The position numbers and the translations under genes are program-made. From contig NZ_CP068083.1 in NCBI RefSeq assembly GCF_016725325.1, positions 930,001 through 994,000 on the forward strand: DNA of 64,000 nucleotides, given 5' to 3'. This document shows, piece after piece, positions 1 to 64,000 of the stretch. The notes below the pieces were generated by a model. It was not told where the DNA came from. It was given only the letters and a program-made list of their open reading frames with translations, and ran no database searches. This DNA comes from Sphingobacterium spiritivorum (lineage in GTDB: Bacteria; Bacteroidota; Bacteroidia; Sphingobacteriales; Sphingobacteriaceae). Position 1 is the first letter of the stretch. Each line of letters opens with the position of its first letter.

Positions 1-302
1 TAATCACGAAGATCACCAATCACTTTATCAGCCATAGGATCACCACCAGCCGAACGGATAAACGTATCGCCCAAAGTCTGCAATGTCTCATAAAAGAAAC
101 GTTTCATTTCGTCATATGGCATATCCTTGGTCCAAAGATCAATACGCATGGAGTTTTTATATTGCGCATCCCATAATGCCAAAAACATGGCCTTTGCAGG
201 AAGTTCGTCTGAAGACTCGCCATCACTGGATGTCCAGTGAATAGTCTCAGGGACATTTTGCTCGTCTAATTCTATCTGTAATTTAATTTCTGCCTTTTTC
301 AT
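1..302 (-). CDS. gldC: Gliding motility protein GldC, 3' end outside window
   Basis: About 100 residues are present, reading from the ATG at 302 to the window edge without a stop, so only the C-terminus is missing. The N-terminus (MKKAEIKLQIELDEQNVPE), the WTSSDGE segment and the RIDLWTKDMPYDEMKRFFYETL block are what I recognise as GldC, a small gliding-motility/type IX-associated protein of Bacteroidota of about 110 residues. There is no signal peptide. It starts 5 nt after the stop of the small membrane protein at 308-550 and is probably the third gene of the helicase operon. Family assignment is from memory of the conserved motif. Confidence 0.85.
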   Translation of the reverse strand, partial: MKKAEIKLQIELDEQNVPETIHWTSSDGESSDELPAKAMFLALWDAQYKNSMRIDLWTKDMPYDEMKRFFYETLQTLGDTFIRSAGGDPMADKVIGDLRD

Positions 303-307
303 ACTCT

Positions 308-550
308 TTATATTCTTATCAATACGGTGACAATACCTACCACCAAAATAAATCCTATTTCAAACATCCACACACGTTTCAGATCCTTTATCCACACTCT
401 GAATAAAAGATCCACAACAGCCAATACAACAACCAGCACCCCTAACCAGGGAATAGAGATCATCGCTGTTTCCGGGTGTCCCAGTTCACTAAAAAACCAA
501 ACCAGAATACAGGCCAGCGTGATATTTAACGGTGTTAGTTTCAGTCCCAT
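308..550 (-). CDS. Small integral membrane protein, unknown function
   Basis: This gene encodes 80 residues with about three hydrophobic segments (roughly residues 7-20, 32-50 and 60-79). I do not recognise a named family. Its ATG overlaps the stop codon of the upstream helicase by one base (TAATG), which suggests translational coupling, and gldC follows after 5 nt. The tight packing supports a real gene although the product is short. The role is unknown; membrane location is inferred from hydrophobicity only. Confidence 0.7.
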   Translation of the reverse strand: MGLKLTPLNITLACILVWFFSELGHPETAMISIPWLGVLVVVLAVVDLLFRVWIKDLKRVWMFEIGFILVVGIVTVLIRI

Positions 551-1902
551 TATTTACTAGGCTTGAAAGCTTTTCCCTTCTTCTTTTTTCCTGTTCCCGT
601 TGTCTTCTTTGTTCCTGCTTTCTTTACAGGCTTAGGTTTTCCACCTCCATTAAGCATATATTTTTTCTCATGAAAAGCTCCTTTGAAATCAGGATCATCT
701 TTTTTCTTCTGATTATCAATTTCACGAGCTATAGCCTGACGTTCCTCAAAACCTGTTTTTTCAACAAAAACTTCTTCCGGGATTTCAAGAACCGGAATCG
801 ATTGACGGATAAGTTTTTCGATCTTCCTTACATAATATTCTTCGGCAGGATTACTGAACGTGATTGCATCTCCTTCATTGAATGCACGCCCGGTACGTCC
901 AATACGATGCACATAATCTTCAATAACTATTGGTACTTCAAAATTGATCACATGACTCACATTAGAAACATCCAGACCACGTGCAGCTACATCCGTAGCA
1001 ACCAGAATCCTGATATTACCTTCTTTAAATGCATTGATCGAGTTGATACGTGTATTCTGACCCTTATTGGCATGAATAACTCTCACCTGCTCTGTACCAT
1101 ATTTACGTTCCAGAAAATGAAATACATTATCTGCTACAGTCTTTGTTTTACAGAATACAATAAGACGGTGAAAAGATTCATCATCCTTCAGAAGATGCTG
1201 TAAGAGATTGAGTTTTGTTTTTTGATTAGGCACCTTATAGACAGCCTGCTGTACTGTCTTAGCCGGAGTAGCCTGTTCCGTAACTTCGATTACTGTAGGA
1301 AAGGCCAGAAAATCTCCTGCAATTTTGCGCACAAGTTCACTCATTGTTGCAGAAAACAACAGATTTTGTCTTTTCCGGGGAACGACTTCCAGTATACGGT
1401 GGATTTTAGAAATAAAACCCATATCCATCATTTTATCGGCCTCATCCATAACCAGAAATTTCAGAGACTTCACATTGATATGTCCTTCCAGATAAAGATC
1501 TAGAAATCTACCCGGAGTAGCTACAATAATATCGACCCCTTTTTCCAGGTTTTCAATTTGCGTTTTAGGTCCCAGGCCACCATACAGTACTACAGTACGC
1601 AGATCAAGATATTTTGAAAACAATTGTATATGTTCTTCGATCTGCATGGCCAACTCCCGCGTAGGAGATAAGATAAGCGCACGCATATCCTTACCTTGCG
1701 CATATTTCAGCTTCATCAACATAGGCAACACGAACGCGGCTGTTTTACCCGTTCCCGTCTGCGCTATCCCCATAATATCCTGCCCTGCCAGAACAGGGGT
1801 AATAGCCTTCTGCTGTATCTCCGTCGGAACGGAATAGCCAGCTTCTGAGATAGCATTGAGGATCTGTTTATTGAACTTGAAATCTTCAAAAGAGTTTTGC
1901 AT
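550..1902 (-). CDS. DEAD-box ATP-dependent RNA helicase, RhlE-like
   Basis: This 450-residue protein carries the full DEAD-box motif set. It has a Q motif near residues 6-28, motif I AQTGTGKT (about 47-54), PTRELA, the DEAD box, SAT, and HRIGRTGR near residue 335. The helicase core is followed by a Lys-rich tail (from about residue 410) typical of RhlE-type enzymes that remodel structured RNA in ribosome assembly or cold adaptation. It is the first gene of a three-gene minus-strand run with the small membrane protein and gldC. The ATG at 1902 gives the family N-terminus directly (SFEDFKFNKQIL). Which RhlE/CsdA/DeaD subgroup it belongs to cannot be settled by eye. Confidence 0.93.
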   Translation of the reverse strand: MQNSFEDFKFNKQILNAISEAGYSVPTEIQQKAITPVLAGQDIMGIAQTGTGKTAAFVLPMLMKLKYAQGKDMRALILSPTRELAMQIEEHIQLFSKYLDLRTVVLYGGLGPKTQIENLEKGVDIIVATPGRFLDLYLEGHINVKSLKFLVMDEADKMMDMGFISKIHRILEVVPRKRQNLLFSATMSELVRKIAGDFLAFPTVIEVTEQATPAKTVQQAVYKVPNQKTKLNLLQHLLKDDESFHRLIVFCKTKTVADNVFHFLERKYGTEQVRVIHANKGQNTRINSINAFKEGNIRILVATDVAARGLDVSNVSHVINFEVPIVIEDYVHRIGRTGRAFNEGDAITFSNPAEEYYVRKIEKLIRQSIPVLEIPEEVFVEKTGFEERQAIAREIDNQKKKDDPDFKGAFHEKKYMLNGGGKPKPVKKAGTKKTTGTGKKKKGKAFKPSK

Positions 1903-2057
1903 TTGGCAAAGATAGCGAAAAGCATTTATATGAAAAGGTCACATTACCATCAGATTTGACCGGAGACACTATGCCATACAAGCCTGACAGAGGTTACGGC
2001 GAACGATTTGAGGGATGACATAAAACTCATCTTTTTCTGATTATGCAACCCTCAGAT

Positions 2058-2088
2058 TTTGATTTAAACCTATTTTAAAGCAACTTTG
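2058..2088 (+). promoter_or_regulatory. Bacteroidota-type promoter for the S46 peptidase gene
   Basis: A TTTG (-33) at 2058-2061 is separated by 19 nt from CAacTTTG (-7) at 2081-2088, close to the consensus TTTG-N19-TAnnTTTG. The peptidase ATG lies 32 nt downstream. Confidence 0.6.
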
Positions 2089-2119
2089 TCCTAGATATAA
2101 AAGAACTTAAAAGGTTGAT

Positions 2120-4258
2120 ATGAAAAAATTATGGATTTTCGTACTGCTATTTGCAGTAAGTCTAAGCTCATTTGCCGACGAGGGGATGTGGTTTTTAATG
2201 CACATCAAGCGTCTAAATATGGCAGATATGCAGAAAAAAGGCTTAAAATTAACAGCTGAAGAAATTTACAGCATTAACAATTCCAGTCTTAAAGATGCGA
2301 TTGTACAATTCAACGGAGGATGTACAGCAGAGATCGTGTCCAATCAAGGTCTGGTGTTTACCAATCACCACTGTGGATATGGTGCTATCGCCGAATTGTC
2401 TACACCGGAGAATGACCACTTAACAAACGGATTCTGGGCTAAAACAAAAGCGGAAGAATTAAAACCAAAATCCTTATTTGTACGTTTTTTCGTACGTATG
2501 GACGATGTATCAAAGCGTATTCTTGGTCTTGTAAATGATAAAATGACCGAAAAGGAACGTGAGAAAATCATTAATCAGGAGATTGCTAAAATCCAGACAG
2601 AAAACAGCGAAGGCGGTAAGTATGTAGTATCTGTAAGATCTTTCTACAATGGAAATGAGTATTACTACTTCGTTTATCAGGATTATACAGATGTTCGCCT
2701 TGTAGGTACGCCTCCAAACAGCATCGGTAAATTCGGAGGTGATACAGACAACTGGGAATGGCCACGCCATACCGGAGATTTTTCTATCTTCCGTGTATAC
2801 GGAGACAAAGACGGCAACCCGGCACAGTATTCCAAAGAGAATGTTCCATTGAAGCCAAAACACTTTCTTCCTGTCAGTCTGAAAGGCTTTAAGGATAACG
2901 ATTTTGCTATGATTCTGGGATATCCCGGCCGTACAAACAGATGGATGCCTTCAGCAGGTATTGAGCAGAATGTAAAATTTGCTTATCCGGCGTGGGTTGA
3001 ATCTTCAAAAACAGGTCTGGATGCTATGAAAAAATATATGGATCGGGATCAGGAAGTAAAAATTAACTATGCTTCCAAGTACTCAGGTGTTGCCAACTAC
3101 TGGAAAAACCGCCAGGGTATGATCGATGCATTAACCTTCCATAAGACAGCTGCCACAAAAGCAGTAGAAGAAGCTAAATTCAACAAATGGGCTAACAAAG
3201 CTGCCAACAAAGCAAAGTATGGTGATGTTATCAAAACCATCAACGATTATTACGCAGCTACTAATGAAAAAGCAAGACATGACAATTACCTTACCGGTAT
3301 GATCCGCTCTTCAACTTTCGCTGCACTTCCGGCGAATCTGGGTGGAGGTCTTGCTCAATATGCAAAAGAAAATGAAGCAAAAAGATCAGAGATGCTTCCT
3401 AAGCTAAATGCTTTCATTCAGGATTCGTATGAAAAACTATATCAGCCTTTGGAAATAGAAGTATTGACACAAGAGCTTAATCTGTATGCTAAGAAAGGTG
3501 GTGCTATTGCTCCTTACATTGCAACGTTAGCAAGCAAAAATGGCGGAGATTTCCATAAGGATGTAGAGCAGGCATTTGCAACAAGTATCTTCGCTTCATC
3601 TGAAAAAGTAAATGCTTTTCTTGCCAACCCTGATGCTGCAGCTGTAGCACAAGATCCGTTGTTCCTTATTTCTTCAGCTTTAATGACCAAATACCGTGAA
3701 GTATTGCCTGGTCAGGAAGAAGCCGAAGGAAAATTCCAGGCCGCACACCGCAAATACATCGCCGGTGTACTGGAATCAAATCCAAAAGGAAAATATTATC
3801 CTGATGCGAACAGTACTTTACGTTTGACATATGGTTCGATAATGGCCCTTCCTCCAAATGCAAAAAATGATGCAGCGGAAAATTACTACACGACCCTAAA
3901 AGGAACTATTGCAAAGTACAAAAAAGGAGACGAAGAATTTGACCTTCCGCAACGTCTCATTGATCTTTACAATGCAAAAGACTTTGGTCGCTATGCAGAC
4001 AAAAAAGGATATATGCCTGTTAATTTCCTGAGCAACAACGATATTACCGGAGGAAATTCAGGATCTCCTGTAATTAACGGCAATGGAGAATTAATTGGCC
4101 TGGCTTTTGATGGTAACATTGAGGCAATGGCCGGAGATGTGATCTTCGATCCAAAACTACAACGTACAATATCTGTAGATATCCGTTATGTATTATTTAT
4201 CATTGATAAGTTTGCTGGAGCTACAAATATTATTGAAGAACTGAAAATTGTAGAATAA
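2120..4258 (+). CDS. S46 family dipeptidyl-peptidase, DPP7-like
   Basis: This 712-residue serine peptidase releases dipeptides from peptide N-termini in the periplasm. Residues 1-19 are a signal peptide ending SSFA. The catalytic His is in TNHHCGY (His84), the Asp lies in the DNWEWPRHTGD block (about 210-220), and the Ser is in GGNSGSP (Ser647). The S1-specificity position, 18 residues after the Ser, is Gly665 (in FDGN). DPP7-type enzymes, which prefer hydrophobic P1 residues, have Gly here, whereas DPP11 has Arg and prefers Asp/Glu. Length matches the family. It is transcribed alone from the promoter at 2058-2088. The enzyme class is firm; substrate preference is inferred from one residue. 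Confidence 0.93.
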   Translation: MKKLWIFVLLFAVSLSSFADEGMWFLMHIKRLNMADMQKKGLKLTAEEIYSINNSSLKDAIVQFNGGCTAEIVSNQGLVFTNHHCGYGAIAELSTPENDHLTNGFWAKTKAEELKPKSLFVRFFVRMDDVSKRILGLVNDKMTEKEREKIINQEIAKIQTENSEGGKYVVSVRSFYNGNEYYYFVYQDYTDVRLVGTPPNSIGKFGGDTDNWEWPRHTGDFSIFRVYGDKDGNPAQYSKENVPLKPKHFLPVSLKGFKDNDFAMILGYPGRTNRWMPSAGIEQNVKFAYPAWVESSKTGLDAMKKYMDRDQEVKINYASKYSGVANYWKNRQGMIDALTFHKTAATKAVEEAKFNKWANKAANKAKYGDVIKTINDYYAATNEKARHDNYLTGMIRSSTFAALPANLGGGLAQYAKENEAKRSEMLPKLNAFIQDSYEKLYQPLEIEVLTQELNLYAKKGGAIAPYIATLASKNGGDFHKDVEQAFATSIFASSEKVNAFLANPDAAAVAQDPLFLISSALMTKYREVLPGQEEAEGKFQAAHRKYIAGVLESNPKGKYYPDANSTLRLTYGSIMALPPNAKNDAAENYYTTLKGTIAKYKKGDEEFDLPQRLIDLYNAKDFGRYADKKGYMPVNFLSNNDITGGNSGSPVINGNGELIGLAFDGNIEAMAGDVIFDPKLQRTISVDIRYVLFIIDKFAGATNIIEELKIVE

Positions 4259-4383
4259 CTGCTATTAAATAACTTTTTTCAGCAAAAAAAGATGAAAAAA
4301 TATTTATGCTTTCATTGCTTTTTGTATATTTATAACATCGTTTGAGGATTAATTAAAGAAAACTATAATTATATTAATTAAAA

Positions 4384-4563
4384 ATGGAAAACTACACTAA
4401 ATTAAAAGAGCTGGTAGCTTCAATCGAAGCAGATGCGGACAAATTTTTCAACAACGGAAACGCTGCTGCAGGTACGCGTGTACGTAAAGGTTTACAAGAA
4501 ATCAAAACTTTAGCGCAAGACATCCGTAACGAAGTTACTGCTAAGAAAAACGACGGAAAATAA
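4384..4563 (+). CDS. Histone H1-like DNA-binding protein (Bacteroidota type)
   Basis: This 59-residue ORF starts MENYTKLKELVASIEAD and contains GNAAAGTRVRKGLQEIKTLAQDIR, the signature I associate with the short histone H1-like proteins of Bacteroidota. The protein is an amphipathic helix-turn-helix-like chain with Lys/Arg clusters and no Cys or Trp. It probably binds DNA non-specifically as a nucleoid protein. It stands alone between the S46 peptidase and a strong terminator at 4583-4620, so it is probably a monocistronic, highly expressed gene. The ATG at 4384 follows an A/T-rich leader without a clear Shine-Dalgarno sequence. Confidence 0.85.
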   Translation: MENYTKLKELVASIEADADKFFNNGNAAAGTRVRKGLQEIKTLAQDIRNEVTAKKNDGK

Positions 4564-4582
4564 TTTCAATTTTCGGAGATAG

Positions 4583-4620
4583 AAAATCCTTATCCTTTAC
4601 GGGTAAGGATTTTTTATTTT
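4583..4620 (+). terminator. Rho-independent terminator after the H1-like gene
   Basis: The stem AAATCCTTATCC/GGGTAAGGATTT has a short TTTAC loop and is followed by TTTTATTTT. Confidence 0.85.
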
Positions 4621-4645
4621 AAATGAGTTTGTCTAATTTAATTCT

Positions 4646-4936
4646 ATGGAACGTGCTACATTTGATGCATCGCTTTTGCATCCTAAACCACCCGCAGATT
4701 TTTCGGTTCACCTTCAGTCGCTGTGGTATGATGCTAAAGGAGACTGGCAGACCGCACATGATCTTATAGATCAGTTACACGACCCGGTATCCGCACATAT
4801 ACATGCTTATCTTCACCGCAAAGAAGGAGACAAATGGAATGCCGGCTATTGGTATAACAAAGCAAAACAACCTGTTTTCTCCTCATCTCTGTCAGCAGAA
4901 TGGGAACATTTGTTCGATCTGTACAACGGCAGATAA
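4646..4936 (+). CDS. Conserved hypothetical protein
   Basis: This 96-residue soluble protein has segments LWYDAKGDWQTAHDLI and HAYLHRKEGDKWNAGYWY, followed by an acidic C-terminus (SAEWEHLFDLY). The same pattern (Trp-rich, 'AKGDW.. AH' and 'HRKEGD..NA.YWY') occurs in a widespread but uncharacterised bacterial family, so it is probably a real conserved gene. It has no signal peptide or transmembrane segment. Its helical Trp/Tyr-rich repeats resemble a single TPR-like hairpin, but I would not assign a function. It sits alone between two terminators, after the H1-like gene. Confidence 0.75.
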   Translation: MERATFDASLLHPKPPADFSVHLQSLWYDAKGDWQTAHDLIDQLHDPVSAHIHAYLHRKEGDKWNAGYWYNKAKQPVFSSSLSAEWEHLFDLYNGR

Positions 4937-5025
4937 CGGACTCCATTCTATTGTAACCTTATCTTTCCTGCAAACAAAAGTATATCTTCATTCGTATAGT
5001 AATGGATAACCAATAACTATACGTC

Positions 5026-5715
5026 ATGAAAACCTTGCTTTTTACTCTTATCATTGCGCTATATAGCCTGTCACCTGTATCTGCTCAGCAACCGTCTTTA
5101 GAAGGAGCTTATCTTTCATCAAAGGATGGAACTACAGAACTCTGGTTATTTAAAGATCAATATTGTACCTATACTCAATTCAGTGAAAATAATTTTGTTT
5201 ACACCTGGGGAGGACCTATTCAGGCTGATACTCAGGGAATACAGGTATTAGTAGAATTTAATTCTCAGGATCCTGATAAAGTTGGTAGTAAGCAGTTATT
5301 CAAATCAAAAATGGCCGGAAATACATTAACGCTGAATGAACATACCTATACAAAAGCAGCAGGAAAAGCACAGAATCTGGACGGTTTATGGCGAATCACG
5401 GGTAGAAAAGAAGGAGAAAATATCAACAGCATTAAAAGAGGTGACCGCAAAACCATTAAAATATTGGTAGATGGTTATTTTCAGTGGATCGCTATCAATC
5501 CTGCTCAAAAAGGATTCTACGGAACCGGAGGAGGCAACTACTCTTTTCAGAATAACCAATACACAGAAAAACTGCTATTTTTCTCCAGGGATAATAGCCG
5601 TGTGGGCGCCACCCTTAGCTTCCGGGGAGAGTTAAAAGGTAATGACTGGCATCACAGCGGTAAAAGCTCAAAGGGTGATCCGATCTTTGAGATCTGGAGC
5701 AGAGAATCGCAATAA
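5026..5715 (+). CDS. Secreted protein of unknown function
   Basis: This 229-residue protein has a clear signal peptide (residues 1-20, ending VSAQ). Two similar halves are suggested by LEGAYLSSKDG... (about 25) and LDGLWRITGRKEG (about 118), each beginning a Trp/Tyr-rich beta pattern as in lipocalin-like or DUF-type periplasmic proteins. TYTKAAG and FEIWSRE close the two parts. No catalytic motif is recognised. It is monocistronic, ending 1 nt before a strong bidirectional terminator (5717-5753) shared with the convergent cysM. A role as a periplasmic binding or envelope protein is a guess. Confidence 0.7.
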   Translation: MKTLLFTLIIALYSLSPVSAQQPSLEGAYLSSKDGTTELWLFKDQYCTYTQFSENNFVYTWGGPIQADTQGIQVLVEFNSQDPDKVGSKQLFKSKMAGNTLTLNEHTYTKAAGKAQNLDGLWRITGRKEGENINSIKRGDRKTIKILVDGYFQWIAINPAQKGFYGTGGGNYSFQNNQYTEKLLFFSRDNSRVGATLSFRGELKGNDWHHSGKSSKGDPIFEIWSRESQ

Positions 5716-5716
5716 A

Positions 5717-5753
5717 CCAAAAGCGCTGTCCGGTAAACGGACAGCGCTTTTGG
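5717..5753. terminator. Bidirectional terminator between the secreted protein gene and cysM
   Basis: A perfect 16-bp stem (CCAAAAGCGCTGTCCG and its complement) with a 5-nt GTAAA loop carries A/T tracts on both sides. It serves both convergent genes. Confidence 0.85.
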
Positions 5754-5771
5754 ATACAATGTCATTTTATT

Positions 5772-6644
5772 TTATCCGAACAGGTCAGAGCTCAGATACC
5801 GGTCTCCACGATCACAGGCAATAAATACAATTACACCTTCCTCAAGTTCATTTGCGACTTTGAGTGCAGCAGCAAACGCACCGCCTGTACTCATTCCTGC
5901 AAATATTCCTTCTCTTTTTACAAGTTCACGGGACATCTGTGTAGATTCAGCCTGTGAAATATCAATAACCCGGTCCACACGGGACGCATCAAATATTTTA
6001 GGCAGATATTCCTGAGGCCACCTGCGAATACCGGGAATAGAAGATTCCTCCGTAGGCTGACAGCCTACAATCTGGATATCAGCATTTTTCTCTTTCAGAA
6101 ACATTGAATTCCCCATAATGGTGCCCGTCGTTCCCATCGCACTCACAAAATGGGTAATCTTTCCTTCTGTATCTCGCCATATCTCTGGTCCGGTTGTCTT
6201 GATATGTGCTTTATAATTATCAGGATTTGCAAATTGATTTAGAATAAAATACTCACCTGAAGCAGCTTTATCTTCCGCATAATCCCTGCAAATCTCCATA
6301 GATTCCAGAAGTGTCACTTTAGCTCCAAAGGCCTCCATTGTGAGTGTTCGTTCACGTGTAGACGTGCTGGGCATTACCAATTCCAGGCTTAAGCCATACA
6401 TACCTGCAATCATCGCTAATGCAATACCAGTATTACCACTGGTCGCCTCTATAAGTTTGGATTCCTTCGTAATCTCACCCCGTTCCAGAGCCGAGCGGAT
6501 CATATTCAATGCAGCCCTGTCTTTAACGGATCCGGCCGGATTATTTCCCTCCATTTTGGCGTAGATTTTCACCTTTGGATTGTTATGAAACTTAGTAATC
6601 TCGACCAAAGGTGTATTTCCTATGGTATCTATTATATTTCCCAT
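5772..6644 (-). CDS. cysM: Cysteine synthase B (O-acetylserine sulfhydrylase)
   Basis: This 290-residue PLP enzyme replaces the acetyl group of O-acetylserine with sulfide (or thiosulfate) to make cysteine. The PLP lysine is Lys41 in NPAGSVKDRA, the substrate loop is TSGNTG (about 69-74), and the phosphate-binding loop is GTTGT (about 170). The length and the WPQEYLP segment fit CysM rather than the longer CysK. It follows cysE after a 2-nt gap on the minus strand, so both steps from serine to cysteine are co-transcribed. Confidence 0.93.
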   Translation of the reverse strand: MGNIIDTIGNTPLVEITKFHNNPKVKIYAKMEGNNPAGSVKDRAALNMIRSALERGEITKESKLIEATSGNTGIALAMIAGMYGLSLELVMPSTSTRERTLTMEAFGAKVTLLESMEICRDYAEDKAASGEYFILNQFANPDNYKAHIKTTGPEIWRDTEGKITHFVSAMGTTGTIMGNSMFLKEKNADIQIVGCQPTEESSIPGIRRWPQEYLPKIFDASRVDRVIDISQAESTQMSRELVKREGIFAGMSTGGAFAAALKVANELEEGVIVFIACDRGDRYLSSDLFG

Positions 6645-6646
6645 AA

Positions 6647-7474
6647 TTATGTAAGTGGTTTAGCGTCAATAAATTTAGAATTAGCCTGATGGTAGACTGT
6701 TGTGTAGGGATCTGTACTGGAAGTCAGCCATACGTTACCTCCAATAATAGAATGATGCCCGATAACAGTCTCACCCCCCAGAATTGTTGCTCCGGAATAA
6801 ATGATCACATGATCCTCTATTGTCGGATGACGCTTCAGATTAGCCATGTTTTTTTCTACACTTAAAGCGCCCAGAGTAACACCTTGATACAATTTAACAT
6901 GATCTCCTATCACACTGGTCTCCCCGATTACTAATCCCGTACCATGATCGATATACAGATATTGCCCGATCGTCGCACCCGGATGAATATCTATGCCAGT
7001 CTTGGAATGTGCATACTCAGTAAGAATCCGCGGGATCAAAGGCACTCCTTGCTTATGCAGCTGGTTTGCCAACCGGAACACACTGATCGCCATAAATCCG
7101 GGGTATGTACGTATCACCTCACGAATGCTTTTCGCAGCAGGGTCTCCGGCTAATATAGATCGTGCATCCGTTAGCATAATTTCATAGAGCCCGGGCAAAC
7201 AGGTAAAAAACACACGTGAAATCTCCTGATTATCACATTGTGAACAAGCCTTTGTACGGATCAGAAGATCAAAAAGTTCATTTTCAGATTGCTGAAAAGC
7301 AACTCTGATCTCTTCTACAGACTGGTAACTATTCGAGTTCCGCTCCGGAAAGAGCAAATGTAAAAGATTCATAGCCCATTGGGCTATTCGTTTATTAGAA
7401 GGCATATCCTGTACTTCCAGTTGCTTTGCATACAAATGGTCATAGAAGCTTTCCATATTTTTATCAGCAGACAT
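6647..7474 (-). CDS. cysE: Serine O-acetyltransferase
   Basis: This 275-residue enzyme acetylates serine with acetyl-CoA, the first step of cysteine synthesis. An alpha-helical N-terminal half precedes a left-handed beta-helix of hexapeptide repeats (about residues 150-240), including DIHPGATIGQ, IDHGTGLVIGE and VIGGNVWL. The helical half is longer than in minimal SATs, as in the EpsC-type enzymes of Bacteroidota. It is the first gene of the cysE-cysM pair. The ATG at 7474 gives MSADKNMESF; the internal Met at residue 7 is an alternative start. Confidence 0.92.
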   Translation of the reverse strand: MSADKNMESFYDHLYAKQLEVQDMPSNKRIAQWAMNLLHLLFPERNSNSYQSVEEIRVAFQQSENELFDLLIRTKACSQCDNQEISRVFFTCLPGLYEIMLTDARSILAGDPAAKSIREVIRTYPGFMAISVFRLANQLHKQGVPLIPRILTEYAHSKTGIDIHPGATIGQYLYIDHGTGLVIGETSVIGDHVKLYQGVTLGALSVEKNMANLKRHPTIEDHVIIYSGATILGGETVIGHHSIIGGNVWLTSSTDPYTTVYHQANSKFIDAKPLT

Positions 7475-7537
7475 ATTTTATTTTTTTGAGCAAGTCAGTT
7501 ATTTCCCATTATCAATGCGAATATCTTCCATGCTGTC

Positions 7538-7915
7538 TCAGATTACTAGTTTTTCAAAAAGGTCCTGAAGTGTATCTGCAGGATTCTCCGTTAAGCCCGG
7601 ATGTACAGGCGAGCACTGTATAAGTGTACTGCGCCGGGCGGTTAGCCAACGAAACCGCTCCGCCTGATCTAATTCAGCCAGTTTACCCCCATCATTTGAA
7701 CCATTACAGATCTGTTCGAATGAATGTAAGTGCTGGCGAATCATGTCAACATCCAAATCTCTGCACAATACACTGCATTTATCGTCATTCAATTGCCATA
7801 AAAATCCGGAATAGCGCATTCTCTTACAATACAATATCACACCGACATTGATAAACTCTTCTCTCTCCACTCTAGGCACGAGTCTCACTACAGCATATTC
7901 AAATACGTTCTTCAC
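7538..7915 (-). CDS. DUF3037 family protein, partner of HipA-like kinase
   Basis: This 125-residue protein begins with YAVVRLVPRVEREEFINVGV and VILYCKRM, the N-terminal pattern of the DUF3037 family. It is soluble and lacks a signal peptide. Its start lies inside the 3' end of the upstream HipA-like kinase gene (17-nt overlap), which implies coupled translation. The same two-gene pairing is common in bacteria as far as I recall, so a functional partnership (substrate, inhibitor or cofactor) is likely, but no function is established. It ends 63 nt before cysE. Confidence 0.8.
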   Translation of the reverse strand: MKNVFEYAVVRLVPRVEREEFINVGVILYCKRMRYSGFLWQLNDDKCSVLCRDLDVDMIRQHLHSFEQICNGSNDGGKLAELDQAERFRWLTARRSTLIQCSPVHPGLTENPADTLQDLFEKLVI

Positions 7916-8702
7916 GTGCTTCTATAATTTGATTAACAAACAATTCTGAATGTGCCAGCCTGTTACATAAAAACTGAATATAGACTGAACGGGCATCCTC
8001 TGCACTCAACTCTCTTACTTCATCCTGCAGCCATTCATCCGGCACAACAGATAACACTTTACGGATGATTTCCTCCGTAAATAAAGGTTTGTACATCTCG
8101 TCAGTCTTCTTTACCTCCGAAGCATATTTCAACAATACATGATCCTTAATCTGAACAAAAGGTTTCACGGATTGTTCCTCCCAATTGTCCCAGCTATGAT
8201 GAAAATACAGCGAAGCACCATGATCAATCAGCCATAGTTCTTTGTGCCAGATCAGCATATTCGTATTCTTTACCGTACGATCTACATTCATCAGCAACGC
8301 ATCCAGCCAAACGATTTTTGATGCTTCTTCAGCACCTATATGATCTACATTAGCATCAAAGGTAATAGCTCCGTTCAGAAAATGTAAACCCAGATTCTTA
8401 CCAACACTGAATTTGAGGAGATCCTGTATCTCTTCATCAGGTTCTGTACGACCGAAAGAATCATCCAGCTCAGCAAACACAATCTCAGGAACACGAAGTC
8501 CCAGTACCCGTGCAAGTTCGCCCCCTATCAATTCAGCAATCAAAGCTTTACGCCCCTGCCCCGCTCCGCGAAACTTGATAACATAACTAAATCCGTCATC
8601 TGCATCTACAAGAGCCGGTAAAGATCCTCCTTCCCGGAAAGGTTGTACATATCGGATAATGTTTACTTCACGGATATCCAATTCTTTAATATTCATCTGC
8701 AA
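7899..8702 (-). CDS. HipA-like protein kinase
   Basis: This 267-residue protein has the layout of the stand-alone HipA-like (HipA_2) kinase fold. It has a beta-strand lysine in YVIKFRG (about residue 43), a Glu-containing helix AELIGGELARVLGL, a catalytic-loop equivalent NVDRTVKNTN (about 138-148) and a metal-binding LIDHGAS (about 157-163). Such proteins are sometimes mislabelled aminotransferases. It lacks the N-terminal domain of true HipA toxins, and no HipB-like antitoxin gene adjoins it; instead it overlaps a DUF3037 gene. It is probably a Ser/Thr kinase or a related ATP-grasping enzyme with unknown substrate. Met3 is an alternative start. Confidence 0.82.
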   Translation of the reverse strand: MQMNIKELDIREVNIIRYVQPFREGGSLPALVDADDGFSYVIKFRGAGQGRKALIAELIGGELARVLGLRVPEIVFAELDDSFGRTEPDEEIQDLLKFSVGKNLGLHFLNGAITFDANVDHIGAEEASKIVWLDALLMNVDRTVKNTNMLIWHKELWLIDHGASLYFHHSWDNWEEQSVKPFVQIKDHVLLKYASEVKKTDEMYKPLFTEEIIRKVLSVVPDEWLQDEVRELSAEDARSVYIQFLCNRLAHSELFVNQIIEAREERI

Positions 8703-8885
8703 TCACTTATGTAATAAACGGCCTCCTATTTACACGCATTTCCAGCAGGAAGTAAGTGCAAAAGGCTTATTTTGTAAATATCATAAAAATAAAACATAAG
8801 CGTAGTAAGAATTCTGCAGATTTGTCCCTTGCCCCTCTTCATCGATTGTAAAAATCCGTACTTTAGAGGTAATAAACAGATCTGT

Positions 8886-9902
8886 ATGAAATCCATAAAT
8901 TATGCCTTCCTATTATTATTCAGTCTTTCAGTTAGTGTGGTCAGTGCTCAATCTAAAGAAGAGCTGAAGAAAAAATATGAAAACAGTGACCTCCATAAAG
9001 AAACAGAGAAAAAAATGAGGAACACACACAATTACCCGGATAGTGTCATTCTCCCTCCTCTTCATTTTACCAATTCTTTTGTACAATTAGACAGCACTAT
9101 AACGGATTTTCAATCTTTCAGTATAGATGTAGAGGTTCTCAATGATATTCCGGACGAATATGCATTCTATATATCTCCATTCAATATTCAGTTAAATGGT
9201 ATGCCTGTGTATGGAGGTATCCAGACCCATTCGGATGGTTATAGTGTCAAAGATAATAAGTATCAGCAAATCGGACGTGGAGGAATCTTCTCTCGCTGGT
9301 ACGAACGCAGCAAAGAGGCGACAAATTCTCCCGGATATTACAACAGCAGTGATGGTGAGGGTGATTTTATAAGTGTGCGCAATAAACTAAACTGGAATAA
9401 AGGGAAATATAGATTAAAGCTTACAAAAACAAAATACGAGAAAGGAAAAAGTGTAGCTTCCGATTTCACCCCCAAGGATTTATATTTCTCCTGGGGAGAT
9501 GTAGAGCATTCCTGGGTAACTTATACGGTCGAAAATCTGCAGACGCAACGTATAGACACTATAGGTGCATTGGCCTTTCCGGGTAAAAAAATCCGAATGG
9601 ACAAAACAATCGTTTATTTTACAGAACAATATCATAAATACTTTGATTTTGGAATTCCTGACAGACATTTAGGAGACAACTTCATCTACTACAAAGACAT
9701 TCCGGTCATCGACATGACCCTCAGCAATCTGACCGTCAACGGGAAAGTATTTATTCCTAAAGAAATTAAAACATATCACAACCGCACGCACCATCCGGAT
9801 CAGGATCAAATCAAAATGCCTATGCCTGTACTCTCCACAGACAAGTATGACCCCGAAACAGGTGTATTGACTTATCGTATCGGAGAATTGGTCCGCTGGT
9901 AG
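8886..9902 (+). CDS. Secreted protein, DUF3472-like features
   Basis: I place the start at the ATG at 8886, because it gives a clean signal peptide (MKSINYAFLLLFSLSVSVVSAQ); the open frame extends upstream to 8829 but that adds a non-signal leader. The mature protein (about 317 residues) has a charged helix, then a beta-rich domain with GGIFSRWYERSK and DGEGDFISVRNKLNWNKGKYRLKL. This glycine/Trp pattern resembles DUF3472 surface or carbohydrate-associated proteins, but I am not certain. It is probably periplasmic or surface exposed. It is monocistronic between the divergent kinase gene and the DUF1599 gene. Confidence 0.72.
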   Translation: MKSINYAFLLLFSLSVSVVSAQSKEELKKKYENSDLHKETEKKMRNTHNYPDSVILPPLHFTNSFVQLDSTITDFQSFSIDVEVLNDIPDEYAFYISPFNIQLNGMPVYGGIQTHSDGYSVKDNKYQQIGRGGIFSRWYERSKEATNSPGYYNSSDGEGDFISVRNKLNWNKGKYRLKLTKTKYEKGKSVASDFTPKDLYFSWGDVEHSWVTYTVENLQTQRIDTIGALAFPGKKIRMDKTIVYFTEQYHKYFDFGIPDRHLGDNFIYYKDIPVIDMTLSNLTVNGKVFIPKEIKTYHNRTHHPDQDQIKMPMPVLSTDKYDPETGVLTYRIGELVRW

Positions 9903-10009
9903 TCAAAAATATTACTGTACTGGTTTTATAGCATTATATTTTCGGGGAATATGATGCTATAATTACAAAGCCGGTCCCTGCTTTATCCCCAAATTTTACT
10001 TATTCTACT

Positions 10010-10017
10010 TATATTTG
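10010..10017 (+). promoter_or_regulatory. -7 element for the DUF1599-aroK-gldA run
   Basis: TAtaTTTG matches the Bacteroidota -7 box exactly, 38 nt before the ATG at 10056. I see no good TTTG at -33. Confidence 0.5.
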
Positions 10018-10055
10018 CTAATCAACAAATTATTAAGAGCATACAATCACCGTTC

Positions 10056-10601
10056 ATGGATACGATTCAAGAATATAACAGTGTTATCGAGCATTGTCAA
10101 AACCTTTTTATCAGGAAAACAAAAGATTATGGTACAGCATGGCGCATCATGCGGCTATCCTCTATCACCGACCAAATTTATATTAAAGCTCAAAGAATCC
10201 GTACATTAGAAGTAAAACAAGTCTCCAAAGTTGGAGAGGGTATTGCCGAAGAGTATGTAGGTATTATTAATTACTGTGTAATTGCTATGCTGCAGATCGA
10301 ACTGGGTGAAGACGGAGAGGAAAATCTGGATCCGGCATTTGTGAACCAAAAATATAATGAAAAAGTAGAACAGACCAGAGATTTGATGCTAGCCAAAAAT
10401 CACGACTATGGGGAAGCCTGGCGTGATATGCGGATTTCATCACTTACAGATCTGATTCTGATGAAAATACACCGCGTCAAACAGATCGAAGACAACGGTG
10501 GGCAAACTATCGTTTCCGAAGGAATCAACGCCAACTATCAAGATATGTTAAATTATGCCGTATTCGCCTTGATAAAAATGGGTTTGGCAGCACAAAAATA
10601 A
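10056..10601 (+). CDS. DUF1599 protein with internal duplication
   Basis: This 181-residue protein is built from two copies of one domain. Residues about 5-50 and 103-150 share the pattern K..DYG.AWR.MR.SS.TD.I..K..R. The family is DUF1599, which I recall as also called nucleotide-modification-associated domain 1 (Nmad1). No catalytic function is established. It is the first of five closely spaced plus-strand genes (7-nt gap to the next, then overlaps at aroK and GDPD), so it is probably co-transcribed with housekeeping genes rather than with a DNA-modification island. Confidence 0.82.
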   Translation: MDTIQEYNSVIEHCQNLFIRKTKDYGTAWRIMRLSSITDQIYIKAQRIRTLEVKQVSKVGEGIAEEYVGIINYCVIAMLQIELGEDGEENLDPAFVNQKYNEKVEQTRDLMLAKNHDYGEAWRDMRISSLTDLILMKIHRVKQIEDNGGQTIVSEGINANYQDMLNYAVFALIKMGLAAQK

Positions 10602-10608
10602 ACCAGAT

Positions 10609-11808
10609 ATGCAAAGTACCTACATTCAACCTGCTAAACAAAAGACAAACTATCTGCTAGGATTTTCAAGAATCCTCACTGGACTGCTTTTTATCTTTTC
10701 GGGTTTGATAAAAGCCAATGACCCGACTGGATTCGGATATAAACTGGAAGAATATTTTCATGTATTCAACATGAATTTTCTGAATGATTACAGCACTTAC
10801 CTGGCTATTCTGATCTGTGGATTGGAAATTATTTTCGGGGCTCTGTTACTGTTAGGTTTCCATGGCCGTAAAGTAGCCTGGGGATTACTGATTCTTATTA
10901 TTTTCTTTACTTTTCTTACCTTCTACTCTGCTTTTTTTGAGGTAGTAACATCCTGCGGATGTTTTGGGGATGCTATTCCTTTGACTCCATGGCAGTCTTT
11001 TTCTAAAGACCTTGTTCTACTGGCACTCATTCTGATTATCTTTATCTATCGCAAACAAATAAAACCTATAATTGCAGACCCTTTCACCAGTAACCTGCTG
11101 ACTACAGCTGTGGTCGTCATCTCCATGGGCATAGGAATATACACAACACATTACCTCCCTTTTATTGATTTTCTTCCTTACAAAAAAGGCAATAATATCC
11201 CCTCTCTTATGGTCTTACCGGAAGGTAAAGAAGGAGACGTATATGAGACAATATATGCCATGAAAAATGTAAAAACGGGAGAAACAAAGGATGTTACAGA
11301 CAAAGTTTATATGTCTGAAAAAATATGGGAGGACAGCGATTGGGAAATTGTAGGAGATCCTAAAAGTAAACTTATCAAAAAAGGATACGCTATCCCGATT
11401 CCGGATCTGATGATAACTGATGTAGACGGAAATGACAAAACACAGGAAATTATCAGCAATCCCTACTACAACTTTGTGGTTGTTAGTAAAGACCTGACTA
11501 AAATGGGAAAAGGCGAACTGGAAGCTTTGGGTCAGATCAATCAGACCGTCAAACAAATTGCAGAGGACTATAATCTTAGAGCAGTTTTACTGACAGCGAG
11601 TTCATCAACAGATGCTGATTATCTGAGTGAACATATGGATCTGATCTTTGAGATTTTTTACGCAGATCAAGTACCGCTTAAAAGCATGGTAAGATCTAAT
11701 CCGGGAGTGCTGCTTTTACAAAATGGAACCGTGATCAACAAATGGTCACACAATAACTTCCCGTCTGTCGAAAAGTTAGAAAAAAAATATTTCAAGGAAG
11801 ATAAATAA
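10609..11808 (+). CDS. BT_3928-type membrane protein (DoxX-like domain plus thioredoxin-like domain)
   Basis: This 399-residue protein has four transmembrane helices in residues 20-150 forming a DoxX/MauE-like domain. It holds the pair TSCGCFGD (about 110-117), and a fifth helix lies near 165-185. The C-terminal half has a thioredoxin-like pattern (NFVVVSKDL, then FYADQVPLKSMVRSNPGVLLL) but no CxxC. NCBI names such Bacteroidota proteins BT_3928 family. The Cys pair in the membrane domain suggests disulfide or quinone redox exchange, as proposed for MauE/VKOR-like proteins; this is inference. The stop overlaps the aroK start by one base (TAATG). Confidence 0.8.
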   Translation: MQSTYIQPAKQKTNYLLGFSRILTGLLFIFSGLIKANDPTGFGYKLEEYFHVFNMNFLNDYSTYLAILICGLEIIFGALLLLGFHGRKVAWGLLILIIFFTFLTFYSAFFEVVTSCGCFGDAIPLTPWQSFSKDLVLLALILIIFIYRKQIKPIIADPFTSNLLTTAVVVISMGIGIYTTHYLPFIDFLPYKKGNNIPSLMVLPEGKEGDVYETIYAMKNVKTGETKDVTDKVYMSEKIWEDSDWEIVGDPKSKLIKKGYAIPIPDLMITDVDGNDKTQEIISNPYYNFVVVSKDLTKMGKGELEALGQINQTVKQIAEDYNLRAVLLTASSSTDADYLSEHMDLIFEIFYADQVPLKSMVRSNPGVLLLQNGTVINKWSHNNFPSVEKLEKKYFKEDK

Positions 11809-12341
11809 TGAATACGCCCGTTTTTTTAATCGGTTATATGGGAAGCGGTAAAACAACTATCGGTAAAAAGCTTGCCAATAAAATGAATGTACCGTTTATC
11901 GACCTTGACGAAGAGATAGTAAAATATATTGGTATGCCGATTGCTCAGTATTTTGAAACAAACAGTGAAGAAGCTTTCCGAAATCTGGAACGCGAATTTC
12001 TGCAAAAGCAGGAAGGAGTATCCGGTATCATTTCTACAGGAGGAGGAACACCTTGTTTCCATGACAATATGAGTTGGATCAATGAAAGAGGAATTTCTCT
12101 GTACCTGAAAATGACACCGAAAGCGCTCTGGGACAGGCTATCCAAATCAGATGTTAAGAAAAGACCGATTTTGCTCGGGTTAAAGGGAGAAGAGCTCTAT
12201 CAGTTTATTGAATCTAAACTGGAAGAACGGGAGCCGTTTTATAATCAGGCTCATATTATCTTCGAAAAACTGGATCGTGATCTGGATGAAATCATTCGCC
12301 TGATAAATACGCACAATAAAGAAAATAGTCCTACTATATGA
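11808..12341 (+). CDS. aroK: Shikimate kinase
   Basis: This 177-residue kinase phosphorylates shikimate at O3 in the chorismate pathway. The P-loop is GYMGSGKT (residues 9-16). Asp residues in FIDLDEEI bind shikimate/Mg, STGGGTP is the shikimate-binding GGG loop (about 77-82), and KRPIL is the lid arginine region. Length is typical. The start overlaps the stop of the upstream gene by 1 nt, and the stop overlaps the next start by 4 nt (ATGA), indicating tight coupling. Confidence 0.93.
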   Translation: MNTPVFLIGYMGSGKTTIGKKLANKMNVPFIDLDEEIVKYIGMPIAQYFETNSEEAFRNLEREFLQKQEGVSGIISTGGGTPCFHDNMSWINERGISLYLKMTPKALWDRLSKSDVKKRPILLGLKGEELYQFIESKLEEREPFYNQAHIIFEKLDRDLDEIIRLINTHNKENSPTI

Positions 12342-13282
12342 ATAAAAGAATACGGATACTTCTACTCGGGTTTATCCTGCTGACAACGATCAGCAGTTGT
12401 ATAGAAATGGCTTCCTCTAATAAGCCATCCCTTACTCAGGGCACCGTTTTTAAATTCAAATCCGTAGATGATTTATATCAGTTTCTGACTTATGATGAAA
12501 AAAGATATCCGCTTGTCAGTGCTCATCGAGGCGGGCCATATCCGGGATATCCTGAAAATGCTATAGAAACATTCGATTATATCGCCAGCAAACAGCCTTC
12601 CATTATTGAATGTGATGTAAGACTGACTAAAGATTCTGCTTTGGTACTGATGCATGACGACAAACTGGACCGTACAACTAATGGTACTGGCAAAGTAAGT
12701 GATCATACCCTTGCTGAACTAAAAAAACTTAAACTCAAGGACAACAATGGAAAGTTGACCTTATATCGCATTCCAACTTTAGAAGAAGCATTGGCATGGG
12801 GAATAGGCAAAGTAATCTACACCCTTGATGTAAAACAGGAAACACCTTACAGTCTGGTTATTAATGCTATCCGTAAGACCAGAGCAGAAGCGCATGTCAT
12901 TATTATTACCTATAATCCCAATCAGGCCGACCGTATATTCAGTCTGGCTCCGGATCTTATGATTTCAGCCTCTATCCGCAACTCCGGAGACCTATTACGT
13001 CTTAATGACAGGGATATACCAGACAACAGATTAGTGGCTTTTGTAGGAACGAGAGAAGCTGACAAAGGTCTGGTTGATCTTCTCCATGGACATGGGATAC
13101 CCATTATCCTCGGCACTATGGGTAACCTGGACAAACAGGCTAAAGCAAATGGCAATCAGGTATATGCTGAATACGTAGATAGAGGTGCTGATATATTAAG
13201 CACAGACAGACCATTAGAGGCAGGAAAATCCCTGAAATATTACATCTTGAAAAGAGGAATAAAATCTCCGTTTATCAATTAA
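12338..13282 (+). CDS. Glycerophosphodiester phosphodiesterase lipoprotein
   Basis: This 314-residue lipoprotein has a signal peptide ending in the lipobox ISSC (Cys21), so it is membrane anchored in the periplasm or on the outer membrane. The GDPD domain shows HRGG...PENA, IIECDVRLTKD and MHDDKLDRTTNG, containing the catalytic His pair and the metal-binding Glu/Asp. It hydrolyses glycerophosphodiesters to glycerol-3-phosphate and an alcohol. The start overlaps the aroK stop (ATGA), and gldA follows after 9 nt. Confidence 0.9.
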   Translation: MNKRIRILLLGFILLTTISSCIEMASSNKPSLTQGTVFKFKSVDDLYQFLTYDEKRYPLVSAHRGGPYPGYPENAIETFDYIASKQPSIIECDVRLTKDSALVLMHDDKLDRTTNGTGKVSDHTLAELKKLKLKDNNGKLTLYRIPTLEEALAWGIGKVIYTLDVKQETPYSLVINAIRKTRAEAHVIIITYNPNQADRIFSLAPDLMISASIRNSGDLLRLNDRDIPDNRLVAFVGTREADKGLVDLLHGHGIPIILGTMGNLDKQAKANGNQVYAEYVDRGADILSTDRPLEAGKSLKYYILKRGIKSPFIN

Positions 13283-13291
13283 GAACCACAC

Positions 13292-13999
13292 ATGTCTATT
13301 GTACTCAGGCAAATTACCAAAACGTACCATCAGCAAAAGGCCTTAGACGAAATTTCGTTTGATGTATCGGCCAATACTATAGTTGGTTTTCTGGGACCCA
13401 ACGGGGCAGGAAAATCAACCACGATGAAAATTATGACAGGACTGATTCCGGCTGATTCCGGTTCTGTGATCATCAATGGACTTAATTTAGAAAATGCTCA
13501 CAGGGAGATCAAAAAATTAATTGGCTACCTCCCGGAGAACAATCCTTTATATGGAGAAATGTATGTCCGGGAGATCCTTGCTTTCGAAGCAGGAGTACAT
13601 CAGATCGCAAATAAATCACAGCGAATAGAAGAGGTTATCTACCTTACCGGTCTGGAAAGCGAACAACACAAAAAAGTACAACAACTCTCCAAAGGATACA
13701 GACAACGTGTGGGATTAGCAATGGCTATTATCCACGATCCCCAGGTGCTCATTCTGGACGAGCCTACGACCGGATTAGACCCTAATCAGATTCTCGAAAT
13801 CAGAAGTCTGATTAAAACACTGGGAAAAGAAAAAACCGTCCTGTTCTCCACCCATATCATGCAGGAAGTGGAAGCGATTTGCGATGCTGTCATTATCCTA
13901 AAAAAAGGAAAAGTCATGGAAAATTTTGCATTAAAAGAATCAGACACAAAATACCCTGGCTTAACAATGGAAGATATTTTTGTTCAAATAACTAAATAA
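13292..13999 (+). CDS. gldA: ABC transporter ATP-binding protein GldA
   Basis: This 235-residue ATPase has Walker A GPNGAGKSTT (about 34-43), a Q-loop near YLPENNPLY, the signature LSKGYRQR (about 131), Walker B LILDEPTTGLD and the switch His in FSTHIM. The YLPENNPLYGEMYVREIL segment and the nearby gldF-gldG fusion identify it as GldA, the energy subunit of the Gld ABC transporter. It is shorter than the roughly 300-residue flavobacterial GldA, lacking most of the C-terminal extension. It is separated from gldFG by the small barrel gene at 14067. The role in a genus not known to glide is unclear. Confidence 0.85.
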   Translation: MSIVLRQITKTYHQQKALDEISFDVSANTIVGFLGPNGAGKSTTMKIMTGLIPADSGSVIINGLNLENAHREIKKLIGYLPENNPLYGEMYVREILAFEAGVHQIANKSQRIEEVIYLTGLESEQHKKVQQLSKGYRQRVGLAMAIIHDPQVLILDEPTTGLDPNQILEIRSLIKTLGKEKTVLFSTHIMQEVEAICDAVIILKKGKVMENFALKESDTKYPGLTMEDIFVQITK

Positions 14000-14066
14000 A
14001 ATTCCTAAAACTTTCTTTCTGTTTGACTGTTATTACTATATTGAATATCAATAAATACAGGAAAAC

Positions 14067-14645
14067 ATGAAAAAATTATTTTTACCTTTTATTCTTTTGT
14101 TGGGAACAGTTGGTGTTACTCAAGCTCAAAAAATCGAAACTAAACCTCAGACATCAGCAGATGTAGGTATGAGACCGATTCAGACAGGTAACTGGATGGT
14201 TGGTGGTTCTATCGGAAGTTTAGGATATAGTTTTGAAGGCAAATCTTTCAATGCAGCACTTAATCCCCGTGCAGGATACTTTGTATCTGACGGTATTGCT
14301 ATTGGTGCTGAGGGGATGTTGGGACTGACTACAATAAAAGATGGAGAAAACGATTGGAGATATGGTATTGCTCCATTCGTAAGATACTACTTCCCGGAGG
14401 GAGCTAGTTCTACAGGCCGCTTCTTTGGTCAGGGTTCTGTTGGTATTGCTGGAAGTTCATTAGGAGATGGTGCAACATTTACAGCAGGAGCGAACGTAGG
14501 GTATGCACACTTTATTACACAAACTGTGGCTTTGGAAGCAACATTTGGATACAATTACTCCAAAGCAAATGTGAGCGGTGCAGATAAATCTACAGGTCTT
14601 GGTTTTGGTGTAGGTTTCCAGATCTATCTTCCGGGAAAAAGATAG
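14067..14645 (+). CDS. Small outer-membrane beta-barrel protein
   Basis: This 192-residue protein has a signal peptide (residues 1-20, ending TQAQ). After a short linker come alternating beta strands with Gly/aromatic patterns (WMVGGSIGSLGYSF, GYFVSDGIAIGAEG, APFVRYYFPEG, VGYAHFITQTVALEATFGY). It ends GVGFQIYLPGKR, as in eight-stranded OmpX/OmpA-like or DUF3575-type barrels. It lies between gldA and the gldF-gldG fusion, but a strong terminator (14666-14693) separates it from the fusion gene, so a role in the Gld system is doubtful. Confidence 0.82.
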   Translation: MKKLFLPFILLLGTVGVTQAQKIETKPQTSADVGMRPIQTGNWMVGGSIGSLGYSFEGKSFNAALNPRAGYFVSDGIAIGAEGMLGLTTIKDGENDWRYGIAPFVRYYFPEGASSTGRFFGQGSVGIAGSSLGDGATFTAGANVGYAHFITQTVALEATFGYNYSKANVSGADKSTGLGFGVGFQIYLPGKR

Positions 14646-14665
14646 TTTTAACTTAATCCATTAAT

Positions 14666-14693
14666 AAAGTACCGGCTGATCAGCCGGTACTTT
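14666..14693 (+). terminator. Terminator after the small barrel gene
   Basis: A perfect palindrome AAAGTACCGGCTGATC plus its complement is followed by TTCTTGTTTT. Confidence 0.8.
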
Positions 14694-14744
14694 CTTGTTT
14701 TACCGCCTTCTATTTGCTATTTTCGAAGCAAAAAACAAGACATT

Positions 14745-17165
14745 TTGCTTAGTATTTATAAAAAAGAGGTATCCTCGTATTTCAATGCACTTATCGGATA
14801 TCTTGCCATAGGCTTATTTCTCTTAATTACCGGTTTATTGTTTTGGGTATTCCCGGAAACCAGTATTTTAGACAATGGATATGCTTCCCTTGAAGGTTTT
14901 TTCTCCCTTACACCTTACCTCTTTATCTTTCTCATACCGGCCATTACCATGCGGGCTATTGCCGGAGAAAAAGCGGAAGGAACATATGATCTCCTGTTGA
15001 GTCGTCCGGTTACAGTAAGGCAAATTGTTTTTGGTAAATTTTTAGGTGGTACTACTATTACCACATTAGCAATTGTACCTACCATTATCTATTCAATTTC
15101 CATTTACTTCTTAGCAAACCCAGCCGGCAATATAGATATCGGTGCGACTATTGGCTCCTATATCGGATTATTACTATTAGGAATTGGATTTGTTGCTATA
15201 GGACTCTTTTGTTCCTCCCTTTCAAAAAATGCAATTGTTTCCTTTTTACTGGCCGTCTTCTGTAGTTTCATAATGTTTTATGGTTTCGATGCCATTAGTC
15301 AGTTAAGTATCCTTACTTCTTATGAGACATTTGTCAAAAACATCGGGTTTCAGGAACATTACCTGGCGATCAGCCGCGGCGTACTTACGATATCTGATTT
15401 ACTGTATTTCATTTCTGTACCTCTGTTCTTTTTAGTACTGACCGTAGGGCATCTCCGTCGTCAGTTCAACCCCAGAAAGAAGACTTTTACCTACTACGGA
15501 GCGACCATAGCTATTGTTATTCTTCTCAATTCAGGACTTATGAATTCATGGTCTGACCGTATTGATTTTACAGAAGACAAGCGGTTTACCCTGAATGATA
15601 CATCTAAAAACATTGTCCAAAAACTAGACAAAGACATATACATTACCATTTTTCTTGATGGAGAATTGCCCAGTGGATTTGACCGGTTAAAAAAAGCAGC
15701 GATAGATATGGCATCAGATTTACGCTCATACTCTAATGGCAAGATTAAATTCAATATATTAAATCCATTGACCGGTACGCCTGCGGAACAGCAGGAATTT
15801 ACGCAGGCGTTAGTCGGAAGAGGATTATATCCCACCAATCTCAGTGTAAAATCAGAATCAGGATTCAATCAAAAAATGATTTTTCCTGGTGCTATTATTT
15901 CTACAGCGGACCGGGAAATCGCGCTCAATCTCCTGCAGAACAGAAGCAGCGCAAGTCCGGAACAAATTCTTAATAATTCTATTCAAAATCTGGAATATGC
16001 CTTTATATCCGCTATTACTAAAGTTACAAAGAAGGACTTTCCATATATAGGATTTACAGAAGGACATGGGGAAGCGACGGACCTGCAATTGTATGATGCC
16101 ATGCACTCACTTATGAACGGGAATGAGGTTGGACGTATCCTCCTGGACTCCCTCGATTATGAAGGCCTGAAAAAGCTGGATATCATGATTATTGCCAAAC
16201 CGGTTAAAGCATTTTCGGAAAGTGACAAATACAAGATCGATTATTTTATAAGAAACGGTGGAAATGTTATATGGGCAATCGATCAGATAGATGCTAGTCT
16301 GGATCAACTTAGAGCAACAGGAGAACAGCCTATCATAGGACGACAGCTCAATCTGGACGATCAGCTCTTCCTCTATGGCTTACGTTTTAATTATAACCTG
16401 GTAGCAGATATGAACTGCGGACAGATTCCGATCAGTGTAGGCAATGTTGGCGGACAATCTCAAATAGAGCTCGCTCCCTGGCTATTTTATCCTATTCTCA
16501 TGCCGGTATCCACAAATCCTATTGTTAAAAACCTGGACGGAATACGTACCGAATTCACAGGAACTATAGATACTATTGAAGCAAAAGGCATTAAAAAAGA
16601 AATTATACTTCAATCCTCTCCTTTTACTCGTATACTCAGCACCCCGGCCACGATATCATTGCAAATGGTAGAAAAACAACCAGACCCTGCGCGCTTCAAA
16701 AGCAAACCAGCTACGGTAGCCATATTACTGCAGGGAAAATTTCCTTATATTTTTGAAAATCGTCCGGCTCCGGCAGGGATTCAAAATCCTGTAGATTTAT
16801 CTTCTGTATCTAAACCTGCAAAAATGCTGGCTATAGCAGACGGAGACTGGCTCATCAATCAGGTCAATGCATCGGATCAATCTCCTTTTCCATTGGGATG
16901 GGATCGCTATACCAATCAGCAGTTCGCCAATAAAACTTTCCTGGAAAATGCAGTGGACTATTTATTGAATGATACCTCTCTGATATCTCTAAGAAACAGG
17001 GAGGTCAAATTGCGCATGCTGGATCAGGCACTTGTGCGAAAAGATAAGTTGCAATGGCAGTTTATAAACGTTGTGTTACCTGTTGTCATTCTGTTTTTGG
17101 CTGGATTCCTTCAACAACTGTTACGGAAAAGAAAGTACACAAAAAAAGCCGTCCCTAGGGTGTAG
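14745..17165 (+). CDS. gldFG: GldF-GldG fusion, Gld ABC transporter permease and auxiliary subunit
   Basis: One uninterrupted 806-residue frame joins two proteins that are separate in flavobacteria. Residues 1 to about 235 are a six-helix ABC-2-type permease beginning LSIYKKEVSSYFNALIGYL and containing PAITMRAIAGEKAEGTYDLLLSRP (GldF). Residues about 245-806 are GldG: an N-terminal helix, the RIDFTEDKRFTLND segment, a large periplasmic domain and a C-terminal helix near 775-795. The start is TTG at 14745, since no ATG fits and the first residues match GldF. With gldA it would form the Gld ABC transporter. The last codons overlap the terminator of the convergent CoA-transferase gene. Confidence 0.88.
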   Translation: MLSIYKKEVSSYFNALIGYLAIGLFLLITGLLFWVFPETSILDNGYASLEGFFSLTPYLFIFLIPAITMRAIAGEKAEGTYDLLLSRPVTVRQIVFGKFLGGTTITTLAIVPTIIYSISIYFLANPAGNIDIGATIGSYIGLLLLGIGFVAIGLFCSSLSKNAIVSFLLAVFCSFIMFYGFDAISQLSILTSYETFVKNIGFQEHYLAISRGVLTISDLLYFISVPLFFLVLTVGHLRRQFNPRKKTFTYYGATIAIVILLNSGLMNSWSDRIDFTEDKRFTLNDTSKNIVQKLDKDIYITIFLDGELPSGFDRLKKAAIDMASDLRSYSNGKIKFNILNPLTGTPAEQQEFTQALVGRGLYPTNLSVKSESGFNQKMIFPGAIISTADREIALNLLQNRSSASPEQILNNSIQNLEYAFISAITKVTKKDFPYIGFTEGHGEATDLQLYDAMHSLMNGNEVGRILLDSLDYEGLKKLDIMIIAKPVKAFSESDKYKIDYFIRNGGNVIWAIDQIDASLDQLRATGEQPIIGRQLNLDDQLFLYGLRFNYNLVADMNCGQIPISVGNVGGQSQIELAPWLFYPILMPVSTNPIVKNLDGIRTEFTGTIDTIEAKGIKKEIILQSSPFTRILSTPATISLQMVEKQPDPARFKSKPATVAILLQGKFPYIFENRPAPAGIQNPVDLSSVSKPAKMLAIADGDWLINQVNASDQSPFPLGWDRYTNQQFANKTFLENAVDYLLNDTSLISLRNREVKLRMLDQALVRKDKLQWQFINVVLPVVILFLAGFLQQLLRKRKYTKKAVPRV

Positions 17166-17173
17166 TGACGGCT
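17140..17173 (-). terminator. Terminator of the CoA-transferase gene, inside the gldFG 3' end
   Basis: On the minus strand AGCCGTC and GACGGCT pair around a 13-nt loop and are followed by seven T residues. The element overlaps the last codons and stop of gldFG. Confidence 0.75.
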
Positions 17174-17190
17174 CTATATTTAGTTCATTA

Positions 17191-18681
17191 TTATTTTTTC
17201 ATCGTACCCTTTTCGCTAAGACGAATATGCCAGCTGAAGGCTTCTTCCAGCAAGTGAGGTGTGTGACCTCCTCGTTCCTTTGCACGGTCAAAGTAAGACT
17301 GCAATTCCGCTCTGAAATCCGGATGTACACAATTGTCTATAATAACCTGTGCCCGTTCACGCGGGGCTAATCCTCTTAAATCTGCAAGACCTATATCGGT
17401 AACCAGAATATCGACGTCATGTTCTGTATGGTCTACATGCGATACCATTGGCAATACATGAGAAATTGCGTTCTCTTTTGAAGCTGCCTGTGTCACAAAA
17501 ATACTAAGGAAGGCATTACGTGCAAAGTCCCCGGAACCGCCAATACCATTCATTATCTTTGTGCCGCTGATATGTGTAGAGTTGACATTACCATAGATAT
17601 CAAACTCTATTGCGGTATTGATTGCTATTACTCCAAGACGACGAATCAACCCCGGTGTATTGGAAATATTCTGTGGTCTCAGTACAATCCGGTCTCTGTA
17701 TTTCTGCAGGTTATCAAATACCCTGCTATAACATTCCTTGGAAACAGTAATAGAAGAAGCTGAAGCAAATGATAATTTACCGGAATCAATAAGATCAAAA
17801 GCACTATCCTGCAATACCTCAGAAAACATCGTCAGGTCGTAAAAATTACTATCTTTAAATCCAGTTAATACAGCATTTGCCACTTTGCCTATACCTGCCT
17901 GTAAAGGAAGTAAACGATCAGTCAAATGACCTAACTTTACTTCATTTTCAAAGAATGCCATAATATGATTGGCAATAGCTGTAGTCTTCGCATCAGGTTC
18001 GGCAATATCTGCCGGACTATCTACAATATCTGTAAATACAATCGCAGCGATTTTATCCGGATTAATCGGAATTGTCTTTCTTCCGATTTTATTCCAGGGA
18101 GCTACAATCGGAATCACATTACGATATGGATAATCCTCTGCCTGATAGATGTCATGAATACCCAATACATCCAATGGAACAGCCGTATTAATTTCCAGAA
18201 TAACTTTATTCGCCAAAGCGGCAAATGTAGCAGAATTACCTACCGATGTAGTAGGAACAAGACTTCCGTCACGATCTATATAAGCAACTTCAAGAACAGC
18301 AATATCAACAGGAGGAAGATTTTTATTATGTAAAAGCTCAGCACTTTCGCTCAAATGCTGATCAATAAACAGCACTTCCCCATCATTTATTTTTTTACGT
18401 AATACACGGTCCACCTGAAAAGGCATTCTTTTCTTCAATGCACCGGCTTCAGCCAGCTTTCCGTCAGTATCATGACCAAGTGAAGCTCCGGTCATTAATG
18501 TAATCTTTATTTTCTCCTTCCGTGCCCGTTCTGCCAAGGCAGGTAAAACCAATTTACTATCTCCGGCTTTTGTAAAACCACTGGAGCCCACAACCATATT
18601 ATCTTCGAAGAGAAGAGCCGCTTCAGCAGCACTGACTACTTTATCTTTAAGACTTTCTAACCGAATTCTTTCCTCTGTCAT
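17191..18681 (-). CDS. Acetyl-CoA hydrolase/transferase family, succinate:acetate CoA-transferase
   Basis: This 496-residue protein is of full length for the SctA/AarC/Cat1 family, which moves CoA between succinyl-CoA and acetate (or related acids). Visible blocks are GSSGFTKAGDSK near the N-terminus, LQAGIGKVANAVL (about 260-272), the proposed catalytic Glu288 in MFSEVLQD, and the oxyanion-type loop GIGGSGDFARNA. It is transcribed alone with its own terminator. A 356-nt AT-rich gap separates it from the divergent AraC-type regulator at 19038, which could control it. The exact acyl substrate is not determinable from sequence. Confidence 0.9.
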   Translation of the reverse strand: MTEERIRLESLKDKVVSAAEAALLFEDNMVVGSSGFTKAGDSKLVLPALAERARKEKIKITLMTGASLGHDTDGKLAEAGALKKRMPFQVDRVLRKKINDGEVLFIDQHLSESAELLHNKNLPPVDIAVLEVAYIDRDGSLVPTTSVGNSATFAALANKVILEINTAVPLDVLGIHDIYQAEDYPYRNVIPIVAPWNKIGRKTIPINPDKIAAIVFTDIVDSPADIAEPDAKTTAIANHIMAFFENEVKLGHLTDRLLPLQAGIGKVANAVLTGFKDSNFYDLTMFSEVLQDSAFDLIDSGKLSFASASSITVSKECYSRVFDNLQKYRDRIVLRPQNISNTPGLIRRLGVIAINTAIEFDIYGNVNSTHISGTKIMNGIGGSGDFARNAFLSIFVTQAASKENAISHVLPMVSHVDHTEHDVDILVTDIGLADLRGLAPRERAQVIIDNCVHPDFRAELQSYFDRAKERGGHTPHLLEEAFSWHIRLSEKGTMKK

Positions 18682-19037
18682 ATTTATAAAAAAACTTATG
18701 AAACCTCATTTACAACACACTCATAACGAGCACAGACAATATTAACCATTTATTTATTTGGCATTTTATTGCGTTTTGCCACAAAATTATCCAATAAAGA
18801 CGATATATTTGTAAATATTTATGAATCAGTGATTAATATCATTTTATTAACTACTTTTTTACCTGAATAAGACATTCTTATCTATGTAAGATATTGATAG
18901 TATGACCGTTATAATCAAGAATACAACCATCAAAAATGAGTATCAACTAACTTTTGAGCAGTTTACAGGTAAGTATAAACTTACTTTTATGGATTATAAT
19001 TGTTAATCAAGGATTTAATTATTAAAATTTCTCGAAG
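18682..19037. other. Divergent intergenic region, CoA-transferase / AraC regulator
   Basis: This 356-nt AT-rich stretch holds no gene. A -7-like TAatTTTG for the minus gene lies at 18782-18789 and a plus-strand TAtaTTTG at 18804-18811, neither with a good -33. A 16-nt palindrome lies at 18969-18984. Confidence 0.5.
18969..18984. promoter_or_regulatory. Perfect 16-nt palindrome upstream of the AraC regulator
   Basis: GTAAGT-ATAA-ACTTAC lies 54 nt before the regulator start. It could be an operator, but it may be chance in AT-rich DNA. Confidence 0.3.
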
Positions 19038-19850
19038 ATGGAAGCCAAATATGTAGATCGGTATTACATGACAGAAGTAGATGCGTTTGAAGATAGCATC
19101 TACTGTCATCATAAAGTGATGGGCGAAAGCTTTATTGCGGAACATATGCATCAAAAAGGGCAATTTCTATATACTGAAGGCGGAGTAGTATTTCTAAAGA
19201 CGCCGGATAAATCATTTTTCTTACCGGCACGTCATTACATTTGGATCCCATCAGGTATGAAGCACAGTATTCATCCAAGCAGTCCTGAAGTAATTATGCG
19301 AAATCTGTATTTCCCCAAATTTGAAACAGATACGGATTTCTTTGATAAGATTAATATCTATCCTGTAAACGATCTGCTGATAGAACTGATCATGTTTACA
19401 AACAGATGGAATGGCAATATATTCCCTGTTGAAGAGCCTAAATACTCCATTGCCAAAGCATTTAAACTGATTCTGCCGGAACTATCTCAGACAGAACTTC
19501 CTTTGGCTTTGCCTTATCCGAGTCATACCAAATTAAAGGATATTATTACTTATCTGGATAGCAGGATTGAAGAAAATGTAAGTTTTAAAGATGTAGCCAA
19601 ACAGTTTGACATCAGCGAACGTACGCTGGCCCGTCTCTTCCAAAAAGAACTTAACATGTCCTTCATACAATACTATACCATTCTAAGGATGTTAAAGGCA
19701 TTGAAACTCTTATTGGATGAAAAGTTAACAGTCAATGAAGTGGCACTAAAAGTCGGATATAGCAGCCTTCCTACTTTCAGTAATACATTTAATAAAATAG
19801 TGGGCGTCCGGCCAAGTGAATATGTCAAGCACAAAAACCATTTGCTGTAA
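19038..19850 (+). CDS. AraC-family transcriptional regulator
   Basis: This 270-residue protein has an N-terminal cupin-like sensing domain (residues 20-95, with HMHQKGQFLYTEGG and IWIPSGMKHSIHP). A C-terminal AraC DNA-binding domain follows (about 170-268) with two helix-turn-helix units, FKDVAKQFDISERTLARLFQ and VNEVALKVGYSSLPTFSNTF. The ligand is unknown. It is divergent from the CoA-transferase gene across a 356-nt gap, and the DUF1080 gene follows it after 60 nt, so either could be a target. It is monocistronic or weakly linked to the DUF1080 gene. Confidence 0.9.
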   Translation: MEAKYVDRYYMTEVDAFEDSIYCHHKVMGESFIAEHMHQKGQFLYTEGGVVFLKTPDKSFFLPARHYIWIPSGMKHSIHPSSPEVIMRNLYFPKFETDTDFFDKINIYPVNDLLIELIMFTNRWNGNIFPVEEPKYSIAKAFKLILPELSQTELPLALPYPSHTKLKDIITYLDSRIEENVSFKDVAKQFDISERTLARLFQKELNMSFIQYYTILRMLKALKLLLDEKLTVNEVALKVGYSSLPTFSNTFNKIVGVRPSEYVKHKNHLL

Positions 19851-19910
19851 GCAGAACCTCTCCTTCCTGTTATTTTTTCACTATCTTTAGCGAAAGACAC
19901 AAACCATACT

Positions 19911-20762
19911 ATGAAACTAAAGAATGCATTTGCAGCTCTAAGCATAGGAGCTTTATTATTCTCCTCAGCTCCATTAGTTGCACAAACTGTAAAGAAACCC
20001 AAACCAATCCAGTTATTCAACGGAAAAGACATGAAAAACTGGATCATTAAGATCCGCCAACACGAAGTTGGTGATAATTATGCAAATACATTCAGAGTTG
20101 AAGATGGCCTGCTCAAAGTAAGATATGATGGTTATAAATCCTTTGACAAACAATATGGTCATATTGCCTATGACAAACCATTCAGTGCATATGTCTTACG
20201 CGTACAGTACCGTTTTGTAGGAGAACAGGCACCGGAAGGTGAAGGTTGGGCATGGCGCAACAGCGGAGCAATGCTGCATGGCCAGGATCCGCGTACTATG
20301 TTAAAAAATCAGGACTTCCCGATATCTATTGAAGGACAGCTGTTAGGTGGAGACGGAAAAAATGAACGTACGACAAGCAACCTCTGCACTCCCGGTACTA
20401 ATGTCGTAATGAATGACAAATTATTCACCCCGCATTGTATCAGCTCCAAATCCAAAACTTACCACGGAGATCAATGGGTAACAGCAGACTTTGTGGTATT
20501 AGGAGATTCTGTTATTCAACATATTCTCGAAGGTCAGGTGGTATTGGAGTATAATAAACCTCAGATCGGAGGAGGAAGTGTATCCGACTACGATCCGGCT
20601 CAGAAAAAAGACGGACAACTGTTAAAGCAGGGATATATTTCTCTTCAGAGTGAAAGTCACCCAATAGATTTCAAAAAGGTCGAATTATATAATCTGGAGC
20701 CTTACATGAAAGATCCTGAAAAACTGGACAAGATCATACAACAAATCATTACACAGAAATAA
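19911..20762 (+). CDS. Secreted DUF1080 (3-keto-disaccharide hydrolase-like) protein
   Basis: This 283-residue protein has a signal peptide (residues 1-25, ending APLVAQ). The mature part begins IQLFNGKDMKNWIIKI, the hallmark N-terminal motif of DUF1080, a concanavalin-like fold. It continues with GEGWAWRNSGAMLHGQDP and ISLQSESHPIDFKKVELYNL, the typical last strands. Some members hydrolyse 3-keto-glycosides in periplasmic sugar degradation; that activity is known for the family and not shown here. No sugar oxidoreductase gene is nearby. It ends shortly before a strong terminator. Confidence 0.9.
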   Translation: MKLKNAFAALSIGALLFSSAPLVAQTVKKPKPIQLFNGKDMKNWIIKIRQHEVGDNYANTFRVEDGLLKVRYDGYKSFDKQYGHIAYDKPFSAYVLRVQYRFVGEQAPEGEGWAWRNSGAMLHGQDPRTMLKNQDFPISIEGQLLGGDGKNERTTSNLCTPGTNVVMNDKLFTPHCISSKSKTYHGDQWVTADFVVLGDSVIQHILEGQVVLEYNKPQIGGGSVSDYDPAQKKDGQLLKQGYISLQSESHPIDFKKVELYNLEPYMKDPEKLDKIIQQIITQK

Positions 20763-20768
20763 AAACAG

Positions 20769-20796
20769 AAGGCCTGATTACATATAATCAGGCCTT
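20769..20796 (+). terminator. Terminator after the DUF1080 gene
   Basis: The 12-bp stem AAGGCCTGATTA/TAATCAGGCCTT has a short CATA loop, followed by TTGC. Confidence 0.75.
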
Positions 20797-20818
20797 TTGC
20801 TATACTACAACGAGAAAA

Positions 20819-20841
20819 GGGATACATTATTCATGTATCCC
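20819..20841 (-). terminator. Terminator after rpsT
   Basis: The stem GGGATACA/TGTATCCC has a 7-nt loop and reads into TTTTC on the minus strand. Confidence 0.7.
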
Positions 20842-20874
20842 TACTATATCGCTTTAAACAGGTCTAACGAGGAA

Positions 20875-21129
20875 TTAACCTAATTTGTTAACCAATTTAG
20901 TCAATTTCGATTTGTTGTTAGCAGCTTTTTTCTTGTGAATTACGTTTTTCTTAGCCAAACGATCCAACATAGAAATTACACGAGGTAATAAAGTTTTAGC
21001 TTCTTCTGCTGAAGTAGTGTTACGTAATTTTTTGATTGCGTTACGAGTTGTTTTTGCTTGGTAACGGTTTCTCAAACGCTTAGTTGCATTTGCTCTAATT
21101 CTTTTGATCGCTGATTTATGATTTGCCAT
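20875..21129 (-). CDS. rpsT: 30S ribosomal protein S20
   Basis: This 84-residue basic protein starts [21 protein letters not shown], the standard S20 N-terminus, and ends in a Lys-rich helix ([13 protein letters not shown]). It binds the 5' domain of 16S rRNA during 30S assembly. It has its own terminator (20819-20841) and an excellent promoter (21172-21202). It is divergent from the TrmH-like methylase gene with about 108 nt between starts. Confidence 0.97.
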
Positions 21130-21171
21130 TTTTATTAGCTAATTTTATTTCTTTACTTAAATTTCGGACTG

Positions 21172-21202
21172 CAAAAATAACCCATATTTTTCATATATCA
21201 AA
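21172..21202 (-). promoter_or_regulatory. Consensus promoter of rpsT
   Basis: On the minus strand a TTTG at 21202-21199 is followed after exactly 19 nt by TAttTTTG at 21179-21172, matching the Bacteroidota primary-sigma consensus. The leader to the ATG is about 35-40 nt. Confidence 0.8.
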
Positions 21203-21226
21203 ATCTAAATTAAAGTTTTGCTTGCT

Positions 21227-21234
21227 TATCTTTG
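21227..21234 (+). promoter_or_regulatory. -7 element directly before the TrmH-like gene
   Basis: TAtcTTTG ends only 3 nt before the ATG at 21238, so transcription would begin at or next to the start codon. No clear -33 is visible. Confidence 0.5.
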
Positions 21235-21237
21235 TAT

Positions 21238-21771
21238 ATGCAAAAATTATCCATGGACCAATTGCAGCGTCCTGATGTCGAAACGTTTAAAAAGCAATCT
21301 AAAATACCGGTTATACTGGTATTGGATAATGTAAGAAGTATGCACAACGTAGGCTCGGCCTTCCGTACTTCAGATGCTTTCGCAGTCGAAAAAATTATTT
21401 TGGGAGGTATTACCGGTACTCCTCCTCATCGTGAAATAGAAAAAACAGCACTGGGCGCCACCTCATCTGTAGATTGGGAACATGCCCCTGATGTGGTCAG
21501 CAGACTGCAGGCATTAAAAGCTGAAGGATATCAGATATTAGCGATAGAACAGGCAGAAGGCAGTGTGATGTTACATCAGTTTGAACCTTTATCAGATCAG
21601 AAATATGCCTTTGTATTCGGCAATGAAGTACACGGTGTAGATGAAGAGATTATGAAGATTTCGGACGGATGTCTGGAGATTCCCCAATTCGGCACCAAGC
21701 ATTCTTTTAATATTTCTGTCACAATCGGGATCGTCTTATGGGATTTTGTTGTAAAAAACAGATTTAATTGA
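21238..21771 (+). CDS. SpoU/TrmH-family RNA 2'-O-methyltransferase
   Basis: I place the start at the ATG at 21238 (177 residues); a TTG two codons upstream lies inside the likely -7 box. The SPOUT motifs are clear: NVRSMHNVGSAFRTSDAF (motif 1), FVFGNEVHGVDEEIM (motif 2) and the SAM-binding knot FGTKHSFNISVTIGIVLWDF (motif 3). The protein is short with no N-terminal RNA-binding extension, like TrmH/TrmL minimal enzymes. It methylates a ribose in tRNA or rRNA; which site is unknown. It is followed by sucD with its own promoter. Confidence 0.9.
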   Translation: MQKLSMDQLQRPDVETFKKQSKIPVILVLDNVRSMHNVGSAFRTSDAFAVEKIILGGITGTPPHREIEKTALGATSSVDWEHAPDVVSRLQALKAEGYQILAIEQAEGSVMLHQFEPLSDQKYAFVFGNEVHGVDEEIMKISDGCLEIPQFGTKHSFNISVTIGIVLWDFVVKNRFN

Positions 21772-21823
21772 AAAATAGTTCAGAAGTTCGTTATTTAAAC
21801 TTTTAGATATCATCGCAAAACAG

Positions 21824-21831
21824 TAGATTTG
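21824..21831 (+). promoter_or_regulatory. -7 element of sucD
   Basis: TAgaTTTG is an exact -7 match 22 nt before the sucD ATG. The -33 is only a weak TTTT. Confidence 0.5.
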
Positions 21832-21853
21832 TGATGCAAAAAACAAGACAAAA

Positions 21854-22726
21854 ATGAGTGTACTAGTTAATAAAGATTCAAAAGTTATCGTACAAGGCTT
21901 TACAGGAACAGAAGGTACTTATCACGCTACTCAAATGATTGAGTATGGCACAAATGTCGTAGGTGGTGTAACTCCGGGCAAAGGTGGTCAGCAACATTTG
22001 GACCGTCCGGTATTCAACACTGTTCAGGATGCTGTAGACAAAACCGGTGCTAACGTATCTATCATCTTCGTACCGCCGGCATTTGCTGCTGATGCGATTA
22101 TGGAAGCTGCTGCTGCAGGTATCGAAGTAATCGTTTGTATTACTGAAGGTATTCCTACAAAAGACATGATTCAGGTAAAATCTTACTTGAGTGACAAAAA
22201 CTCTCGTTTGATCGGTCCGAACTGTCCGGGTATTATTACTGCAGATGAAGCTAAAATTGGTATCATGCCAGGTTTTATATTCAAAAAAGGTACTGTAGGT
22301 ATCGTTTCAAAATCAGGAACATTAACATACGAAGCAGTAGATCAAACTGTGAAAGCAGGATTAGGAATTACTACAGCTATCGGTATCGGTGGTGACCCTA
22401 TTATCGGTACAACTACTAAAGAGGCTGTAGAATTATTAATGAACGATCCTGAAACTAAAGGTATCATCATGATTGGTGAGATCGGTGGTGGTATGGAAGC
22501 TGAAGCTGCTCGTTGGATTAAAGAACACGGTACAAAACCTGTTGTTGGTTTTATCGCAGGTCAGACAGCGCCTCCGGGACGCCGTATGGGACACGCTGGT
22601 GCAATCGTAGGTGGTGCAGATGATACTGCTGCTGCTAAAATGAAAATCATGGCAGAATGTGGAATTCGCGTTGTAGAATCCCCTGCTGAAATCGGAAAAG
22701 CAATCGCTGAAGAATTAGCTAAATAA
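21854..22726 (+). CDS. sucD: Succinate-CoA ligase subunit alpha
   Basis: This 290-residue alpha subunit of the TCA-cycle enzyme interconverts succinyl-CoA and succinate with NTP formation. It shows the CoA-binding Rossmann motif [19 protein letters not shown] (residues 15-33), PGKGG, and the phosphorylated histidine His247 in [10 protein letters not shown]. Length is normal. The beta subunit gene sucC is not adjacent in this window, so sucD is transcribed alone from its own -7 element to the terminator at 22746-22777. Confidence 0.96.
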
Positions 22727-22745
22727 GCGTTCTTACTGAAATATT

Positions 22746-22777
22746 AAAAGCCGGAGTAGAATTACTCCGGCTTTTTT
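22746..22777 (+). terminator. Terminator after sucD
   Basis: The stem AAAAGCCGGAGTA/TACTCCGGCTTTT has a GAAT loop and is followed by a T tract. Confidence 0.88.
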
Positions 22778-22879
22778 ATTATAGCCTTACACTCCTCTAT
22801 TTAACCATTATTTGCCAGGTATAAGCAATTCCTTATGTCTCTCTATAGTATTCAGTGACGACGGACAAACCGTTGTCAC

Positions 22880-22955
22880 TAACTCTGGCGCAAGCATAAG
22901 CGTAGCGGTGCTTGTGCCTATATTACCTTGGTACGAGCGGCACGCTCGCACCAGC
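22880..22955 (+). repeat. Repeat A, copy 1
   Basis: This 76-nt unit begins TAACTCTGGCGCAAGC and ends CTCGCACCAGC. It contains two hairpins: GGCGCAAGCA/TGCTTGTGCC, and GGTACGAGCG with CGCTCGCACC. It lies in the 800-nt gene-free stretch between sucD and the 5S gene (22727-23526), which contains only these repeats and the rRNA terminator. Confidence 0.85.
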
Positions 22956-22993
22956 GTTTTGCTTTCTTATGCGTCTGTTGTTGTCTCAACCAG

Positions 22994-23047
22994 CAGTATA
23001 GTTCTTTAGTAGTTAATAAGCAGTAGAAGTATGCTGTTGGAATAGCA
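22994..23047 (+). repeat. Repeat B, copy 1
   Basis: This 54-nt unit from CAGTATAG to GGAATAGCA contains AGTTAATAAGCAGTAGAAGT. Short inverted ends (CAGCAG... and ...CTGTTGG) allow a stem. Confidence 0.8.
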
Positions 23048-23074
23048 ATGAGAATAATTCGGGCAAACCTTTAC

Positions 23075-23150
23075 TAACTCTGGCGCAAGCATAAGCGTAG
23101 CGGTGCTTGTGCCTGTATTATCTTGGTACGAGCGGCACGCTCGCACCAGC
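23075..23150 (+). repeat. Repeat A, copy 2
   Basis: This 76-nt unit is nearly identical to copy 1 (two substitutions seen, CCTGTATTATC for CCTATATTACC), 195 nt downstream of it. Confidence 0.85.
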
Positions 23151-23183
23151 TTTTGCTTTTATGCTCTGTTAGGGTTTTCCCAA

Positions 23184-23237
23184 CAGTATAGTCGTTCAGT
23201 AGTTAATAAGCAGTAGAAGTATGCTGTTGGAATAGCA
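23184..23237 (+). repeat. Repeat B, copy 2
   Basis: This 54-nt unit is nearly identical to copy 1 and is bounded by CCAACAG upstream and CTGTTGG near its end, an inverted pair. Confidence 0.8.
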
Positions 23238-23245
23238 GTTCTTAA

Positions 23246-23290
23246 CCTCTCTCCCGGTAAACCGGGATCTCTCCTTGGAAAGGAGAGAGA
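23246..23290. repeat. Nested hairpin
   Basis: CTCTCTCC and GGAGAGAG flank two inner palindromes, CCCGGTAAACCGGG and CTCCTTGGAAAGGAG, forming a cruciform-like structure between repeats B2 and A3. Confidence 0.7.
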
Positions 23291-23313
23291 ATAGTTCGGT
23301 AAAACCGTTATCC

Positions 23314-23389
23314 TAACTCTGGCGCAAGCATAAGCGTAGCGCTGCTTGTGCCTGTATTACATGGGTACGAGCGGCACGCTCACACCAGC
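23314..23389 (+). repeat. Repeat A, copy 3
   Basis: This third 76-nt copy is slightly more diverged (GCGCTGCTTG, ACATGGGTACG, CTCACACC) and has no B unit after it. Confidence 0.85.
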
Positions 23390-23483
23390 TTTTGTATTTG
23401 AATGTGGAAGATATTTGATGTGGAGTGTTTTGCTGCCCGGCTTTGTCAGCAGCTATTACCATTACCTCCCGTTTGAAAACAAA

Positions 23484-23514
23484 AAAGCCCTTATCTGTTT
23501 CCAGAAAGGGCTTT
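23484..23514 (-). terminator. rRNA operon terminator
   Basis: On the minus strand the stem AAAGCCCTT/AAGGGCTTT is followed by a T run, just downstream of the 5S gene. Confidence 0.8.
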
Positions 23515-23526
23515 CGTATAAAAAAA

Positions 23527-23633
23527 GGCACCGACCTACTCTCCCACCTGTTACGGCAATACCATCGGCTCTGGCGGGCTTGACTGCTCTGTTCGGAATG
23601 GGAAGAGGTAGACACCGCCGATATAGGCACCTG
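23527..23633 (-). rRNA. rrf: 5S ribosomal RNA
   Basis: The minus strand reads GGTGCCTATATCGGCGGTG, continues with CATTCCGAACAGAGCAGTCAAGCC and ends GAGTAGGTCGGTGCC. It is about 107 nt and lies immediately after the 23S gene. Ends are accurate to a few bases. Confidence 0.93.
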
Positions 23634-23744
23634 AATACTTTTTTGATATTATATAATAACTAACTCTCATTAGCCACAATAACATCAATGACATTATATT
23701 GAAAGAAATAATTAAAGAGGAAGACAACAGTGTTATCTGCTTGA

Positions 23745-26628
<2,884 letters not shown>

Positions 26629-26790
26629 ACGCATAGCCCTTTTGCTACTATGGTGATGCTTGTATTGTGTTCTCCAAATTAATGGAAAACGTCTCTACTG
26701 TTGTCTTCTCTTGTAATTTTTTTCTTTCAATATGTCAAAGAACTCGTTAAGAAACTTACCATGCTATCACTCGATAACACATTTCTTTAG

Positions 26791-26864
26791 TGGAGAATAA
26801 CGGAGTCGAACCGTTGACCCTCTGCGTGCAAGGCAGATGCTCTAGCCAGCTGAGCTAATTCCCC
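26791..26864 (-). tRNA. tRNA-Ala (TGC)
   Basis: The minus strand starts GGGGAATTAGCTCAG. The anticodon loop is CTTGCAC (anticodon TGC), the T-arm is GGTTCGACTCC, and the discriminator base is A. CCA is not encoded. It is a spacer tRNA between 16S and 23S. Confidence 0.95.
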
Positions 26865-26872
26865 GGCTTGTG

Positions 26873-26949
26873 TGGTAGTCCCGAGCAGATTTGAACTGCT
26901 GACCCCTACATTATCAGTGTAGTGCTCTAACCAACTGAGCTACGGGACT
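26873..26949 (-). tRNA. tRNA-Ile (GAT)
   Basis: The minus strand starts AGTCCCGTAGCTCAG. The anticodon loop is CTGATAA (anticodon GAT), and the acceptor end CGGGACTA is followed by an encoded CCA. It is the first spacer tRNA after 16S. Confidence 0.95.
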
Positions 26950-27065
26950 AGCTTTTTCTTAATCTCTCTCGGTAACTCCATTCCTTTTTCTTGGGATGGG
27001 TACTTTCTTCTTAATGTCTTTCTTTAATCATGTGTATACGTAACGAGCACCAATTCAAGTACTCT

Positions 27066-28590
<1,525 letters not shown>

Positions 28591-28836
28591 AATAATGAAT
28601 TGTTCGACACCTAACTATTTATCAATAAAAATAATTAGAATTGTCTTTTGTTAATTTCTAACCTGAATTGACTTGGTTGATTGTTTGTTAACTTTCGCTG
28701 ACTAATCAACTACTCGTTACGCTACATGATTATTTCTTTAAAGAACTTCGCGCTTCCACTCTCGTTTCAGCTTCTATTTCAATAAGGCATTGCGCCCGTT
28801 TTGATCTTGTTTTTTCCTTCGTTTCTGAAGGGACTG

Positions 28837-28867
28837 CAAAGGTAGAAATCTTTTTTAAACTTCCAAA
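28837..28867 (-). promoter_or_regulatory. rRNA promoter P1 (proximal)
   Basis: TTTG at 28867-28864, a 19-nt spacer, then TAccTTTG at 28844-28837: an exact Bacteroidota consensus, about 250 nt before 16S. Confidence 0.85.
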
Positions 28868-28963
28868 ATATTTGTGAAAATATTTTCTGGCTCTTTCTTT
28901 CCCTTTTTTTCCACCTCCCGATCTCTATCCGAAACCGCTCAGCTTAGCTCCCGTAAGGGATGG

Positions 28964-28995
28964 CAAAGGTAGAAATCTTTTTCGGTATACACAAA
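28964..28995 (-). promoter_or_regulatory. rRNA promoter P2
   Basis: TTTG at 28995-28992, a 20-nt spacer, then TAccTTTG at 28971-28964. It shares the AAGATTTC context with P1, 127 nt upstream of it. Confidence 0.85.
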
Positions 28996-29092
28996 TCTTT
29001 TTTATAAAAAATATGCCCTCCCGTTATTCTAAACCTCCTTTTTTCAAGTGTCGTCCCTTGCGAAACAACCGTCCCTCCCTTGCGGAGTGGTG

Positions 29093-29125
29093 CAAAGGTA
29101 GAACTTTAAACTCATTACTTCCAAA
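29093..29125 (-). promoter_or_regulatory. rRNA promoter P3 (distal)
   Basis: TTTG at 29125-29122, a 21-nt spacer, then TAccTTTG at 29100-29093, 129 nt upstream of P2. The rest of 28591-29196 is rRNA leader without genes. Confidence 0.83.
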
Positions 29126-29196
29126 CCTTTTCCAAAGCTTTTTTCCATAATAATCTTAACTAGCTGATAACTTGAAGTATAAAATGCGTTATAACG

Positions 29197-29226
29197 AAGA
29201 AGAGCGGGAATAATCCCGCTCTTCTT
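29197..29226. terminator. Hairpin after gtrA-like gene
   Basis: A perfect 13-bp stem AAGAAGAGCGGGA with an ATAA loop. It probably ends the sphingolipid operon before the rRNA promoters, though the T tract is poor on the minus strand. Confidence 0.7.
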
Positions 29227-29252
29227 TATATAATTATGTCTTAATACTGCAT

Positions 29253-29636
29253 TTATTTAAAAACCCAGAATCTTTGCAAAGGATAGTTAAATCCCAAAGA
29301 AACGATAAGCTCTACGGCTAATCTTCCGATCTTATAATCAATATGGAGTAAATTAGAAACTAAAGGAGTACCTTCAGATTTAAGAAAGATACTACCTAAT
29401 ACTACCAAAATAAATTTCCAGATTTGGTTACCGACAGGACTGTCGCTCTTTTTAAATGCCCAATATCGGTTTAAAGTGAAATTGACAACTGCTCCAAGAC
29501 TTCCGGATATACGAATGGCATTCTTGACATCAATCCCGATGACTTCTTTACAAAAAACCATGACGCCATAATCGAATGCTCCACCGATAAAAGCTGATGC
29601 CTGTGCTTTAATAAAAGCTCCTATTTTTTGTTTCAT
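29253..29636 (-). CDS. GtrA family membrane protein
   Basis: This 127-residue protein has four transmembrane helices and the GtrA-fold landmarks FIGGAFDYGVMVF (helix 1), NFTLNRYWAFK (after helix 2) and NYPLQRFWVFK at the C-terminus. GtrA proteins are thought to flip polyprenyl- or other lipid-linked sugars, or to aid lipid-headgroup glycosylation. It is the last gene of the spt operon, 15 nt after the CDP-alcohol phosphotransferase, so a role in moving or modifying sphingolipids or their glycosylated forms is inferred. Confidence 0.85.
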   Translation of the reverse strand: MKQKIGAFIKAQASAFIGGAFDYGVMVFCKEVIGIDVKNAIRISGSLGAVVNFTLNRYWAFKKSDSPVGNQIWKFILVVLGSIFLKSEGTPLVSNLLHIDYKIGRLAVELIVSLGFNYPLQRFWVFK

Positions 29637-29651
29637 TTCCAGGGGAAGGGC

Positions 29652-30356
29652 TTAATCTACCTTTTTCAATCGTTCCTGTTGTTCTTTGGCGGCTCTCTCT
29701 TCCATGTCTCTTACATCCCCCATCTTTAACAACAATCCGGTATCTCTGAAATTAATAAACACCAAAATCGCACAAATAGCTGCAACCAGATAATTAATTA
29801 CCCCCGGAAATACAACCTCCAGCACCAGCACCATGCTAATAATAACACGAATCTCTGTTGGTCCTACAAATCCGGCATCTATGGTATATTTATCAGTAAC
29901 CTTGTATCTCAACTGAGATATAATCATACTCCAGCCATAACAAGCAACCAGAATATAGCCGATCACCTCAAAAACACCGGTTGCATATATAATATATCCG
30001 AACCCGATCATGACCGTACTGATCCAATCCATTATAATATCCAGAGAAAAGCCATACCATCTCCGGGATTTGTTACGGTAAAATGCAAGACGTCCATCCA
30101 GTGAATCACCAAGCCAGTTAATCATAAACCCCAGAATTCCTAACAGTAAATATTCAACAGCAATATGTTTGGCTAAAATAAAAGCAAGTAAGATGAGTGC
30201 TGATCCAAACGTCCCTATACCTGTCAGCATATCAGAAGAAATCCAGGAAGGTATTTTGGGTACTAAATAGGTAATCAACTTTTGTTCAGGATTGCTCAGA
30301 ATATTAGTTCGCTTACGATCCTGAAACAATTTTTTATTTATTTTCAATTCACTCAT
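29652..30356 (-). CDS. CDP-alcohol phosphotransferase, candidate phosphosphingolipid headgroup enzyme
   Basis: This 234-residue integral membrane protein has the CDP-alcohol phosphotransferase motif D-x2-DG-x2-A-x-...-G-x3-D-x3-D in the segment DSLDGRLAFYRNKSRRWYG-FSLDIIMD (about residues 89-115). The usual Arg after the motif Ala is Phe here, while all four Asp residues are kept. The family moves phosphoethanolamine, phosphoinositol and similar groups from CDP-activated donors (or moves CDP-diacylglycerol to alcohols). Being 11 nt downstream of the SDR in the spt operon, it is a candidate for making ceramide phosphoethanolamine or phosphoinositol. Substrate is inference. Confidence 0.82.
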   Translation of the reverse strand: MSELKINKKLFQDRKRTNILSNPEQKLITYLVPKIPSWISSDMLTGIGTFGSALILLAFILAKHIAVEYLLLGILGFMINWLGDSLDGRLAFYRNKSRRWYGFSLDIIMDWISTVMIGFGYIIYATGVFEVIGYILVACYGWSMIISQLRYKVTDKYTIDAGFVGPTEIRVIISMVLVLEVVFPGVINYLVAAICAILVFINFRDTGLLLKMGDVRDMEERAAKEQQERLKKVD

Positions 30357-30367
30357 ACAACCTCAAA

Positions 30368-31363
30368 TTATAACCACTTATGCTCCTTATACCACAATAA
30401 TGTTTCTTCCAATCCCTTTTTCAAATCAAATTGCGGATCAAATCCCAGTTCTCTTCGTGCTGCCGTAATATCACAGGCCCAGTTTGCAGCCGTAAGTTCA
30501 TTTAATCGCTCCGGATATAAGACTGGTATTTTTGCAGAACGTTTATATGCCCACTCAAATAATCGTGCCACTAATCCGACGACCCCATGAGGAAGATGAA
30601 TCCTAAAGGTTTTCTTTTGCAGTACATTATTAAAAATATTAGCCATTTGATAACGATCATAAGCCTGACCGTCTGTTATGTTATATATTTTAAACTGAGC
30701 GTGTGTTGCAAAACAAGATTGAAGAATCGCTTGTACCAAATCCTTCACGTAGATAAAACTGAGTTGCTGAGGAGATCGTCCGATATAAGCATCTACTCCA
30801 CTGTTCAACGTTTTGAAAAGTACATATATATCCTTTTCCCGGGGTCCGTAAACTGCTGTAGGCCGGATAATCGTCAATGGTTTATCTCCGAATTGATCTT
30901 TTATGGCCTTTTCCGATTCACGTTTACTGCGTCCATATGCAGTCACAGGATGATACGGAGATAGTTCTGAAAGGAGACCTTGTTCGATAGAAATAGGACC
31001 TACCGCAGCCAGACTGCTTACAAAGGTAGCTCTTTTTAAAGGAATAGCGGCTTTGAAAACAGCGGAGAATAAGTTTAGTGTATATTGTTTATTGACCCGG
31101 ATCAGGTCTTCTTCCTTTTTAGCTCTTGTCATTGCTGCTGCATGAATCACATATTGGTATTGATGCTCTTCCAACAGGGCAACTAATCCGTCTGTATCTT
31201 CATAATCCGGATAAACGAATTTGTCAACAGCATGCTCGATTTGGGAAACGGCACTGGATTTACGTACTGCCGCATGAACCTCAAGGCCGGCGGATTTGGC
31301 TGCTTCAACTAAGTGAAACCCGACAAATCCGCTAGCCCCGGTTATTAGGACTTTTTCTTTCAT
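30368..31363 (-). CDS. Extended SDR (NAD-dependent epimerase family), candidate ceramide reductase
   Basis: This 331-residue Rossmann protein starts with TGASGFVGFHLVEAA (about residues 7-21) and has FVSSLAAVG and the catalytic YGRSK (about 145-149). In Caulobacter an SDR of this epimerase class (CerR) reduces the 3-keto group during ceramide synthesis. Its start overlaps the stop of the upstream GNAT gene by 4 nt, and spt is two genes upstream, so the same role is likely here. A sugar-nucleotide epimerase is the main alternative. Confidence 0.82.
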   Translation of the reverse strand: MKEKVLITGASGFVGFHLVEAAKSAGLEVHAAVRKSSAVSQIEHAVDKFVYPDYEDTDGLVALLEEHQYQYVIHAAAMTRAKKEEDLIRVNKQYTLNLFSAVFKAAIPLKRATFVSSLAAVGPISIEQGLLSELSPYHPVTAYGRSKRESEKAIKDQFGDKPLTIIRPTAVYGPREKDIYVLFKTLNSGVDAYIGRSPQQLSFIYVKDLVQAILQSCFATHAQFKIYNITDGQAYDRYQMANIFNNVLQKKTFRIHLPHGVVGLVARLFEWAYKRSAKIPVLYPERLNELTAANWACDITAARRELGFDPQFDLKKGLEETLLWYKEHKWL

Positions 31364-32481
31364 ATCGCTTTCTCGTAAAAACGATAACGCTTATATAATT
31401 TACCATTGATTTGCTCAATGGCATGATTCATCATGTAATTATGTTCTAACATCCAGGAACATTCTGCTCCTTTGATACCTGCAGGTGATGCATTTTTAAT
31501 AATACGACCATACAGACAGGCTTCGATACCCATTTTTCTGTAATCATCTAAAACCCCTAACATCAGTACGCGAAGAGTTTTAAGCTTACTTTTTCCAAAA
31601 AGGAGCTTGAAGATACCGGTAGGAAGTAATCTTCCTCGTTTGATCTTGATCTGAATTTCATTGATATTAGGAATTCCAACAGCAAATCCTACAAGTTCAT
31701 CCCCCTTCTCTGCTACTAATGCAAATCTTGGATCAACGATCATTTTCAGATCTTTTGCCACATAATCAAACTCATCATCAGTCATAGGTACAAATCCCAT
31801 ATTCTGATCCCAGGCTTTGTTATAGACCTCCCTGATTTTACTTGATTCGTTTTTAAAATCTTTCAGATTAATCTGACGCAGAATAATACCTGATCGTTTC
31901 AAACGTTCTTCCAACTTATCCAGCAAGAGTACTGATCGCTGATCTGCTTCTGCTGTATTAATGTAATATGCCAGAAGATCTACACGCTTGGAGAGTCCGG
32001 CTTTTTCAATCAGATCAATGTAGTAAGAAGGATTATAAGGCATCATGGCCATCGGCGGACGGTCAAAACCCTCAACTAATAAACCACAGACGTCATTTGT
32101 TGAAGGATTAAATGGTCCGGCAATATGATCACCGCCTTTTTCTTTCACCCAGGCAATAACGGCACCAAACAATTTGTCAGCGACTTCCTGATCATTGATA
32201 CAATCAAAAAAACCAAATGCACCTTCGTTTACTTTGTTAAACTCATTGTTACGTACATTCCAGATCCCGGCTATACGGCCTACCAGCTTATTATCGCGAT
32301 ACGCCAAAAACGGTTGAACCTGTGAATGCTTGTAAAAAGGATGTTTGCCGGGGGTGAGTAAGTCCGCCTGACCTAAAAAGATTTCAGGGACATAATTTGG
32401 ATCTTCCGCATGAAGGTCATGCGGAAAATCAATAAAGATCCGTCTTTGTTTCTTTGTTTCAACGGGAATAATCTGAATCAT
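31360..32481 (-). CDS. GNAT-like acyltransferase, candidate bacterial ceramide synthase
   Basis: This 373-residue soluble protein has a GNAT-like fold in two lobes. PYNPSYYIDLIEKAGL (about residue 148) lies between them, FAVGIPNINEI (about 268) is in the second lobe, and the C-terminal segment has LGVLDDYRKMGIEACLYGRII, a typical acyl-CoA-binding helix region. Bacterial ceramide synthases described in Caulobacter belong to the GNAT superfamily and are unrelated to eukaryotic CerS. Its place between spt (6-nt gap) and the CerR-like SDR (4-nt overlap) makes that assignment attractive. The acyl donor and acceptor are inferred. Confidence 0.75.
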   Translation of the reverse strand: MIQIIPVETKKQRRIFIDFPHDLHAEDPNYVPEIFLGQADLLTPGKHPFYKHSQVQPFLAYRDNKLVGRIAGIWNVRNNEFNKVNEGAFGFFDCINDQEVADKLFGAVIAWVKEKGGDHIAGPFNPSTNDVCGLLVEGFDRPPMAMMPYNPSYYIDLIEKAGLSKRVDLLAYYINTAEADQRSVLLLDKLEERLKRSGIILRQINLKDFKNESSKIREVYNKAWDQNMGFVPMTDDEFDYVAKDLKMIVDPRFALVAEKGDELVGFAVGIPNINEIQIKIKRGRLLPTGIFKLLFGKSKLKTLRVLMLGVLDDYRKMGIEACLYGRIIKNASPAGIKGAECSWMLEHNYMMNHAIEQINGKLYKRYRFYEKAI

Positions 32482-32487
32482 AGGAGA

Positions 32488-34078
<1,591 letters not shown>

Positions 34079-34534
34079 ATGACATTAGCAGCAAATATAA
34101 ATATCAAAAATAAAAGAGCATCTTTCGAATATCATCTATTAGATAAATATATCGCCGGACTTCAACTCCTGGGTACAGAAATTAAATCTATACGTGAAGG
34201 GAAGGCAAATATTAATGACAGTTTCTGCGCTTTTTTCGAAAAGGGCTTATACATCCGCAATATGCATATTGCCGAATACTCTCATGGATCATTCTACAAT
34301 CACGAAGCAAAGCGCGATCGTCAGCTGTTACTTACAAAGAGAGAACTCAAAAAACTCAGAGCGAAAGGTGATGAGAAAGGATTTACTATAGTTCCGTTAC
34401 GTATTTTCGTAAATGAAAGAGGATTTGCTAAAGTGGAAATAGCACTGGCACAGGGTAAAAAGGACTTTGATAAACGCGACACGATCAAGGACAGAGATGC
34501 GAAACGGGAGCTTGACCGGGCGATGAAAAGATAA
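34079..34534 (+). CDS. smpB: SsrA-binding protein SmpB
   Basis: This 151-residue protein binds tmRNA and delivers it to stalled ribosomes in trans-translation. The start is the ATG at 34079, giving MTLAANINIKNKRASFEYHLLDKYIAG; the frame is open to 34034 but that extension is not in the family. Motifs include GTEIKSIREGKANI, FVNERGFAKVEIALAQGKK and the basic tail KRDTIKDRDAKRELDRAMKR. Length matches other SmpB proteins. It is monocistronic and convergent with the AraC gene at 34539 (4 nt apart). The tmRNA gene itself is not in the window. Confidence 0.96.
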   Translation: MTLAANINIKNKRASFEYHLLDKYIAGLQLLGTEIKSIREGKANINDSFCAFFEKGLYIRNMHIAEYSHGSFYNHEAKRDRQLLLTKRELKKLRAKGDEKGFTIVPLRIFVNERGFAKVEIALAQGKKDFDKRDTIKDRDAKRELDRAMKR

Positions 34535-34538
34535 GAAG

Positions 34539-35441
34539 TTACGACATTGTTAGAAAAACTCCAGGAGTGATTCCTTCTTGTTTTTTAAACATACGCACAA
34601 AATAATTGATATTACTGAAGCCGCTTGCGTAGCAGGCTTCTTTAATACTTTTTGAACTTTGCAGTACTTTTTTCGCATTTTTTATACGTTCCCGAATGAC
34701 GTATTCCATAGGGCTTATACCTGTCTCCTCTTTAAAGGTTCTGTAAAAACTAGGCTTACTCATATTTGCTTTTTTGCTCAGGTCTTCTACTGTAATATTT
34801 TCATGAATATTATGCAGAATAAATTCTGTCACTGCATGAAGCCGGTTATTGGAGGACAGGACAGGACCTTCTACAACTAACAGATTCTGGGTCTGCATAA
34901 TGCGGATGAGAAGCTCTTTGAGTGTCAGATCAGCTAATACATCTTTGTGCAACTCCTTACTCAACGAGATATCAAAAAGTTTATTAGTCAGGTAAGCAAG
35001 CTCGGCATTATTATAAAAGTGATATTGGTCGTAATGAAACCTCCACTCCTGCTCCCCGTGTTGCCTTGGGAAATATTCGTTCAGATAGTTAATTGTTTCC
35101 TGTATCTTCTGATGTCCGACAGCCAGAGCTGTACATTGGGTAGGATCATTTTCCTTAGCTTCGGGAAAATCAATTTTCATAGACAGTGAGGGGGGCACTA
35201 CAATCGTTTCGCCAGGGAGATAATCAAAATGGGGACGATCAAAAAGATGCATCACTTTTTTACCTTTCAGCATATTGATAATGACCAGATCATTAAATTT
35301 AAGAGGCACAAGCTTACTCTCCTGATAAGTCTCGTATACATTCAGCTCAAAATTGTTTAAAGTGAATGCACGTCTGTTTTCAACCAGAGTAGTGATTTCT
35401 TTTTTGTCTGTAAATGGCAGATGATTGAGAAGATGTTTCAT
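34539..35441 (-). CDS. AraC-family regulator of the aldehyde/alcohol module
   Basis: This 300-residue protein has an AraC-type N-terminal domain (FELNVYETYQESKLVPLKF, and PGETIVVPPSLSMKIDFP near residue 70-88). The C-terminal DNA-binding domain (about 205-298) has two helix-turn-helix units (VEDLSKKANMSKPSFYRTFK and IKEACYASGFSNINYFVRMF). It is divergent from the aldehyde dehydrogenase gene, and a 21-bp-phased direct repeat lies between them, so it probably activates aldB-adhP-DUF779, as AcoR/AraC-type regulators do elsewhere. The inducer is unknown; an aldehyde or alcohol is a guess. Confidence 0.9.
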   Translation of the reverse strand: MKHLLNHLPFTDKKEITTLVENRRAFTLNNFELNVYETYQESKLVPLKFNDLVIINMLKGKKVMHLFDRPHFDYLPGETIVVPPSLSMKIDFPEAKENDPTQCTALAVGHQKIQETINYLNEYFPRQHGEQEWRFHYDQYHFYNNAELAYLTNKLFDISLSKELHKDVLADLTLKELLIRIMQTQNLLVVEGPVLSSNNRLHAVTEFILHNIHENITVEDLSKKANMSKPSFYRTFKEETGISPMEYVIRERIKNAKKVLQSSKSIKEACYASGFSNINYFVRMFKKQEGITPGVFLTMS

Positions 35442-35590
35442 GCCTGTAAGATTTATAATACAAGAATAACAAGTTAATTAAAATAACGCTCAAAACCAAA
35501 CTCTGGTATCCCGATGAAGTCATTTTAAGAGGAGTCTCCTCCGCTTCCTCTTTCATTAAAACTTTCCCTTTATACCACACTGTTTTCAGA

Positions 35591-35629
35591 TGATAGTATA
35601 GTGCTAAAGAATGATAGCATAATGCTAAA
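35591..35629. promoter_or_regulatory. Phased direct repeat, candidate AraC-type operator
   Basis: Two 18-nt copies, TGATAGTATAGTGCTAAA (35591-35608) and TGATAGCATAATGCTAAA (35612-35629), match at 16 of 18 positions with a 21-nt offset, that is two helical turns. The second copy ends 19 nt before the -7 box, over the expected -33. Confidence 0.65.
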
Positions 35630-35648
35630 ACACTGAATATCATATTTA

Positions 35649-35656
35649 TATATTTG
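35649..35656 (+). promoter_or_regulatory. -7 element of the aldehyde dehydrogenase gene
   Basis: TAtaTTTG is an exact match 42 nt before the ATG at 35699. The missing -33 and overlapping repeat fit an activator-dependent promoter. Confidence 0.55.
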
Positions 35657-35698
35657 AAAATAGCCAAGTATAAGTATTTATTTAAAATCATAATCAAT

Positions 35699-37201
35699 AT
35701 GAGTGTAATAGAAAGACCTGCGTTCAAAGAACGCTATGACAACTACATTAACGGAAAATTTACCGCTCCCGTTCAGGGCAAATACTTTGATGTAATCTCT
35801 CCCTTAGACGGTAAAGTTTTTACACAAGCCGCTCATTCAACTAAAGATGATCTGGAGCTGGCGGTAGATGCCGCTGCAAAAGCATTCGAATCATGGGGAA
35901 AAACTTCTTCTACTGAGCGTAGTATTATTCTTAATAAAATTGCGGATCGAATAGAAGAAAACCTGAATTACATTGCCGCTGTTGAAACAGTTGATAATGG
36001 CAAGGCTGTTCGGGAAACTCTAAATGCGGACATTCCCCTCGCTATTGATCATTTCAGATATTTTGCAGGGGTAATCCGTGCTGAAGAAGGTTCGTTATCG
36101 GAACTGGACGCAAACACAGTATCGCTGATCGTACATGAGCCGATCGGTGTGGTTGCTCAGATCATCCCCTGGAATTTCCCTATTCTGATGGCCGTATGGA
36201 AACTGGCACCAGCTTTGGCTGCCGGCAACTGTGTGGTACTGAAACCTGCCGAAAGTACTCCCATCTCTATTCTGGTACTGTTAGAACTTATCGGAGATTT
36301 GTTGCCAGCCGGAGTCGTTAATATTGTAAATGGATTCGGATCTGAACTGGGACGTGCTCTTGTGACTAATCCAAAAGTCTCTAAAGCGGCTTTCACCGGA
36401 TCTACAGCAACAGGACGTCTGGTTATGCAATACGCTACTGAAAACATAATTCCTGTAACATTAGAACTAGGTGGTAAATCTCCTAATATTTTCTTTAGCT
36501 CGGTTATGGATGAAGACGATGCGTTTCTGGATAAAGCCATTGAAGGTGCTGTTCTGTTTGCGCTCAATCAGGGTGAAATCTGCACCTGTCCTTCCCGTCT
36601 GCTTATTCAGGAAGACATTTACGACAGATTTATCGAAAAAGTAATTGACCGTGTCAATAAAATCAAGGTCGGTAATCCGCTGGATCCAACAGTAATGATG
36701 GGTGCACAGGCTTCACAGATACAAAAGGATAAAATCGTATCGTATATTAAACTTGGTAAAGAAGAGGGAGCTGAAGTGCTGACAGGAGGAGATATCAACC
36801 ATCTGGGTGGAGATCTGGAAAATGGTTATTATATCAAACCTACGCTATTCAAAGGTCATAATAAGATGCGTATTTTCCAGGAGGAAATCTTTGGCCCTGT
36901 ACTGGCTGTTACCACCTTTAAAGATGAGGCTGAAGCTATTGCTATAGCAAACGACACGATATATGGACTGGGTGCGGGTGTATGGACACGTGATGCACAT
37001 CAACTGTACCAGATACCAAGAGCGATTCAGGCAGGACGGGTATGGGTCAATCAATATCACAGTTACCCTGCAGGAGCACCCTTCGGAGGTTACAAGCAAT
37101 CTGGTGTAGGTCGCGAAAACCACAAAATGATGCTGGGACACTACAGACAGACAAAGAATATGTTAATCTCATACAGCAAGGAGAAGCTGGGATTTTTTTA
37201 G
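35699..37201 (+). CDS. Aldehyde dehydrogenase, AldB/ExaC type
   Basis: This 500-residue NAD(P)-dependent enzyme oxidises aldehydes such as acetaldehyde to acids. The start is ATG 35699 ([10 protein letters not shown]); the open frame to 35654 would add a leader that overlaps the -7 box. Catalytic residues are Asn159 (PWNF), Glu256 (LELGGK) and Cys295 in the AldB-type motif [11 protein letters not shown]. It is followed by adhP (49 nt) and DUF779, and is divergent from an AraC regulator. This layout is typical of ethanol/acetaldehyde metabolism or aldehyde detoxification. Confidence 0.93.
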
Positions 37202-37250
37202 AAAGCTTTTAACATTAGGCTCTTTTTTATTTATCTGATAATAAAAAATT

Positions 37251-38282
37251 ATGATTCCAAAAACCATGAAAGCGGCAGTGGCCAGAGGATACGGCCAGCC
37301 GTTGAGTATAGAAGAGGTTCCGGTCAAACAGCCGGGGCGCAATCAGATATTGGTCAAAGTAGTAGCATGTGGTGTCTGCCATACAGATCTTCACGCTATC
37401 GAGGGGGACTGGCCTGTAAAATCCAAAATGCCGTTGATCCCGGGACATGAAGGAGTAGGATATGTCGTGGCTACCGGTCCGGACGTGCAAAATGTAAAAG
37501 AAGGAGATGCGGTAGGTGTTCCGTGGCTGTATAGTGCCTGCGGTTGCTGTGACTTTTGTATTACAGGATGGGAAACTTTATGTGAAGCTCAGCAAAACGG
37601 AGGATATAGTGTTGACGGAGGTTTTGCAGAATATGTTATTGCTGATGCCCGATATGTAGGCCATTTAAAATCCAATGTCAACTTTCTGGAAATTGCGCCT
37701 ATCTTATGCGCCGGCGTAACGGTATATAAGGGGTTGAAAGAAACAGAAACAAAACCCGGAGAATGGGTCGCAATATCCGGAATCGGTGGTCTGGGACATG
37801 TAGCTGTACAATATGCTAAAGCAATGGGTATGCATGTCGCTGCAATAGATGTTGCGGATGACAAGCTGGATCTGGCTAAAAAGCTGGGTGCTGATATTAC
37901 AGTAAATGCAAAAACTACGGATCCGGGTCAATATATCCAGAAAGAAATCGGAGGAGTACATGGTGCCCTTATTACAGCCGTATCCCCTATTGCATTCAAG
38001 CAGGGGATAGATGTTTTGCGTCGCAAAGGTACGATTGCTCTTAACGGTCTTCCTCCAGGATCATTTGAGTTACCTATCTTTGAAACTGTACTGAAACGTA
38101 TTACCGTCAGAGGATCTATCGTAGGTACCCGGAAAGATTTGCAGGAGGCATTGGACTTTGCAAATGAGGGCTTGGTCAAGGCTACTGTAACAGCTGCAAA
38201 GTTAGAAGATATCAATAATGTATTTGATCAGATGAAAGCCGGAAAAATAGACGGACGAATCGTATTAGATATTGCAGGTTAA
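37251..38282 (+). CDS. adhP: Zinc-dependent alcohol dehydrogenase
   Basis: This 343-residue medium-chain dehydrogenase interconverts alcohols and aldehydes with NAD(H). Catalytic zinc ligands are Cys43 (CGVCHTDLHA) and His66 (IPGHEGVG). The structural zinc site is the CGCCDFCITGWETLC segment (about 97-111), and the NAD-binding motif is SGIGGLGHVAVQYA (about 174-187). Length and motifs match AdhP. It lies downstream of the aldehyde dehydrogenase, so the pair would run alcohol to acid. Confidence 0.93.
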   Translation: MIPKTMKAAVARGYGQPLSIEEVPVKQPGRNQILVKVVACGVCHTDLHAIEGDWPVKSKMPLIPGHEGVGYVVATGPDVQNVKEGDAVGVPWLYSACGCCDFCITGWETLCEAQQNGGYSVDGGFAEYVIADARYVGHLKSNVNFLEIAPILCAGVTVYKGLKETETKPGEWVAISGIGGLGHVAVQYAKAMGMHVAAIDVADDKLDLAKKLGADITVNAKTTDPGQYIQKEIGGVHGALITAVSPIAFKQGIDVLRRKGTIALNGLPPGSFELPIFETVLKRITVRGSIVGTRKDLQEALDFANEGLVKATVTAAKLEDINNVFDQMKAGKIDGRIVLDIAG

Positions 38283-38287
38283 ATCAT

Positions 38288-38320
38288 AAAGAGGGATGTA
38301 AAAATTCTCATCCCTCTTTT
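38288..38320 (+). terminator. Hairpin between adhP and the DUF779 gene
   Basis: The stem AAAGAGGGATG/CATCCCTCTTT has a 10-nt loop followed by TATTCCC. It may attenuate expression of the DUF779 gene relative to adhP. Confidence 0.7.
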
Positions 38321-38345
38321 ATTCCCTTTACAAAACTCTTTAGCA

Positions 38346-38720
38346 ATGACAAATCGAATAGATGTAACGGATAAAGCAAAAGCACTGATCCAACAGCTTG
38401 CTGCTCAACATGGTGATCTGATGTTCTATCAGGCCGGAGGATGCTGCGAGGGAACACAGCCTCAGTGTTTTGAAAAAGGGGGATTTTTCCCTCGTATGAA
38501 TGATGCGATGATAGGTCTGGTGGAAGGGTATGAATTCTGGATCGATCGGGATCTCTTTGAATACTGGCAATATTCACATTTCACTTTAGATGTACTGGAT
38601 GGTTTTGGGCCTGGTGGATTTTCGCTCGAGACTCCTTTAGGTAAGACATTCAAAGTTCACTACAGGCTTTTTACAGCAGAAGAGCTAGATAAACTAGCTC
38701 CTGTAATTCGAAATGAATAA
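38346..38720 (+). CDS. DUF779 family protein
   Basis: This 124-residue protein belongs to DUF779, recognised from QAGGCCEGTQPQCFEKGGFFPRMND (about residues 29-53) and the end DVLDGFGPGGFSLETPLGKTF. The paired CC and later Cys, with conserved acidic and aromatic residues, could bind a metal. The family is repeatedly found next to AldB-type aldehyde dehydrogenases, as here, but its function is unknown. It may be separately controlled because a hairpin separates it from adhP. Confidence 0.87.
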   Translation: MTNRIDVTDKAKALIQQLAAQHGDLMFYQAGGCCEGTQPQCFEKGGFFPRMNDAMIGLVEGYEFWIDRDLFEYWQYSHFTLDVLDGFGPGGFSLETPLGKTFKVHYRLFTAEELDKLAPVIRNE

Positions 38721-38733
38721 TATAAAATTAAAT

Positions 38734-39138
38734 TTAAGCCTCAATAGCGATACCTTGCAGAACAGGCACTGGTTTTTTAGCTTCATCCAGGGCGACGAAT
38801 GTAAATAACCCACTGATAGCCAATTCCCGTCCCTCTTTATACATATCTTCGAGATAGATTTCTACCTTCACCTTCAGACTAGTCCTCCCTATGCTATCGA
38901 TGCGTGCAATTGCTTCAATAATACTTCCTGAAGGAATAGCTTTTGTAAAATCGATTCTATCTGTTGAAACGGTTACCAGGGTTTTACGGCAAAAACGAGT
39001 AGCCGCCATAAAAGAAACTTCATCCATGATGGCCATTGCCTTTCCTCCAAAGAGTGTGTCATGATGATTGGTAAGAAATGGAAAAACAGTTGTACAAACA
39101 CGCGTCTCTGCTAAATTTATGCGTTCTTCTAAAGTCAT
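38734..39138 (-). CDS. Hotdog-fold acyl-CoA thioesterase
   Basis: This 134-residue protein hydrolyses acyl-CoA thioesters. The hotdog signature is NHHDTLFGGKAMAIMDEVSFMAATRFC (about 23-49), whose first Asn/Asp and later Asp are the active-site region. This is the YciA/BFIT-like layout. Its preferred chain length is unknown. It ends 14 nt after the convergent DUF779 gene and starts 39 nt from the end of the MutS-like gene, with which it may be co-transcribed. Confidence 0.88.
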   Translation of the reverse strand: MTLEERINLAETRVCTTVFPFLTNHHDTLFGGKAMAIMDEVSFMAATRFCRKTLVTVSTDRIDFTKAIPSGSIIEAIARIDSIGRTSLKVKVEIYLEDMYKEGRELAISGLFTFVALDEAKKPVPVLQGIAIEA

Positions 39139-39177
39139 GTATTAGTTATTGTGAATATAAAAATAGATTAAAATTAT

Positions 39178-40995
39178 TTAGTTTTCGATCTCTACTCCTA
39201 TGCCTTTCAGCAACATGGAGGCATTAAATACCTTACACTCTCCATCTTTCAGTTTGTAGTCGAATAGCATTTCTCCTTCCTTTACCTGAATATCAAAATG
39301 ATAATTCCGGACTATACCGGGATACTCGGCTTCCAATGTAGATAATTGCAGATCATGCGTAGCGACCATACCTTTTCCTTCCATTGTGATCAATTTTTTA
39401 ATGATAGCACGTGATCCGAGGTATTTATCTACAGAATTAGTTCCTCTAAGCATCTCATCAATGAGGAAGAAGCTGTCCTTTTCATGTCCGACTGTATCCA
39501 GGATATATTTCATCCGGTCTAGTTCAGCCTTAAATGTGGAGGTGCTTTCATTCAGGTTATCTTTGATCCGCATATACGTAATCAGCTTATAAATAGGAAG
39601 CTGAAGAGAGGTTGCACATACAGGAGCACCTGCATATGCCAGTACAGCATTAATACCTACCGTTCGCAGGAACGTACTTTTGCCTGCCATATTAGATCCT
39701 GTCACAAGAGCTATACTATGCTCATTTGCATCATAATTGTTGGCAACAGCATAGGCTTCATTAATCAGAGGATGATTAATGGCCTGACTTGTGATTTTAC
39801 TCTGCTTTGTATCTTCCAGAATCACCGGGAAAGTCCAGTCCGGATAGTTCCTTTTTAGTGTTGCAAAACTCAGCAACGCTTCAAATTCGGCTATAACATC
39901 AAAAGCTTCCAGAATATTCTCTTCATATCTGGATTTCCATTTAACAATAGCCATCACCTGTCTGAAATCCCACAACAGGAACATGTTAAGAACCGTTCCT
40001 ACAAGAATATTATTGCGTGCATCCAGCTTATTGATCAATCCTCCCAACTCTTTAAACGCAGCAGATAATTTTCCTTTATTCCCCTCTACTGACACCCGCT
40101 TCTGTAGTGTCTTCGTAAGTGTGGATGACCACTGACGATCTTCTACCAATCGTATTCCTTCAGCGTATGCATTTAGTATCCCTCCTACTTTATCAATCTT
40201 GCTGGAGAATACCGATACCCTGCCAGCCATAGCTAATGTCCAGAAAATATGTATCAATGCAAGAACAAATACATAGCCAATAACTTTGACTCCTGCTAAT
40301 GCCAGGATAATACCTGCAAGCATGACAAAAGGCACTACTGCTACATAGATTCGCATAAAGGCATTACCAAAGGAGAAGTCGCCGCTTTGAAAATACTTAC
40401 GAAGAAAGGCTTTAACTTCAATTTGCTGATCCAGATTAAAGATAAGTGTAGTCTGTAGTTGCTGACACCAATTGAGTTCGGCGGACAGTTCTTTAACAGC
40501 TTCCTGGCGTTGCTGTATAGTCTCTTTATTTGCCGGAGATGAGAGCCATTGCGCCAGCTGTTGTATTCCCAGCTTAGTAGCAGCACGATTAACCAATGTA
40601 AACAGAGAATACCGGCCAAATATATCCAGATCCGAAAGATAGGGATGCCGTCCATCTTCAAACTCCTGACCTTCTGAATAACAGTTTTGACGTTGTTCAC
40701 GAAGCAGGATTTCATTCTCATTCACCCGAAGAAAAGCTTTTAGATTATCCCGTTCTTTCTCCAGACGACTTTGTCTTCGGATAAGAAAGGCAAATAAGAT
40801 AATAATAAGGGCAAACAAAAGGGACACCAACCAAATCTGCTTCTGCTGAAAGCTCCAGAAAAGAAGCCCTCCTCCCCCGAGAATAACGGCCAGACGGCCA
40901 AAACTATTGTTATTAATCTTTTTGTCTAAAATCTGTATTGCGACTTTTGTCTGCTCCACAGCATTTGTATATGTGGAGTAAATCGATGTATCCAT
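39178..40995 (-). CDS. Membrane-associated MutS-like ATPase
   Basis: This 605-residue protein joins transmembrane segments (about residues 33-70 and 212-255) to the MutS core and ATPase domains. Walker A is GSNMAGKST (about 433-441), Walker B LIDEMLRGTNS (about 511-521), followed by the switch ATHDLQLS. It lacks the mismatch-recognition and connector domains of MutS. Membrane-anchored MutS-like proteins of this form recur in Bacteroidota without a known role; DNA repair is not proven. Its neighbours are pcm and priA. Confidence 0.87.
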   Translation of the reverse strand: MDTSIYSTYTNAVEQTKVAIQILDKKINNNSFGRLAVILGGGGLLFWSFQQKQIWLVSLLFALIIILFAFLIRRQSRLEKERDNLKAFLRVNENEILLREQRQNCYSEGQEFEDGRHPYLSDLDIFGRYSLFTLVNRAATKLGIQQLAQWLSSPANKETIQQRQEAVKELSAELNWCQQLQTTLIFNLDQQIEVKAFLRKYFQSGDFSFGNAFMRIYVAVVPFVMLAGIILALAGVKVIGYVFVLALIHIFWTLAMAGRVSVFSSKIDKVGGILNAYAEGIRLVEDRQWSSTLTKTLQKRVSVEGNKGKLSAAFKELGGLINKLDARNNILVGTVLNMFLLWDFRQVMAIVKWKSRYEENILEAFDVIAEFEALLSFATLKRNYPDWTFPVILEDTKQSKITSQAINHPLINEAYAVANNYDANEHSIALVTGSNMAGKSTFLRTVGINAVLAYAGAPVCATSLQLPIYKLITYMRIKDNLNESTSTFKAELDRMKYILDTVGHEKDSFFLIDEMLRGTNSVDKYLGSRAIIKKLITMEGKGMVATHDLQLSTLEAEYPGIVRNYHFDIQVKEGEMLFDYKLKDGECKVFNASMLLKGIGVEIEN

Positions 40996-41026
40996 AAGGC
41001 GTCAAGTTATAAAAAAAGCCTGGAAT

Positions 41027-41683
41027 TTACCAAGCCTGATCTCCTACTAAAGGAACAAATCTAAATGTATCTAATTCTATTCGTTCAAAATCATTCTCTC
41101 CAACCCGAAGAATAGTCACCATTTTCTGGGCTTTCTCATCCCCTACAGGAATCACAAAAACTCCTCCGATCTTCAGTTGCTTCAGCATTATCTCAGGAAC
41201 GAAAGGCGCTCCTGCAGTCACAATTATCTTATCATAGGGAGCATTACCTGGAATACCTTTTGATCCATCTCCCAAAAAGAATTTTGGATTGTATCCCATA
41301 TAAGGCAGCACTTGTATAGTACGGTTGTAAAGGCTTTCCTGACGTTCTATGGTGTATACATCGGCTCCCAATTCCATCAAAATACAGGTTTGGTAACCAG
41401 ATCCTGTACCGATTTCCAGTACTTTATCTCCTTTTTTCACGTGGAGCAATTCGGATTGATATGCGACAGTATAAGGTTGGGAAATAGTCTGGCCGTCACC
41501 TATAGGAAAAGCAATATCCCGGTAAGCCTGATTCCAAAATGTCTCATCAAAGAAAAAATGCCGGGGTACTTTACCTATTGCCTTCAATACCTGCTTATCC
41601 TCGATCCCTCGTTTTTCTAAATGCTTGACAAGTTGTTTCCTTGCTCCTCTCTCTCTGTAATTATCTACGAATTTGTACGCCAT
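41027..41683 (-). CDS. pcm: Protein-L-isoaspartate O-methyltransferase
   Basis: This 218-residue SAM-dependent enzyme starts repair of isoaspartyl damage in aged proteins. It has the Pcm motifs FPIGDGQTISQPYTVAYQ (about 60-77) and the SAM-binding KVLEIGTGSGYQTCIL (about 88-103), and ends in FVPLVGDQAW. Length is normal. It lies 31 nt upstream of the MutS-like gene and 78 nt after priA on the same strand. Confidence 0.94.
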   Translation of the reverse strand: MAYKFVDNYRERGARKQLVKHLEKRGIEDKQVLKAIGKVPRHFFFDETFWNQAYRDIAFPIGDGQTISQPYTVAYQSELLHVKKGDKVLEIGTGSGYQTCILMELGADVYTIERQESLYNRTIQVLPYMGYNPKFFLGDGSKGIPGNAPYDKIIVTAGAPFVPEIMLKQLKIGGVFVIPVGDEKAQKMVTILRVGENDFERIELDTFRFVPLVGDQAW

Positions 41684-41761
41684 TGCTGTCCAAAAATACC
41701 GTTAAAAACGCATATTTAAGCTATTTAAATGCAAAATGTTTGCACTCAAAGGAATACCAAA

Positions 41762-44245
41762 TCAGGAAGGATCCACATCTATCTGTACGCGAACTCCTGT
41801 ATGAGATTTGTCCAGTTCAAAACTCAGAATAGCTTGTTGCATGAGTTCCTTCACTTTAGCTATACTGACATTATTGCGTTCGATCTTTAACGTGATTGTC
41901 TGAATGAAATAATTACGCACCCGGCTTACAAGAGGTGGCTCCGGACCAATGACTCTGCTACCCAGCGTACTTCTCAATCCCGATGCAAGATCCCTTGCTG
42001 CATCAAAACACTTTTGAATATCCGGATGTTTGACATCAATCTTAATCAACCTGTAAAACGGGGGGTATTGATAATTTTTTCGTTCTGTTGCTTCTTCCAA
42101 AAACATAGCATCGTAGTCGTGCGCTACGACCTGCTCTATCACACGATGATTGGGGGTATAGGTCTGGATAATTACTTTACCTATTGAGTCTCTCCGGCCA
42201 GCTCTTCCGGACACCTGTGAAAACAGCGAAAATGCGCGTTCATAGGCTCTGAAATCTGGAAAGTTTATAATAGTGTCTGCATTAATAATTCCGATAAGAC
42301 TTACTTTTCCAAAGTCCAGACCTTTTGCAATCATTTGAGTTCCTATCAGAATATCATATTCATGTTCATCAAAAGCCGTTATGATCTTATCAAATCCATG
42401 CTTCCCTTTTGTTGAATCGAGATCCAGCCTTCCGATACGTGCATCAGGCATCAACAGTTCGAGCTCTTCTTCGATACGTTCGGTACCGAATCCGCGGCTC
42501 TCCATGTGTGTGGTACCACAGGCAGGACATATCTGTGGAGGGGCTTCGTGATGTCCGCAATAATGGCAATGCATTCTATTTGTGGTCTTGTGATAGGTCA
42601 GACTGACATCACAGTTGACACATTTAGCTACATATCCGCATGTATTACACTGAATAATCGGTGTATGCCCTCTTCTATTCTGAAAAAGTATAACCTGTTC
42701 TTTACGTTCTATAGTTTCTGCAATCTCCTTCAGCAGAATACCACTGAAATAAGAGTGCATATTATCTTTCCGCTTTTCTTCGGAGATATTCACAATTTTT
42801 ATTTCCGGCAGCTGTGCAGTACCATATCGTTTCAGGAGCTGAACCAATCCGTATTTTCCTGCTTTTGCATTGTAATAACTTTCGATAGACGGTGTAGCTG
42901 ACCCGAGAAGTATTTTAGCCTGATGAATATAACCTAAGTATATCGCCGTATCACGGGCATGATATCGGGGAGCCGGATCATATTGTTTATAAGAGCTCTC
43001 ATGCTCTTCATCTATAATTACTATTCCGAGCTCATGAAAAGGGAGAAATAAGGAAGAACGGGCACCTATAACAACTTTATATTCATTCTTCAATACTTTA
43101 TGCCAGACTTCAGCTCTTTCATTATCATTGAATTTTGAATGATAAACACCTAATTGATCGCCGAAATACAACTTAAGACGTTCAGTTATCTGAGCGGTGA
43201 GGGCAATTTCGGGTAACAAATAAAGTGCACTCTTCCCTTCCGCAATTGCCTGCTCAATCATACGTATGTAGATCTGTGTCTTACCGGAAGCTGTTACTCC
43301 ATGCAGGAGCACTACATCTTTATTATGGAATAATTTATTGATCTGATCAAAGGCTTCCTGTTGTACTTCATTAAAGGTGAAGGAAGCTGTGAGTTCAATA
43401 TCTTCTCCTTCGAAACGGCTGACAACTTTCTCTTTCACCAGAAAGACCCCCTTATCAATAAGTGCCGTAATACTTGCAGGTCCGCAGCCTACAGTTTCCA
43501 TAATGGCCTGGCGTGTAATCTCTGAAACGGTCTTGGATAATTGAAGATAGGCCAACACTGCATCCTGTTGTTTCGGAGCTCTGTTCAGCGAATCCAGCAG
43601 TTCACGCTTTCCTTCTGTATCTGTGTATTCTGCATTCAGAATAAGATAGTTCTTTTTCTTTGGCTTGTACCGTTCGGAGATTTCTTCGGAAATCATGAGG
43701 AAACCATTATCGAAAAGTTGTTTGAGAATAGGGAATACCGTTTTCTGCCCTAATAATTTGACAATATCGCTCACCCGTAATTCTCCGGCAATCTCCAGCG
43801 CTTCCATGATCATATACTCTTTGTCCGAAAGTTGGCTTTTATCCAATCCTTCCTGATCTGAAGCAATGATTTTAGTTTCACTGGCTAGTTTCAGCGCTGC
43901 CGGAAGAGCAGCCTGCATCACTTCCCCCAGTGTACACATGTAGTAAGAAGCCATCCATTCCCAAAGCTTGAGTTGGGCAGCATCTACAATAGGCTGCTGA
44001 TCTAAAATATCTAAGACATATTTTGCTTCATAGCGTTCAGGAGCCATGTCAGTAACTTCCTTTACTATGGCAGAATAGATTTTATTCTTTCCAAATTGTA
44101 CAATGACACGCATGCCTACAGCGATCTTGTCACTCCACTCATGCGGAATACGATAAGTGTATGTCTTGGAAATAGCCAAAGGCAGAATAACATTCACAAA
44201 ACAAGTATTGCGTACAGCTGAAAATAAAGATGGGTCCATAGACAT
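41762..44245 (-). CDS. priA: Primosomal protein N' (PriA helicase)
   Basis: The protein restarts stalled replication forks by binding them and loading the replicative helicase. I start at ATG 44245 (MSMDPSLF, 827 residues); a TTG at 44260 lies inside the -7 box, and Met at 44239 is also possible. It has a 3'-DNA-binding N-domain, Walker A GVTASGKTQIYI, DEEHESSYKQ, the zinc-binding cysteines (CNTCGYVAKCVNCDVSL and CHYCGHHEAPPQICPACGT), and motifs V/VI up to QVSGRAGRR. Probably leaderless or nearly so. Confidence 0.95.
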   Translation of the reverse strand: MSMDPSLFSAVRNTCFVNVILPLAISKTYTYRIPHEWSDKIAVGMRVIVQFGKNKIYSAIVKEVTDMAPERYEAKYVLDILDQQPIVDAAQLKLWEWMASYYMCTLGEVMQAALPAALKLASETKIIASDQEGLDKSQLSDKEYMIMEALEIAGELRVSDIVKLLGQKTVFPILKQLFDNGFLMISEEISERYKPKKKNYLILNAEYTDTEGKRELLDSLNRAPKQQDAVLAYLQLSKTVSEITRQAIMETVGCGPASITALIDKGVFLVKEKVVSRFEGEDIELTASFTFNEVQQEAFDQINKLFHNKDVVLLHGVTASGKTQIYIRMIEQAIAEGKSALYLLPEIALTAQITERLKLYFGDQLGVYHSKFNDNERAEVWHKVLKNEYKVVIGARSSLFLPFHELGIVIIDEEHESSYKQYDPAPRYHARDTAIYLGYIHQAKILLGSATPSIESYYNAKAGKYGLVQLLKRYGTAQLPEIKIVNISEEKRKDNMHSYFSGILLKEIAETIERKEQVILFQNRRGHTPIIQCNTCGYVAKCVNCDVSLTYHKTTNRMHCHYCGHHEAPPQICPACGTTHMESRGFGTERIEEELELLMPDARIGRLDLDSTKGKHGFDKIITAFDEHEYDILIGTQMIAKGLDFGKVSLIGIINADTIINFPDFRAYERAFSLFSQVSGRAGRRDSIGKVIIQTYTPNHRVIEQVVAHDYDAMFLEEATERKNYQYPPFYRLIKIDVKHPDIQKCFDAARDLASGLRSTLGSRVIGPEPPLVSRVRNYFIQTITLKIERNNVSIAKVKELMQQAILSFELDKSHTGVRVQIDVDPS

Positions 44246-44249
44246 ATTG

Positions 44250-44257
44250 CAAAAATA
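44250..44257 (-). promoter_or_regulatory. -7 element abutting the priA start
   Basis: TAttTTTG reads on the minus strand and ends 4 nt before the ATG at 44245. It also abuts the upstream terminator's T tract. Confidence 0.5.
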
Positions 44258-44262
44258 CAAAA

Positions 44263-44294
44263 AAGCCCCCGAAAGGAAATGCTTTCGGGGGCTT
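44263..44294 (-). terminator. Terminator after the DUF423 gene
   Basis: The 13-bp stem AAGCCCCCGAAAG/CTTTCGGGGGCTT with a 6-nt loop is followed by a T run on the minus strand, directly upstream of the priA -7 box. Confidence 0.88.
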
Positions 44295-44317
44295 GATATT
44301 TTATTATTAAAAAGGTT

Positions 44318-44707
44318 TTATGATCTGTTTTTCAGAGCTGCCACAAAGAGACCAACCCATCCTATCATATAACTGAGTCCTCCTAATGGTGTAATGGGAC
44401 CTAAGATCCGCGGGTTTCCAAAACCTGTTATCTCACGTACACTCAATATATACAAAGAGCCGGAAAAAAGTAAAATACCAATTGTAAATGCGAAGAAAGC
44501 AACGCGTATAGATGTATTTTTAGCTCTGGAAAATGTGGAAAGGAATAAGAGCGCAAAGGTATGGTAGAAATGATACTGGTTTGCGGTTTTCCATGTACCG
44601 ATATGATATTCACTGATTTTCCCCTCTAATCCATGCGCACCAAAAGCCCCCAATGCCACAGCAATTAATCCAAAAAAGGACGCTGTGAGAATAATTTGTT
44701 TGTTCAT
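44318..44707 (-). CDS. DUF423 family membrane protein
   Basis: This 129-residue protein has four transmembrane helices and the DUF423 features GAFGAHGLEGK (about 21-31), TANQYHFYHTFALL (about 41-54) and the final GPITPLGGLSYMIGW. It is a small inner-membrane protein with no known activity. It has its own terminator and is divergent from the large membrane-anchored protein at 44863. Confidence 0.9.
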   Translation of the reverse strand: MNKQIILTASFFGLIAVALGAFGAHGLEGKISEYHIGTWKTANQYHFYHTFALLFLSTFSRAKNTSIRVAFFAFTIGILLFSGSLYILSVREITGFGNPRILGPITPLGGLSYMIGWVGLFVAALKNRS

Positions 44708-44847
44708 GAGTTTAAGTCAATATTTTTATGCTCAGTATTACGTTTATAAAAGTATAAAATATACTCCACAATGTTGATTTTTTTATGGAAATAAAAGGAA
44801 GAGAGCCCCGTAAACGCATAAAAGTTTCTATTTGGATGTTTTTTTAG

Positions 44848-44855
44848 TAGGTTTG
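44848..44855 (+). promoter_or_regulatory. -7 element of the 878-residue protein gene
   Basis: TAggTTTG is an exact match only 7 nt before the ATG at 44863, implying a very short or absent leader. Confidence 0.5.
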
Positions 44856-44862
44856 TTTAGTC

Positions 44863-47499
44863 ATGAGAAATACGATTATTGTTACTGTCTTGCTCTTCAT
44901 CGCTGTCATCGGAGCGTCTATATATTACTTTTCAGATTTGAATCAGGATCATAAAGACGCTGTAAAACCTCTCAAATTTTTACCGAAGGAAACCTATCTG
45001 ATCAGCTCTTTCAAAAATGATGAAACTACGGATAATATTTTCAAGGATTTTGAAATCTTTGATGCGCTGCTGGGAAAGAAAGAAACCGATGAGATCCGTA
45101 AATTAAAAAACGTCTTATTAAGAAGTGCCTCTATACAACCTTATACGCTGAATGAAGAGATTTATATTTCTCTGCATCCTGAAGATAAAGAAATTAAACC
45201 TGTCTTTATTATTCCCTTCTCCGCAGATCTGAAAAAAGAAGAATTATCCGCACTGTTCAGCGGACTCAGCAAACAATTTCGGGTAAATAAACAAGACACA
45301 CTTGGTAAGACCATTTATGCTTTTGATGAAGGGAAAAAGGATACCATATTGTATGTAGCCTATGATCATCAGATTGCGTTTGCAAGTTATTCAAAGAAAC
45401 TGATAACGACTATATTGGATGACAAGGTCGTCAAAATGGATCAACACCAGATTGACTTTTTCATCAAACACAATTCTAAAAACTCACCAATGAGTGTGTA
45501 TTTTGACCACAGACAGATCAATCCTATCGCAAAACAACTGACAAATCGAAAATCAGGATTCTATGTGAATATGTTTGCTGATCTGAGAGGGGAATCAGCC
45601 TGGAACATCAACTATAAGAATGATGCCCTCATGCTTGTCGGAGAAAGTGAAATAACCAATGACTCTAGCTATCTCGCTATATTCGCAAGCCAATCGAAAA
45701 CAGACCAGATACTATACAACTATTTTCCGGCAAACACGGCTACTTATATCGAATATTCGATTAGTGATACCGCTTCCTTTGGTCAAAAACTAATGAAGTT
45801 TTTTGAAAAGAAAGATGATGTAAAAAAATACAACAATCATATCCGGAATATAGAAAGCAACACGAAACTGACCTACGCTAAGGATATGCGAAAGATCTGG
45901 GGAGCAGATTTTGCAACGGCGGAACTTGACAATGGGGATCTGCTGGGATTTGTTCAGATTGCAGATTCCGTATCTTTCAGCAAGACTATTTCGAGGCTGA
46001 GCAAGGACTTGGGAGATTCCATTTATCAGTTAGATTTTTCCAATACGTTGTATTTTGCTTTCGGAGACGCTTTTAAACAATTTCAGCGACCGTACTTTAC
46101 CATTATTGATAAACGTACACTTGTCTTTGCCAATAGCCAATCCAATCTGCAGGAATATCTGCGATCATGGAATGCACAACGCTTGCTTACGGGAACGCTT
46201 GGCTTCAAAAATTTTGAAAAGCTTCAGGGAAACAAAGCTAATGTTACCTTTTTTCTGCATAGTAAGAATGCAAGCGGTATTATAGCTAATTCCCTCGCCT
46301 CTTCCTATCTAAAGAATTACAGAGAAAAAGAGAATTTTGGATTTCAGGACTTCTATTCCTGGTCCATACAACTCGGGGGCAACAACGGAAGCTTTCAATC
46401 CAGTATTTATGGTATTTATAAAAGTAAAAATGCCCTCGGAGGAACTCCGGACTGGACTTATCAGTTTGATGGAAAGCTGATCGGGCAACCCTGGGTATTT
46501 GAACAATCAGACACCAGCAAGATGATTCTGGCACAAGAACAAAACCACACCATACATGCTATTCACCCTAAAGGGACAAAATTGTGGTCAGCAGTCTTAT
46601 CAGGGCGTGTAATAGGCTCTCCTATTCAGCTTCCTGACCGGTCTGTTGTCCTGGTAACTGACAACCGCAGACTTTACAGATTTGACACCTCCGGCAAAGT
46701 ATACAAAGGGTTTTCACTTGGCATTCCTCAACAGGCGAATGACGGACCTTCGGTAGCAAGTTTTGACAACAATATGCTACTTATTCCTTCAGGAAACACT
46801 ATTCTGGCTTATGACCTGGAAGGAAAAAGCTTACCCAACTGGAAAAATGTAGATCTGGACGGAGAGCTATTATTTGATATCAAAACTATACAATTCAAAA
46901 ACACAGATTACCTCATTACATCCACTAAAACGGGTTCGGTGTACTTTATAGGAAAAAATGGAGAAACGATTAAAAAGATACAGAATCCAACCGGATCTTC
47001 TTTCCGGAATCCTATACACGTCACCCCAAGTGCTGATGGTAATGATTTGTTGGTAATGGCAACAGATGCAGGTGGTAATTTAGTGACATTCAGTCTGAAC
47101 GGAGATGCTAAAAGCAGAAAAATAGGTGACTGGTCATCCGAATACTACGCAGACATAAAAAATGTCACGGCCGATAGTAAGGCTGATGTTATTATCATTG
47201 ATAAGAATAAGCTGACGGTATACAGTACCACAGATACCACCATGTATTTCCAATACACATTTACCAGAGATATTGAGGAAAGGCCTTTGTTTTTCCCTCT
47301 GGAAAAGGATAGGTTTACATTGGGTATAGGCTCCCGGAATAACTATCTGATTGGCCTTTTTAATGAAAACGGGAATCTGATGGAAGGATTTCCTTTGGAG
47401 GCTTTACCAAACTTTTATTTTGGCAAAATTAACTATGCCGGCGGCAACTTTTTACTCTGTACAAAACGGGATCATAAGTTGTACGCTTTTCCTTTTTAA
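44863..47499 (+). CDS. Large membrane-anchored protein with C-terminal beta-propeller-like region
   Basis: This 878-residue protein has one N-terminal transmembrane helix (about residues 4-22), so its bulk is probably periplasmic. Residues about 30-530 form a domain with PKETYLISSFKNDE that I do not recognise (reminiscent of DUF3352-like proteins). Residues about 530-878 carry repeated blades such as IIGQPWVF-, GRVIGSPIQLPDRSVVLVTDNRRLYRF- and SVYFIGKNGE-like segments, as in PQQ/YVTN-type beta-propellers. No catalytic motif is seen. It has its own -7 element. An nrnA-like gene follows after 119 nt, with a separate promoter. Confidence 0.7.
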   Translation: MRNTIIVTVLLFIAVIGASIYYFSDLNQDHKDAVKPLKFLPKETYLISSFKNDETTDNIFKDFEIFDALLGKKETDEIRKLKNVLLRSASIQPYTLNEEIYISLHPEDKEIKPVFIIPFSADLKKEELSALFSGLSKQFRVNKQDTLGKTIYAFDEGKKDTILYVAYDHQIAFASYSKKLITTILDDKVVKMDQHQIDFFIKHNSKNSPMSVYFDHRQINPIAKQLTNRKSGFYVNMFADLRGESAWNINYKNDALMLVGESEITNDSSYLAIFASQSKTDQILYNYFPANTATYIEYSISDTASFGQKLMKFFEKKDDVKKYNNHIRNIESNTKLTYAKDMRKIWGADFATAELDNGDLLGFVQIADSVSFSKTISRLSKDLGDSIYQLDFSNTLYFAFGDAFKQFQRPYFTIIDKRTLVFANSQSNLQEYLRSWNAQRLLTGTLGFKNFEKLQGNKANVTFFLHSKNASGIIANSLASSYLKNYREKENFGFQDFYSWSIQLGGNNGSFQSSIYGIYKSKNALGGTPDWTYQFDGKLIGQPWVFEQSDTSKMILAQEQNHTIHAIHPKGTKLWSAVLSGRVIGSPIQLPDRSVVLVTDNRRLYRFDTSGKVYKGFSLGIPQQANDGPSVASFDNNMLLIPSGNTILAYDLEGKSLPNWKNVDLDGELLFDIKTIQFKNTDYLITSTKTGSVYFIGKNGETIKKIQNPTGSSFRNPIHVTPSADGNDLLVMATDAGGNLVTFSLNGDAKSRKIGDWSSEYYADIKNVTADSKADVIIIDKNKLTVYSTTDTTMYFQYTFTRDIEERPLFFPLEKDRFTLGIGSRNNYLIGLFNENGNLMEGFPLEALPNFYFGKINYAGGNFLLCTKRDHKLYAFPF

Positions 47500-47594
47500 T
47501 AATTTGATTTCCATCATTTTAAATTCATTTATTAAAAAAGGTTAAAATCAAATAAATCATTCAAAAAATAGTTCCAAATACTAATTTTTTATAG

Positions 47595-47602
47595 TAGGTT
47601 TG
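47595..47602 (+). promoter_or_regulatory. -7 element of the nrnA-like gene
   Basis: TAggTTTG is an exact match 16 nt before the ATG at 47619. No clear -33. Confidence 0.5.
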
Positions 47603-47618
47603 CAATCTTAAATTGGCT

Positions 47619-48629
47619 ATGCTGACACGAAACGAGAATAAGGAAATACTATCCAAATCAGATAAAATAATTATCACGACCCATCATAAACCAGACGGAG
47701 ATGCATTAGGCTCTTCATTAGGATTATACCATTGGTTAAAAAGCCAAAATCATGATGTCCATATAATTGTATCATCTGACTTCCCTACATTTTTGGACTG
47801 GTTACCCGGTCGGGATGAGGTATTAATATACCCCGATCAGACGCAATTGTGTCAATCTCTTATAGATGAAGCTTCTCTTATCTTTTGTTTGGATTACAAT
47901 GCCCTTTCACGTACCAATGTTATGGAAGGCGTACTTCGTGCATCTGCAGCAAAAAAATACATGATCGATCATCATTTAGATCCTGAAGGATTTGATGATT
48001 ACCGTTTATGGGATCCTCAGGCTGCTGCGACAGCCCAATTAATCTATACCTTTATTGAAGGTTGTGTTGATGAAGTTTCTGAAATTACTCCTGCGATTGC
48101 AACCTGTCTTTATGCAGGGATCATGACAGATACGGGTTCTTTCCGATTCAGATCGACTACAGAACAGGTGCATGAGATCATCTCCAAACTGATCCGCTCC
48201 GGAGCCCGCAACTGGGAGATCCACGAACAGATTTATAACAGTTCTACTGAAAACAGATTAAAATTTCTCGGACATTGCTTACTGAACCGTTTAGAAGTCA
48301 TTCATGAGTATAATACAGCTCTTTTTGCGGTGTCAAAACAAGATCTTGAGCAGTTTCAGGTGACTACCGGCGATACAGAAGGATTAGTTAATTACGCGCT
48401 TTCTGTAAAAGGAATTCGTTTAGCTGCATTAATTATTGACAGAACTGAATTAATAAAATTATCTTTGCGTTCAATCGGTGATGTGCCTTGCAATGAGATC
48501 GCAAGAAAACACTTCAACGGAGGTGGCCACTTTAATGCGGCAGGCGGAAGTTCCGAAGGGGATTTGCAAAGTGTAGTCCATAAGTTTAAATCCATATTAC
48601 CGGAATACAACGAAATATTAATAAAATAA
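47619..48629 (+). CDS. DHH-family phosphoesterase, NrnA-like
   Basis: This 336-residue protein resembles bifunctional oligoribonuclease/pAp phosphatase NrnA, which degrades short RNAs and 3'-phosphoadenosine-5'-phosphate. I start at ATG 47619; an earlier TTG (47613) is unlikely. DHH motifs are HHKPDGDALGSS (about 21-32), LDYNALSR, the MIDHHLD motif (about 109-115) and an IMTDTGSFRF block. The DHHA1 part ends with the GGGHFNAAGG substrate loop. It is followed by the FKBP lipoprotein gene after 19 nt. Confidence 0.9.
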   Translation: MLTRNENKEILSKSDKIIITTHHKPDGDALGSSLGLYHWLKSQNHDVHIIVSSDFPTFLDWLPGRDEVLIYPDQTQLCQSLIDEASLIFCLDYNALSRTNVMEGVLRASAAKKYMIDHHLDPEGFDDYRLWDPQAAATAQLIYTFIEGCVDEVSEITPAIATCLYAGIMTDTGSFRFRSTTEQVHEIISKLIRSGARNWEIHEQIYNSSTENRLKFLGHCLLNRLEVIHEYNTALFAVSKQDLEQFQVTTGDTEGLVNYALSVKGIRLAALIIDRTELIKLSLRSIGDVPCNEIARKHFNGGGHFNAAGGSSEGDLQSVVHKFKSILPEYNEILIK

Positions 48630-48648
48630 CTATAGTGAATAAACAGAA

Positions 48649-49647
48649 ATGAAGAAATCAATTCTATTATTATCAGCAGTTGCATTATTATCAACTGCTT
48701 GCCAAAACTTTAAAAAAGGGGACGGCGGTCTTGAATACAAAATAGTAAAAGACAACGGTGGCGACAAAGCCAAAGCAGGTGATTTGTTATCTGTAGATAT
48801 GGTCATTACTACAGACAGAGACTCTGTATTAAACAGTACGTACGAATTAGGTTTACCGCAAATCGTAAATATTGCACCAGATAGTATCCCGGGTCTTTAC
48901 AAAGGAGATTACAACTCTATGTTCAAATTCTTAGGTGAAGGCGATAGCGCTGTATTCCGTCTGAATGTAGATACTATGGCAGCTAAAATGAGCCAGCCTA
49001 AAGTTGAATTCGCAGATAAATTTGTAACCTTTACAATCAAAGTCAGAAAGCATTTCAAAAAAGGTAACCTGACTGATTCTGCTCTTTACGCACAAATCAA
49101 CAAATATTTCGAAGGTGAATTAGAAGGTTTGAAAAAATCTGAAGAAAGCAAAATTGCCGGATACATCAAATCTAACAAATTAGAGCCTAAGAAATCTGCT
49201 TCCGGTCTTCAGTACGTTATCAAAGATCAGGGTAAAGGTGTTAAACCTGCTATAGGTGATACTGTAGTGGTAAACTACACAGGATCTCTGACTTCAGGAA
49301 AAGTATTTGATACAAACAATGCTGAAGCGGCTAAAAAGAACAAACTTCACAATGCAATGCGTCAATACGAGCCTATCCGTTTCCGTATTGGTCATGATCC
49401 GGTAATTCAGGGCTGGACAGAAGGATTGCAGTTATTAAATAAAGGTGGTAAAGCTACTTTCATCGTTCCTTCTCAATTAGGATATGGTGAGCGTGGTGGT
49501 GGCGGTGCTATTCCTCCATATGCTCCTTTAATCTTTGAAGTAGAGCTAGTGGATGTTGTACCGGGACCTAAAACAGAGCCGGCACCTGCACAGGCTGCTC
49601 CTCTAAATGTAGCTCCGACGACACAGGCAACTCCAACAACAAAATAG
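48649..49647 (+). CDS. FKBP-type peptidyl-prolyl isomerase, lipoprotein
   Basis: This 332-residue lipoprotein (lipobox LSTAC, Cys18) is probably anchored in the inner or outer membrane facing the periplasm. An N-terminal FKBP-like region (GDLLSVDMVITTDRDS, GEGDSAVFRL) precedes a full FKBP domain (about 196-305; VVVNYTGSLTSGKVFDTN, VIQGWTEGLQLLNKGGKATFIVPSQLGYGERG). A Pro/Ala/Thr tail ends it. It folds exported proteins. It ends shortly before a strong terminator. Confidence 0.93.
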   Translation: MKKSILLLSAVALLSTACQNFKKGDGGLEYKIVKDNGGDKAKAGDLLSVDMVITTDRDSVLNSTYELGLPQIVNIAPDSIPGLYKGDYNSMFKFLGEGDSAVFRLNVDTMAAKMSQPKVEFADKFVTFTIKVRKHFKKGNLTDSALYAQINKYFEGELEGLKKSEESKIAGYIKSNKLEPKKSASGLQYVIKDQGKGVKPAIGDTVVVNYTGSLTSGKVFDTNNAEAAKKNKLHNAMRQYEPIRFRIGHDPVIQGWTEGLQLLNKGGKATFIVPSQLGYGERGGGGAIPPYAPLIFEVELVDVVPGPKTEPAPAQAAPLNVAPTTQATPTTK

Positions 49648-49668
49648 AAATTTAAAATTTTATTAATA

Positions 49669-49700
49669 AAAACACGATTTGGTTAACCAAATCGTGTTTT
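49669..49700 (+). terminator. Terminator after the FKBP gene
   Basis: A perfect 32-nt palindrome with a CACGATTTGG stem is flanked by A and T tracts. Confidence 0.88.
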
Positions 49701-49767
49701 TTCGTTTATAATTAGGTCGTCTGTTCACAAAATGCTAAATTTAGCCACGATTTAACAGCATCTTAAC

Positions 49768-50547
49768 ATGCCTACTCCTTATATTTTAACAGATACACAT
49801 ACCCATCTTTATTATCACATTGGAACTCCGCTAATGGAGGAACAAATGCAACGATGCTTTGACCGTGGTATTGAACGTATATTTTTACCGAATGTAAATA
49901 CCGAATCTATTCCAAAAGTAATGGATACGGTGCGTGCTTATCCTCAAAACTGTTTTCCAATGCTGGGTCTTCATCCCTGCGATGTAAAAGAAAACTATAG
50001 AGAAGAATTGTCCTCCATTGAAGAGGCTTTATCCATACATAAAGTATATGCTATAGGCGAAATCGGACTTGACCTGTATTGGGATAAAACAACCCTGGAT
50101 ATTCAGAAAGAAGCATTCCGTATTCAGGTACAATGGGCTAAAGATTTGCGATTGCCTATAGATATACATTGCAGAGAAGCCTTTGATGAATTGTTTGAGT
50201 TACTCGATGAACTTAAAGATGATAAGCTCTTCGGTGTCTTACATTGTTTCACAGGTACTTTAGATCAGGCCAAAAGAGCTATTGATCTTGGATTTGCATT
50301 AGGGATAGGCGGTGTAGTCACTTATAAAAAATCGGGTCTGGATGCTGTTGTAAAAGAAATCGATCTGGAACATATCGTCCTGGAAACTGACGCTCCATAT
50401 CTGGCTCCGGTTCCGTTTAGGGGCAAGCCAAATGAAAGCAGCTATTTACATTACATAGCAGAGAAAGTAGCCGATCTGCATGAAGTCGGGATCGAAAAAG
50501 TAGCAGCTGTCACCACAGCAAATTCAAAACGTATATTCGGAATATAA
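49768..50547 (+). CDS. TatD-family metal-dependent hydrolase
   Basis: This 259-residue TIM-barrel hydrolase has the metal ligands DTHTHLYYH (about 8-16), GEIGLDLYW, DIHCREAFDEL, GVLHCFTG and VLETDAPYLAP. Family members have DNase or RNase activity, or hydrolyse D-aminoacyl-tRNA. The ATG at 49768 follows a terminator, so it starts a new unit. The asparaginase gene begins 8 nt after it, and the two are probably co-transcribed. Confidence 0.92.
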   Translation: MPTPYILTDTHTHLYYHIGTPLMEEQMQRCFDRGIERIFLPNVNTESIPKVMDTVRAYPQNCFPMLGLHPCDVKENYREELSSIEEALSIHKVYAIGEIGLDLYWDKTTLDIQKEAFRIQVQWAKDLRLPIDIHCREAFDELFELLDELKDDKLFGVLHCFTGTLDQAKRAIDLGFALGIGGVVTYKKSGLDAVVKEIDLEHIVLETDAPYLAPVPFRGKPNESSYLHYIAEKVADLHEVGIEKVAAVTTANSKRIFGI

Positions 50548-50555
50548 AATAAGAC

Positions 50556-51578
50556 ATGCATAATATCTTTATTATCTATACAGGCGGTACCATCGGAATG
50601 GTCAAAGATGAGCAGACCGGATCATTTGTACCTTTCGACTTTGAGCTTATTGCCCGGAATCTGCCGGATCTGAGCAGACTGAATTATAAACTCACAGTAC
50701 ATTCTTTCACACCCATCATTGACTCCTCTAATATGAATCCAACCGTTTGGATTGAGATGGCTAATATTGTGAAGCAAAACTATGAGCACTATGACGGGTT
50801 TGTGATTCTTCACGGATCAGATACAATGGCATTTTCAGCTTCTGTTTTGAGTTTTATGCTGGAGGGATTACAAAAACCGGTTATCCTTTCAGGGTCACAA
50901 CTTCCTATCGGAGAAATCCGTACTGACGCCCGTGAAAATCTGATGACGGCATTGGAAATTGCATCTGCTCAGGAAAACGGAACGTCTCTTATTCAGGAGG
51001 TCTGTATCTTATTTGACAACAAATTATTCAGAGGAAACCGTTCTTTCAAATACAATTCAGCCAAATTTGAAGCTTTCCGCTCTCCAAACTACCCTGTTCT
51101 TGTAGAAGCCGGTATACACCTCAAGTATAACAATGAAGCCTTATTAGACAACAGATATAAACAATTTATCCTGCATACCAAACTGGATGACAGAGTGGCT
51201 GTATTGAAGCTCTTCCCGGGAATGAATGCCAATACGATCCGTACCATCCTGAATTCGGATGTCAGATCTATTGTCATGGAAACCTTTGGATCCGGTAATA
51301 CGACTACAGATGAATGGTTTCTCGACCTGTTAAAGGAAGCGATAGATATGGGTAAAAATATTCTGAATATCTCTCAATGTAAGGTGGGATCTGTCGAGCT
51401 TGGACGCTATGAAACAAGTCAGGGACTGAAATCAATCGGAGTGCTGAATGGGTATGATATGACCTTTGAAGCAGCAGTAACCAAACTGATGTACTTACAG
51501 GGAGAATTTGAAGATCAAAAAGATGTAGCGTACTGGATAGAAAAAGATATCCGGGGTGAGTTGACTGTAAATGATTAG
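50556..51578 (+). CDS. ansA: Type I L-asparaginase
   Basis: This 340-residue cytoplasmic enzyme hydrolyses asparagine to aspartate and ammonia. It has no signal peptide, which fits the cytoplasmic type I class. Catalytic threonines are in YTGGTIGM (Thr12) and the LHGSDTMAFSASVL block (about 88-100); LSGSQLPIGEIRTDARENL is also diagnostic. Start ATG 50556 follows tatD closely. It ends at a hairpin shared with the convergent folC. Confidence 0.93.
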   Translation: MHNIFIIYTGGTIGMVKDEQTGSFVPFDFELIARNLPDLSRLNYKLTVHSFTPIIDSSNMNPTVWIEMANIVKQNYEHYDGFVILHGSDTMAFSASVLSFMLEGLQKPVILSGSQLPIGEIRTDARENLMTALEIASAQENGTSLIQEVCILFDNKLFRGNRSFKYNSAKFEAFRSPNYPVLVEAGIHLKYNNEALLDNRYKQFILHTKLDDRVAVLKLFPGMNANTIRTILNSDVRSIVMETFGSGNTTTDEWFLDLLKEAIDMGKNILNISQCKVGSVELGRYETSQGLKSIGVLNGYDMTFEAAVTKLMYLQGEFEDQKDVAYWIEKDIRGELTVND

Positions 51579-51601
51579 GAAAATTTTACGATGATAGCTT
51601 A

Positions 51602-51635
51602 AAAAGGAGTTGCTACTTGTGTAGTAACTCCTTTT
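51602..51635. terminator. Terminator between ansA and folC
   Basis: An imperfect stem AAAAGGAGTT-G-CTAC with its partner and a TTGT loop carries A/T tracts on both sides, serving both convergent genes. Confidence 0.82.
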
Positions 51636-51636
51636 C

Positions 51637-52947
51637 TTATACTTTATTTTCAAGAGCAGTCAAAACCTCTGCCACCACAAAATTACTACCTCCTATAAAA
51701 ACCAAATCCCCTGCCTGATAAGCCTGTTTTGCCACAGTGAACGCCTGCATTACACTGGAGTAAGGTTTTCCCTTCAGACCATAGCTTAAGGCCGCAGCAG
51801 ACAGTTCTTCTGCCGGCATCGCTCTGGGCATATCGGGACTGGAGAAATAATATATGGCTTCTTTCGGAAGTAAAGGCAAGATATGTTGCAGGTCTTTATC
51901 TTTCATCGCTCCCATTACGATATGAAGTCTTTTAAAGGGTGTAAGCAGGATATTCTTAAGAACTTCACGAATACCATCTTCATTATGTCCGGTGTCACAG
52001 ATGATCAACGGATCTGTAGAGATTGTCTGCCACCTTCCCTGCAATCCTGTATATTGCTGAACATGGCTCAGGCCTTCCCGGAGCCGGTCAGAAGGAATAC
52101 TAAAATTTCTCTGATTTAATTCATCAACTACCGCTAAAACACCCACTACATTTTTTAACTGATATGACCCCGTAAGATCAAGATCATATTGTTCTGTCAG
52201 AGAAGTTATTTTGTCAGTGACAGATACCTGCATACCAGAAAGATGCCGGGAAGTAATCGTTGCTTCCAATACATCCGATGCAAACCGGATCGGGGCCTGT
52301 TTTGTCTCAGCGATCTCTTCAAATACCTGTGCTGTACACGGATCTCTTTCAGAAATAACAACCGGGGTATTTGCTTTGATAATGCCAGCCTTCTCCCCTG
52401 CTATTTCCTGCAAGGTATCTCCTAACAGATTCATATGATCCATACCTATATTTGTAATAAGACATAGCTCCGGACGGATAATGTTTGTACTGTCCAGACG
52501 TCCGCCTAATCCTACTTCGATAATGGCGACATCTACCTGAGCTTTTGCAAAGTAATCAAAAGCCATGGCGACCGTCACTTCAAAAAATGAAGGCTGTACT
52601 TTTTCTATAAGAGATTGCTGTGATTCTACGAATTCAATAACATCCTGTTCGGGAATAACTTCTCCATTGACCCGGATACGCTCTCTGAAATCAACTAAAT
52701 GCGGTGACGTATAGAGACCTGTTTTGTATCCGGCTGATGCCAATACCGAAGCCAGCATATGAGACGAGGATCCTTTCCCGTTCGTACCTGCAATATGTAT
52801 AGATTTGAATTTGTCTTGGGGATTGCCTAATGCCTGGCACAGTGCGATGGTATTATTCAGGTCTTTCTTATAGGCAGAAACACCTTCACGGGTAAACATA
52901 GGTAATCGAGTATACAGATACCCGATTACCTCTTTATATGCTTTCAT
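51637..52947 (-). CDS. folC: Bifunctional folylpolyglutamate/dihydrofolate synthase
   Basis: This 436-residue Mur-ligase-like enzyme adds glutamate to folates and makes dihydrofolate. Motifs are GTNGKGSSSH (P-loop, about 54-63), TSPHLVDFRERI, VGLGGRLDSTNI, ITNIGMDHMNLLG and CDTGHNEDGI. Length is normal. It is the last gene of the TPR-barrel-SPOR-ExbB-ExbD-TonB run, 12 nt after tonB; its folate role appears unrelated, so it is probably just a passenger of the operon. Confidence 0.94.
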   Translation of the reverse strand: MKAYKEVIGYLYTRLPMFTREGVSAYKKDLNNTIALCQALGNPQDKFKSIHIAGTNGKGSSSHMLASVLASAGYKTGLYTSPHLVDFRERIRVNGEVIPEQDVIEFVESQQSLIEKVQPSFFEVTVAMAFDYFAKAQVDVAIIEVGLGGRLDSTNIIRPELCLITNIGMDHMNLLGDTLQEIAGEKAGIIKANTPVVISERDPCTAQVFEEIAETKQAPIRFASDVLEATITSRHLSGMQVSVTDKITSLTEQYDLDLTGSYQLKNVVGVLAVVDELNQRNFSIPSDRLREGLSHVQQYTGLQGRWQTISTDPLIICDTGHNEDGIREVLKNILLTPFKRLHIVMGAMKDKDLQHILPLLPKEAIYYFSSPDMPRAMPAEELSAAALSYGLKGKPYSSVMQAFTVAKQAYQAGDLVFIGGSNFVVAEVLTALENKV

Positions 52948-52959
52948 AGCAAATGAAAC

Positions 52960-53781
52960 TTATCTAACTCTGAAGTTGAATACAATAACTCCTGTCTGCG
53001 AATCCGGTGCTTTTTCTAATTCATTCAAACGGGCACCCCGTACAGCTCTTTCACATTTTTCCCACAGGGAGCGGTCAGGCAATGTAGTTCCCTTAACGCC
53101 TGCCCGTGCATATGTAATCGTACCGTTAGGTGCTACACGAATTTCTACTGCAACTTTTCCGGACTGCTGACCTTTGTCATCAATATTTGGTCTTACTACG
53201 AAACGTCTGTTGGCAATCGATAACATCATATTGCCATCCCCTGATCCCCCTTCTCCATAATTCGGTGCCAAAGGATCTCCTAACTTGCTTCCCTGATTAC
53301 CGGGAGTGGATCCGGTACCATCACCAGAGCCTGTTCCGTTATTTTTCTTTCCTTTGTACAGCGCATTCGGGTTGACAGCCGGGGTACTGTTTTTCTTCTC
53401 TGTTGTAGTCTCTGTTGCTTTTACTTTTACAGGTTTCTCTGTCTTGGTAATAGCAGGAGCATCATCTATATCCTGTGTCGCTACAGCATCATCAGAAACC
53501 TGCTGCGTAGGAGTTGGTGTAGGTGTTTCAGTCGGATCAATTTTATCCGGCTTTACATTATTAGCGTTAGGATCCATGGAAGGTTCCTCTACGCTCATAT
53601 AATCATCTCCCATCCCTTCTTCCGAAGTACCGTAGTTGACTATAATACCTCCCATACCAATCTTTGGCAACTCCTTGCTGAACACAATGAAAAAACCTAT
53701 AGCCACTAATATCCCCATAATTATGGAGGATATTCCTAATGCTTTAGGAAGGTTATTTTCTTCTTGAAGATGATAATGCAT
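52960..53781 (-). CDS. TonB-like energy transducer
   Basis: This 273-residue protein has one N-terminal transmembrane helix (about 15-36), then a Pro/Thr/Lys-rich periplasmic linker (ETPTPTPTQQ and repeats, about 75-170). The C-terminal domain (about 205-273) has VEIRVAPNGTITYARAGVKG and ends GVIVFNFRVR, as in the TonB/AgmX-like C-terminal domain of Bacteroidota. It would transmit proton-motive force from ExbB/ExbD (immediately upstream) to an outer-membrane partner, presumably the barrel protein two genes further upstream. The gap to exbD is 75 nt. Confidence 0.85.
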   Translation of the reverse strand: MHYHLQEENNLPKALGISSIIMGILVAIGFFIVFSKELPKIGMGGIIVNYGTSEEGMGDDYMSVEEPSMDPNANNVKPDKIDPTETPTPTPTQQVSDDAVATQDIDDAPAITKTEKPVKVKATETTTEKKNSTPAVNPNALYKGKKNNGTGSGDGTGSTPGNQGSKLGDPLAPNYGEGGSGDGNMMLSIANRRFVVRPNIDDKGQQSGKVAVEIRVAPNGTITYARAGVKGTTLPDRSLWEKCERAVRGARLNELEKAPDSQTGVIVFNFRVR

Positions 53782-53856
53782 GATATAATAAAAATTAAAA
53801 AATCAAAATTAAACAGTCAAAAATCAGGCCCTTTGATCAGATAATATGTAATAATA

Positions 53857-54267
53857 TTATTTATCTTTTCTCGGCTCTGTTGCTAATACTAACTTAATTT
53901 TTAACCTGTTCGCTACATCCATGACAGAAATTACATTCTGGATAGGAACACTGCTGTCTGCATAAAGCATAATAGTCAATTCTTCTCCGGATGCCATTCT
54001 TGATTGTATTAACGATTCCAGACTCTCGTATGGAACTATTTGTTTATCTACATGATACTGCAGATCACTTGTGATAGATACTGTCATGGTTTTTTTAGCC
54101 ACGGACTGTTCTCCCGCACTGGATCTTGGTAAAAGTAATTTCACGACCTGAGGATTAGACACGGCAGAGGCCAACAGAAAGAATAACATCAGGAAAAACA
54201 TGATATCATTCAATGCTGCAGTATGTACCTCGGCAGAAGGTCTGTTCCTTCTATTACGAATATTCAT
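53857..54267 (-). CDS. exbD: ExbD/TolR-type biopolymer transport protein
   Basis: This 136-residue protein has one transmembrane helix (about 18-38) with the proton-conducting Asp in ALNDIMFFLMLFF (about residue 21). The periplasmic domain has the EELTIMLYADSSVPIQNVISVMDVANRLKIKLVLAT-like block, the standard ExbD/TolR core. It pairs with ExbB (gene 31 nt upstream) to form the proton-driven motor of the TonB system. Length is typical for Bacteroidota ExbD. Confidence 0.9.
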   Translation of the reverse strand: MNIRNRRNRPSAEVHTAALNDIMFFLMLFFLLASAVSNPQVVKLLLPRSSAGEQSVAKKTMTVSITSDLQYHVDKQIVPYESLESLIQSRMASGEELTIMLYADSSVPIQNVISVMDVANRLKIKLVLATEPRKDK

Positions 54268-54298
54268 AATTAAATCCTTTTTAAAAGAGCCTTATAGC

Positions 54299-55000
54299 TT
54301 ATGCTCCCGGTTCGTCTAATAAGTCAATAAACTCCACTGCATCCGTTTCCATTCTAAGGATCAGACGCTCTACCATCATGTTAAGCGCATGATACCCGAT
54401 ATATGCAAGGATACCTACAGTCAATCCGGATGCAGAAGAAATCATTTTAACATAAAGACCTCCGGATACCGAACCGATATCAATACCACCTACTGCCTCT
54501 ACATCGCGGAAAATCTGGATTACCCCGAAGATCGTACCTACGAAACCAAGCATCGGTGCAATACCTGCAATAATCCCCAAAATATTGATGTTTTTCTCCA
54601 GTTTAGATACTTCGATCTTACCGATATTTTCAATTGCTCCTTCTATATCTTTGATAGGACGACCTACACGCAAGAGACCTTTCTGCAGCATTCTTGATAG
54701 TGGTGTATTACTGGAACGGCATACCGCTACAGCTGCATCCAGTTTACCGGACATCACATTACTTTTGATTTGTGACATCAATCCGTTATCAAACTTAGAC
54801 GCTTTGCGAATGGTAATATAACGCTCCAAAAAGATAACCAATCCTAAGAAAAACAAAAAGGCAATAGGCCACATAATCCATCCCCCTTTCATCAAAAGCT
54901 GGATCAGATTTGTTTCTTCCTGTGTCGCCATCTGTATAGGTTGCTGTGCTGCCTGACCTAACGAGTCTAATGCTAATGCTGTGTCTTGAATCAATGACAT
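54299..55000 (-). CDS. exbB: ExbB/TolQ-type MotA family proton channel
   Basis: This 233-residue protein has three transmembrane segments (about 32-58, 140-165 and 185-210) and the MotA/TolQ/ExbB core RMLQKGLLRVG-, LGIIAGIAPMLGFVGTIFGVI-like region and AGLTVGILAYIGYHALN-like C-terminal helix. It forms the stator pore with ExbD (next gene). It follows the HU-CCDC81/SPOR protein after 36 nt. Confidence 0.92.
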   Translation of the reverse strand: MSLIQDTALALDSLGQAAQQPIQMATQEETNLIQLLMKGGWIMWPIAFLFFLGLVIFLERYITIRKASKFDNGLMSQIKSNVMSGKLDAAVAVCRSSNTPLSRMLQKGLLRVGRPIKDIEGAIENIGKIEVSKLEKNINILGIIAGIAPMLGFVGTIFGVIQIFRDVEAVGGIDIGSVSGGLYVKMISSASGLTVGILAYIGYHALNMMVERLILRMETDAVEFIDLLDEPGA

Positions 55001-55036
55001 AATGCTATTTAAATATTTAATGTTCTAGTTTTCAGT

Positions 55037-56113
55037 TTAATTCTTTATCCGTTCATAGAAGGCCTGAGGTTCAATCGTCTCCTGAACGTGTTTCAGTTCC
55101 TTCTGTGCCTCTTCAAGTGTAGAAAATGATTTCCATACTACTTTTTTCCATTTCTTGGATTTCTTGCTTTCATGGATATAGACTTGTGTATATCCTTTTT
55201 TATGCATGGCATCTACCTGTTCTTTTGCCATTGTCCATCCTGCATGTGATCCGATAACGATCTGGTATTCATGCCCGGTTTGTGGTTCTTTCGCTCCGGG
55301 ATGAATTTCTACACTATCCTTTGCCGGTACCTCATGAACTGTTGTATCTAACGGTACTAATGACGCCACTGTATCTTTTACCGGAGTCGAAGGAATTGTA
55401 TCTTTCAATGTATCCTGATTTACAACAGGAGCAGGCGTCTGCGGCTTATTATAGTAGGTATCCCAATAGTACAGTCCTCCTATCAGACCAATTGCTATTA
55501 CTGCTGAAATAATATACCAGATGGTGTTACTCGATCTTCGCTCATCTTCAAAAACAAACTCTTCTCTGACCGTATTCACGGGTTCCTGTATTACAGGAGT
55601 TGGCTGCTCTTTCTCTACAGGTACTACCGGTACTGGTATTGCGGGAGGCGTTACCCCGGCTGGTATTATTTCCTGTGGTGGAATAATTTCTTTTTCTAAA
55701 CTTCGGATCTTATCGTTTACTTCCTGTATTGGTTCAAAATGAAATCCGGTAAGATCTAAAGGTTTAAATACATAAGTATTTCCATAGTTGACCAAATATC
55801 CCAGATCATCCAGTTTGGCCTGACCGGACTGCAATAACTCTTCTTTGATCTTGCTAACTTCCGTTTGAACAATAGCCTCGGCCTGATGACGATCTACCTG
55901 TTGTTGCCGCTGCACATAGGTGACAAAGTCATAGCCTGTATCTCCCTGTGTATCCAGTTCCAGATAATTGATAGGCGGTAAAAAAGCATTGCGACTTTGA
56001 TCAAAAGTCGCAGGAGTATGTTTTCGCTTAAAGACACCTATTCCATCCACCTTTACTTCGGTGTGTCTTTTCAGTACATGATTTATGCTTTTTCCTAAAT
56101 TCATCCTTATCAA
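55037..56113 (-). CDS. HU-CCDC81 and SPOR domain membrane protein
   Basis: This 358-residue single-pass protein has two HU-CCDC81-like alpha/beta modules in the cytoplasm (about 1-130, including IGVFKRKHTPATFD and LGYLVNYGNTYVFKPL). A Pro-rich stretch follows, then one transmembrane helix (about 196-217) and a periplasmic C-terminal SPOR domain (about 279-358). SPOR domains bind denuded septal peptidoglycan; HU-like modules may bind DNA or self-associate. The combination is seen mainly in Bacteroidota and would link the cytoplasm to the cell wall. It lies in the TPR-barrel-ExbB-ExbD-TonB operon. Confidence 0.85.
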   Translation of the reverse strand: MIRMNLGKSINHVLKRHTEVKVDGIGVFKRKHTPATFDQSRNAFLPPINYLELDTQGDTGYDFVTYVQRQQQVDRHQAEAIVQTEVSKIKEELLQSGQAKLDDLGYLVNYGNTYVFKPLDLTGFHFEPIQEVNDKIRSLEKEIIPPQEIIPAGVTPPAIPVPVVPVEKEQPTPVIQEPVNTVREEFVFEDERRSSNTIWYIISAVIAIGLIGGLYYWDTYYNKPQTPAPVVNQDTLKDTIPSTPVKDTVASLVPLDTTVHEVPAKDSVEIHPGAKEPQTGHEYQIVIGSHAGWTMAKEQVDAMHKKGYTQVYIHESKKSKKWKKVVWKSFSTLEEAQKELKHVQETIEPQAFYERIKN

Positions 56114-56144
56114 TATCGTTGGGACGCAAAGTTACTATTTTAAA

Positions 56145-57875
56145 TTAAAATGAGTAATTAAGCCCTCCCAGTATATTAAATCCTAAACGCGGATAGTACT
56201 GGTAGCGTTGGTATTCTTTATTGAATATATTATTTGCTTTCACAAAGATCCCTAAATGTTTAGTTGCGCGGTACTCTGCTCCGGCATTCAGGTCAAAGAA
56301 AGATGGTAATGTTACTTTCTTATATCCTTGAGAAATATCTACTGTACTTCCATTGACGGTGTATGTATATTCACGGGCATATGTATCTCCCTGGAACAAT
56401 GCCTCTGCATCGATATAAAGTTTTTCAGAGATGTTGAAACGTGCGTTTGCTGCCAGTTTCATTTTAGGCATATGCCATGCTTCTTCTTCCTGTTGCATAG
56501 TGTACTGATCAATATTCAGACGACCACCTAAATTGACCACATCCGATAAACGAACATTGATCTCTCCCTGTAAGCCGAAATATTTAGCAGCATCTTCGCC
56601 CAATCCGTCGTAAACAAGATCAAAACGGTAAGGTGTTTCTCTGTTATTGACAAATAAAGGAAGTCCCTCGATCTGTTTATACATTACCTGTACCTTATAG
56701 CCAAATGTTGCTCCGGCATTTCCTTTAATACCCCCAAAGAAATTCAGTCTTTCTATAGTATTGATCATGCTCAGATCAGGGCTCAGGTAAGGGTTCTGAT
56801 TGGTGAAGGAGCGCAAAGATGCTTTTTTGACATTTCCATTTACCCCCCCGAACAAATGAATATATTCAGGAACTAAGGAGAAGTCTACTTCTGCAGAAGG
56901 GAAGACATTGAACCGGGAAGAATCTCCGAATTCTGACACTAAATTAGCACCCAATGTAATCACATAATTATCGCCTTTGAAGCTGATGTAAGGATTGATA
57001 CTGGCAACAGAGTTCTTTGTTTTTCCATCTACATTATCTGTACCGTTAATGCTATTTACATCTACACTAAGATTGGCTCCGATATTGAATGCGCGCATTC
57101 TTTTGTTCAGGTAACCGGATAATGCGATAGAGTTTTCCTTAGCGGCAAACTGATCTTTGTATGTATAAGCATCTGCTTTTGCGGAGTAGCTCAGTGCATT
57201 TTCATTATTCGCATCGTAGTTGCTGGTCAGCTCTCCGGTGAAATAGATATCATTGAAAGCCTGTTTTTCCGGATCCGGATTCAGTGATACTCCGTTTACA
57301 TCCAATGGATTTCCGTAAAAGCGGGTCGCATAACGATTATACCCCACTAATCCGTCAACGGTAAACGCATCATACACACGTCTGCCAAATACACCGACTT
57401 CTTGTTTCGAAAAGCGTTGGTTTTCAATATCACCCTTTTGGCTCAGATGCTTCACAAAACCACCTATTCTTACATTTTCATATTGATCATAGGAGAAATA
57501 ACCCTCCCCAAGAATAGTATTAAAATTACCAATACCTAATTTCACATAATTGCTGGTCTGATCATTAATCTGAGAAAAAGGAGTTTCCTTAACATCCAGT
57601 TTGTAAAGACCGGTATTGATGTCCAATTTTTTATCTACCACATTTCCGTATGTTAATTTTGGCATGTAGCTTCTTTTGTTGGTCATGTCAGGACTACGGC
57701 GGATTTTCACCGCATCTGCAAGAATAGGCTTATAATCTCGCACAACATCAAACGAATCAATCGTTACTGGTTTTTTGTCTGTAGGCTCTTGCTGAGCAAA
57801 TCCATTAAAACCTGCGCCTAATAACAAGGTTACTACGGCACATTTCTTAAACACAGTATTTTGCAACTTCATCAT
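56145..57875 (-). CDS. TonB-dependent-receptor-like outer-membrane barrel, plug domain not seen
   Basis: This 576-residue protein has a signal peptide (about 1-28) and a VTIDSFDVVRDYKPILADAVKI segment near residues 37-58. It then forms repeated beta strands ending KEYQRYQYYPRLGFNILGGLNYSF, with the aromatic C-terminus of OM barrels. NIFNKEYQRY is a typical TonB-receptor strand. The N-terminal plug domain (about 120 residues) that TonB receptors carry is not recognisable. It follows the TPR gene after 6 nt. It may be an OM channel or assembly platform energised by the downstream ExbB-ExbD-TonB. Confidence 0.82.
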   Translation of the reverse strand: MMKLQNTVFKKCAVVTLLLGAGFNGFAQQEPTDKKPVTIDSFDVVRDYKPILADAVKIRRSPDMTNKRSYMPKLTYGNVVDKKLDINTGLYKLDVKETPFSQINDQTSNYVKLGIGNFNTILGEGYFSYDQYENVRIGGFVKHLSQKGDIENQRFSKQEVGVFGRRVYDAFTVDGLVGYNRYATRFYGNPLDVNGVSLNPDPEKQAFNDIYFTGELTSNYDANNENALSYSAKADAYTYKDQFAAKENSIALSGYLNKRMRAFNIGANLSVDVNSINGTDNVDGKTKNSVASINPYISFKGDNYVITLGANLVSEFGDSSRFNVFPSAEVDFSLVPEYIHLFGGVNGNVKKASLRSFTNQNPYLSPDLSMINTIERLNFFGGIKGNAGATFGYKVQVMYKQIEGLPLFVNNRETPYRFDLVYDGLGEDAAKYFGLQGEINVRLSDVVNLGGRLNIDQYTMQQEEEAWHMPKMKLAANARFNISEKLYIDAEALFQGDTYAREYTYTVNGSTVDISQGYKKVTLPSFFDLNAGAEYRATKHLGIFVKANNIFNKEYQRYQYYPRLGFNILGGLNYSF

Positions 57876-57881
57876 TATTTC

Positions 57882-60800
57882 CTATTTCTTTGTTGTATTT
57901 AATTTTTGTAATTTTTCTTTAGCAGTTTTCAGGATACCATCTTCCTTATTTTCGTAGTTATCGATGATACTCTCTAAAGTTGATTTTGCCTGGAATGCAT
58001 CTCCCTTACCGGTATATGCATCTGCCATCAAAATAAATCCTTTTGCTACCCAATAGTCATACGAAGAAAACGTATCTGAAATATCAAAAGCAGATTTAAT
58101 TGCTTTATCGTATTCTTTCGCTTTCAGCTGCTGCTCAGCCACTAAGTATCTCGCTTCTGCTCCTGTTGCTGTCTTACTTTTCAACGCAGCAAGATTCAGC
58201 TCTTTAGTTGCTTCAGCAGGCTTGCTTGTTGCCAGGTATGCTTTTGCAGCATAAAGGTGTGCTGTACCTATTTCTTCCTCCGAAGACTTTTCATAGTTTT
58301 TGACTAATGTAGCATAGTTCAATGTCTCCTTGTAATCTCCGATATTGAAATAACTTACCAAAAGATTATTGATTGCGTACGCATAATTAGACTTGTATTC
58401 TGAAGTCAGTTCCAGTTTTTTCAATTGCTGTACAGCTTCATTGTATTGTTTTTGCTTCAGGTACAACTGAGAAACACTGACTAATGCACGTTCTGTATAA
58501 GCACTTGTCCAGTCATTCAGAATAATGTTGTAATCGTGTAGTGCTTCTTGATTTTTACCCAAAGCTGCGTTACTCTCTGCACGGATAAATCGAGCATATT
58601 TTTCCTGAATAGGTTTCGGGAATTTATCAAAATATGCATTCACTGCTTCTACCGCTCCCTGATAATTACCTCTGGAGAATAGTGTAGTTGCCGTAGAGAA
58701 TGCGCGGGAATCTTGTTCTGATGTCGAAAGATCTCCGATATTTGTACCTGTTGCATAACGGATATATCCTGTTGCATCTCCTTTATCCAGGTAAATATTC
58801 TCAATCGAACGCATTGCTTGCTTAGCCTCGTCTGTAGTAGAATACTGATCTACCACACGTTGGAACGTTTTTAAAGCAGCATCATTGTTATCCTGATTAT
58901 ACTGTACCAGACCGATAGTCACTAAAGCACGTGGAACGTAGCTGCTTCTAGGGTATTTTTCCACCATTGCTTGCAGTCCTGAAATCGCCTGATCATACTG
59001 TCCCAATGTAAAGTAGGTGTACGGAATCTCAAAAGCCACATCATCTGCATAGTTGGACTTCGGATACTTTTGTACTACAGATTGCAGGGTAGCAATCTTA
59101 CCGCTGCTATTTCCTTGTAATCCCTGAATAACACCACGCTGGAATAAAGCATAATCCTGACTTTGTGCTTTGGAATTGATCAGCTTGTCATACTCAGTCA
59201 TGGCACGACCGTAATTCTTGAGTGAAAAGTACGAATCTGCCAGACGGGCAATAGCATCATTACGGGTATTAAGTTCGATCCCCTCTTTGCCGCCCATGGA
59301 AAGAAAACGTTCAAAGTAGTTTGCCGATGTATTGTAGTTTTCATTTCTGAAAGCTGCATATGCTAACGCATAATTTGCATAATTATAGACATCTGTATTT
59401 CTGGCTGCAGGAAGACTCAGAAATTTATTAAAATTAGCGGTTGCCTCTTTATATTTTCTGACCTCATACATCGCCTCTGCTTTCCAGTAAATAGCCAATG
59501 CATTGATCTCTTCATCATAACGGTTAGCTTCAGAACGCATAAACATGGATATTGCATTTTCAAATGCACGCTCATTATAGTATTCCAGACCGCGGTAATA
59601 CGTTACTTTCTGATAAGCCGCATTAGCTTCTTTACCTCTTTTCTTAACCGACTCCAATACATCCACTGCAGCCCGGTAATTCTTCGTACTCAACAGAATC
59701 TCGGCATACAATGTCTGTGCTTCTTCATTACGGACATTGTTTGGATAGGTCTTCATGTATTCCTGAATAGCATCCAAAGCGACCTGGTGAAACTCCAGTT
59801 CATAAGACAACTTAGCATAATTGAAAAGTCCTTCTTCCTTCAGTTGAGGATCAAAGTCTAATTTCGATCCACGGAAAAAAGCATTACGCGCACTTTGTTT
59901 ATTTCCCTTTTTCAGGAAGGCATCACCTAATGTGATCATGGCACTTTGGTAATAAGCATCCGGTTCGGTCATTTTTTCGAGCTCCGTGATTGCTTTATCA
60001 TAATCACCCAGCTTGTAATTTATATAACCGATCTGGTAACTGTCCTGATTATTCTGTGTTTTGCCTTGATCCTGAGCCTGGAATTTATCGTAATATTCTT
60101 TCGATTTTTTCAGATCGCCTTTGATAAAGTACGTCGCTGCAATAACACGGAACATATCTGTTTCGTTATCTTGTTTCGTTGTCTGCAGGATTGGCAGCGC
60201 ATAGTTCAGTACATCATCATATCGCTTGTCCAGAAAGTATAGCGCTGTGATATAATACGGGTAACTGCTTTCATAGGTTTTTGATCCCTGAAGGCGTTCA
60301 AATTCATTAAGTGCAGTTTTATATTCCGCATCCAGATAGCACAAATATGCGTAGTAATAGATAGATGCTTCCTGATATTCACTTTTTTGGTCTTTCAGTG
60401 ATTCAAATACAGGTTTTGCAGAAGTATAATCTTCTGTCATAAACCGGGAATATGCTAATTTAAAACGGTACTCTGTATTTTCGGCACCGGCCAGATTTTT
60501 ACCATCAATCTTAGTAAACCATTCGATGGCTTTTTTATAGTCTTTTTTCGCATAATACGAACGGCCTATCTGGAAATATGCCGCTTTAGAATTAGGACTT
60601 GCCGGGTAATCTTTGATATACTTCAAAAATCTCCCTTCAGCATCTGAATCTCCAAGCTCCAGCGCACAGATTGCCTGGTAGTAGCGTACATTCTCTTTCA
60701 GCAGCGTCAACTCTTCATTTTCATCTAATTGCAAAGTAGATTTGGTCCTGATCTCTTCCACTTTATCAAACTGTTTGGATGCTGAACTGAATTTTCCTCT

Positions 60801-60923
60801 CTCAAAAAGCTCCATACCGGACTTGAAGGCTTTATTCAGATCTTGCCAGGCCGTTTGCTGCGCAAAAACCGGCGTGGTCATTAAACTCAGAGCAATACCT
60901 ACTTTGTAAATATTTTTATTCAT
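57882..60923 (-). CDS. Giant periplasmic TPR-repeat protein
   Basis: This 1013-residue protein has a signal peptide (residues 1-22, ending VFAQQ). The rest is tandem tetratricopeptide-type repeats with YYAKKDYKKAIEWF, LGDYDKAITELEKM, YYNERAFENAIS and LGQYDQAISGLQAM as clear units, so it is almost all alpha-solenoid. It is a protein-interaction scaffold in the periplasm or at the inner face of the outer membrane. It is the first gene of the run that continues barrel, HU-CCDC81/SPOR, ExbB, ExbD, TonB, folC. Confidence 0.85.
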   Translation of the reverse strand: MNKNIYKVGIALSLMTTPVFAQQTAWQDLNKAFKSGMELFERGKFSSASKQFDKVEEIRTKSTLQLDENEELTLLKENVRYYQAICALELGDSDAEGRFLKYIKDYPASPNSKAAYFQIGRSYYAKKDYKKAIEWFTKIDGKNLAGAENTEYRFKLAYSRFMTEDYTSAKPVFESLKDQKSEYQEASIYYYAYLCYLDAEYKTALNEFERLQGSKTYESSYPYYITALYFLDKRYDDVLNYALPILQTTKQDNETDMFRVIAATYFIKGDLKKSKEYYDKFQAQDQGKTQNNQDSYQIGYINYKLGDYDKAITELEKMTEPDAYYQSAMITLGDAFLKKGNKQSARNAFFRGSKLDFDPQLKEEGLFNYAKLSYELEFHQVALDAIQEYMKTYPNNVRNEEAQTLYAEILLSTKNYRAAVDVLESVKKRGKEANAAYQKVTYYRGLEYYNERAFENAISMFMRSEANRYDEEINALAIYWKAEAMYEVRKYKEATANFNKFLSLPAARNTDVYNYANYALAYAAFRNENYNTSANYFERFLSMGGKEGIELNTRNDAIARLADSYFSLKNYGRAMTEYDKLINSKAQSQDYALFQRGVIQGLQGNSSGKIATLQSVVQKYPKSNYADDVAFEIPYTYFTLGQYDQAISGLQAMVEKYPRSSYVPRALVTIGLVQYNQDNNDAALKTFQRVVDQYSTTDEAKQAMRSIENIYLDKGDATGYIRYATGTNIGDLSTSEQDSRAFSTATTLFSRGNYQGAVEAVNAYFDKFPKPIQEKYARFIRAESNAALGKNQEALHDYNIILNDWTSAYTERALVSVSQLYLKQKQYNEAVQQLKKLELTSEYKSNYAYAINNLLVSYFNIGDYKETLNYATLVKNYEKSSEEEIGTAHLYAAKAYLATSKPAEATKELNLAALKSKTATGAEARYLVAEQQLKAKEYDKAIKSAFDISDTFSSYDYWVAKGFILMADAYTGKGDAFQAKSTLESIIDNYENKEDGILKTAKEKLQKLNTTKK

Positions 60924-61349
60924 AATAACGAAGTAATCTTTTTCTATTAAATCTTCTTTTTTGCGGGTGCAATACGGCTTTGAAAGTATACTTTTTCACA
61001 ACGCGTACTTGCGGGATACACCTATTTCAAAATACTAAATTAGAACTTCATAAGCAAGTTTTCCTCAAAAGTTATTAACACCTGTTAGGAACTGATACTA
61101 TAACGTACATTTAACAAAAAAAATATACCCTCTCAAAAAAAATCAGCAGGATATTTCTTTTCCTTATCGTTCCCATTATATCTTCCTATACAAAGACAAT
61201 CACAGGACTAATTACCCCTTAAACACCGTATTAAATATCTTATGAACAGCGGAAAATTAAGATGATAAAATCTCTAAACATCTCTGTAAAATCAAACGCC
61301 ACTGGCTTAGGGCCAGTGGCGTTTGATCATATCATTATTTTGAGTTTTA
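60924..61349. other. Intergenic region TPR protein gene / pyrB
   Basis: This 426-nt AT-rich stretch should carry the promoter of the TPR operon on the minus strand, but I see no consensus -7. It also holds the pyrB terminator (61291-61327). Confidence 0.5.
61291..61327 (-). terminator. Terminator after pyrB
   Basis: A 16-bp stem ATCAAACGCCACTGGC with a short TTAGG loop. T tract is short on the minus strand. Confidence 0.8.
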
Positions 61350-62288
61350 TTATCCTCTTTTACCTGCTAATAAATAGAGTACAGCCATCCGTACTGCAAC
61401 TCCGTTTTCGACCTGATCAAGGATAATAGAATGTTTACTGTCGGCAACATCAGAAGTGATCTCCACACCCCGATTAATAGGGCCAGGATGCATAATGATG
61501 ATTTCTTTATCCAATGAATCCAGGATTTCCTTATTTAATCCGTAAAGCATGGAATATTCACGCAGAGATGGAAAGTAAGCAATATCCTGACGTTCTAGCT
61601 GTATACGCAACATATTGGCAACATCGCACCAGTTGAGTGCTTTCCTAAGATCATGCTCAACTTTTACGCCCAAAGACTGTATATATTTCGGAATCAAAGT
61701 TGTCGGTCCGCAGACCATTACCTCCGCACCTTGTTTCTGAAGACAAAGAATATTAGATAAGGCTACACGGGAATGCAGAACATCTCCTATAATCGCCACT
61801 TTACGCCCTGCAACATCTCCGTAACGTTCACGAATAGAGAACGAATCTAACAATGCCTGTGTCGGATGTTCATGTGCTCCGTCTCCGGCATTAACAATCT
61901 GTGCATCCACATGCTTGCTCAGGAATACTCCAGCTCCGGCATAGGGGTGTCTCATAACAATCATATCGACCTTCATTGCCAAAATATTATTGACCGTATC
62001 AATCAGTGTTTCCCCTTTACTCACCGATGATGATGAAGCGGCAAAATTGATAGTATCCGCAGAAAGTCTTTTTTCAGCCAACTCAAACGACAATCTTGTG
62101 CGTGTGGAGTTCTCAAAAAACACATTGGCAATAGTAATATCTCTAAGAGAAGGCACTTTCTTAATAGGACGGTTGAGGACATCTTTGAAGTTCGCAGCGG
62201 TATCGAGAATCAAATTAATATCCTTTTCATTCAGATCTTTTATTCCTAAGAGGTGACGTGTACTTAGTTGTTCTGCTGAAGATGACAT
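61350..62288 (-). CDS. pyrB: Aspartate carbamoyltransferase, catalytic subunit
   Basis: This 312-residue enzyme makes carbamoyl-aspartate in pyrimidine synthesis. Carbamoyl-phosphate binding is by STRTR (residues 61-65) and the HPTQALLD block (about 140); IMHPGPINRGVEI closes the active site. No regulatory-chain gene pyrI is adjacent, so it is the unregulated trimer type, as in Bacillus. It follows pyrR after 27 nt. Confidence 0.95.
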   Translation of the reverse strand: MSSSAEQLSTRHLLGIKDLNEKDINLILDTAANFKDVLNRPIKKVPSLRDITIANVFFENSTRTRLSFELAEKRLSADTINFAASSSSVSKGETLIDTVNNILAMKVDMIVMRHPYAGAGVFLSKHVDAQIVNAGDGAHEHPTQALLDSFSIRERYGDVAGRKVAIIGDVLHSRVALSNILCLQKQGAEVMVCGPTTLIPKYIQSLGVKVEHDLRKALNWCDVANMLRIQLERQDIAYFPSLREYSMLYGLNKEILDSLDKEIIIMHPGPINRGVEITSDVADSKHSIILDQVENGVAVRMAVLYLLAGKRG

Positions 62289-62315
62289 TTATATCAAGTT
62301 ATAGAGTTGTAATAT

Positions 62316-62861
62316 TTATTTTTTTTCTGTCAGTAATGTAATGCTGTCCATACCGTCGACCTCTTCCCAGTTCACTGCAACTTTCTGCGAATCGATGGAG
62401 TCTACCTGTATGCCGATATAATCGGGTTCAATAGGTATCTGACGTGAAAAACGGCGGTCTACCAACACCAGTAATTCTATTCTTTTGGCTCTTCCGAATG
62501 CCTGAATAGCATCCATAGCAGAACGAATGGTACGCCCTGTCCATAGCACATCATCTATAAAAATGACATTTTTACCTTCTACAATAAAATCTATCTCTGT
62601 ACTGTTGGCAAGGAGTGGGTTAGAACCTTCACGTCTGAAATCGTCACGGAAAAATGTTATATCCAGAATACCTGTAGGAACCGGATGGCCCAGCATAATT
62701 TCCAATTCTTTGGATAAACGTTTAGCTAAATACGTGCCCCTGGGCTGAATACCCACCAATGCTGCATTTGAAAAATCACCATGATTTTCAATCAATTGTT
62801 GGCAAAGTCTCTTGATTGTAATTTGAAATTTGGGACCGTCTAATAAAATCGACTGTTTCAT
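62316..62861 (-). CDS. pyrR: PyrR bifunctional regulator/uracil phosphoribosyltransferase
   Basis: This 181-residue protein has the PRPP-binding motif VIFIDDVLWTGRTIRSAMDA (about 93-112) and the ALVGIQPRGTYLAKRL segment. In Gram-positive bacteria PyrR binds pyr mRNA to attenuate transcription; here it precedes pyrB, but I see no PyrR-binding anti-antiterminator in the short leader, so its RNA role in this species is uncertain. It may act mainly as a uracil phosphoribosyltransferase. Confidence 0.9.
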   Translation of the reverse strand: MKQSILLDGPKFQITIKRLCQQLIENHGDFSNAALVGIQPRGTYLAKRLSKELEIMLGHPVPTGILDITFFRDDFRREGSNPLLANSTEIDFIVEGKNVIFIDDVLWTGRTIRSAMDAIQAFGRAKRIELLVLVDRRFSRQIPIEPDYIGIQVDSIDSQKVAVNWEEVDGMDSITLLTEKK

Positions 62862-62877
62862 TAAAGGAATATTTAGG

Positions 62878-62885
62878 CAAACCTA
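62878..62885 (-). promoter_or_regulatory. -7 element of pyrR-pyrB
   Basis: TAggTTTG reads on the minus strand and ends 16 nt before the pyrR ATG, leaving room for only about 10 nt of leader. No clear -33. Confidence 0.5.
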
Positions 62886-62960
62886 CCATTTTTTTTGGAA
62901 AAAGAGTAATTTGCTCTTGTTTTTTCCTGTATAAAATCAATCGCTGTAAAAAGGTTACAC

Positions 62961-64000
62961 TTATCCGACATCCACTTTTTTGCGTCTGTTAATAAAATAA
63001 TACACCGGTACACCGATTAAGACCAGAATAAATCCCGGCCACGTATACTGCGGTTTGAAAACGATCAACAGTATACAGAAAGCAGTTCCTATCAGTAAGT
63101 ATAAAACAGGCGTCAACGGATAAAGGAACGTTCGGTAAGGTCGTTCCAGATTTGGCTTTTTCCATCTTAACCACATGACTCCAAATACGGTCAGCATGTA
63201 GAACAGCACAATCACAAAAGATATCATATCCAACAAATCTCCATACTGTCCGCTCAGACATAATAAGGAAGCCCAAATCCCTTGAATCCAAAGTGATTTT
63301 TCAGGAACACCATGCTTATTATTGGTGATTGCCAAACGCAGAAACAAACCGTCCTTGGCCATAGTCTGGAATACCCGCGCACCGGAAAGAACGATACCAT
63401 TGACACAGCCGAATGTGGAGATCATAACCAGAATAGCCATAATAATTGTTCCACTATGGCCAAGTATCTTTTCAGCTGCTGCTACTGCGACCCTGTCATT
63501 CTCCGCAAACGCAATTTCATCGCGACCTAATGCAGCCAGATAAATAAAATTACAGAACAAATAAAGCACCATCACCAATGCTGTACCCATAACCATGGCA
63601 CGGACAACATTTCGCTTTGGATTATCAATCTCTCCGGCAACAAATGTCACATTTTCCCAGGCCACGCTGCTGAATACCGCACCAACCATCGCTGCTGCCA
63701 CTCCTCCCATGACCAGACTCCCTGAAATCTCTTTCCAGCCTTCTCCTTTAAGATTCTGAAACGCCTGAAGACCATATGCCAGGTTTTCGGTAAAAAAGTT
63801 TTGCCTGATCATAAAGATACCGCCAACAATCAGGACGACTAAAGCCAGGATCTTGGAACTCGTAAAGATGGATTGAACAATTTTTCCGCTCTGTACTCCC
63901 TTTGTGTTGATAAAGGTAAGCAGGAGGATAATAGAGATCGCTATTATCTGAATCCAGGTAATCTTAATATCTCCGTACTGCAATATTGGAGCAGCATTAT
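62961..64000 (-). CDS. APC-family amino acid permease, 5' end outside window
   Basis: About 346 residues are present. The frame stays open to the window edge (preceding residues NAAPI), so the N-terminus and first helices lie outside; the TTG at 63983 is not the real start. At least eight transmembrane helices are visible. GSLVMGGVAAAMVGAVFSS, WENVTFVAGEIDNPKRNVVRAM and the NGIVLSGARVFQTMAKDGLF block are typical of APC-superfamily transporters of the LAT/YfnA type. Substrate is unknown. It is separated from pyrR by a promoter-containing gap. Confidence 0.88.
   Translation of the reverse strand, partial: NAAPILQYGDIKITWIQIIAISIILLLTFINTKGVQSGKIVQSIFTSSKILALVVLIVGGIFMIRQNFFTENLAYGLQAFQNLKGEGWKEISGSLVMGGVAAAMVGAVFSSVAWENVTFVAGEIDNPKRNVVRAMVMGTALVMVLYLFCNFIYLAALGRDEIAFAENDRVAVAAAEKILGHSGTIIMAILVMISTFGCVNGIVLSGARVFQTMAKDGLFLRLAITNNKHGVPEKSLWIQGIWASLLCLSGQYGDLLDMISFVIVLFYMLTVFGVMWLRWKKPNLERPYRTFLYPLTPVLYLLIGTAFCILLIVFKPQYTWPGFILVLIGVPVYYFINRRKKVDVG

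Follow-up and report, generated by a model that had tools for sequence, protein, structure and literature searches.

What does an ExbB-ExbD motor with a TonB-like partner do when it is encoded beside an outer-membrane barrel that has no visible plug? The question is raised by the window analysed here, 64,000 nucleotides of the Sphingobacterium spiritivorum genome. An ORF check of the window confirmed seven genes, all on the minus strand between 60923 and 51637, encoding in order a TPR protein, a barrel protein, an HU-CCDC81/SPOR-type protein, ExbB, ExbD, a TonB-like protein and FolC (Table 1). An earlier note on this DNA had described a seven-gene envelope set on one strand with gaps of 6 to 75 nt. 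The strand and the gaps (6, 31, 36, 31, 75 and 12 nt from the TPR gene to folC) were re-measured as claimed, but FolC is not an envelope protein and we therefore speak of six envelope genes plus folC. As an enzyme FolC was set aside as a machine part, though it is often found alongside the motor (in 7 of the 15 cases where the motor is located elsewhere), and it probably lies outside the machine. The note had also ended the set at a terminator. A stem is indeed present, but the stretch holds 9 terminator-like sites against 6.6 ± 3.0 in shuffles, so that the count does not make this stem a proven terminator. Our literature search, with most subscription literature outside its scope, located no title or abstract describing the gene set, and no match for HU-CCDC81 and SPOR together.

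Table 1. Positions in the window of the genes and features discussed in the text.
Feature	Position	Strand	Basis
TPR protein, 1013 aa	57882..60923	-	TPR repeat families; signal-peptide-like start
Barrel protein, 576 aa, predicted plugless TonB-receptor type	56145..57875	-	AlphaFold2, structural alignment
TonB-box-like motif, residues 40-48, near mature N-terminus of barrel protein	57732..57758	-	Alignment, N-termini, motif test
Barrel domain, residues 108-576	56148..57554	-	AlphaFold2
HU-CCDC81/transmembrane/SPOR-like protein, 358 aa from TTG	55037..56113	-	Pfam, family profile
SPOR-like C-terminal region, approximate	55070..55273	-	Family profile; window copy under Pfam threshold
ExbB/TolQ-type motor subunit, 233 aa	54299..55000	-	MotA_ExbB
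ExbD/TolR-type motor subunit, 136 aa, transmembrane Asp present	53857..54267	-	ExbD family
TonB-like transducer, 273 aa: TM 11-34, disordered linker, C-terminal domain 194-270 (nt 53202-52972)	52960..53781	-	
FolC, frequent neighbour of motor	51637..52947	-	Pfam/NCBIfam, neighbourhood counts
Terminator-like stem, 15 pairs, between convergent folC and asparaginase genes	51602..51635	.	Listed on + strand only

The barrel protein of the window has no Pfam match of any kind. The earlier note had claimed a barrel without a visible plug and proposed structure prediction; the AlphaFold2 model agrees, predicting a plugless TonB-receptor-type beta-barrel whose nearest structure is BtuB and whose fold also matches FhuA. 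The 86 residues ahead of the barrel (residues 22-107) have a pLDDT below 50, and the structural alignments begin within this low-confidence stretch, at residues 57-72. No Pfam plug domain was matched in 29 members of the barrel family, several homologues of which carry the database name TonB-dependent receptor. As judged from alignment and N-termini, a TonB-box-like motif recurs at the mature N-terminus across families; of 113 barrels, 80% show the pattern, whereas shuffled sequences show it in 51% and reached 64% at most in 200 shuffles. This motif makes the barrel look like the target of a pulling force, and it may bind the TonB-like protein. We rejected an identification with BamG, the extra barrel of the Bacteroidota BAM complex, which PMC12578637 describes as a 14-strand FadL homologue.

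The motor subunits belong to the right superfamilies but score below the Tol models, at 60 bits for TolQ against ExbB (cut-off 221) and 38 bits for TolR against ExbD (cut-off 127.3). The TonB-like protein of the window has no Pfam match itself, while TonB_C is matched by 12 of 18 members of its family, PDB entries of TonB C-terminal domains are matched by the family profile, and a Foldseek search with the predicted C-terminal domain returned TonB, FusB and TolA domains first (best E 3.3e-3). ExbB, ExbD and, by profile and fold, a TonB C-terminal domain are thus all present, as expected from the claim of a complete Ton motor. The conserved transmembrane histidine, described in PMC12204202 as essential for contact of TolA/TonB with the motor, is however absent from the window protein and several relatives, though present in others (e.g. 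those of loci L082, L060, L071 and L079), and for this reason we call the system Ton-type rather than canonical Ton. Only one further ExbB is encoded in the genome; its neighbours, identified by eye, are a pair of ExbD genes and a gene for a TonB-like protein. In three families (f21, f23 and f31) TonB is retained at the locus, although a high-scoring motor ExbB is missing.

The third gene had been described as encoding a protein that crosses from cytoplasm to peptidoglycan. HU-CCDC81_bac_2 is over the Pfam cut-off and HU-CCDC81_bac_1 slightly under it, and a TM-like stretch spans residues 196-216; SPOR is recognised at the family level only, by a profile that matches SPOR-bearing DedD, a sporulation amidase and FtsN. 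The probable start codon is ATG 56104, which lies 9 nt downstream of TTG 56113. Among the 47 barrel-linked homologues scanned, out of 66 available, SPOR was found in 38 and HU in 23. The HU domain is optional, which weakens it as the key link.

The TPR protein is a putative periplasmic solenoid. It matches NCBIfam tol_pal_ybgF above the YbgF cut-off (159 bits, five stretches) and also passes the BamD/YfiO cut-off at 99.7 bits. Homologues are encoded in 142 of 198 genomes of the phylum (profile A6, E<=1e-60) and in 279 of 295 class-level genomes, a breadth that suggests a housekeeping role.

Gene order recurs across many families. Around the barrel gene in 92 genomes, a TPR gene lies upstream within 6 kb in 70 (median distance 4 nt), a SPOR-type gene is near in 66, ExbB in 48, TonB in 47 and ExbD in 42. 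Conservation is nevertheless partial, for several families keep the TPR-barrel pair and the motor at separate sites, and in f22 and f20 the TPR gene is situated away from the barrel locus. Because the set splits in this way, the exact membership that the earlier note emphasised is limited to the window's own family and f8. Loci chosen by HU contained the barrel in only 39 of 60. An FtsE-like gene adjoins TPR-barrel in 10 of 78 loci; FtsE was the best model for all six neighbours scanned, with scores under the FtsE cut-off. FtsK lies next to the barrel cluster in two of four f22 loci inspected, the other two (L072 and L075) having none beside the barrel. We do not claim a LolA gene beside the barrel in f22, a call made by eye on a 213-221-aa gene, two examples of which have no Pfam match. 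A scan of named genomes, which gave 24 loci from 65 stretches, used close Ignavibacteria-type sequences as queries and is therefore uninformative on other phyla.

The distribution of Tol-Pal is complementary to that of the TPR protein. TolB was found in 43 of 198 phylum genomes, all of family f16, at 620-856 bits (next best 132 bits); TolB and the TPR protein never occur together in these 198 genomes, and 13 have neither. The f16 genomes keep a Tol-Pal locus without this TPR protein: one such locus encodes TolQ, TolR, TolB, Pal and YbgF over the NCBIfam cut-offs, and the single f16 barrel-match locus fetched (L166) has no TPR or SPOR gene. In the genome of the window there is no PF04052 match, and the TolB profile reaches 2.6e-14 at best, against <1e-186 in the 43 f16 genomes. 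The complementarity sets one clade against the rest and is perhaps one event. No Pal lipoprotein is among the seven proteins of the locus; the rest of the genome has 13 OmpA-domain matches, which could tether the wall, and PorE has been proposed as a wall tether (PMC12204202). The same source reports no identifiable tol-pal loci in Bacteroidota and expects further stabilising systems. By contrast with that report and with our TolB searches, the HMM survey of PMC8871954 places Bacteroidetes among the phyla with almost complete Tol-Pal.

Based on these data we tentatively propose, as a plausible though far from secure reading, that the locus encodes a PMF-driven Tol-Pal analogue which in most Bacteroidota joins the outer membrane to the septal wall. 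In such a model ExbB-ExbD would energise the TonB-like protein, whose C-terminal domain would bind the N-terminal box of the barrel protein. With no plug available to be extracted, the pull would act on the barrel itself and, through it, on the outer membrane, which would be drawn toward the septal cell wall during constriction. The TPR protein would act in the periplasm as a scaffold, much as an enlarged CpoB would, the SPOR protein would bring the machine to denuded septal peptidoglycan, and the FtsE-like and FtsK neighbours may reflect a division role. A bolder version, possible but in our view doubtful, is a distinct Bacteroidota division machine in which a TonB driven by the motor holds an empty barrel by its tail and draws the outer membrane itself in at the septum, with SPOR as guide and the giant TPR protein as scaffold; in most of the phylum this machine would have replaced Tol-Pal. 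The earlier proposal of a Ton-powered trans-envelope machine tied to constriction gains from the recurring order, plugless barrel, TonB-type transducer, SPOR, some FtsE-like neighbours and absence of TolB, and loses from the splitting of the set in several families and the optional HU. For outer membrane-wall attachment at division without Tol-Pal, genes present in most genomes sampled are now proposed; if the model is true, a plugless barrel with a box-like tail would show Ton pulling on a membrane rather than driving import.

If the TonB-receptor-type barrel is empty, it would form a wide opening that needs a gate, and this leads to a serious though unlikely alternative, a Ton-gated channel that exports or assembles outer-membrane material (lipoprotein, lipid, polysaccharide or protein), with TonB pulling an N-terminal gating segment from the lumen and the TPR protein as chaperone or substrate dock. 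The 86 low-confidence residues, inside which the structural alignments begin, could fill the lumen, the TPR protein scores over the BamD/YfiO cut-off, and in L082 a lysylphosphatidylglycerol-synthase-TM gene and a 213-aa gene lacking a Pfam match adjoin the barrel. Inspection by eye found no recurring cargo gene beside the barrel, however, the SPOR protein and the FtsE-like neighbours speak for division, and the known extra BAM barrel is of the FadL type noted above.

We consider it improbable that the motor instead serves motility or the remodelling of surface coat or wall by moving a TPR-barrel complex, as in Myxococcus Agl-Glt/Nfs. The Glt system does have a 1191-aa TPR protein (GltD), a TonB-domain protein (GltG) and the ExbB/ExbD-type AglRQS, but GltH has 209 aa, GltG carries FHA (PMC3169522), and the breadth of the TPR protein suggests housekeeping. 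An ordinary TonB-dependent nutrient importer with a degenerate plug is very improbable: the BtuB/FhuA-like fold and the database names would suit it, whereas the missing Pfam plug, the low-confidence N-terminus, the recurring TPR partner and the second motor set of the genome do not.

The proposed Tol-Pal analogue shares with Tol-Pal a motor from the TolQ/ExbB and TolR/ExbD superfamilies, though with scores under the TolQ and TolR cut-offs, a TonB/TolA-type transducer and a TPR protein over the YbgF cut-off. It differs in having neither a TolB nor a Pal gene in the set, an integral barrel as its outer-membrane end, an added SPOR protein and a TPR protein about four times as long as the CpoB model. 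With Ton and its TonB-dependent transporters it has in common ExbB, ExbD, a TonB-type C-terminal domain, a TonB-receptor-type barrel and a motif that resembles the TonB box; unlike them, its barrel is predicted to be plugless, TPR and SPOR partners recur, its TonB copy lacks the TM histidine and the genome has a further, separate ExbB-ExbD-ExbD set. Myxococcus Agl-Glt/Nfs, compared by its description in PMC3169522 only, likewise combines a motor, a TonB-domain protein, a large TPR protein and an outer-membrane barrel, but with small barrels, an FHA domain and two ExbD-type subunits. In the motor-TPR-vWA clusters of PMC12204202 a TPR gene also adjoins a TolQ/TolR-type motor, whereas the transducer is vWA rather than a TonB domain and the available parts of that account describe no such barrel. 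The Bacteroidota BAM (PMC12578637, PMC12611786) is likewise an outer-membrane complex specific to the phylum and has an additional barrel, but its BamG is a 14-stranded FadL homologue and the parts of these sources consulted describe no Ton motor.

The seven consecutive genes listed below lie in a genome of 5.14 Mb on one contig, of which the window is 930001-994000, and are separated, in order, by 6, 31, 36, 31, 75 and 12 nt. Families were assigned to the window's proteins using Pfam and NCBIfam; Pfam gave no match for the TonB-like protein or the barrel, and among the named relatives of the barrel the closest, from Sphingobacterium, has 89% identity. A 15-pair stem lies between folC and the convergent asparaginase gene. 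Terminator-like sites (9 versus 6.6 in shuffles) and promoter-like sites (29 versus 30.8) are not clearly in excess. The Bacteroidota -7 box is TAnnTTTG, and TAACTTTG, in the gap ahead of the SPOR gene (window 56144-56114), fits it as a possible internal promoter.

Proteins of the seven-gene set in the window, in gene order
Order	Protein	Length (aa)	Strand	Start
1	TPR protein	1013	minus	
2	Barrel	576	minus	
3	HU-CCDC81/SPOR-type protein	358 (from TTG)	minus	likely ATG 56104
4	ExbB	233	minus	
5	ExbD	136	minus	
6	TonB-like protein	273	minus	
7	FolC	436	minus	

Profile searches found relatives of the giant TPR protein in 142 of the 198 genomes of the phylum sample (E<=1e-60) and in 279 of the 295 of the class sample; named records carrying it come from Ignavibacteria-type, Kryptoniota, Chlorobi and Bacteroidetes assemblies. 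With at most four candidates scored per genome in the phylum sample and two in the class sample, double matches were seen in two and seven genomes, respectively. A second giant-TPR match is found, for example, at G002:C1:1170328-1172544 and in the f48 genomes G206 and G246.

Among 92 genomes with a barrel locus (40 families), genes on the same strand within 6 kb of the barrel encode TPR in 70, SPOR-type proteins in 66, ExbB in 48, TonB in 47, ExbD in 42 and FolC in 12, the SPOR and motor counts being biased upward because HU matches selected half (60) of the 120 fetched loci. The median distance from TPR gene to barrel is 4 nt. A barrel lies within the same stretch in 39 of the HU-chosen loci and is absent from 21. 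The 22 barrel-locus genomes without a linked TPR gene belong to families f22 (20) and f20 (2), and in six TPR loci from these families (five f22, one f20) the TPR gene sits among other genes. Motor-type ExbB is found away from the barrel in 15 genomes, with FolC beside it in seven (one rearranged), and in f21, f23 and f31 the ExbB search gave low-scoring genes only. Five loci (L164, L152, L158, L161 and L153) show TPR-barrel-(SPOR)-TonB without motor genes; a nearby gene of ~445 aa appears, by eye, nucleotide-sugar-dehydrogenase-like.

In the SPOR protein family, the SPOR domain is found more often than HU, which is optional. All 36 HU-chosen homologues match HU-CCDC81_bac_2 and 28 match SPOR; among the 47 scanned of 66 barrel-linked homologues, 38 match SPOR and 23 HU-CCDC81_bac_2.

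Searched against the PDB, the TonB-family profile hit C-terminal domains of TonB proteins, at best with E 2.1e-5. In the AlphaFold2 model of the window's protein (mean pLDDT 58.6), residues 11-34 are predicted to form a transmembrane helix and residues 194-270 a C-terminal domain (block pLDDT 79-90), joined by a disordered linker; the best 15 Foldseek matches to this domain are all TonB, FusB or TolA domains, none passing E 0.001. Alignment with relatives located a transmembrane histidine in several (including those of L082, L060, L071 and L079) and none in the window's protein, and the transmembrane Asp of ExbD is kept in all nine aligned copies. The genome holds two ExbB and four ExbD genes, the second ExbB adjoining two ExbD genes and one gene that, by eye, is TonB-like. 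A lone ExbD-family gene (G000:C1:1723341-1723769, L179) has no ExbB nearby; upstream are guanylate-kinase-like and nicotinate-nucleotide-adenylyltransferase-like genes, also named by eye.

Candidate division genes occur near some loci. Ten of 78 TPR loci have an FtsE-like gene no more than 2 kb from the TPR gene, always on the opposite strand; the count is a lower bound, since the gene was found by a Walker-motif pattern. FtsE was the best model for all six scanned, at 222-244 bits, under the 264.85 cut-off. In one f2 locus a similar ABC ATPase follows ExbB-ExbD. FtsK adjoins the barrel cluster in two of four f22 loci inspected (L070 and L082) and is absent there in L072 and L075.

The TolB model PF04052 matched in nine of the 198 phylum genomes, five from family f16 (frames of 443-476 aa) and four others (326-1093 aa). 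A TolB profile built from five f16 proteins found 43 phylum genomes at 620-856 bits, every one f16, the next best scoring 132 bits. In these profile searches no phylum genome had both TolB and the TPR protein; 13 (families f11, f14, f18, f27, f36 and f39) had neither. In the f16 locus L172, TolQ, TolR, TolB, Pal and YbgF each exceed their own cut-offs, and the protein at the TolA position matched no model. The same locus has a tandem pair of small Pal-like proteins (L172:4343-5380), of which the one scanned passes the Pal cut-off. TolB clusters were seen by eye in four more f16 loci, some ending at contig ends. Family f16 is probably Chlorobi-type, since tol-pal is reported in Chlorobi in PMC8871954 and PMC7391070. 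The former also lists Bacteroidetes with the phyla whose Tol-Pal system is almost complete, which the TolB searches of the present sample do not bear out; PMC12204202 describes Bacteroidetes as without identifiable tol-pal and proposes PorE as a tether. The TPR/TolB pattern separates a single clade from all others, and one event may account for it. A search of the window's whole genome gave 13 OmpA-domain matches; the frames holding five of them are 632-660 aa long.

A serious rival reading is that the barrel is an export or assembly channel. The parts would fit a force machine resembling Tol-Pal: the motor is of Ton type and the arm of TonB type, the barrel has a box-like tail and is predicted to lack a plug, and a SPOR protein is present together with a TPR protein that would act as scaffold. 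In such a machine the outer-membrane handle would be the barrel itself.
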